Origin: a virus
Reading direction: 5' to 3' (one strand)
Virus record (IMG/VR): IMGVR_UViG_3300037246_001230
Location: 1-27,491 of that record
DNA: 27,491 bases
Numbering within the stretch: position 1 is the stretch's first letter; the number at the start of each line of letters is the position of its first letter. The position numbers and the translations under genes are program-made. This document shows, piece after piece, positions 1 through 27,491 of this stretch. The notes under the pieces were generated by a model. The model ran no database searches, was not told where the DNA came from, and was given only the letters and a program-made list of their open reading frames with translations.

Positions 1-863
1 TCTGGCTTACTGTAGGAATACTTCTGACGCTTTGGGTGTTGTCCATGCTTGTGCCGGTAGTGTTCGCATCCGAGGACGACGATGGTTGCAGAAACGGACA
101 TTTCCAATGCGGTCACGACGATGGCAACGACGGTGGTGCTGGCGGTGCTGGTGGTGATGGTGGTGATGGCGGGTCTGGTGGCACTGGTGGTGACGGTGGC
201 GAGGCTGATGCAAACGCGGAAGCGATAGCCAATGCGGAAGGTGGTGCTGGTGGAGCTGGTGGCGGCGGTGATGCGTCAATCGTTTTTGGCAAGCGGGCGC
301 CGACTAATTTCCTTTATATGCAGAACCAGGTGGAAGCCTGCGGGCGCACGTTCGGCTTTAGCGGATCGAATACGTCCGGGGGATGGGCCTTCGGGATCCC
401 GATCCCACGCAGCTGGACTCCGACTTGCGATCTCTGGAAAGCGGCCGAGGAAGCACAGCAAAATAATTTCGTCTATCTCAGCTATATGTTCCAGTGCAGC
501 ATCAAGGCTGTACGAAATGTAATGGGGGATGAATTGTGCGGTGAATTTGAATCGCTGGCGCTTGTCGAAATGGGAATCGTCACGGAAGCCCCGGATCTCG
601 GTGGGCTATACGATCAGGCCGCGAGATCTGGCTGGATGATGGCCGACATTACCGAAGAAGAATATATTGAACAGCAGCAAATGATCGCGGACAAATTTGC
701 TCAGTACGACAATCTGATCGAGTCGAATCAACAGCAGCAAGCCGCCGACGATGCTGAGATCGCACGATTGCAGGAAGAAGCAGCTGCGCGAGCAGCAGAG
801 TTAAAGAAGGATGATGCCCGACGCGCAGCGGCTAGAGCCGCACTCGACAAGGAAAAATCGTAA
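1..863 (+). CDS. Secreted or membrane-anchored glycine-rich phage protein (5' end outside window)
   Basis: The reading frame is open to the left edge of the window, from codon 3-5, with no in-frame ATG before position 45. The true start is therefore probably upstream; GTG at 36 or ATG at 45 would cut a hydrophobic segment in half. The first ~22 visible residues are hydrophobic and end in VVFA-S, like a signal peptide with a signal peptidase I site. An acidic stretch follows, then a GGAGGAGGDGGDGG-type tract (window codons about 40-90), an unrecognised Cys-containing domain (at least five Cys), and a charged Gln/Ala/Glu/Lys-rich C-terminus likely to form a coiled coil. The stop overlaps the next start as TAATG, so the two genes are probably co-translated. 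I do not recognise the family. A lysis, envelope or decoration role is only a guess from the signal sequence and the neighbouring membrane protein. Confidence 0.75.
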   Translation, partial: WLTVGILLTLWVLSMLVPVVFASEDDDGCRNGHFQCGHDDGNDGGAGGAGGDGGDGGSGGTGGDGGEADANAEAIANAEGGAGGAGGGGDASIVFGKRAPTNFLYMQNQVEACGRTFGFSGSNTSGGWAFGIPIPRSWTPTCDLWKAAEEAQQNNFVYLSYMFQCSIKAVRNVMGDELCGEFESLALVEMGIVTEAPDLGGLYDQAARSGWMMADITEEEYIEQQQMIADKFAQYDNLIESNQQQQAADDAEIARLQEEAAARAAELKKDDARRAAARAALDKEKS

Positions 864-1150
864 TGAATAAAGCGATACAGACGAACGTGATTACAGCAGT
901 GGTGACTGCCGGGATTTTAGGTGTTCTCGGTTGGGGTGCTGGTGTGTTCGAGGCCGGCTCCGATGCGCTCAGTGAGCAGCAGATCGAAGCAGTCCTCACC
1001 CGAGTGATGGTGACGGATTCTGGTGTCACCTACGCCGGCACACTGTCTGAAATCAACCTGACACTCGCCAGCATGGATTCCACGCTGGACGCTATCAAGG
1101 AAGATATTGACGATCTCGAAAATGCGGTAGGTGCGCTGGCATCAGAGTGA
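863..1150 (+). CDS. Small membrane protein with C-terminal coiled coil
   Basis: This 95-aa protein starts at an ATG sharing its A with the TAA stop of the upstream gene. Residues ~8-30 (VITAVVTAGILGVLGWGAGVF) form one transmembrane segment. The rest is soluble and acidic, with a heptad-like C-terminus (SEINLTLASMDSTLDAIKED onward) predicted to form a short coiled coil. The shape fits a small inner-membrane phage protein such as a lysis accessory protein, but one transmembrane helix and no diagnostic motif do not prove a holin or spanin. It ends 1 nt before the stop of the convergent minus-strand operon, with no room for a terminator between them. Confidence 0.8.
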   Translation: MNKAIQTNVITAVVTAGILGVLGWGAGVFEAGSDALSEQQIEAVLTRVMVTDSGVTYAGTLSEINLTLASMDSTLDAIKEDIDDLENAVGALASE

Positions 1151-1151
1151 A

Positions 1152-1382
1152 TCAGGCTGCATCATCCCAATCTTCCATCTGCCGAATAGCTTCCTTCTTT
1201 TTCTGCTCGAAGAACTTACCCACGGCATCTACATGAGCGACGGTGCGCCCTGCCAGATCGAAGGTAGGGACCGGGAACTTGCCTAGCCGGATGGCTCGCT
1301 TTGCGGCCCGGACGTTCACGTATTCAAAGATCTCGATCAGCTCATCGAGTTCAAGGATGGGGAGTAAATTTTGGGTTTCCAT
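1152..1382 (-). CDS. PrtN-like (pyocin activator family) DNA-binding regulator
   Basis: This 76-aa protein (from ATG at 1382) has the layout of the short pyocin-activator PrtN family: a helical N-terminus (ELDELIEIFEYVNVRAAKRA), a basic turn with the phrase KFPVPTF, a polar strand, then HVDAVGKFFEQKKKEA. In PrtN the equivalent is LPVPxF followed by VHxxDLAxYID. The family binds DNA and activates late or bacteriocin genes in Pseudomonas. A role in switching phage gene expression is inferred here. It is the last gene of the replication operon. A GTG at 1424 would add 14 residues and overlap the helicase stop by 10 nt; I prefer the ATG because family similarity begins there, although neither start has a strong ribosome binding site. 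Confidence 0.6.
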   Translation of the reverse strand: METQNLLPILELDELIEIFEYVNVRAAKRAIRLGKFPVPTFDLAGRTVAHVDAVGKFFEQKKKEAIRQMEDWDDAA

Positions 1383-1414
1383 TGTCGGGATTTGCCTGAA
1401 AGTGTCAAAAGTTG

Positions 1415-2827
1415 TTAGGCGCACTTTAGCACAGGCTTGATGTATTCACTCAAGCCGATCATCATTTCTTCTTGATTCTCTGCATTTTGGGCGAGTTTGC
1501 TGCTGACCCGAGCTTCGTAGGTATTCTCGGTGACGATATGGTGCAGGACGATCCGCTTGCCGACTGCCCGCAAGCCCCCGGAGAGGCGAGCGCATGTCTG
1601 CTGGTAATCGTACAGGCTCCATAGCAGGCCGAAGAAGATCAGGTTTTCAGATCCCGAGTAGTGGATATTCGTGCCTTCGCCGGCTGATTTCGGGCTGATG
1701 ATCAGCCTGTCGAACTTGCCGGCATTCCAGTCATTCTCGTCCTGCTCCGTTTTCAGCAGACGCCAGTTTTCGTTCGCCCTGGTGAGTGCCTTCTGGATGC
1801 GGAGCCGGTCAGGAATGTAGTGATAGACGATGATCACAGGCCCGCTCAGACCTTCCAGCAGCTCCATCAGGGCTTCGATCTTGGCGTCGTGGAATGAGTG
1901 CCACTTCGGGTGTTCGCTGTACACGAACCCGTTGGCGAGCTGCAGCAGCTTGTTTGCCAGCACCCCGTTGTTCACGGCCCGGATGATATCGCCGGCAAAG
2001 CGCAGGATGTAGTTGCGCTCAAGCTCCTGATACGCCTTGCGCTGGTTCTTGGTCAGATCGACCCGGACGGTGTTGATGCGGGGTTCCTCGAACCCCTCGA
2101 TGTAATCTTCGGCCCGCATGGATATGGTGATATCGCGGATTCGCTTACGGATCTGCCGCTTGGCGTAAGGCTGCGCCCGGTAGGTGTTGCTCGGGTCATG
2201 CCGGGTCGGAGCAATGAACCAGCGGTCATTGAATGCCTTCTCAGACGTTCCGAGGCGCTTGCCCCAATCCAGCAGGAAGAACTGCGCCCACAAGCCCCTC
2301 AGAGAGCGTGTGTCAGGCGAGCCGGACAGGTGAACCATGCGGTCGATCTTCTTCCGAACGCGCCGCAGCTGCTTCCAGCGGGCCGAGGATTGATAGCTGA
2401 AGCTCGCACACTCGTCCACGATGCAGTTGTCCCAATGCCACTTCTTGACCCACTGCTTTTCATGGATCATCTGGTCAACCAGCCAGCTGACGTTTTCCCG
2501 ATTGATCAGGTGGATCTCTGCCGGGGTATTCATTGCCTTGATCCGCTGCTTCTCGGTTCCCATGATCTTCTGGACTTCAAAATCGCGAATGTGGTCCCAC
2601 CTGGCAATCTCGTCCGTCCAGACTTTCCGGGCTACGCGCTTGGGCGCGATGATCAGGGTGTGGCAGACCATGTAATCGTCGATGAGCTGTTGCAGGGCCA
2701 TGAGCGAGCTGACCGTCTTGCCGAGGCCCATGCCGACCCAACAGGCGCAGTTCGGATGCTCCTGCTGGTGTTCCGACATACGGAACTGGAAGGGCAGGAT
2801 TAGTTCTTTACCGAGTGTCTCGATCAA
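1415..2827 (-). CDS. SNF2-family (SF2) DNA helicase/translocase
   Basis: 470 aa, an ATP-dependent DNA translocase of the phage SNF2 type, probably acting in replication or recombination. Visible motifs are a Q-motif-like PFQFRMSEHQ, Walker A GMGLGKT (32-38), the Ia-like TLIIAPKRV, motif II VDECASF (DEC at 138-140, a DExx-box variant), motif III LSGSPD (167-172), and a RecA2 half with SPKSAGEGTNI (motif V) and QQTCARLSGGLRAVGKR (motif VI). Motif VI is unusual: the common RxxR spacing is changed, with Gly where the second Arg normally lies. The only start that retains the Q-motif is TTG at 2827, with AAGG about 10 nt upstream, overlapping the 59-aa gene by 20 nt. ATG at 2779 is the alternative. 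Long plus-strand frames across this gene are shadows. Confidence 0.93.
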   Translation of the reverse strand: MIETLGKELILPFQFRMSEHQQEHPNCACWVGMGLGKTVSSLMALQQLIDDYMVCHTLIIAPKRVARKVWTDEIARWDHIRDFEVQKIMGTEKQRIKAMNTPAEIHLINRENVSWLVDQMIHEKQWVKKWHWDNCIVDECASFSYQSSARWKQLRRVRKKIDRMVHLSGSPDTRSLRGLWAQFFLLDWGKRLGTSEKAFNDRWFIAPTRHDPSNTYRAQPYAKRQIRKRIRDITISMRAEDYIEGFEEPRINTVRVDLTKNQRKAYQELERNYILRFAGDIIRAVNNGVLANKLLQLANGFVYSEHPKWHSFHDAKIEALMELLEGLSGPVIIVYHYIPDRLRIQKALTRANENWRLLKTEQDENDWNAGKFDRLIISPKSAGEGTNIHYSGSENLIFFGLLWSLYDYQQTCARLSGGLRAVGKRIVLHHIVTENTYEARVSSKLAQNAENQEEMMIGLSEYIKPVLKCA

Positions 2828-2987
2828 TGGTTATCGACCTTATTTCTACAATCGGATATCGAATGCCGCCGACGACGACAGCTCCACTTTTTCTTTCCTC
2901 GAATTTGCCGACAACGTGAGGCTCATTTTTGCGCCTGAGAATGATCCGGACCCGCTGGCCCTTCCGAAAATTGTAGTGAATGGTCAT
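2808..2987 (-). CDS. Small basic beta-rich protein of unknown function
   Basis: 59 aa. The start is the ATG at 2987 because it overlaps the stop of the upstream 49-aa membrane protein as ATGA. A longer frame to 3086 exists but would lie across that gene. Residues alternate charged and hydrophobic (GQRVRIILRRKNEPHVVGKF, GAVVVGGIRYPIVEIRSITI), giving a pattern of four or five beta strands like a small Sm-like, OB or SH3-type barrel. That suggests nucleic-acid or protein binding, but no family is recognised. It precedes the SNF2 helicase, overlapping it by 20 nt, so a helicase accessory role is possible. Confidence 0.6.
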   Translation of the reverse strand: MTIHYNFRKGQRVRIILRRKNEPHVVGKFEERKSGAVVVGGIRYPIVEIRSITIDRDTR

Positions 2988-3133
2988 TTCAAAATAACTA
3001 TCGCCAACACTGTCCATGCGATTGCGAGGATTGGTGATTGAAAACCACCTCGATACGCATAGCCTTGCCAGAACCAGCGTAACCATGAAATACCAGCAAT
3101 AATCGCGATCCCATAACCGACATATTCGATCAT
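2984..3133 (-). CDS. 49-aa two-helix membrane protein
   Basis: This short gene begins MIEYVGYGIAIIAGISWLRW and ends in WTVLAIVILK. It has two hydrophobic helices (about residues 5-22 and 34-48) joined by a polar aromatic/basic loop (WQGYAYRGG), so a hairpin integral membrane protein is likely. Both ends are fixed by ATGA overlaps: its ATG overlaps the VRR-NUC stop at 3130-3132, and its TGA (2984-2986) overlaps the start of the next gene at 2987. Two overlaps in the right phase on both sides are strong support for a gene this small. Function unknown; possibilities include a membrane tether for replication enzymes, a host-membrane effector or a superinfection factor, none shown by sequence. Confidence 0.7.
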   Translation of the reverse strand: MIEYVGYGIAIIAGISWLRWFWQGYAYRGGFQSPILAIAWTVLAIVILK

Positions 3134-3405
3134 GTGAAGATGCTCAACAACTGTTTGAAATCCCCGACCTCATAGATAACGTAAACCTCCGCGCCGTGTT
3201 GCTGCATTCTAGTGATGCAGTCGTCCTGCAACGGTGTCGGCTTGCGTCCTGGTGCTTTGAATTCGACAAAAAGCACCTTGCCTTCCTTGATGAATAGACG
3301 ATCAGGGACGCCCCGATTCGACGGACTTGCCAGCTTGACAGTGAACCAGTCATGCGCCTTTGCTACATCGGTGCATCGTTTTTCGAGTTTCTTTTCAGCC
3401 CCCAT
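3130..3405 (-). CDS. VRR-NUC domain nuclease
   Basis: 91 aa, a single-domain VRR-NUC protein of the PD-(D/E)XK superfamily, as found in phages next to replication helicases. Visible features are an N-terminal EKKLEKR helix, NRGVPDRLF (GVPD at 32-35) giving the catalytic Asp, the VEFK strand (E48, K50) completing the D-ExK site, the KPTPLQ signature with Gln60, and the C-terminal HGAEVYVI strand. The family includes FAN1 and acts as a structure-specific endonuclease; Holliday-junction or branch cleavage during replication is inferred. ATG at 3405 is preceded by GAGGAAAGG; a GTG directly before it is possible. The gene overlaps the upstream coiled-coil gene by 11 nt and is coupled downstream by ATGA. 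Confidence 0.88.
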   Translation of the reverse strand: MGAEKKLEKRCTDVAKAHDWFTVKLASPSNRGVPDRLFIKEGKVLFVEFKAPGRKPTPLQDDCITRMQQHGAEVYVIYEVGDFKQLLSIFT

Positions 3406-3832
3406 CACCTTTCCTCGCTAGAACTGTTGCAGCTAATCCGATTTTATCTTCTTCGTCATGCAGGCGCTTGAGTTCAGCCATCCGAAAATCATGCGACGGG
3501 AAATACTTTTCACTGACGATTCGATAGATATCGCCGGCAAACTGCAATCCCCACATTGTTGGCTTTTTGACAGCCGTAATATAGCCGGCAGCATCGAACA
3601 GTTTTTGTTCGTACTGTTTGTTTTGATCTTCCAGCTTGGTAATCAACGCATCACGGAGCAGCACTTCTTCCGCGTATTTGTAAAGTTTTTCAGTCACCCA
3701 ATCGACACGACATTGCAGATCTTTCATTTCTAGTCGAAGCTGTAAATGCAGCAAACCTTGATTCATCCTTGCTTCCCGACATTTTTCCAGCTCTAAAGTG
3801 CTTTGCAATAATAATTCATTCATTTCCGCCAT
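3395..3832 (-). CDS. Coiled-coil protein of unknown function
   Basis: 145 aa, mostly helical and charged. Residues 1-80 have heptad-like spacing (MNELLLQSTLELEKCREARM, then LEMKDLQCRVDWVTEKLYKY and LEDQNKQYEQKL), so a long coiled coil is likely. The rest (GYITAVKKPTMWGLQFAGDI onward) is helical with aromatic residues and ends in a Gly-rich tail. No enzymatic motif is seen. The start at 3832 overlaps the GIY-YIG stop by 17 nt; ATG at 3823 is an alternative. Composition is more AT-rich than the distal operon, resembling the adjacent GIY-YIG gene. Placement between two nucleases suggests a DNA-metabolism role, but this is context only. Confidence 0.75.
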   Translation of the reverse strand: MAEMNELLLQSTLELEKCREARMNQGLLHLQLRLEMKDLQCRVDWVTEKLYKYAEEVLLRDALITKLEDQNKQYEQKLFDAAGYITAVKKPTMWGLQFAGDIYRIVSEKYFPSHDFRMAELKRLHDEEDKIGLAATVLARKGDGG

Positions 3833-4139
3833 ACCTAAGATGAGTTAAAAATCGGTTGAAATCACGATCTGTTAAATATTCCCGACAAATTTGTGGTTGT
3901 TTCGCTTTTCGTTTTGCTTTCAATTGAATATTGTATTTCGGTTGTTCTGTTTCTAAAGCTCTTTTTTCAGCATCCATAGCTTCTATTCTTGAAGAAAAAC
4001 GCTCAATTTCCACACGTTTCAAATCTTCAAACCAATGAGCAGTTCTTTTGTGTTGCTCTAATCTATGGACTGCGCTCAGTGAAATACCAACGTACAACAA
4101 TTCATTTTTACTATTGAAATGCCTATACAAATGAATCAT
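3816..4139 (-). CDS. GIY-YIG endonuclease (possible free-standing homing nuclease)
   Basis: 107 aa. Degenerate GIY-YIG core: HLYRHF supplies the first strand, LLYVGIS (YVG at 16-18) the YIG strand, R26 in HRLEQH the conserved Arg helix, E58 in MDAEKRAL the metal-binding Glu, and N70 in PKYN the final Asn. The start at 4139 overlaps the polymerase stop as ATGA; a frame extending upstream to 4196 would overlap the polymerase by 61 nt and is not needed. The coding region is strikingly AT-rich: I counted 101 G+C in the 300 nt from 3841 to 4140 (about 34%), against over 50% in typical neighbours. A small GIY-YIG gene directly after a DNA polymerase gene is classic for phage homing endonucleases. 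It has no recognisable NUMOD domain, so a repair-type nuclease is also possible. Confidence 0.82.
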   Translation of the reverse strand: MIHLYRHFNSKNELLYVGISLSAVHRLEQHKRTAHWFEDLKRVEIERFSSRIEAMDAEKRALETEQPKYNIQLKAKRKAKQPQICREYLTDRDFNRFLTHLRYGGNE

Positions 4140-6172
4140 TTCCGATACCTCTTGCCTCTGAAACCGACAGCACCCACCGGCAAGCCATCGGCCCAATCAG
4201 GTTTGTCGCACATCACAGTGCAGACTTCTTTAACTGAACCGAATCCTTCACGCGGCTCCATGATTATCTCGTCATGCACTGTCCCTAAAATCGGATATTT
4301 CATCGTGTTCAATTTGAACATCGCCAGTGCCATCAAATCTCTGGCAATTCCTTCGCAGGCATTTTGTAATAATTTTCCACCGTAAGTAGAACATCGCGAC
4401 CACTGTCGGGTGTAAGTATTGATACCCCAATATCTAAGCTCTCCGTTCGAAATCCCCGGCTTGTAATAAGCCAGTTTTCTCTTGCTCGGTAATCGCATAT
4501 ACAGATAATCACCGACGACTCTGAACATGAGTTTATTCGTCTTAAAAGTTGTACCAGGATTTTCGACAGCCAATATCGCAGCTTCATTTATGTTCTCCCA
4601 CGTTTCTACAATTTGTGGATTCGCATCACGCCAATCCCACTTGATTTGATCCGCTGTTTCGCCTTCGATCTTCGTGCCGTATTGCTTCGACATTTTGACG
4701 AACGCGGCCTGACCACCCTGATAGCCGAGCGCCAACACAGCGATCTTGCCGAGGAAGCGTAGCTTCGGGAAATTCTTTCCGAATTCTTTCAAGTAATCCA
4801 GATCAGTCGGATGGCCGAACATGCGAGCTGCGGTGTACTCGTAAACCAGCCCATGCGTGGCGAAGATTTCGAGAATGTCGAGCTGGCCGGCGAGCCATGC
4901 GGTGATCCGCGCCTCGATGGATTTGAAGTCGGCAAAGAGCAAATCGCGGCCGGCGCCGGGTATCAGCATTCCCCGGACGCAGCTGGCGAAGATCTTCATC
5001 GGGTTTTGCGGCCACAGCATCTTGATCCAGCCCACGGATCGCTCCCTGAACGCTTCTATCGCCAGCTCCGGGTCTTCGATGATGGGTCTGAATAGGTTTT
5101 GCAGCTGCACGATCAGGCTCGACCAGCGGCCTGTCGATGCGCCACAGAACAGGAACATGCCCCGCAGTCGTTCGTCAGCGCACACGGACCGCTCCATTGC
5201 CGTGAACTTATCCGGCGCTTTCATATTGTGTAGCGAATAGATGCGCAGCACCCATCGAACATCTTGCGCCAGATCCTTGCGCTTGAGCGTGTCCTTGACC
5301 GTTTGCGCCTGTAGGTTTTCAATCTCGACACCCTGACTGCGAAACCACTCACTTAGCGCCTGTGTCTGCGACGGTTTCAGCCCGTTGATATCGTGCATTT
5401 TCTTAACCAGGCGGGTCTTGTATTCGGTGATTAGGTGCTGGACGTCTGCCACTCGTTCAAGATCGACGCGCCAGCCCCGGTCATTTATCTTCTGATCGAG
5501 CAGGAATAGTTTTTGCTCCGACTTGCCGAGGTCCGGCACGATCTGATCCAGATCCCGTTCGGCGTGAACATCGTCAACGCAATAGGTGTACAGGTTGTAA
5601 AATTTGTCCGGCACATCGTCGGGCAACCATCGAGTAGCCGGATTCAGTTTCGATGGCTTGCGGGGTTTCGACAGGCGCAGCATATCGGGCCGGCCATCCT
5701 CGTCTTTCTGGTGTGCTGTCTTGAGTGCCTTGCAGGCATCACCTAGCCCCCGAGGGAGCGAGTGAGCTGCGGCCTTCGCGGCTGTGCAGACCCACTGGCT
5801 GCGCTTGGTTTGGGGGAAATTTATTATTTGTCCTGGTAGTCCGTTAAGAATCGTTCGCTCGAACTGACTGTTGTGCGCGCGGAGCTGCCCGCCACTGTTG
5901 ATGTGCCAGCGGATCCGCTTGGGGCCTCTGAATCCGATGTGACACAGACCACCCTGTTTGGCGACGTAATTTCTGATCTGTCGCCGTAAGGATCTCGGTA
6001 GCAGGGGATCTGGAATCCAGAGATTGACCGGTTCGTCACCGAACGCATATGCGAGGCAAAGGATCTCGGTTGAATCGCATTCGGCGTATCGGTAAACGCC
6101 AGATTTTTTGAGCAAGGTTCTGGAAAAGGTTTCAATGTCGATGTGACAAATGAAAGGCATTTCAGAAGACAT
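4136..6172 (-). CDS. Family A DNA polymerase with 3'-5' exonuclease domain
   Basis: 678 aa, the phage replicative polymerase. N-terminal proofreading domain: Exo I DIET (12-15), Exo II AHNSQFERTIL, Exo III YCVDDVHAERD. Polymerase domain: STGRWSS, motif A FADFKSIEAR (D415), motif B RFLGKIAVLALGYQGG (Lys and Tyr present), motif C VHDEI (H633, D634, E635). All catalytic residues are present. Length fits phage PolA proteins lacking the 5'-3' exonuclease. ATG at 6172 overlaps the upstream 30-aa gene by 11 nt; ATG at 6160, one base after that gene's stop, would remove four residues and is equally plausible. The last ~480 nt are more AT-rich than the middle, grading into the AT-rich GIY-YIG gene. 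Its stop is ATGA-coupled to that gene. Confidence 0.97.
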   Translation of the reverse strand: MSSEMPFICHIDIETFSRTLLKKSGVYRYAECDSTEILCLAYAFGDEPVNLWIPDPLLPRSLRRQIRNYVAKQGGLCHIGFRGPKRIRWHINSGGQLRAHNSQFERTILNGLPGQIINFPQTKRSQWVCTAAKAAAHSLPRGLGDACKALKTAHQKDEDGRPDMLRLSKPRKPSKLNPATRWLPDDVPDKFYNLYTYCVDDVHAERDLDQIVPDLGKSEQKLFLLDQKINDRGWRVDLERVADVQHLITEYKTRLVKKMHDINGLKPSQTQALSEWFRSQGVEIENLQAQTVKDTLKRKDLAQDVRWVLRIYSLHNMKAPDKFTAMERSVCADERLRGMFLFCGASTGRWSSLIVQLQNLFRPIIEDPELAIEAFRERSVGWIKMLWPQNPMKIFASCVRGMLIPGAGRDLLFADFKSIEARITAWLAGQLDILEIFATHGLVYEYTAARMFGHPTDLDYLKEFGKNFPKLRFLGKIAVLALGYQGGQAAFVKMSKQYGTKIEGETADQIKWDWRDANPQIVETWENINEAAILAVENPGTTFKTNKLMFRVVGDYLYMRLPSKRKLAYYKPGISNGELRYWGINTYTRQWSRCSTYGGKLLQNACEGIARDLMALAMFKLNTMKYPILGTVHDEIIMEPREGFGSVKEVCTVMCDKPDWADGLPVGAVGFRGKRYRK

Positions 6173-6254
6173 TCATAGCCACAACGAATAGAAGGATGCC
6201 GCCGATAAGAAGGATCGTGCAGATGATCGAAACGTGATCTTCAAAGCGTTTCAT
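6162..6254 (-). CDS. 30-aa single-span membrane peptide
   Basis: The peptide reads MKRFEDHVSIICTILLIGGI and ends FVVAMNVF: a short charged N-terminus followed by one ~20-residue transmembrane helix. Its ATG overlaps the SET gene stop at 6251-6253 as ATGA, and its TGA lies one base before an ATG of the polymerase (TGAAATG). This coupling and the clean hydrophobic segment make it a credible gene despite its size. Function unknown. With the 49-aa protein at 2984-3133 it is one of two tiny membrane proteins embedded in the replication operon. Confidence 0.6.
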   Translation of the reverse strand: MKRFEDHVSIICTILLIGGILLFVVAMNVF

Positions 6255-6628
6255 TTCGACTCCGGCTCCGGAATTCTCATTGCCTCATGTTCTTCGGGTC
6301 CGGACATATCGTAGTTGCATGTGAGTTCTTCGCCAGCCTTGATATCGTAAAGAGCATTCTCGCCATCGGTGTTCGGATCTTCGGAATGATTCATAAACTT
6401 GTCACTGTCGAGACTGATTATGAAACTGCCATCATCCTCCCGCCATGTGTAGCGGTACATATGATCTCGGGCCTGTTCAGGCAACGACTCTATGACGCGA
6501 ACGGCAATCGTCATATCCATGATCGGATGCTTTTTCCAAAGCGCCTGACCTTTCTTCAAATCTTCTAAAGTGAATAAGCCGAGTCCGTGAATTTTGGAAG
6601 GCTTGACTTCGGTTTTGATCAGTAACAT
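6251..6628 (-). CDS. SET-domain protein (putative lysine methyltransferase)
   Basis: 125 aa, about the size of the minimal SET domains found in viruses and some bacteria. Visible motifs are the N-terminal IHGLGLFT (SAM-binding GxG, residues 13-20), FMNHSEDPNT (NHSxxPN, 78-87, part of the pseudoknot and SAM pocket) and AGEELTCNYD (98-107) with a C-terminal Tyr that is the usual catalytic residue. Such proteins transfer methyl groups from SAM to protein lysines; target unknown, with a host chromosomal or phage replication protein possible. It has AAGG about 7 nt before the ATG and lies directly after an intrinsic terminator, so its expression may depend on read-through. Its stop is ATGA-coupled to the 30-aa membrane peptide. 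Confidence 0.9.
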   Translation of the reverse strand: MLLIKTEVKPSKIHGLGLFTLEDLKKGQALWKKHPIMDMTIAVRVIESLPEQARDHMYRYTWREDDGSFIISLDSDKFMNHSEDPNTDGENALYDIKAGEELTCNYDMSGPEEHEAMRIPEPESK

Positions 6629-6639
6629 TCGTATGCCTT

Positions 6640-6707
6640 AAAAAAGACAGTGCCGAGGGCGGGTACACCATAACGAAGAACCATCATTTTGGTTACCCCC
6701 GGCACTG
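6640..6707 (-). terminator. Intrinsic (Rho-independent) terminator between SSB and SET genes
   Basis: Read on the minus strand, a 12-bp GC-rich stem (arms at 6707-6696 and 6659-6648, 11 Watson-Crick pairs plus one G-U) is followed after two bases by TTTTTT at 6645-6640. The 36-nt loop is long for a terminator but contains a nested AACC/GGTT stem. On the plus strand the same hairpin is followed by TTTTT at 6712-6716, so it could act in both directions. It divides the replication operon into an upstream part (SSB, DUF2800) and a downstream part (SET, polymerase, helicase). Partial termination or antitermination is inferred. Confidence 0.7.
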
Positions 6708-6724
6708 CCAGTTTTTACCTAATG

Positions 6725-7306
6725 CTAATCGTCGTCGTCGTCCCATGTATCGTCGGCATCATCATCGTCGTCGTCAACGTCGCTCAGTTCTTCGTCAGCT
6801 TTCGCTGGCGCATTACCGAACGCTTCGCCGGCCTTCATAAATTGCACGATACGCAGATTTGCATTCACTCCCTTGCCGCCAACCTCATGGTCTTGACACC
6901 ACAGCGTAATCACCGTGTTGACGTAGCAGCCGGCATACAAGATGCCGTCAGCCTCGTCCACTGGCTTGCGCTTGCGATCCACCAGCACAGGTCGTGTGGT
7001 GTTCGACGTAGCGATGTAGAACATTCCTTCGTAACCTTCATAGTCCTTCTTCTTGTCATGGTCTTTGGCAAGTCCGTAGCACCGTTTCAGACCTTTGGGC
7101 TTCTCACCGAACGCTTCGAGCACAATGCGTTTGGATTCCGCTTTGATTTCTTTAATCACTTTCGCATGGGCCTTGTCGGAAGGGTCCAATAGGAACGTCG
7201 CCTGAAACTTCTCGGCTTGTCCCTTTGTAAATGATTTGGCCTGATACAGATGCGGGAACGACAATCTCCCGCCCTCGATGCTGATTTTTTCGCTTGTTAT
7301 GCTCAT
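6725..7306 (-). CDS. DUF2815-type single-stranded DNA-binding protein
   Basis: 193 aa. The N-terminal core (GRLSFPHLYQ, EKFQATFLLD, KHAKVIKEI-like helix, GMFYIATSN, GILYAGCYVN, VNANLRIVQF) matches the DUF2815/T7 gp2.5-like OB-fold proteins of phages. It ends in a strongly acidic tail (residues ~174-193, nearly all Asp), the typical C-terminus of SSBs that contacts polymerase and helicase. AAGGT lies about 9 nt before the ATG. Location in a replication operon with DUF2800 and polymerase is the usual context of this family. The gene is followed directly by the terminator at 6640-6707. Confidence 0.88.
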   Translation of the reverse strand: MSITSEKISIEGGRLSFPHLYQAKSFTKGQAEKFQATFLLDPSDKAHAKVIKEIKAESKRIVLEAFGEKPKGLKRCYGLAKDHDKKKDYEGYEGMFYIATSNTTRPVLVDRKRKPVDEADGILYAGCYVNTVITLWCQDHEVGGKGVNANLRIVQFMKAGEAFGNAPAKADEELSDVDDDDDDADDTWDDDDD

Positions 7307-7362
7307 TAGCTTGTTACCTTGTTACTGTTGCTTGATTTCCGACTGAAAGTCGTCGGCACTTC

Positions 7363-7566
7363 TCAACAGTTTCGCGGGTAATCCCATTTCGAAACGTCGA
7401 TGATCTGTTTCGCCTTGCGCCGCACGGAAATCGGTACGGTTTCGTTCTTCGCCACAAAATCAATAAAGTCGATCCGGAGTGCATTCTCCATGCCGTGCGC
7501 TCGCTCCGGATCGTCCAGTACGCGAGCGATTGCTTCGACGCGCCGGGTAATGTCAGTCGGTTTCAT
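7363..7566 (-). CDS. Small helical phage protein, unknown function
   Basis: 67 aa. ATG at 7566 is used; it overlaps the DUF2800 stop by 14 nt. A frame upstream to 7611 would extend further into that gene and is unlikely. It begins MKPTDITRRVEAIARVLDDP and continues with AHGMENALRIDFIDFVA, a helical pattern (RIxxIAxxxxDPExAHxxExxLxxDFxxxIA) that I recognise as a common small hypothetical protein in proteobacterial phages. No catalytic motif. The 56-nt gap to the SSB gene contains a small CCGAC/GTCGG hairpin and no other gene. Confidence 0.75.
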   Translation of the reverse strand: MKPTDITRRVEAIARVLDDPERAHGMENALRIDFIDFVAKNETVPISVRRKAKQIIDVSKWDYPRNC

Positions 7567-8701
7567 CAGGTAGCTCCGGCAGCTCGTCCACACTGGCGGC
7601 ATATGCTTCACGCTTGTCGGAACCGGGAACCAGTACAGGCTTGCCGCGCGGCTTGTGACAGTGCTTCTTCATAATCACATGATCTTCACCGAACGCTTTC
7701 TCAAATGCCGGCGCTGTGATCAGTTTCTTGGTGAACATATCGGCCACCTTGATCTTGTGCGCTCTCATAGCTTTTTCAGCGTCTTTAGCATCCCGCCATG
7801 CACGATTCGAGCGACCTTCGACCATCTTAAAAGGTAAACCGTCGCCACCAATAATTTCTTTTCCTTGCGCGACCAGTGATGTAACTGATTCCGTTACATC
7901 TACGCACCACTTCACGATTTCGGGAACCAGACTCATAGCTTCTCCGAGTTCGGATTCCCCCATTTCGTTTGGGTTTGTAATCTCCTGCAGCTCATCGACC
8001 AGCGCATCCGTAACCATTTCATAACGGGTCTGACACGTTCCCTTGATCTTGCACCACTGGCAATGCGCGCCGGCCTTGAATGGCGCGTCGTCGGTGTCAG
8101 CGAGGTCCGCTGCCGGCTCGACAATTTCGTTCGCCCAGGTGAGCAGTTCTTCGGCGCTAATCTCCCACTCGTCAATCCAGTCAAGGCGCGGCTGACAGAT
8201 GCACAGCTTGAACTTTTTGAAGTCGTACAGATGCCCATGCTCTTGGAACAGCCCGAGTGCGTACAGCTTCAACTGCGGGTTATCTTCGGCATGGATCTGA
8301 ATGCCCTTGCCATACTTCAAGTCGATCACGACTGCCGTGCCATCGTTCAGCAGAGCGGCATCGAGTGTGCCGAATCCACCGTCAACCCATGCGTCATAGC
8401 TGACCTTCGCTTCGATCAGTTCTTCTTCGCACTCAAATTGCTCGACGTAATTCAGGAAATACTGAACATGGCCCGCCATTTCTTTGTCGCACTCGAACTC
8501 GCCATCAGGATCTTTCTGCCCGATAAAGGCGTCAGCGTTTTTCTTGTTGATTCGGGCCAGCTCACTGATCCAATGTGCGAACGAACCTTCGGCGGCATAG
8601 ACCGATGTGGTATCGGCCATGCCTTCGGTTGCTTTGACGGAGCCGGGACAGACCAGCCAGCGTTCAGCTGCAGATGGTCCCTTCGGTGAATGTTCGCTCA
8701 T
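7553..8701 (-). CDS. DUF2800 Cas4/RecB-like nuclease
   Basis: 382 aa, a PD-(D/E)XK exonuclease family common in phage replication modules. Catalytic residues are visible: GTLDAALL (D114), VVIDLKYGKG (D127, K129), then a QLKLYALG helix (142-150) giving the QxxxY motif. Four Cys are placed as in Cas4 and AddB iron-sulfur nucleases: C18 in WLVCPGS and C214, C217, C223 in HCQWCKIKGTC, suggesting a 4Fe-4S cluster. It probably resects DNA ends for recombination together with the downstream SSB. GGAGG lies about 8 nt before the start. Its ATG shares a base with the upstream TAA stop. Confidence 0.92.
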   Translation of the reverse strand: MSEHSPKGPSAAERWLVCPGSVKATEGMADTTSVYAAEGSFAHWISELARINKKNADAFIGQKDPDGEFECDKEMAGHVQYFLNYVEQFECEEELIEAKVSYDAWVDGGFGTLDAALLNDGTAVVIDLKYGKGIQIHAEDNPQLKLYALGLFQEHGHLYDFKKFKLCICQPRLDWIDEWEISAEELLTWANEIVEPAADLADTDDAPFKAGAHCQWCKIKGTCQTRYEMVTDALVDELQEITNPNEMGESELGEAMSLVPEIVKWCVDVTESVTSLVAQGKEIIGGDGLPFKMVEGRSNRAWRDAKDAEKAMRAHKIKVADMFTKKLITAPAFEKAFGEDHVIMKKHCHKPRGKPVLVPGSDKREAYAASVDELPELPDETD

Positions 8702-9087
8702 TACGCATCCTCCACCTGTGCCTTCGCATCATCAATGACACGCTGGTATTTCTTCTCACTGAGCTGGCCGAGTGTCGATGCGCCATACGATTTCAGGAGC
8801 GATTTTACTGCCGCCTGGTTGATTGTCTCTTGCAGAATTTTTAGTTCCGCTCGCACATCTGGCAAGGTCAGCTCGGTGTCGTCGCCTTTCTTCTTATCCG
8901 TTTTGCCGACTGTGGTTTTCTTGCCCTTCTTCTTCTTCGGCGTCGGCGCGTCGTCGTCGTCGTCAGGATCTTCGACGGTGGTCGGCCCGGTAGGCACATA
9001 GCCGCGCTCGGCCAGTAATGCTTCGAGTGCGGCGGCGATTCGCCCAAGATTTTCGTTAATTGTTTCGAGATCAGATTCGATGGTCAT
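8701..9087 (-). CDS. Coiled-coil/charged-linker phage protein upstream of DUF2800
   Basis: 128 aa in three parts: an N-terminal amphipathic helix (ESDLETINENLGRIAAALEA), a low-complexity linker that is first acidic (DPDDDDD) then basic (KKKKGKK, KKK; residues ~40-70), and a C-terminal helical domain (LPDVRAELKILQETINQAAV, then LLKSYGASTLGQL, EKKYQRVIDDA). The C-terminal phrase AVKxLLxxYGAxxLxxLxxxKY is familiar from many phage proteins encoded near recombination genes. I know no assigned biochemical function. GAGGAA lies 6 nt upstream of the ATG. TAATG coupling to DUF2800 suggests joint expression. Confidence 0.82.
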   Translation of the reverse strand: MTIESDLETINENLGRIAAALEALLAERGYVPTGPTTVEDPDDDDDAPTPKKKKGKKTTVGKTDKKKGDDTELTLPDVRAELKILQETINQAAVKSLLKSYGASTLGQLSEKKYQRVIDDAKAQVEDA

Positions 9088-9190
9088 AGCGTTCCTCTAT
9101 AGATATGTGACACTCGGAATCCGTTTTCAGGACGTTCGTGTCGTAATGAAGGGTGCGGCAGCTGCCGTGTTGGTTCGTGATAATTCTCAT
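9071..9190 (-). CDS. 39-aa ORF at the head of the replication operon
   Basis: A short frame beginning MRIITNQHGSCRTLHYDTNV. It has a good ribosome binding site (GAGG, 8 nt before ATG) and its end overlaps the start of the next gene by 17 nt, so it could serve as a translated leader. Two Cys are present. No similarity is recognised. It occupies most of the apparent gap upstream of the 128-aa gene. The evidence is only the ribosome binding site and overlap, so it may be a leader peptide or spurious. Confidence 0.4.
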   Translation of the reverse strand: MRIITNQHGSCRTLHYDTNVLKTDSECHISIEERYDHRI

Positions 9191-9278
9191 TTTGTATGCC
9201 TCACGTTGTTATCGCATTAACTTGATTGATTGCCGGGAGCAGCTGGTCGTCCACCTTGCGGGGGAGTTGCAGTTCTGG
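9191..9278. promoter_or_regulatory. Divergent control region between replication and primase operons
   Basis: This stretch separates the minus-strand replication operon from the plus-strand operon, so promoters in both directions are expected here or just inside the flanking ORFs. I found no convincing pair of -35/-10 boxes. The weak candidate TTGGTT, 17 nt, TGTATG on the plus strand matches consensus at only about half its positions and lies under the 39-aa ORF. The region contains the left arm of the 13-bp inverted repeat described separately and a GGGGGAG about 12 nt before the ATG at 9279. Confidence 0.45.
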
Positions 9279-9301
9279 ATGATTAAGTCCAGCTGCTCCC
9301 G
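9234..9301. repeat. Perfect 13-bp inverted repeat spanning a gene start
   Basis: The arms CGGGAGCAGCTGG (9234-9246) and CCAGCTGCTCCCG (9289-9301) are exact reverse complements, separated by 42 nt. Each arm contains the palindrome CAGCTG. The right arm lies inside the first codons of the gene starting at 9279, and that gene's ribosome binding site and ATG lie in the loop. No T-tract follows on either strand, so this is not an intrinsic terminator. Its place between divergent operons fits a repressor operator pair or an mRNA hairpin controlling translation. Confidence 0.75.
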
Positions 9302-9680
9302 ACTCCCGAAGCGTACCCTTGAAAATGCGGCGGCGCAAGAATACGATGCCCTTTCTGTATTAAATCCAACACAGGAATACGTGATTGTGGTAAAGAAACC
9401 CCTGACAAAACGTCAAGAAGTACGCTATGACAAGGTTCTGAGCCAAATTCGTGATCGTTTCGGCTCCTACGAGTCCATAGCCCGAAAGTCATTCATCATT
9501 TACGATGAGGAAATCACCGGCAATACGATCCGAGTCTGGTTTTTGGAGCGCCGAATTTCCACCGATTTTTGCTTCACCCTGTATGAAATGATGGGTCGGA
9601 GCTTTCCCATTTGCGACTTGCTGCCGTGGTTGATTACCTATTTCGTTGAATTTCATCAACTTCAGGGAGAATCGGAGTGA
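9279..9680 (+). CDS. Hypothetical phage protein, first gene of the primase operon
   Basis: 133 aa from ATG at 9279; the frame stays open upstream to 9153, but that part would cover the divergent control region and has poor coding character. The sequence begins MIKSSCSRLPKRTLENAAAQ and contains a strand-helix stretch (EYVIVVKKPLTKRQEVRYDK) and a hydrophobic C-terminus (LLPWLITYFVEFHQL). No family recognised. GGGGGAG lies ~12 nt before the start, longer than usual, so the start is uncertain. The end overlaps the next start as GTGA. Confidence 0.65.
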   Translation: MIKSSCSRLPKRTLENAAAQEYDALSVLNPTQEYVIVVKKPLTKRQEVRYDKVLSQIRDRFGSYESIARKSFIIYDEEITGNTIRVWFLERRISTDFCFTLYEMMGRSFPICDLLPWLITYFVEFHQLQGESE

Positions 9681-10009
9681 TTGGGTTCAAATTCTTAATT
9701 TTAGGGAAAGAAAACAAACCCCTGAATCACGGTACGATCATCGAGAAGGTGATCGAAGGCAAATATCTGTGTCAGTTCACCCGGATACCGACCAGTTGCA
9801 GGGTGGTCGATGTGACTGAGATTCAGGGCTGGAATTTGTTTCCAACCGACGATGCCATGAATGAGTTCATTGCGGCATTGGAGAAAAAGCCGGCCGGCAC
9901 GACCCCGCCAGCAGATCCACCAGCAGATCCACCGAAAACGAACGGGAGTAAGGCAAATGCCAAGAAGTCAAAAGCCAAGAAAAAAGCGAAACCCAAACCC
10001 AAAAAGTAA
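9677..10009 (+). CDS. Small protein with Lys/Pro-rich basic tail
   Basis: 110 aa starting at GTG in a GTGA overlap with the upstream stop, with GGGAG upstream. Residues 1-70 look like a compact folded domain (GTIIEKVIEGKYLCQFTRIP, VDVTEIQGWNLFPTDDAMNEF). A low-complexity linker (PPADPPADPP) and a very basic tail ending KAKPKPKK follow, which probably bind nucleic acid or are disordered. No family is recognised. The linker carries a short tandem repeat (GCAGATCCACCA twice). Confidence 0.75.
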   Translation: MIGFKFLILGKENKPLNHGTIIEKVIEGKYLCQFTRIPTSCRVVDVTEIQGWNLFPTDDAMNEFIAALEKKPAGTTPPADPPADPPKTNGSKANAKKSKAKKKAKPKPKK

Positions 10010-10031
10010 CGGAGCCGGAGGGCAAGCACAC

Positions 10032-10610
10032 ATGAGCAACAAAAGAGGATACGCCGGCAACGCCCGGTTCGTTGAAATTGGATCACCGGGCGTTCCGTTC
10101 CGCTTCCTAGTCAACCTCGATACGCTGGAAGGTATGCGCTTTGAGGAAAAACTGGCAGTGGTCAAACTGCCAGTGTCGGGAACGGGCATTGGCGACATTC
10201 CGCTTGAACATACAGAAGAAATTGAGAGTGTCGGCTGGTCCGTGATACTGCTGATCGGCGGCAAGCAAAATGGCATCGACTTCCCGGCCATCGAACCGGC
10301 AATGGCTTGCTACAACGCGATTATGAACATGATCGAAGCTGTCGGTGTGCCTATGGCAAGCGGCTCAAGGCTAAGACCACCAGAACCAGCGCCGACTATC
10401 CTCGATGCTGATGGCAAGGCGAGAGAAGCGGTCAAGGCGGCGGTAGATGCCGCCGATATCAAGGCTGCGGCCGATCTGATCGAAGCTGGCGAGATCGAAG
10501 CTGGCGAGGCCGGCGAGGATTTGCTGGACCCGGTGATAGATGATGAACCGCCGATATTGAGTGATGAAGAACTGGAAGCACTGACAGCTCCGGATGAAGA
10601 TCAGAAATGA
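10032..10610 (+). CDS. Hypothetical phage protein with acidic C-terminus
   Basis: 192 aa from ATG at 10032, preceded by GGAGGGC at good spacing; the longer frame from 9861 overlaps the previous gene and is rejected. The N-terminal half is a folded domain (GSPGVPFRFLVNLDTLEGMR, IESVGWSVILLIGG). The C-terminal ~75 residues are Ala/Glu/Asp-rich with short repeats (IEAGEIEAGEAGED) and probably form a disordered acidic tail. Function not recognised. It is ATGA-coupled to the next gene. Confidence 0.78.
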   Translation: MSNKRGYAGNARFVEIGSPGVPFRFLVNLDTLEGMRFEEKLAVVKLPVSGTGIGDIPLEHTEEIESVGWSVILLIGGKQNGIDFPAIEPAMACYNAIMNMIEAVGVPMASGSRLRPPEPAPTILDADGKAREAVKAAVDAADIKAAADLIEAGEIEAGEAGEDLLDPVIDDEPPILSDEELEALTAPDEDQK

Positions 10611-10777
10611 GATTCACCTGGCGTTTGTTCATGTGCGTGATGGGTGACCACAGCCCTAGCCATGAGTGGAAGGATATCTTCGCCGGCAAGCAGATTCGCG
10701 AGTGTGTCAACTGCGGCAAAATCGTGGAAGAACGGGCCGGCAGACCTATCGAGAAGTCTGGGAGATTGAAGCGATGA
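10607..10777 (+). CDS. 56-aa protein with CxxC knuckle
   Basis: This short gene is fixed by ATGA overlaps at both ends (start 10607 with the upstream stop, stop 10775-10777 with the downstream start at 10774). The protein begins MRFTWRLFMCVMGDHSPSHE and includes the phrase ECVNCGKIVEER, half of a zinc ribbon. Additional possible ligands are C10, H15 and H19. It could be a small zinc-binding nucleic-acid or protein adaptor; no family recognised. Confidence 0.65.
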   Translation: MRFTWRLFMCVMGDHSPSHEWKDIFAGKQIRECVNCGKIVEERAGRPIEKSGRLKR

Positions 10778-10992
10778 GTGTCCGAGTAAAGAAGTCAGAT
10801 CCACCGGAGACTACCGAAATACTGGCTGACTCCATCGTCCGTATCAGCGCGGCACTGACCAAACTGGAAGCGACAGGCGTGAATCACAAGGCAATCGTTA
10901 TCCTGATTCAGGCTGCAACCAAGTTGTCCCGGCGAGATATTGAGGCTGTGCTCGACGCGCAGAAACGACTGGCTGCGTGGTATTGCCGGTGA
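10774..10992 (+). CDS. Small helical phage protein
   Basis: 72 aa from ATG at 10774, the start given by an ATGA overlap; an upstream in-frame ATG at 10666 would overlap the 56-aa gene. The sequence is helical with regular hydrophobic spacing (DSIVRISAALTKLEATGVNH, IVILIQAATKLSRRDIEAVL), compatible with a small alpha-helical DNA- or protein-binding domain. No family recognised. Its stop overlaps the next start as GTGA. Confidence 0.72.
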   Translation: MSVRVKKSDPPETTEILADSIVRISAALTKLEATGVNHKAIVILIQAATKLSRRDIEAVLDAQKRLAAWYCR

Positions 10993-11252
10993 CCGGGGCG
11001 ACGTTTAAGCACACACCTGAATTTTTGAAAAAAGTGCAGGAAAACAGAGATCTGATAATGAGTGAAATGAGAACCCCGTACAGGGTGGGGCCGGAGCTGG
11101 ACAGACCGATAGATATCCCGGCGCTGGAAGACAACACGACAGTCTCGATGGGGAATATGGGCTGGCATTTCCACCGAGAGCAGCCGTTCACTTGGCTGCA
11201 GATCAAGCTATTGAGATTTTGTCTTGGCCTCACAGTCTCGAAAAACGGCTAA
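10989..11252 (+). CDS. Hypothetical phage protein
   Basis: 87 aa. GTG at 10989 overlaps the previous stop (GTGA) and is preferred to GTG at 10977. The protein has a charged N-terminus (EFLKKVQENRDLIMSEMRTP), a Pro-rich middle (GPELDRPIDIPALED) and an aromatic stretch (MGWHFHREQPFTWLQ) before a hydrophobic end (LLRFCLGL). No motif with known function is seen. It sits in the run of small genes before the primase-helicase. Confidence 0.68.
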   Translation: MTGATFKHTPEFLKKVQENRDLIMSEMRTPYRVGPELDRPIDIPALEDNTTVSMGNMGWHFHREQPFTWLQIKLLRFCLGLTVSKNG

Positions 11253-11272
11253 AATCACAAAGGCATACATCA

Positions 11273-11500
11273 ATGAACAGCTACAAATTTGAAGTCGAAT
11301 GTCCGTACTGCCATTTCAAGCAAACCATCGTCACCGATGTGGTCAACAATCCGATGAGCAACCATTCCGAAATCATCAACTGTGATGCCGAGGAAGGTGG
11401 CTGCGATCTGGAATTTGCTATCAAGTGGCAGCTCTATCCGCGATACCAAACCTTCACACTGAATCCGCTCAAAATGCGGTCAAGCCGCATCGTTAGCTGA
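11273..11500 (+). CDS. Zinc-ribbon-like small protein
   Basis: 75 aa from ATG at 11273, with AAAGG about 9 nt upstream. It carries ECPYCHFKQTIVTDVV and then INCDAEEGGCDLEFAI, giving four Cys in a CxxC...CxxxxxxC arrangement typical of small zinc ribbons. Beta-strand content is high. Such proteins commonly bind nucleic acids or regulators. Three nt separate its stop from the GTG of the primase-helicase, so it may be co-expressed with and assist that enzyme. Confidence 0.75.
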   Translation: MNSYKFEVECPYCHFKQTIVTDVVNNPMSNHSEIINCDAEEGGCDLEFAIKWQLYPRYQTFTLNPLKMRSSRIVS

Positions 11501-11503
11501 TCA

Positions 11504-14290
11504 GTGGCGCGGATCTTCCGCATATCAACCGGGCCATCCCGGTTGTCAACCCGCTTGAAGCGGCGCAAGGTGTCGTGGGCGAAGCTCGCGACCAAGCTGC
11601 AAACCTATCACCAGATCGACCACACCTTCGAGCAGTACATGGCGTTCGATCGCGAGCGGCAGGCGCAGCTCAAGGACGTAGGCTATTACATTGGTGGCTG
11701 GTTCAAAGGATCGAAGCGGCTACAGTCTGAAATGACCCGGCGCTCGCTGATCACGTTGGACGCTGACCATTTGGATTCGTGGGATATCGACGCCGTGATC
11801 GACGCCTATAAGGATTATGAGTTCGTCGCGCATTCGACCATGAAGCACAGCCCTGACACCCCGCGGCTGCGCATCGTATTTCCACTTAGCCAGGACATTA
11901 AGCCAGCTCAGTATGAGCCGGTATCCCGCGCGCTGGCGAACTGGCTCGGCATGGACTGTTATGACGACACCACATTCCAGCCGGCGCGCATCATGTTCTG
12001 GCCGGCAGTAACGGCAGACGGTGAGATCTGGAAGCACCACAACGAGGGTGAACCGGTCAACCCTGAAATGCTACTCGAGCTGTACGACGACTGGCAGGAC
12101 TTCGGTGAGTGGCCGCACTCCAAACGCGTCGATAAGCTGCGGCCCGCAGCTCGGGAAGCGGAAGACCCGCTCACCAAACCCGGCATCATTGGCGCATTCA
12201 ACCGGACATTTGATATTCACGCTGCAATCGCGAGGTTTGAGCTGCCTTATGAAACAACCGACTTTGATAACCGTTATCGACCCTTTAACGCTACGGGGCC
12301 ATCGGGCGCTGTTGTATATGACGACGTTTTCCTCTACTCACACCATGAATCTGATGTGGTTGGACACCAGAATGTCAATGCGTGGGATCTCGTCCGCATT
12401 CACAAGTTTGCGGATGAGGACGCACACCTTAGTGGGGCCGAAGAAACGCCGATGATGAAGCGGCCATCATCGAAGCAGATGATGGCGCTGGCGATGAACG
12501 TACCGGAAGTGGCGTATGAGCTGCGCTACGGTGAGCTGTCCGACCTCGATGCAAGCGAGGCCCGACCCTCGGCATCCCCTACTCCAACAAAGGCAAACCC
12601 ATCGAAAGACGAAACCGTAAAGCCGGACCTCACGTTCAAGAGCCTACTCGGTGAGACTTCTGCGATCAACGCCGAAACGCCGAACCTGCACGAAGTTCTG
12701 GATGCCATGCTCCCCCGGATTGCTGCGGCCCGGCTCGACCCGCACGAAGTCGGCATTCTTGCCGGGGCGCTCAAAGAGAAATACCCAAAACCAGCACCAA
12801 CTAAAGGCGATCTGCTCGGCACCATCAAGCGATCTGGCGAACGACTGATCGCGGGAACCCCCGAAGGCGGCATTGTCGATATCCAGCAGGAACTTATTCA
12901 GGCTGTGCTCGATGAGCATTTCAAGGGCGGCAAAACCGTGCGGCGTGTCGCTAATCGGTATTGGACGTATGAGCGTGGCCTGTGGGCGCTGATCGAAAAC
13001 GAATCCGTCAAGGGTTCAATCGTCAAAACTTTGTCCCGGCTGCGCACCGAACGGCCCGAAGATAAGCTCGCCCTGGTGGCCGCTGTTGGCGAGTCCCAAA
13101 CCAGCACTCTGTCAAATTCCCTGTCCGATATGCAGTCCTCGATCCTTGCGGAACGAGCCGACCGTGACGATCCGCTCGGCCTTATGCGGACGTATCCGCT
13201 GCCGATCATTAACTGTCTGAACTGCGAGCTGCACTTCAATCGCAAAGGCAAGATGAAACGCAAAAAGCACAACCCGGAAAACTTCTTCACCATTCGCGTC
13301 GGCACCGAATACGACCCGGATGCCGAATGTCCTGAGTGGGATCGCTTCAACGGGATTGTGTGGGCTAAGTCCAGTGATCCCGAGGACATGCAGCGTCACC
13401 TCGAAGAACTCGGTGGCTACATCATCCAAATGTCACGCTGGCTCAAGACCTGGGTGCTGTTTCACGGCCCAAAAGATACCGGCAAATCCACCGTCGCAGA
13501 AGTCCTGAAATTGATGCTCGGCACAGCATTCCTCGGGCAGTCCCTCGGTAGATTCGATGAAAGAACGGCAAATAACTTTGCTGAACAAGACCTGATCGGC
13601 AAGCTGGCGATCATCGACGACGACTTCTCCCAAAAAGGCTCGATACCGGACGGGTTCATCAAGAAAGTGTCCGAAGAAAAGTCTATGACCATCCCCATTA
13701 AATTCGGCACATCAGTACAGGCTGTGACTCGGGCGCTGCCCATGATCCTCGCGAATCACTTCCCTCAAACCAGCGATATCTCCGATGCCCTGTCCGAACG
13801 CGCTCTGGTGTTCCCCTTCCACCATCGAATCGCCGGCGCAGATAAAGACGATGCCAGGCGAGCCAAGATGTTCGATGAGCTGCCCGGCATCTTCGTCCGC
13901 TTCGTCGCCGGGCTGCGCCGGCTCCGTAAACGCGGCGATTGGGATATCCCGCTCGACTGCCGTGATGCCCATGACCAATGGCTGATTCACGCTAATACCC
14001 TGAATGCCTTCAAAGAAGAATGCCTCTTTGCCGATCCCGAATCGCGAGTCGAACCGAAACATCTGTGGGAAGTTTATCAACAATGGCTGATCGACAATTC
14101 CTCTACAAAAGGCTCAATTCACGGCCTTAAAAAACCCGAACTCTACACTCGACTCGACGGCCTTCTCGACACAGAACGTGATTCAATCGGCGGTAATTTG
14201 AAGGCTTGGAAAGGCTGGCGACTCCATAATCCGAAGATTGATGAAGTGGAAGTAATTTCGGAAAGTGAGTGGGATGATTCTGATGATTGA
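11504..14290 (+). CDS. Bifunctional primase-SF3 helicase (D5-like)
   Basis: 928 aa, the replicative primase-helicase. The N-terminal archaeo-eukaryotic-type primase region shows LITLDADHLD (D86, D88, motif I), VAHSTMKHSPDTPRLRIVFP (motif II with His110) and DTTFQPARIMFWPA (motif III, ~155-168). A Pro/Ala-rich linker (~350-375) follows, then a D5_N-like region (TYPLPIINCLNCELHFNRKG). The SF3 helicase core has Walker A HGPKDTGKST (~653-662), Walker B LAIIDDDFSQ (~700) and motif C LPMILANHF with a downstream Arg in SERALVFPF. The C-terminus is acidic (SEWDDSDD), possibly for contacts with partner proteins. It starts with GTG at 11504, 3 nt after the previous stop. It is the last gene before the AT-rich inverted-repeat region. 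Confidence 0.93.
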   Translation: MARIFRISTGPSRLSTRLKRRKVSWAKLATKLQTYHQIDHTFEQYMAFDRERQAQLKDVGYYIGGWFKGSKRLQSEMTRRSLITLDADHLDSWDIDAVIDAYKDYEFVAHSTMKHSPDTPRLRIVFPLSQDIKPAQYEPVSRALANWLGMDCYDDTTFQPARIMFWPAVTADGEIWKHHNEGEPVNPEMLLELYDDWQDFGEWPHSKRVDKLRPAAREAEDPLTKPGIIGAFNRTFDIHAAIARFELPYETTDFDNRYRPFNATGPSGAVVYDDVFLYSHHESDVVGHQNVNAWDLVRIHKFADEDAHLSGAEETPMMKRPSSKQMMALAMNVPEVAYELRYGELSDLDASEARPSASPTPTKANPSKDETVKPDLTFKSLLGETSAINAETPNLHEVLDAMLPRIAAARLDPHEVGILAGALKEKYPKPAPTKGDLLGTIKRSGERLIAGTPEGGIVDIQQELIQAVLDEHFKGGKTVRRVANRYWTYERGLWALIENESVKGSIVKTLSRLRTERPEDKLALVAAVGESQTSTLSNSLSDMQSSILAERADRDDPLGLMRTYPLPIINCLNCELHFNRKGKMKRKKHNPENFFTIRVGTEYDPDAECPEWDRFNGIVWAKSSDPEDMQRHLEELGGYIIQMSRWLKTWVLFHGPKDTGKSTVAEVLKLMLGTAFLGQSLGRFDERTANNFAEQDLIGKLAIIDDDFSQKGSIPDGFIKKVSEEKSMTIPIKFGTSVQAVTRALPMILANHFPQTSDISDALSERALVFPFHHRIAGADKDDARRAKMFDELPGIFVRFVAGLRRLRKRGDWDIPLDCRDAHDQWLIHANTLNAFKEECLFADPESRVEPKHLWEVYQQWLIDNSSTKGSIHGLKKPELYTRLDGLLDTERDSIGGNLKAWKGWRLHNPKIDEVEVISESEWDDSDD

Positions 14291-14543
14291 AAATTTTGTT
14301 GTCTGGTTTTCCGAAAAACTTGGAAAGACAGCAACGGCGACTGCCCCCGGTACGCATAAGTTGTTGATTTTTGAATTTAGGGTGAGTTAAGTGAGTCGTT
14401 TCTCTATTGTGAAAGAAAATGAGATTGTGTGTGTATCTAAAAAAATAAATATATAGGCAAAAAGGGAATGTAAGTACAATGGCAAAACGACTCACTTAAC
14501 TCACTTAACTAACTTCCGAAAATCTCGGAAAATGGAGCAAAGC
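14291..14543. other. AT-rich non-coding region with long inverted repeat, candidate replication origin
   Basis: About 250 nt without a credible gene, lying just after the primase-helicase. A perfect 20-bp inverted repeat has arms at 14382-14401 and 14485-14504 around an 83-nt AT-rich spacer that includes an A-run and ATAAATATATAG. The unit CTCACTTAA occurs twice in tandem at 14491-14508 and once, inverted, in the left arm. A small TTCCG/CGGAA hairpin lies just before the next gene. Inverted repeats plus short iterons plus AT-rich DNA beside a replication initiator/primase gene is the usual look of a phage origin. That function is inference. Confidence 0.55.
14382..14504. repeat. Perfect 20-bp inverted repeat with 9-bp iterons
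   Basis: The left arm (14382-14401) begins GTGAGTTAAGTGAGT and the right arm (14485-14504) begins AAACGACTCACTTAA; all 20 positions pair. The spacer is 83 nt. Within the right arm and beyond, CTCACTTAA is repeated head to tail (14491-14499, 14500-14508). No T-tract follows either arm, so it is not an ordinary intrinsic terminator. Confidence 0.85.
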
Positions 14544-14801
14544 ATGGCTGCTTTTGGACAACAACCGCCTCGAAATTTCACAAATAAAGTAGATATTTTC
14601 AAATCAGCAGAAGAATACCGGCGACGAACGAGCGAGTCGGATCTCGGCAAGTTAACAGCATTTGAAGCGTTGACGTTAGCCCTTCGAGAAGCACATGGCG
14701 ACCTCACGCAGCAAGATCGTGATGCGCAAGATGAAAATATCTTCGGGTTTGCTGAGTACCTGGGTGCCGCGATCAGGGATAGAGAATATCCTGGCGTTTA
14801 G
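14544..14801 (+). CDS. Small helical protein of unknown function
   Basis: 85 aa from ATG at 14544, which has GGAG 6 nt upstream; ATG at 14532 is the alternative. The sequence is charged and helical (VDIFKSAEEYRRRTSESDLG, LTAFEALTLALREAHG, GFAEYLGAAIRDREYP). No family recognised. It is the last plus-strand gene of this block and meets the minus-strand accessory operon tail to tail, with the two stop codons overlapping (TAG at 14799-14801 and TAA at 14800-14798), so there is no intergenic terminator. Confidence 0.6.
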   Translation: MAAFGQQPPRNFTNKVDIFKSAEEYRRRTSESDLGKLTAFEALTLALREAHGDLTQQDRDAQDENIFGFAEYLGAAIRDREYPGV

Positions 14802-15007
14802 GTGTACAGCACCAGCCAGTCCCGAAGTCGCATCTTTGATGCTTTCAGTTCGGCGAGCAGAGCGCCCCATTCGGCAACCGTCCATTCGCGTTGACCATTT
14901 GCAGCCAGCTCGAGTATTTCTTCCGAGATCCAATCATCACGGTTAATGGCGCGTCGGACCAGCAGATGCCCGTAGTCGGACAACTGCTGGTCAGGACACC
15001 CAATCAT
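14798..15007 (-). CDS. Small protein, last gene of the accessory operon
   Basis: 69 aa from ATG at 15007, set by an ATGA overlap with the upstream zinc-finger gene. It contains LSDYGHLLVRRAINRDDWIS and WTVAEWGALLAELKAS, amphipathic helices rich in Trp and Leu. No catalytic motif and no recognised family. It overlaps the stop of the convergent plus-strand gene by 4 nt. Confidence 0.65.
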   Translation of the reverse strand: MIGCPDQQLSDYGHLLVRRAINRDDWISEEILELAANGQREWTVAEWGALLAELKASKMRLRDWLVLYT

Positions 15008-15192
15008 GTCAGTCTCGGCTGACGGCACTTGGGGAAACTGTCGCTGTCCCTGCCGGGATCGACGCCGCTACCGTGGCAGCGTGGACAGAACCCAAAGCGT
15101 GTCCCAATAGCGGTCAGCCCATCACCGTGACAACGGTTGCAGGGATCGTCGCAAATGTCGAAGTCGTTTTTGTCGTCGCGTTTGAGATCCAT
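15004..15192 (-). CDS. DnaJ-type zinc-finger small protein
   Basis: 62 aa from ATG at 15192 (TAATG overlap with the upstream gene); a longer frame to 15297 overlaps that gene and is rejected. It has two CxxCxGxG motifs, PCNRCHGDG (C18, C21) and CPRCHGSG (C36, C39), separated by GLTAIGTRFGF, which together make one zinc centre as in the DnaJ Cys-rich domain. There is no J domain, so it is not a co-chaperone; free-standing versions may bind zinc and partner proteins or RNA. Confidence 0.78.
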   Translation of the reverse strand: MDLKRDDKNDFDICDDPCNRCHGDGLTAIGTRFGFCPRCHGSGVDPGRDSDSFPKCRQPRLT

Positions 15193-15626
15193 TATCCGGC
15201 CCCCCTGGGTGATGCGTAGTCGCCGGCAATCGCCGGGTCTAGCTTGCCGTAGAAGTCGATCTCTTTCAGCCGGCATTGACCGTCGCATTCCGAACACCAG
15301 TGTCCTTTGTCACAGGTGTCGTGGACAACGAAGTCCTGATGCCACGGACTGAATTCGACCATTGCTTCAACGCCAATCTCGCTGCCGCCGCAAGCCTCGC
15401 AGACATAATCAATCGGCCTTCGGGTCGGCTGCTTGCGTTCAGCAAATGCGTTCATTCGAGCCGCGGATATGATGAACTCGGGGATCACGCCACCGTCGTC
15501 GTAGAACCATTCGTCGGACGATTCCCATTCCAGTCCGGTGCGTCCCATTGTGTCGTAAACTTGCCGGTACGCTTCATCGAGCTGGTCGGTGTCTAGGTCA
15601 ATGCAAACTACTATTCTTGTGCTCAT
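15192..15626 (-). CDS. Two-domain protein with C-terminal zinc ribbon
   Basis: 144 aa. The N-terminal part (MSTRIVVCIDLDTDQLDEAY, EWESSDEWFYDDG, IPEFIISAARMNAFAER) is an alpha/beta unit of unknown type. The C-terminal part has CEACGGSE, a strand pair (VEAMVEFSPWHQDFVV) and GHWCSECDGQC, a Cys4 ribbon seen in many phage and plasmid proteins. AAAGGAAA lies a few nt before the ATG. It reads into the DnaJ-type zinc-finger gene (TAATG). Function unknown; zinc-stabilised binding protein is the safest call. Confidence 0.75.
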   Translation of the reverse strand: MSTRIVVCIDLDTDQLDEAYRQVYDTMGRTGLEWESSDEWFYDDGGVIPEFIISAARMNAFAERKQPTRRPIDYVCEACGGSEIGVEAMVEFSPWHQDFVVHDTCDKGHWCSECDGQCRLKEIDFYGKLDPAIAGDYASPRGAG

Positions 15627-15648
15627 GTCGGGATTTCCTTTAGCCAGG

Positions 15649-15966
15649 TTAAACTTCTACGTCTATCACTTCCCAATTGGTGTCCGTCGATCCGTTGTCT
15701 CCGATGATCGTCACGAATTGCGGTTCGCCCCAAAAGATCACAGCGAGCTTGCCGCAAAATCCCGGCCCATCTGAAATGTAATCTTCGCGTACCATGATTT
15801 CGTCACAGGTCAAATACTTGATGCGGCCCAGAATGTAATCGTCATTCGGATATCGAGCGTTTAATGCGACCCCGATTGCGATCAATTCCAGTCCGTTTGC
15901 CGGCCGAATTTCGCCGGGCAGGATGGTTCCTGCATCTGATTTTGATAGTCCAAGTGGGTCATTCAT
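15649..15966 (-). CDS. Hypothetical accessory protein
   Basis: 105 aa from ATG at 15966, ATGA-coupled to the gene upstream; the frame to 16056 would overlap that gene. It begins MNDPLGLSKSDAGTILPGEI and is predicted beta-rich toward the end (GKLAVIFWGEPQFVTIIGDN, NWEVIDVEV). Its first residues MNDP and the DNA around its start match those of the neighbouring upstream gene (15 identical bases). No family recognised. Confidence 0.68.
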   Translation of the reverse strand: MNDPLGLSKSDAGTILPGEIRPANGLELIAIGVALNARYPNDDYILGRIKYLTCDEIMVREDYISDGPGFCGKLAVIFWGEPQFVTIIGDNGSTDTNWEVIDVEV

Positions 15967-16274
15967 GCCCTGTCCCTCTCTTTGATTATTTCGATGATAA
16001 TGTCGTCCAGCAATTCGCCAGTCTGTGAATGGTCTGCACGGTTGAAGTCGTGGCATACCGTGAAAATTTCACCTTCAGTGAGCTGCGTACCGTCATTAAA
16101 ATGTGACGCACTGTTTTGAATTTCTTCTACTGAATAACCAATGTGTGCCGGAAAATCACGGCGAAAGTTTTCCTGTGTGTGGATGCTATCTTCTAGTGCT
16201 TGCGCCAGATTTGGCATTGGGTCGTCGGCTTGAGACTGCTGACGGTGCGAAAGTGTATTTCGTGGGTCATTCAT
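15963..16274 (-). CDS. Hypothetical accessory protein, acidic and helical
   Basis: 103 aa from ATG at 16274 in an ATGA overlap. The N-terminus is polar (MNDPRNTLSHRQQSQADDP), followed by helices (NLAQALEDSIHTQENFRRDF, LLDDIIIEIIKERDRA). No motif recognised. It shares its first four residues and start-site DNA with the downstream 105-aa gene, which hints at a local duplication of the translation start. Confidence 0.68.
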   Translation of the reverse strand: MNDPRNTLSHRQQSQADDPMPNLAQALEDSIHTQENFRRDFPAHIGYSVEEIQNSASHFNDGTQLTEGEIFTVCHDFNRADHSQTGELLDDIIIEIIKERDRA

Positions 16275-16552
16275 GCTGGTTCTCCTTTCATGTGTGAATC
16301 GTTTTCGTTGTTGTGATCGAGCTGTGCTTGGATGCTTTCGATTGAATCGCAGATGTGCTGGTGCAGATCGGCCCGCTTATAACTGCGCGGCGCCGATAGA
16401 CGTTTTCTAACGTGCGCTGTCACTGATCCGCGTGAAAATTTCAGCCCCTTCATTTCAAGGCCGATAGCGTATTTCCATTGCAATAGCTGAAACATGGGAA
16501 CGGTAATCAGTTCCCCCTGGTGGTTGTAAATTCGGACATTCATACCATTCAT
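16271..16552 (-). CDS. Hypothetical accessory protein
   Basis: 93 aa from ATG at 16552, the start given by an ATGA overlap with the upstream gene; in-frame ATGs at 16558 and 16543 also exist. The sequence runs from a short beta unit (MNVRIYNHQGELITVPMFQL) through a basic middle (GSVTAHVRKRLSAPRSYKRA) to an acidic helix. The basic segment could bind nucleic acid. No family recognised. Confidence 0.66.
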   Translation of the reverse strand: MNGMNVRIYNHQGELITVPMFQLLQWKYAIGLEMKGLKFSRGSVTAHVRKRLSAPRSYKRADLHQHICDSIESIQAQLDHNNENDSHMKGEPA

Positions 16553-16776
16553 CTGCAAGTCTCCAAATTGCCAACGTGAACATTGCGTTGCGTACCATCA
16601 TCGAATCTGATCGTTGCCAGTTTCGTTTCCGGCCCGAGCTGCACAAAGTCGATGATGCTTCCCCTTGCGAATGGCCCGAATGCTGTCGGTGGTTCGTCGC
16701 CTGTGAATTGTCCAGTGTTGCGGCAATGCGCCGACGATAGTCGTACCCTGTCTCCGATTTCTCTAGGTGCTGTCAT
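16549..16776 (-). CDS. Small beta-barrel-like (KOW/SH3-type) protein
   Basis: 75 aa from ATG at 16776, with GAGGAA upstream and an ATGA overlap; the frame to 16878 is spurious extension. The pattern IGDRVRLSSAHCRNTG, FARGSIIDFVQLGPETKLAT, IRFDDGTQRNVHVGNLE (G-x-V-x-L, G-x-I, strand, turn with DDGT, strand) is that of small SH3/KOW-like barrels, which often bind nucleic acids or peptides. The assignment is by strand pattern only. Confidence 0.65.
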   Translation of the reverse strand: MTAPREIGDRVRLSSAHCRNTGQFTGDEPPTAFGPFARGSIIDFVQLGPETKLATIRFDDGTQRNVHVGNLETCR

Positions 16777-16958
16777 TTTTTCGATTCCTCTGGTGTGTAT
16801 AGTTTGATGCCGCCCTGCCTTGTGAATTTCATCCCTGATTCGACAATGTTGCGCGGCAATTTTCGTGATGCTGTGCATTTATTCAAGGCCCGAGTAATGT
16901 GAAACCGGAAACGTCCTGTCTCCGGCTGCCGATAAACGGCGCAATAACGCCGCGCCAT
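16773..16958 (-). CDS. Small basic protein
   Basis: 61 aa, strongly basic (MARRYCAVYRQPETGRFRFH, ALNKCTASRKLPRN). It starts at ATG 16958 overlapping the upstream TAA (TAATG) and ends in an ATGA overlap with the next gene. Possibly DNA- or RNA-binding; no family recognised. Confidence 0.62.
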   Translation of the reverse strand: MARRYCAVYRQPETGRFRFHITRALNKCTASRKLPRNIVESGMKFTRQGGIKLYTPEESKK

Positions 16959-17515
16959 TAAATGACACCGGCGCAGCGTAATCCTTCCGCAAAATCCTCA
17001 ACATCATCAAGCTGGCTGGCTGATGCCCAACGGTTACGATCCCCGCTGTAATCCTTCCGGCTTTCAACCTTGCGGAATAAGATTTCGTGACCCGGCCCCA
17101 TACACGACTGCGACACTTGAACGTATAGACTGTCGGTGTGCAGAGTGATTTCACCGCAGACTGCAATGCCGCCCTTGTTGCTGCTAATGTCGTATTCGCT
17201 TCCTTCTAAGCCGATCACCTTTGCCAATCTTTTGAGCTGGCGCGCGGCCCGGTGGTGAAACTTGAGCTTGCGCGCATCACCTTCGCGGGAATAAGCGTTG
17301 ATTGGAACGGATGCGAGTTCGGCTAATGTATCGGCCTGGCGCACTTCGTCCTGTTTAATATGTGTCATTGCCTCATCGCAATCGAATCGAATGCAATTCA
17401 GCAAGTCCCACACTTCTCCAACGTCTGTATATTCGGCCGCTTCGCATTTGTCGTGAAAGACTGCGATTTTGTCCGAGATAATGTGCAGAATTTCTGCGTC
17501 TGTGTTGTCGGTCAT
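16958..17515 (-). CDS. Hypothetical accessory protein
   Basis: 185 aa. ATG at 17515 has GGGAG about 9 nt upstream; a GTG at 17521 in a GTGA overlap is a close alternative. The N-terminal ~100 residues are helical (AEILHIISDKIAVFHDKCEA, KLKFHHRAARQLKRLAKVIG); the C-terminal part is strand-rich (GGIAVCGEITLHTDSLYVQV, ILFRKVES). Function not recognised. It is one of the larger members of the tightly coupled accessory operon. Confidence 0.72.
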   Translation of the reverse strand: MTDNTDAEILHIISDKIAVFHDKCEAAEYTDVGEVWDLLNCIRFDCDEAMTHIKQDEVRQADTLAELASVPINAYSREGDARKLKFHHRAARQLKRLAKVIGLEGSEYDISSNKGGIAVCGEITLHTDSLYVQVSQSCMGPGHEILFRKVESRKDYSGDRNRWASASQLDDVEDFAEGLRCAGVI

Positions 17516-17517
17516 GG

Positions 17518-17988
17518 TCACAGTCTCCCTTCTGACATTGCGAAAAATACTTTTAGAGCTGTCGCAAAACTCAGGTGCGCTTCGTGTTTGATCTGTGCCA
17601 GCCTTTCAATATCAGGCTTGTAGAATAGTGCGCCGCAACCTCTCGCGCCTTTGCCGTTTTTGTCGAGCTTCACTAAGGTGCTGCGAGTTTTGGCGCGTAT
17701 GCCCCAATAGATTGCAGTCGGGTGCCTTGCAATCGCGCCAGCCCATACCCCTGCCCCTACTCGCAGAATTCGCCGGCAATCGTCGGGTGTTATCCAATTT
17801 TCACTCGGCGGCAGGATCGTCGGGCGCATCAATTCAGTCTCGTCCGTGACCCCTTTCATTGCGCGGCGTAACACGGTGTCGAACGTGACCCCATGCGACT
17901 GGTTTGCCAGTCTTTCTATCCGTTGAAAATCCATGCCGTTCAGGTGCGGATTTTCTCGTACTAATAAGCGTGCGTTTGCGTCTTTCAT
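17518..17988 (-). CDS. Hypothetical protein with possible winged-helix/HTH segment
   Basis: 156 aa, ATG at 17988 ATGA-coupled to the upstream Gp88-like gene. Middle and end segments (TPDDCRRILRVGAGVWAGAI, HPTAIYWGIRAK, LFYKPDIERLAQIKHEAHLS) resemble a helix-turn-helix followed by a wing, as in MerR-like excisionase folds where KPDIExLAxI follows the recognition helix. That is a weak fold-level impression, not a family match. No enzymatic motif. Confidence 0.68.
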   Translation of the reverse strand: MKDANARLLVRENPHLNGMDFQRIERLANQSHGVTFDTVLRRAMKGVTDETELMRPTILPPSENWITPDDCRRILRVGAGVWAGAIARHPTAIYWGIRAKTRSTLVKLDKNGKGARGCGALFYKPDIERLAQIKHEAHLSFATALKVFFAMSEGRL

Positions 17989-18665
17989 GGTGTACCCCTT
18001 GCGATTTTGTCAACTTCTAACCGTTTGCGTCCCTTCGCCTTAAACCCGATCAAATAGTCCCTTTTTGACAGGTAGCACAAGCCACAATTCGAGCATGTGA
18101 CCCGGCTTGTATTCTCTGCGGGGCATTGGACAATTTTCCGGCCGCGCGGCGTATGCGTCACCTTGCCGGCATCCAGCGGGATCACCACTACCGTTGGAAT
18201 GCCAGAGTCAGCAAGTGTGTCCGCATGTGCCGCGTTATCGGCCGATAAATTGACGGTAAACCCGGCCGCATTCGCGGCCCGAATCGCGGCCCGATTTCGC
18301 CGCTTCCCAATGCTCTTATGTGTGTATGTGAATCCGCGCCGGCCGCGATTGGCCGCAACAATGCGGGCAAGTGCGGGCGCGTTTATGTCGTCACCTGGCC
18401 CCGGTAAATCGCCGGCCTGATTCATTCGCCAGAGCATTTGTCCCGGTATTGTCCTGATGTGTCTGCAAAGCATATCCAGCGAAATGCCGCGCGCGCCACT
18501 GTTCACGCGTTGCCAGTGCCAGCCTATCGGCCCGCCTTCGGCATAGCATCCGTGTCCCTTTAACCTGCAATCAGGCGGGCAAGTGTCGGCGCTAGTGGTG
18601 GTGACGGGTATCGGCCCCGTTTTGCGGTTAGCCGATACCCTGCTGAAATGGTAAAACGTGGTCAC
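17985..18665 (-). CDS. Gp88-like Cys-rich phage/plasmid protein
   Basis: 226 aa. Recognisable family pattern: KTGPIPVTTTSADTCPPDC near the N-terminus, GCYAEGGPIGWHW, then GDLPGPGDDIN, RGRRGFTYTHKS, AANAAGFTVNLSADN, PTVVVIPLDAG, IVQCPAENTSRVTCSNCGLC and a basic end. I recognise this as a conserved phage and plasmid family loosely linked to mycobacteriophage Gp88; at least eight Cys suggest metal or Fe-S binding, and the alternating strand-helix order with conserved Asn/Asp loops resembles a TIM-barrel-like enzyme. Biochemistry is unknown to me. The start is GTG at 18665 in a GTGA overlap with the DUF2958 stop. Confidence 0.78.
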   Translation of the reverse strand: MTTFYHFSRVSANRKTGPIPVTTTSADTCPPDCRLKGHGCYAEGGPIGWHWQRVNSGARGISLDMLCRHIRTIPGQMLWRMNQAGDLPGPGDDINAPALARIVAANRGRRGFTYTHKSIGKRRNRAAIRAANAAGFTVNLSADNAAHADTLADSGIPTVVVIPLDAGKVTHTPRGRKIVQCPAENTSRVTCSNCGLCYLSKRDYLIGFKAKGRKRLEVDKIARGTP

Positions 18666-19030
18666 CTGGTTGGTTTAACGTCAGCAAGTGTGTGGCCGTT
18701 AAAATACAGGTCACGTTCAACTTTCAAGCCGGCAAACCCTGTGATGCCTTTCAATTCGCTTAACAGCACGTAACCGAGTTCGGCGCATTGGTCGTCACCC
18801 AAATTGCAGAATCCGAATAAGTGCCAGTCCTGTGCCTTGTCCGGTGTGCAGGGTTCACCGTTGACGGAATCCAACGGTGTGCCGGTCACGATGTACCATG
18901 TTGCGGCTGCCCACGGTGCAAACAGTTTCACAATAATGGGCTGGTCGTCGTCGCTTCGCGTTTGATGCGCTAGAAATTCTTGATCGGCCGCGTATAGCTT
19001 CGCGGCAATTTCTTTGGTGATTAGTTTCAC
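18662..19030 (-). CDS. DUF2958 domain protein
   Basis: 122 aa from GTG at 19030, which has GAGGAG at good spacing and a GTGA overlap; the frame to 19234 runs through the upstream gene. Sequence signatures match DUF2958: KLITKEIAAKLYAADQE at the start, KLFAPWAAATWYIVTGTPLD, WHLFGFCNLGDDQCAELGYV, LLSELKG and KVERDLYF near the end. This family occurs on proteobacterial plasmids, integrative elements and phages, often with RadC-like and anti-restriction genes. Molecular function is not established. Confidence 0.88.
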   Translation of the reverse strand: MKLITKEIAAKLYAADQEFLAHQTRSDDDQPIIVKLFAPWAAATWYIVTGTPLDSVNGEPCTPDKAQDWHLFGFCNLGDDQCAELGYVLLSELKGITGFAGLKVERDLYFNGHTLADVKPTR

Positions 19031-19344
19031 GGTGTTTTCTCCTCGAAGTGGGGGACTAAATCGGGCCTGAGCGTGTGCAGGGTCGCCAGCAAGCTCCGCT
19101 GATAACCCGAACGGGGTTTGTACCCGGTCACATAAGTATTGCCGGCGTCGTCCAATGCTGCGGAAATATTGCAGCACTTGAATTCGTATGAGCCGCGTGA
19201 CCTGTTTACCAGTGCCGGCAAAGTGGCGCGGCATAGTTCGGCCTTATTCACAGCCAGCCCGTTATTTTGAGCGTCGAGCAAAACGGCATAAGCCGAACAG
19301 ATCGCAATCTGTTCGGCCTTGCTCCATGCCTTTGGGCGCGTCAC
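19027..19344 (-). CDS. Conserved hypothetical accessory protein
   Basis: 105 aa. GTG at 19344 overlaps the RadC-like stop (GTGA) and is preferred to a TTG at 19365. Helical N-terminus (WSKAEQIAICSAYAVLLDAQ), then VNKAELCRATLPAL, RSRGSYEFKCCNISAALDDA and GYKPRSGYQRSL. The phrase NRSRGSxExKxxNxSA followed by GYKP is familiar from phage and plasmid proteins that I recall beside RadC-like genes. No function assigned. Confidence 0.72.
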   Translation of the reverse strand: MTRPKAWSKAEQIAICSAYAVLLDAQNNGLAVNKAELCRATLPALVNRSRGSYEFKCCNISAALDDAGNTYVTGYKPRSGYQRSLLATLHTLRPDLVPHFEEKTP

Positions 19345-19823
19345 AAAATGCCTCGGCTGGCGCAACTGGTCGCAGTCCTGCCGCCGATAATGATGTGATC
19401 CAATAACCGAATGTCGATAACTTCTAGCGCCGCTTTGATGCGCTTCGTTATGCGTTCGTCTGCCTGTGATGGTTCGGCGACTCCGGACGGGTGGTTATGC
19501 GCCAAAATTACGGCCGCCGCGTTGCAGAATAATGCCTCTTTAACAATCTCTCGCGGATAAACCGAAGTCCCGTCAATAGTGCCGCGAAATAGCTCACTGA
19601 ATTTCAGGACACGGTGACGGTTATCAAGGTAAATACAGCAAAACAATTCGTGCGGTAAATGCGCTAGTTTGTTGCGCAAGAATGCCTCTGTATCGGCTGG
19701 CGAACGGATCGCCACACCCACTATGGGGTCGCAGTATTCGCTAGCAGTCTCACAAATTGTCGTGCGGTCTGCGATTGTGTAGCGGCCGTTTTTCTTCCTT
19801 CTGTATAGCTTGGTTCTTTTCAT
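19341..19823 (-). CDS. radC: RadC-like JAB/MPN domain protein
   Basis: 160 aa from ATG at 19823, with GAGG about 10 nt upstream; frames to 19922 are extensions through a structured RNA region. The RadC JAB domain is complete: SPADTEAFLR, FCCIYLDNRHRVL, FSELFRGT (E77), then the JAMM signature HNHPSG (H109, H111) with EPS and D122, and DHIIIGG. The N-terminal helix-hairpin-helix of chromosomal RadC is absent, as in most phage and plasmid copies. JAMM metal ligands are intact, so metalloprotease or isopeptidase activity is possible; the role of RadC-like proteins is unsettled. It is the first larger gene in the accessory operon, next to DUF2958. Confidence 0.9.
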   Translation of the reverse strand: MKRTKLYRRKKNGRYTIADRTTICETASEYCDPIVGVAIRSPADTEAFLRNKLAHLPHELFCCIYLDNRHRVLKFSELFRGTIDGTSVYPREIVKEALFCNAAAVILAHNHPSGVAEPSQADERITKRIKAALEVIDIRLLDHIIIGGRTATSCASRGIL

Positions 19824-19851
19824 TGGGGTTTGCCTCTGGTGGTGATACATG

Positions 19852-19912
19852 GCAGCACTATCCGGCCGGAGGTGCGGGAATGTCGGCCCGCTTTTGTGCC
19901 GGCTAGTGCTGC
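19852..19912 (-). repeat. Large imperfect hairpin upstream of the RadC-like gene
   Basis: The arms GCAGCACTATCCGG (19852-19865) and CCGGCTAGTGCTGC (19899-19912) pair at 13 of 14 positions. Inside, GCGGG (19874-19878) pairs with CCCGC (19887-19891), giving a two-level stem-loop of 61 nt. There is no T-tract after it on the minus strand. It lies between the stop of the 53-aa gene and the RadC-like ribosome binding site, the only real gap in this operon, so it may be an mRNA stability/processing or attenuation element. Confidence 0.65.
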
Positions 19913-19918
19913 GGTTTA

Positions 19919-20080
19919 TCACCTCTCTTTATTGCGTGTAAAAATCACGGATTTCCGAGTGTGTCCGCAACAACTAAAACCCGGCGCGCTATACATCTGC
20001 CGGCCGGCGCGGCGCTTCTCTGCATACTTGCCGCGCGGCCTGCTGCGTGTCTCTCGTTGCGTCGTGTGGTTATGCTTCAC
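19919..20080 (-). CDS. 53-aa basic protein with CC-GH zinc-like motif
   Basis: A short gene starting at GTG 20080, with GAGG about 9 nt upstream, overlapping the previous gene's stop by 11 nt. It begins MKHNHTTQRETRSRPRGKYA and contains EKRRAGRQMYS followed by FSCCGHTR. The phrase KRRAGRQMYS...CCGH is one I have seen in small phage and plasmid proteins, which supports coding. Cys-Cys with nearby His may bind a metal. Strongly basic, so nucleic-acid binding is possible. Confidence 0.6.
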   Translation of the reverse strand: MKHNHTTQRETRSRPRGKYAEKRRAGRQMYSAPGFSCCGHTRKSVIFTRNKER

Positions 20081-20306
20081 TGGTGTTTACCTCTGGATTG
20101 ATCACCATTATTCGGCGCAATTTCAGATAGCGAATATGCACGGTTAACCCGTCGTTGTCGGCTTGCGGTTTGTTGATCGGTTTGCCGTCGTAACGGTGAA
20201 ACGCGTTCGCGATAATGAAATCCTTTCCGGCTTGCCAGTCGGCTTGAACTGCTGCCTTGTTGTTGTAGTCCCGGCCATATGCCGGCGTTAGTGTCAATGT
20301 CTCCAT
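20070..20306 (-). CDS. Conserved small phage/plasmid protein (METLTLTPAYGRDY family)
   Basis: 78 aa starting METLTLTPAYGRDYNNKAAV, then DWQAGKDFIIANAFHRYDGK and a strand-rich end (LTVHIRYLKLRRIMVINP). The opening LTPAYGRDYxxxxAVxxDWxAGKDF is a recurrent pattern in phage and plasmid accessory regions; I know no function. AGGAG lies ~9 nt before the ATG. It sits between two other small genes. Confidence 0.82.
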   Translation of the reverse strand: METLTLTPAYGRDYNNKAAVQADWQAGKDFIIANAFHRYDGKPINKPQADNDGLTVHIRYLKLRRIMVINPEVNTSEA

Positions 20307-20319
20307 GTGTGTTGCGCTC

Positions 20320-20496
20320 CTATCGTTTGCGATAAATATTCAAGCCGATAATTGCGTCTGTTCCTTCAATCTTTTGATTGCCGGAACTGGTCGCAATAAT
20401 TATGGTCTTGCCGGATTTGCTCGGCCCGTGTTCCTTCGATAAATCGACGGTGATGGTTAGCTTGTTTCCTGCGGTCTTAATGTCTGCATTGATCAT
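20320..20496 (-). CDS. 58-aa conserved small protein, head of the accessory operon
   Basis: A short gene with a strong ribosome binding site (GAGGAAA before ATG at 20496). It begins MINADIKTAGNKLTITVDLS, continues KEHGPSKSGKTIIIATSSGN and ends IGLNIYRKR. The layout (strand, DLSxxxGPSxSGKT, strand, GLNxY at the end) is a recurring small accessory protein in phages. The SGKT piece looks like a P-loop end but lacks the upstream Gly pattern, so ATP binding is not implied. The stop lies 13 nt before the start of the next gene. Confidence 0.8.
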   Translation of the reverse strand: MINADIKTAGNKLTITVDLSKEHGPSKSGKTIIIATSSGNQKIEGTDAIIGLNIYRKR

Positions 20497-20621
20497 GGTG
20501 AGATTTCCTCTTTTGGGGGGTCACTACGGTATTGCCTGCCATCCGTTCGGCTGTCCTGCGGCCTTGTGCTGCGTCTGAGAATTCCGAGAATCGGTAAATC
20601 CGAGATTAACGCGTTTTCCAT
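20493..20621 (-). CDS. Possible 42-aa leader ORF
   Basis: A frame from ATG 20621, beginning MENALISDLPILGILRRSTR, has its TGA (20493-20495) overlapping the ATG of the next gene in ATGA form, the coupling seen throughout the operon. Against it: no clear ribosome binding site and an unremarkable, basic/polar composition after residue 15. It could be the true first gene, a leader peptide or chance. Confidence 0.25.
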   Translation of the reverse strand: MENALISDLPILGILRRSTRPQDSRTDGRQYRSDPPKEEISP

Positions 20622-21220
20622 GATTCAGGCCGTTTCCAGTGGGGGCAGGGACTAGGGCCAATAGTATCGGAAAGCGGCGCAATCCGCAGCACTTAATTAC
20701 ACCAGCCGGCAACGGGTCGCAATTCACGGCGCCCAGGTGCATCGAATTACCAGCCGGCGCAGCAATTGGCACGGCCTGGCACTTGGCCGCACCTCGATGC
20801 AAGCCGGCGCAACCGGTGACAACTTCAGACAATCGCAGCACTCCGAAGGACAGCCGGATCTGTCCACACAGGACAAGGGGATCTCGTCGGCCGGCCGGAT
20901 CTCGGCGACTGGTCTGGTGGTGATCCGTGTCCGAGTGCAGCTGCGTGGCGCGGCCTAAGTGGGGAACGTGTACCGGTCGATCGGAGCTCGGATGATCGGC
21001 TGGCCTCGATGCCGGCGCCGGGGGCCAAAACCCGATCTGCGCGTCCCAAAAGAGTCTCATCGAATCTTAAAAACGTGGCCCGGATTGCTCGACCCATGCG
21101 CGGCCCGCGTACAGTACCTACCCCTATCTCTGAGTTAGCCGATTTTCTGCTCTTAGCAAAATATTTTTCGGAAAATCAGTAACATAAGGCACTCTTTGAC
21201 ACCTAATCAGAGCTACGCCC
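20622..21220. other. GC-rich non-coding divergent region
   Basis: About 600 nt without a convincing gene between the leftward accessory operon and the rightward packaging operon. Open frames exist on both strands (for example minus 20524-21060 and plus 20639-20923), but none has a good ribosome binding site or protein-like composition. The part 20640-20960 is rich in CCGGC and carries related blocks: ATTACACCAGCCGGC (20695-20709), ATTACCAGCCGGC (20746-20758) and CAAGCCGGCGCAACCGG (~20800). A weak GATTTTC/GAAAATC inverted repeat lies at 21141-21177 in an AT-rich part. Expected contents are promoters, operators or a packaging site. Confidence 0.5.
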
Positions 21221-21250
21221 TTGACACTACACACATCATATGGGTGAAAT
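21221..21250 (+). promoter_or_regulatory. Candidate sigma70-type promoter for the packaging operon leader
   Basis: TTGACA (21221-21226, perfect -35) is followed after 18 bp by TGAAAT (21245-21250, 4 of 6 matches to TATAAT). A second TTGACAC starts 25 bp upstream (21196) without a -10 partner and may be an operator repeat. A start near 21257 would produce a leader of ~105 nt ending at the terminator 21338-21364. Confidence 0.45.
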
Positions 21251-21337
21251 TGGCCGGACCCGCACTAGATGTATGCCTCTGGTGCTGATATCGCCTCGCC
21301 CAGAACAGATTTTAGTGAGGCAATCACGGTCATATTC

Positions 21338-21364
21338 TGCCCGTCCGCAAGGGCGGGCATTTTT
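21338..21364 (+). terminator. Strong intrinsic terminator with GCAA tetraloop
   Basis: Stem TGCCCGTCC (21338-21346) pairs with GGGCGGGCA (21351-21359) through eight Watson-Crick pairs and one U-G; the loop is the stable GNRA-type GCAA (21347-21350). TTTTT follows at 21360-21364. It points rightward and lies upstream of the packaging genes, so it either ends a short RNA made from the 21221 promoter or acts as an attenuator that must be bypassed for late gene expression. Confidence 0.85.
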
Positions 21365-21395
21365 CTGTCGAGTGAGGCGCTGCAAGGGATTCAGC

Positions 21396-21566
21396 ATGGC
21401 TATACCAGGCATTACGCCGAAGCGAGGTCGCCGGCCACGCATTCAGAAGGTGTCGATTCGTTCGGCCGCTCACAATCTGGCGGGAGCGGAACAGCCGTAT
21501 CCGGTCTATCAATTTTCGCGCAGAATTTTTCTCGAGCGGCCGGGTCATAATCCTTTCAAGCCATGA
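21396..21566 (+). CDS. Small basic protein ahead of terminase
   Basis: 56 aa from ATG at 21396, with AAGGG about 8 nt upstream; the frame open from 21240 would cross the terminator and is rejected. It begins MAIPGITPKRGRRPRIQKVS and is rich in Arg, Lys and Pro. Its TGA overlaps the terminase small subunit ATG (21563) as ATGA. Probably DNA-binding or structural; not recognised. Confidence 0.7.
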   Translation: MAIPGITPKRGRRPRIQKVSIRSAAHNLAGAEQPYPVYQFSRRIFLERPGHNPFKP

Positions 21567-22324
21567 AGACCACGAAACCTGATCACGTTTTGCATCACGC
21601 GAGGGCGCGAGGCCATCGTAAAGCGAAGCGAACACAGGTTGCCCTGGTGATTGATGTAGAGAACATGACGCCGCTGCGTTGGCAAGGGGTGATCGAGGCG
21701 ACGGCGCACGGTAAGAACCGCAAGGAAGCGGCCAAAGAAGCAGGAATTTCAAAGCGCACGTTGGACTCGTATTTGATTTCCAACATATCAGCGTACTCGC
21801 AGTTGCGTGAAGCTCATTTGCTGCACTTACGGCGCGAATGGCCTTCCGAGCGAGCTGAAGAATTTCTGATCTTGATCGCTCGCGGCAGAACCATGCAGCG
21901 AGCTGCGGACAAGCTCGACATTGGCAAGCGATCTCTCGGTCAGTTGTACGCGCTGTTTTTGAACGACAAGGTGTACCGGCGCATGTACGACGAGGCCCGA
22001 GAAATGCAGGCCGAGACTTTTGTTGACGACATACTCGATATCAGCGACGACTCGGACGGTGATCGGCAGGAGAACGGGAAGATCAATCACGAAGTCGTCA
22101 ACAGGTCGAAGATTCGCATTGACACACGGAAGTGGATCATGGGGGCGATGGTTCACAAGCGATTCGGTGACAGGAAGCAGCTCGAACATTCAGGCGAGAT
22201 CAATCTAAACCACGCCGCCTTGCTCTCCGGAGGGCGTCGTCGCTTAGAAAAGTTGAACGAGGAACGAGCAGGAAGAAAACCAGTAACGATTGACAACAAC
22301 ACAAGCGCGGAGATCCCGGCATGA
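21563..22324 (+). CDS. terS: Terminase small subunit
   Basis: 253 aa. It has two HTH-like units, KNRKEAAKEAGISKRTLDSY (~50-70) and RTMQRAADKLDIGKRSLGQL (~108-128), for DNA recognition. The signature region of phage small terminases follows: YDEAREMQAETFVDDILDIS, NRSKIRIDTRKWIMGAMVHK, RFGDRKQLEHSGEI. It recognises packaging-initiation DNA and loads the large subunit. The C-terminal ~40 residues are basic then polar. ATGA overlaps both upstream and downstream tie it to the 56-aa and 74-aa genes. The large-subunit gene follows one gene later, as expected. Confidence 0.9.
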   Translation: MKTTKPDHVLHHARARGHRKAKRTQVALVIDVENMTPLRWQGVIEATAHGKNRKEAAKEAGISKRTLDSYLISNISAYSQLREAHLLHLRREWPSERAEEFLILIARGRTMQRAADKLDIGKRSLGQLYALFLNDKVYRRMYDEAREMQAETFVDDILDISDDSDGDRQENGKINHEVVNRSKIRIDTRKWIMGAMVHKRFGDRKQLEHSGEINLNHAALLSGGRRRLEKLNEERAGRKPVTIDNNTSAEIPA

Positions 22325-22545
22325 CCGATGAAGCAGTGAAAATTATCGTACCCGGCAGTGAATGGCGGGAAGAAGTTTTAAGTGAGTTGAAGCGGCTAAC
22401 GGAAGACCTTGTTCGTTTGCGTCGGTTTTTGGTGGGAGAAGAATTTTACAAACTGTCGGAACAGCAGTGCAATTTATTGCGAAATCAGGCGACGGCGATG
22501 AGTCAGTACGCGGACATTCTCACCAAAAGGCTACAGAGCAACTGA
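22321..22545 (+). CDS. Small helical-hairpin protein, possible Acb2/Tad1-hairpin (crAss001_48-like) family
   Basis: 74 aa, ATGA-coupled to TerS and ending 1 nt before TerL. The body is a helical hairpin: EVLSELKRLTEDLVRLRRFL, then EEFYKLSEQQCNLLRNQATA and MSQYADILTKRL. The pattern LxxLxxFLxxxxFxxLxxxxxxLLxxQxxAMxxYxxILxxR resembles small phage proteins annotated crAss001_48-related, which I associate with the helical hairpin of Acb2/Tad1 anti-CBASS and anti-Thoeris nucleotide sponges. Many family members have no tested function, and it could equally be a packaging accessory protein given its position. Family call moderate, function speculative. Confidence 0.7.
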   Translation: MTDEAVKIIVPGSEWREEVLSELKRLTEDLVRLRRFLVGEEFYKLSEQQCNLLRNQATAMSQYADILTKRLQSN

Positions 22546-22546
22546 T

Positions 22547-24052
22547 ATGACTGCGACGCCGGCCGTGGAACTACTTAATCAGGACAACTTTGTTCCGTGG
22601 GAAGAAGGCGAGCCGTTATCAGAAGCCGAATTTGAGCAACAGCTGATTCACGATATGGATCAGTTTTACGACGACCCGCTTGGATGGGTGATGTACGCCT
22701 ATCCGTGGGGAGTCGAGGGAACAGAGCTAGAAGATCACGATGGTCCGGATATCTGGCAAGCAGCACAACTCAATCGTGTCGGCGAGGCGATTCGTAAGGA
22801 TCCCGAGGGTACGATTCGGGAAGCTGTTGCTTCCGGTCACGGTATTGGCAAGTCTGCAGAAGTCGCGTGGATCATCATGTGGGCCATGTCCACCCGACCT
22901 CATCTCAACGGAGTCATTACCGCCAATACGACGAATCAGCTTAATACGAAAACATGGCGCGAGCTTGCGCTCTGGCACAAGCGAGCATGTAACACTCACT
23001 GGTTCAAGTGGACCGCGACGAAATTCTTTCATCGAGATCATCCGGAAACGTGGTTCTGCGCTGCCACGCCGAATACTGAACACAACTCGGAAGCGTTTGC
23101 GGGATTGCATGGGCAGCATGTACTCATCATCTACGATGAAGGCTCCGGTATTCCGGATAAGATCTTTGAAGTATCCGAAGGGGCCATGACCGATCCGCGG
23201 GCGATGTGGTTTTGCTATGGCAACCCGACCAAGAACACCGGCAAGTTTCGCAATCTCTTTATGAACGATGCCAGGTGGACGACGCACCAGATCGACTCAC
23301 GCACTTGCAAAATGACCAACAAGAAGGAGATTGCTGGTCAGATCGCAGAGTATGGAGAAGACAGTGATTTCATTCGAGTACGAGTCAAAGGCCAGTTCCC
23401 GCGAGCGGGATCTATGCAGTTTATTTCATCCGAGGTTTGCGACACTTGTATGCTTTGGGATGCGCCTTATGAGAGTTTCTTCCAGTTACCTATCGTACTT
23501 GGTGTCGATGTGGCGCGTTTCGGTGAGGACAAGAGCGTTATTGCGGTCCGACAGGGACGCAAGATCATCACACTGATTCGGTATCGCAATCTCGACACCA
23601 TGCAGCTGGCTGCGAAGGTCGTTAATGCAGTCAAGGAATACTCGCCGGCGGCGACGTTCGTTGACGGAGTTGGCATTGGGGCTGGTGTGGTGGATCGTCT
23701 GCGTATGCTCGGACACGATATTATTGAAGTGAACGCCGGCAACAAGCCTGACGACGAAGATACCTACTACAACAAGCGCGTCGAAATGTGGGACCGGATG
23801 CGAATCCAAATGACCGAAGGCATGGACATTCCCAATGACGCGGACCTTCGCCAGTCCATGATTGGCATCGAGTACGGGTTCAACGACAAAGAGCAGATGC
23901 GACTCGAACGCAAGCAGGACATGAAAAAGCGCGGCCTGGACTCGCCTGACGATGGCGACGCGATTGCATACACCTACGCCGAGCACATGGGCGATATGAC
24001 GCACAATTACTTTGAGCCGGAAGATCATTTCGAGCCGGGGTTCGTACACTGA
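22547..24052 (+). CDS. terL: Terminase large subunit (packaging ATPase-nuclease)
   Basis: 501 aa. ATPase: Walker A ASGHGIGKS (G97-S103), Walker B HVLIIYDEGS (D197, E198), coupling motif near CYGNPTKNTG. RNase H-like nuclease: LGVDVARFGED (D321), FVDGVGIGAG (D373) and DDGDAIAYTYA (D471), the expected acidic triad. It pumps phage DNA into the prohead and cuts it at initiation and termination. Length and motif spacing fit a complete protein. One base separates it from the upstream small gene, and its stop shares a base with the next start (TGATG). Confidence 0.97.
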   Translation: MTATPAVELLNQDNFVPWEEGEPLSEAEFEQQLIHDMDQFYDDPLGWVMYAYPWGVEGTELEDHDGPDIWQAAQLNRVGEAIRKDPEGTIREAVASGHGIGKSAEVAWIIMWAMSTRPHLNGVITANTTNQLNTKTWRELALWHKRACNTHWFKWTATKFFHRDHPETWFCAATPNTEHNSEAFAGLHGQHVLIIYDEGSGIPDKIFEVSEGAMTDPRAMWFCYGNPTKNTGKFRNLFMNDARWTTHQIDSRTCKMTNKKEIAGQIAEYGEDSDFIRVRVKGQFPRAGSMQFISSEVCDTCMLWDAPYESFFQLPIVLGVDVARFGEDKSVIAVRQGRKIITLIRYRNLDTMQLAAKVVNAVKEYSPAATFVDGVGIGAGVVDRLRMLGHDIIEVNAGNKPDDEDTYYNKRVEMWDRMRIQMTEGMDIPNDADLRQSMIGIEYGFNDKEQMRLERKQDMKKRGLDSPDDGDAIAYTYAEHMGDMTHNYFEPEDHFEPGFVH

Positions 24053-24204
24053 TGCCGAAGGGAACTAAAGTGCATCGTTGCTTCGAGAAGATGAAGGCGA
24101 AAGGTGCGAGCGCCGGCAAGGCCGCACGGATCTGTCAGTCGTCAACCGGACAATCGTTGCAGACCGGCAAACGTACTCACGGCGAATGGAAGAAAAAGAA
24201 ATGA
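24052..24204 (+). CDS. 50-aa conserved phage protein (MPKGTKVHRC type)
   Basis: A short gene, bounded by TGATG with TerL and ATGA (24201) with the next gene. It begins MPKGTKVHRCFEKMKAKGAS and continues GKAARICQSSTGQSLQTGK with a Lys tail. I recognise this pattern (MPKGTKVHRCxxKxxxKG...AIxICQxSTGxSxxTGK) as a common small protein in the packaging region of podovirus-like phages. Very basic; possibly binds DNA or the packaging complex. Confidence 0.8.
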   Translation: MPKGTKVHRCFEKMKAKGASAGKAARICQSSTGQSLQTGKRTHGEWKKKK

Positions 24205-24362
24205 ACAAAACCGAAGCCGAGTTGGAGTTGGAAATGAAACCGGGCGATGTTCTTATCGGGCCGAGGGGTATCAAGGTCAAACCTTACGATCCTCTGCCTT
24301 GCGACGAGCCGGGATTCAAGACTATCGGTCAGCGACTTGTGGATGCGGGAGTGTTGTCTTGA
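24201..24362 (+). CDS. Hypothetical small protein between TerL and portal
   Basis: 53 aa from ATG at 24201 (ATGA overlap); a frame open from 24078 overlaps the previous gene and is rejected. An acidic helical start (MNKTEAELELEMKPGDVLIG) is followed by PRGIKVKPYDPLPCDEPGFK and a short helix. No motif recognised. The stop overlaps a TTG start as TTGA. Confidence 0.7.
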   Translation: MNKTEAELELEMKPGDVLIGPRGIKVKPYDPLPCDEPGFKTIGQRLVDAGVLS

Positions 24363-24793
24363 AGATCCTGACGCAAAAAGGTACTGGCCGGCACATGGAT
24401 CAAGTCACCGAGGACTACAACGAGATCGAGGAATACGACGACCAGGACACGCGTAAAGCCAAGCTGGAAATGTGGATGGCGAAGAAGGTCGGCACGGCGA
24501 TCCACGAAAAATATCGCGGCCGGCAATGGAAAGTGATGGTCAATCTCGAAGGGCAAATGCTGATCATTGCCTGTGATTCGATTTCCAACTACAAGGGCTA
24601 CCACATTCACATGGTTGGCCGCACGATTCACGATCTGCAAGAGGAAGGAATTAAGGGAGCAGGCGAAATTCTTGAGCGGCATAATCTGGCGCGTAGCAAG
24701 CATTTCAATCCTGACAAATTCGAGGATTTACCGCGTGATCGCTTCGACAACGTAATCGCGACTGACAGCAGAGCGGTGCCAAGCAATGCCTAG
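24359..24793 (+). CDS. Hypothetical protein upstream of portal
   Basis: 144 aa from TTG at 24359, chosen because of the TTGA overlap and GGGAG about 7 nt upstream; ATG at 24395 is the alternative. Acidic N-terminus (DYNEIEEYDDQDTRKAKLEM), then an alpha/beta domain (GTAIHEKYRGRQWKVMVNLE, LIIACDSISNYKGYHIHMV, TIHDLQEEGIKGAGEILERH). I recall similar proteins beside portal genes in podoviruses. It overlaps the portal start by 8 nt. Function unknown. Confidence 0.78.
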   Translation: MKILTQKGTGRHMDQVTEDYNEIEEYDDQDTRKAKLEMWMAKKVGTAIHEKYRGRQWKVMVNLEGQMLIIACDSISNYKGYHIHMVGRTIHDLQEEGIKGAGEILERHNLARSKHFNPDKFEDLPRDRFDNVIATDSRAVPSNA

Positions 24794-27218
24794 CGACCAA
24801 AATCAAGGCAATTACAACCCGGAGTACATGGAAACTGCGCCGGCAGACAATCGCGAAGGCAATCGCGATTTCGAGTTTGAAGAAGATCCCGCGCACCCGA
24901 CTTCTCCTTCAGCCCCGCCCCGCCCTCAAGATCGTGGTGATCCCTACTCCCGATTGCCACAGGATCTACCACCAGGCGAAACCCCGTCAAGTTCCAGCGC
25001 CGGTTCGCGGGAAATGCTGGATGGTAGTGGCGGTCCGGATTCTTCCGATGCCGAAGGCGAAACAATGTCGTTCGTCGGTACAGAAGGCTGGCTGATCTCG
25101 AAAGCGCATGAGATCTATACCACATCGACAGACTACCTCGATGCCAACATCACGAATATTTGGGAAGTCAATCTGGCGCATTTCAATAACGAACACGCGC
25201 CAGCCACGAAGTTTAGGACGCAAAATTGGAAACGCTCAAAGGTTTTCCGTCCTAAAACTCGCTCAATGACGAAATCGTCGGAGGCCGCGCTCACCAATGC
25301 GATGTTCTCGACCACCGATGTAGTGGACATTCAGCCAGAAGACGAAATAGATCCTAAACAAATCGCGTCGGCGGCAGTCAACAAGGAAATCCTACAATAT
25401 CGACTTGATCGGAAAATGCCCTGGTATCAGACTGTCATCGGCGCGTTTCAATCAACAAAGGTCTATGGCCTGACGATCTCATTCCAGTATTGGGATTATC
25501 ACGAAGACACCGATATCGTGCCAGAGATTGGCCTCGATGGCGGGATGCTCATGGACGAAGAAGGTTTTGCGCTCGGCCGTGAGCAGACCATCGTGCGGCG
25601 CGACGACTTGCGCTGCGATCTGGTGGCGCCAGAGAATTTCAGATTCGATCCGATGTGCGACTGGCGCGATCCCGCGACCACATCGCCTTACCTTCTCTAC
25701 ATGATGCCGGTGTATGCCGTTACTGCACTGGAAAACATGGAGAAGATTGACAACAAGACCGGGCAACCGGTCTGGAAAAGACACGCCCTGGGCGATCTGT
25801 TAGCGACCCGGCGTAAGAACTACGACCGAACGCGTCAGGCGCGTGAGGGCCGCGAGCGGATCGACCCGGCCGATGAGCAGCACGGCAATTCGTACACGAT
25901 GCTGTGGGCGCACATGAACATCGTCAACATCAATGGCGAGGACATGCTGTACTGGACAATGGGAACGGAGTTATTGCTCACCGATCCGGTCCCGCTCAAT
26001 CAGGCATTCCCGCATCTACAGCGCGGTGAGCGGCCGTTCACGGTTGGTTTCTCAACCATTGAAGCATTCCGAAATTACCCTGCCGGCGACGTAGAACAAG
26101 CCAGCGGACTGCAGCAAGAGATCAACCTTGTTGCGAATCAACGCCTCGATAACGTCAAACTGGTACTCAACAAAAGATATTATGTGAAACGTGGCTCCCA
26201 AGTTGACCTCGATGCGTTGATTCGCAATGTTTCCGGTGGCGGCGTGATGATGAACGATCCTGAAAAGGACGTTAAAACCATCGACACGCGTGATGTGACT
26301 GGATCGTCTTATCAGGAGCAGGACCGTTTGTCCGTCGAACTCGATGAGTTGACCGGGACATTCTCGCAAACGTCGGTTCAGTCCAACCAGAATCTTAATG
26401 AAACTGTTGGCGGCATGGAGGCCATGCAATCTGGTGCTGGCGCTGTGCAGGATTACGGTCTGCGGATCTTCTTTGAGACTTGGGCTGAACCGACCCTGCG
26501 TCAGCTCGTTCGCTTGATCCAGTATTACGAGACTGATCAGACCATCCTCGCGCTGGCACAAAAGAAGGCCGAACTCTGGCAAAAATTTGGTATTGACGAG
26601 GTGACTGACGAATTGCTGCGGCAAGAACTGACCGTGCGCGTCAACGTAGGCATGGGTAACACGGATCCGCAGCGCCGGGTCGAAAAGCTCATGTTTGCCG
26701 TGAAGAATGCTGCCGGTCTGCCGAAGATGGCCGAGCGCATGAAGTCCGAAGACATTGCCGACGAGATTTTCGGCACTCTCGGATACAAAAATGCAGTTCG
26801 ATTCTTCCGTAACGATCAGGAGCAGAAAGCCTACGAGCAGGAAAACCCGCCGCAGCCGCCGCCTGAGATCAAGTTGCAGCAGGAAGAACTCAAGATGCAC
26901 ACGAAGGACAACGAAGCGCGGCATCAGCGTGAGGTGATGAAGCTCGAAATGGAAGCTCAGACACGCTTTGCCAAACTGGCGCTCGAGAAAAATATGAAGT
27001 TCAATGAAATGATGCAGCAGCTTGGCCTCGCTCAGAAGAAGGACGCCACTGCTGCTGAACAAGCCGCACGGAAAGACGCTATGGCCGAGCGGAAGGATGC
27101 TACTGCGACTGAAATTGCCTTTAGGCAAGACAGAACCACACGACAAGGCAAGGCGCTGGACAATGTAGTCCACCTGAAAGAAATGCAATTACGTCGCGAC
27201 ACCGGGGCGGGAGTTTAG
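24786..27218 (+). CDS. Portal protein (podovirus-like)
   Basis: 810 aa. A disordered acidic, Pro/Ser-rich N-terminus (~1-95) precedes a portal core with [44 protein letters not shown]-like helices, [18 protein letters not shown], and the long wing/stem/crown region containing [37 protein letters not shown] and [11 protein letters not shown]. This is typical of large podoviral portals. The C-terminal ~125 residues are Gln/Lys/Glu/Ala-rich ([20 protein letters not shown] onward) and should form the long helical barrel that contacts packaged DNA. A dodecameric ring at the capsid vertex is the family role. It directly follows the terminase block. A 378-aa minus-strand frame within it is a shadow. 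Confidence 0.9.
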
Positions 27219-27220
27219 AA

Positions 27221-27491
27221 ATGGCTGATCGTTTTTTAATCGTTACCAAACGCAAGGTGATCGACACACCAGCAGTACCGGAAGTACCCGCAGTACCGGA
27301 AGTACCCGCAGATCCGGGGCCACCGGCTGTGCCGGCTATACCGGCTGTGCCGGCTATACCGGCAGTACCCGAAGTTTCGCATTTGGAAGTCAATCAGGTT
27401 TACATCGAAGATTCGCCAGAACAGGTCGCTATCAACATGGAGTTGCCTGTGCCGAATATGGATGCGTATCACCTGAGTTTTAACGGACCGG
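27221..27491 (+). CDS. Pro/Val/Ala-repeat phage protein (3' end outside window)
   Basis: Starts at ATG 27221, 2 nt after the portal stop, with GGGAG about 9 nt upstream, and is open to the right edge (about 90 codons seen). It begins [17 protein letters not shown], then ~35 residues of a [12 protein letters not shown] repeat, and then a folded-looking part ([20 protein letters not shown]). The repeat is a stiff linker rather than a catalytic segment. Position after the portal suggests a scaffold, head-completion or internal virion protein, but the sequence does not say which. Confidence 0.75.
27272..27360 (+). repeat. In-frame 18-bp tandem repeats encoding a Pro/Val/Ala linker
   Basis: Unit GCAGTACCGGAAGTACCC occurs twice in tandem (27272-27289, 27290-27307). 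After a 17-bp divergent segment, a related unit GGCTGTGCCGGCTATACC occurs twice (27325-27342, 27343-27360). All are 18 bp and in frame, so copy-number changes would keep the protein intact and alter linker length. Confidence 0.85.

Follow-up and report, generated by a model that had tools for sequence, protein, structure and literature searches.

Inward-facing pairs of 9-bp units form a candidate replication origin beside a phage primase-helicase gene, in a layout that recurs next to P4/D5-family helicase genes

The window analyzed here, an IMG/VR record of 27,491 bases, carries shortly downstream of its primase-helicase gene two oppositely oriented sets of 9-bp units around an AT-rich spacer, and its sequence leads us to think that this element is very probably a replication origin bound by the adjacent primase-helicase. 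The anatomy of the element, the positional enrichment of its layout, its likeness to characterized origins and a linked exchange of units and helicase C-termini are direct observations. An origin or initiator-binding region had been proposed here in the initial annotation, and this is the best supported reading, since relatives keep the architecture despite changed arm sequence, characterized origins of homologous initiators share the layout, and the layout is enriched at this position. The element provides a concrete candidate origin for a group of uncultured phages.

The inverted repeat was found as it had first been described, with perfect 20-nt arms at 14382–14401 (left, + strand) and 14485–14504 (right, − strand); the stop codon of the primase-helicase reading frame lies 91 nt upstream of the left arm, which bears out the adjacency that had been claimed. 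The arms enclose an 83-nt spacer (14402–14484), the presumed melting region, whose AT-richness was likewise correctly noted (29% GC versus 53% across the window). The tandem 9-bp units are also real, with two in each arm and inverted copies opposite, all facing the spacer: GTGAGTTAA (L1, 14382–14390) and GTGAGTCGT (L2, 14391–14399) on the + strand, and on the − strand GTGAGTCGT (R2, 14487–14495) and GTGAGTTAA (R1, 14496–14504), followed at 14505–14513 by a degenerate third unit recognizable in the sequence, GTTAGTTAA, also on the − strand. The two iteron sets are thus oppositely oriented, with two units on + and two perfect plus one degenerate on −. The unit CTCACTTAA named in the initial annotation is the opposite strand of the same 9-bp period; the unit core is GTGAGT, and four GTGAGT units occur in 9-bp steps. 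At 90% identity the inverted repeat lengthens to 29 nt. When inverted repeats of at least 16 nt with arms within 300 nt were counted, the window held two, and the element at 14382–14504 is the stronger; the other lies in the portal gene (26131–26149 and 26209–26227; 19 nt, 95%, 59-nt spacer). The arm core is single-copy within the record, and the exact 20-mer of tandem units had no match in IMG/VR. Cumulative GC skew, proposed earlier as a check on an origin here, reaches its minimum near 18–19 kb and not at the element, and is uninformative on a 27-kb fragment.

Around the element, direct repeats of TTCCGAAAA lie on the + strand at 14309–14326 and 14514–14531. Such repeats also flank the element in two relatives, at +29/+213 from the stop codon in L003 and at +19/+222 in L005, and similar TCCGAAAAA repeats surround the element of Achromobacter phage AchV4 (L008, 6656–6681 and 6875–6900). 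An 89-aa ORF without a Pfam or PHROG match (14532–14801) directly follows the candidate origin and is absent from that place in L003 and L005. The element sits between converging blocks, the rightward primase-helicase on one side and leftward genes ending at 14798 on the other. Phage genes in the window encode DNA polymerase A, an SNF2 helicase, a DUF2800 protein, a ssDNA-binding protein, a terminase and an SU10-type portal.

Absence of the repeat from close relatives with the same replication genes had been named at the outset as grounds for giving up the origin reading. L003 and L004, which are identical to each other here and whose primase-helicases share 81% protein identity with that of the window, carry at the corresponding position an inverted repeat built of GTGATGTTT units, and L005 (73% protein identity) has one there with GTGAGTnnn units; the outer flanks are similar among all of these, and the arm sequence differs. 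The nearest relatives do have the element. L044 (45% identity) also has it, but in L006 and L012 (44–46% identity) none is seen immediately downstream of the gene. When L006 was read by eye, an apparent minus-strand HNH-endonuclease frame was seen at the expected place of the origin (about 2130–2620). The spacer motif GTACnnACATTCCC (in 14402–14484 of the window) is flipped relative to L003 and L005, as an inversion of the spacer between the arms would produce.

The primase-helicase gene (11504–14290, + strand), which encodes the presumed initiator, specifies a protein of 928 aa with a P4-family (D5/SF3) helicase domain at residues 587–866 and an N-terminus that matches phage primase families only, where a pRN1-type replication protein would have an archaeo-eukaryotic primase. 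A C-terminal winged helix, the presumed reader of the units, is predicted at about residues 831–913 (13994–14242, + strand). The full-length AlphaFold model was poor (mean pLDDT 54) and its N-terminal fold unreadable, so the C-terminal part alone was used; there, pLDDT is about 77–86 over most of the winged-helix region, and Foldseek gave weak matches to the C-termini of ASFV PrimPol and to RFX winged helices (best E-value 0.03). A sequence search of the PDB with the primase-helicase gave no match.

Recurrence of the layout was measured with a strict motif: two copies of a 6-mer at a lag of 7–11, followed 25–170 nt later by two copies of its reverse complement at the same lag. In the 500 nt that follow the stop codons of P4/D5 helicase genes, 17 of 73 non-redundant loci had it, whereas it turned up in none of 1460 shuffles and at one of 430 control ORF ends; the lag was 9 at 15 of those 17. 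The motif was framed after part of this set had been inspected, so the weight rests on the comparison with shuffles and control ORF ends and on how the motif is distributed by position. A second set, from bacterial genomes, had the motif within 500 nt after the stop at 3 of 27 loci (controls: 0/1350 shuffles, 2/103 ORF ends), and at four further loci it began upstream of the stop codon, within the final 250 nt of the ORF. At L211, L212, L214 and L215 the iteron palindrome begins inside the 3' end of the helicase ORF. When the non-redundant loci were pooled and scanned up to 4 kb either side, 28 of 102 had the motif between −250 and +500 from the stop, and three had one outside that interval. 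The 9-bp register (lag 9) is found at 20 of the 28. At all 26 loci measured, the spacer has a higher AT content than the gene (mean 39% versus 56% GC). The 28 loci are an underestimate, as several with visible imperfect units fail the strict test; among the 74 of 102 that fail, imperfect units or contig ends account for some, and others may truly lack the element. A second IMG/VR scan, with a family-wide alignment, was left out, its hits being mostly the same contigs.

The linkers between the shared 6-mers were used to weigh repetition of units against pairing of arms. Outside the 6-mer, mirrored units agree in 77% (outer) and 49% (inner) of cases, whereas tandem and crossed comparisons give 33–39%; on the loop-side flank, agreement is 46%, versus 30% when shifted. 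Mirror agreement exceeds tandem agreement, and the arms are therefore iteron arrays and palindromes at once. Linker identity shows both symmetries, and a pure-iteron and a pure-hairpin reading were both rejected. The mirror symmetry could have arisen from an inverted duplication retained by descent. By analogy, arms with both symmetries fit pRN1, where the stem-loop must be intact, and the dyad may allow the arms to pair into a hairpin, which in pRN1 is apparently needed. At the site of SCCmec Cch2, inverted repeats are dispensable for binding (PMC7581432).

Which part of the protein might read the units is suggested by Streptococcus prophages, whose helicase proteins are mostly 97–100% identical up to residue 700. 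Two unit classes, GTTACG and GTTACC, occur among these near-identical prophages, and all 15 fixed amino-acid differences between the classes fall in residues 758–792 of 794; the last 37 residues, in which the class differences lie, are a putative recognition helix and wing. Two more diverged prophages, L056 and L087, share the GTTACC units and, for the most part, the residues that accompany them. DNA identity between prophages is mostly 90–100% on both sides but falls to 46–82% near the stop codon, a dip confined to about 150 nt before and 250 nt after it. In the window protein, the region that matches the fixed differences is the predicted winged helix. Because the change of units is accompanied by fixed differences at the C-terminus, we consider the C-terminal winged helix the probable reader of the units; since helix and origin are adjacent, the joint exchange may also be hitchhiking, with the end of the gene and the origin swapped as one block.

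These findings are consistent with a mechanism in which the C-terminal winged helix of the primase-helicase would bind the 9-bp units, and the two inward-facing unit pairs would seat the protein on both arms. Two SF3 helicase hexamers could then assemble and melt the AT-rich spacer for priming of both strands by the fused primase domain; we infer each of these steps, from unit binding through two-hexamer loading and spacer melting to bidirectional initiation. With somewhat better than even confidence, we extend this to a single architecture of inward unit pairs, an approximately 9-bp register and an AT-rich melting region that would serve P4/D5-family SF3 initiators in many tailed phages, satellites and an archaeal plasmid, and in which recognition helix, wing and adjacent units would form an exchangeable specificity cassette, so that one short recombination could switch origin specificity. 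A simple rule would locate such origins beside P4/D5-family helicase genes, and how these initiators choose their DNA can be approached directly through the joint exchange of helix and units.

An inverted repeat between converging gene blocks might instead act as a structured RNA or bidirectional terminator, the palindrome stopping or stabilizing both the rightward primase-helicase transcript and that of the leftward block. Both strands of the element do fold far better than shuffled sequence (z = −8.8 for + and −7.6 for −, with 0/200 shuffles equally stable), and the structured transcript that the initial annotation had offered as its alternative is kept alive because mirror symmetry between the arms goes further than repeated units would demand (77%/49% versus 33–39% in tandem). 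It is nevertheless weaker than the origin reading, and we regard it as improbable: no intrinsic-terminator site was found in 14382–14504, where the loop is far too long and no T run follows the stem, no Rfam family was matched, and the same layout occurs between same-direction genes in Streptococcus phages. The terminator of pRN1 is a separate neighboring hairpin, and a dispensable one (PMC4234260). Pairing would, moreover, leave unexplained both the fixed 9-bp register and the link to the helicase C-terminus.

Inverted tandem units are common in operators too, and the fragment of this phage is incomplete, so other origins are possible; the element could then be an operator or copy-control site through which the primase-helicase or another phage regulator controls replication or late transcription, with replication starting elsewhere. 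We judge this very improbable, as no sigma-70-like promoter was found in 14200–15100, and an origin is indicated by the position directly downstream of the initiator gene, by the AT-rich spacer and by the counterparts in pRN1, Sfi21 and PICIs. The reversed GTACnnACATTCCC motif in the spacer and the TTCCGAAAA repeats on both flanks would suit a structure that plays no part in replication, either the remnant or end of a small mobile element or a site of recombination. The element is, however, single-copy in the record, its arm sequence varies among relatives while place and layout are kept, and the enrichment is beside P4-family helicase genes only, all of which makes this explanation extremely improbable. 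A replication origin remains our preferred reading.

The origin layout itself is already known from an archaeal plasmid and from phage satellites, where such origins have proved functional; the common 9-bp register and the joint exchange of helix and units seem to be unreported in the open-access papers that were searched, although the original SaPI and Sfi21 origin studies may describe parts of them. PICI origins have two iteron sets round an AT-rich region 3' of rep (PMC6092414), and the window likewise has opposed iteron sets with an AT-rich middle directly 3' of a rep-like helicase gene; iteron recognition by the Rep C-terminus, as in PICIs and SaPIs, receives indirect support here from the linked Streptococcus exchange. 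A PICI is a satellite that relies on a helper phage for its particles, whereas the window has terminase and portal genes of its own, and its gene content marks it as a tailed phage with a PICI-like layout at its candidate origin. For Cch2, a D5-type helicase of SCCmec, the direct repeats to which its C-terminal domain binds lie 3' of the helicase gene itself (PMC7581432); the repeats of the window are also directly 3' of a helicase gene, C-terminal binding being known for Cch2. Unlike the window, PICI/SaPI and SCCmec Cch2 belong to satellites and cassettes, not to a tailed phage.

Among phages, Streptococcus phage Sfi21 (NC_000872) has a 302-bp annotated origin in the region after its TIGR01613 primase, and TTAGTTAC occurs there twice, inverted; the element is reported to be phage-inhibitory, origin-like and activated by infection (PMC6356513). 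It resembles that of the window in lying directly after a P4-family primase gene and in its inverted tandem-unit pairs round an AT-rich stretch, but its register is 8 bp. The crr of P4, like our element, is directly 3' of a helicase gene (alpha) and has type 1 repeats with a lag of 9 on the + strand and of 18 on the − strand; it differs in being a duplicated 120-bp repeat and in that P4 has a separate ori elsewhere, and alpha, unlike the pRN1-type protein, has a bacterial-type primase domain. A stem-loop was also proposed by the pRN1 authors in Bordetella phage BIP-1 (PMC4234260), and we find TTGCCTCGT twice, inverted, in the near-identical BPP-1.

The comparison extends to pRN1 of Sulfolobus islandicus, in which replication requires a 100-bp stem-loop 3' of orf904, and this stem-loop suffices when combined with the replication operon (PMC4234260). 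pRN1 is an archaeal plasmid of unrelated sequence, and its origin was tested functionally, that of the window being a candidate. Its authors described the origin as lacking the iteron structure typical of plasmids (PMC4234260); nevertheless, one arm of the pRN1 stem (L118) holds TGTCCATAG TGTCCAACT, with an inverted copy in the other arm and an AT-rich loop between, a 9-bp register that was found here and goes unmentioned by those authors. The pRN1 and window proteins are homologous across helicase and C-terminus, and each system pairs an SF3 helicase bearing a C-terminal winged helix (predicted in the window) with a large stem-loop, which in the window has 20-nt arms and an 83-nt loop, shortly 3' of the replication-protein gene (54 bp in pRN1, 91 nt in the window). 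Both palindromes are about 100–120 bp long, with a perfect stem of 21 bp in pRN1 and 20 bp in the window and an AT-rich loop of 58 and 83 nt, respectively. Finally, in the pRN1 family the flanks are conserved and the stem-loop is divergent (PMC4234260), and the family of the window behaves in the same way, its flanks being kept while the stem-loop diverges, with a 9-bp tandem unit in each arm in both.
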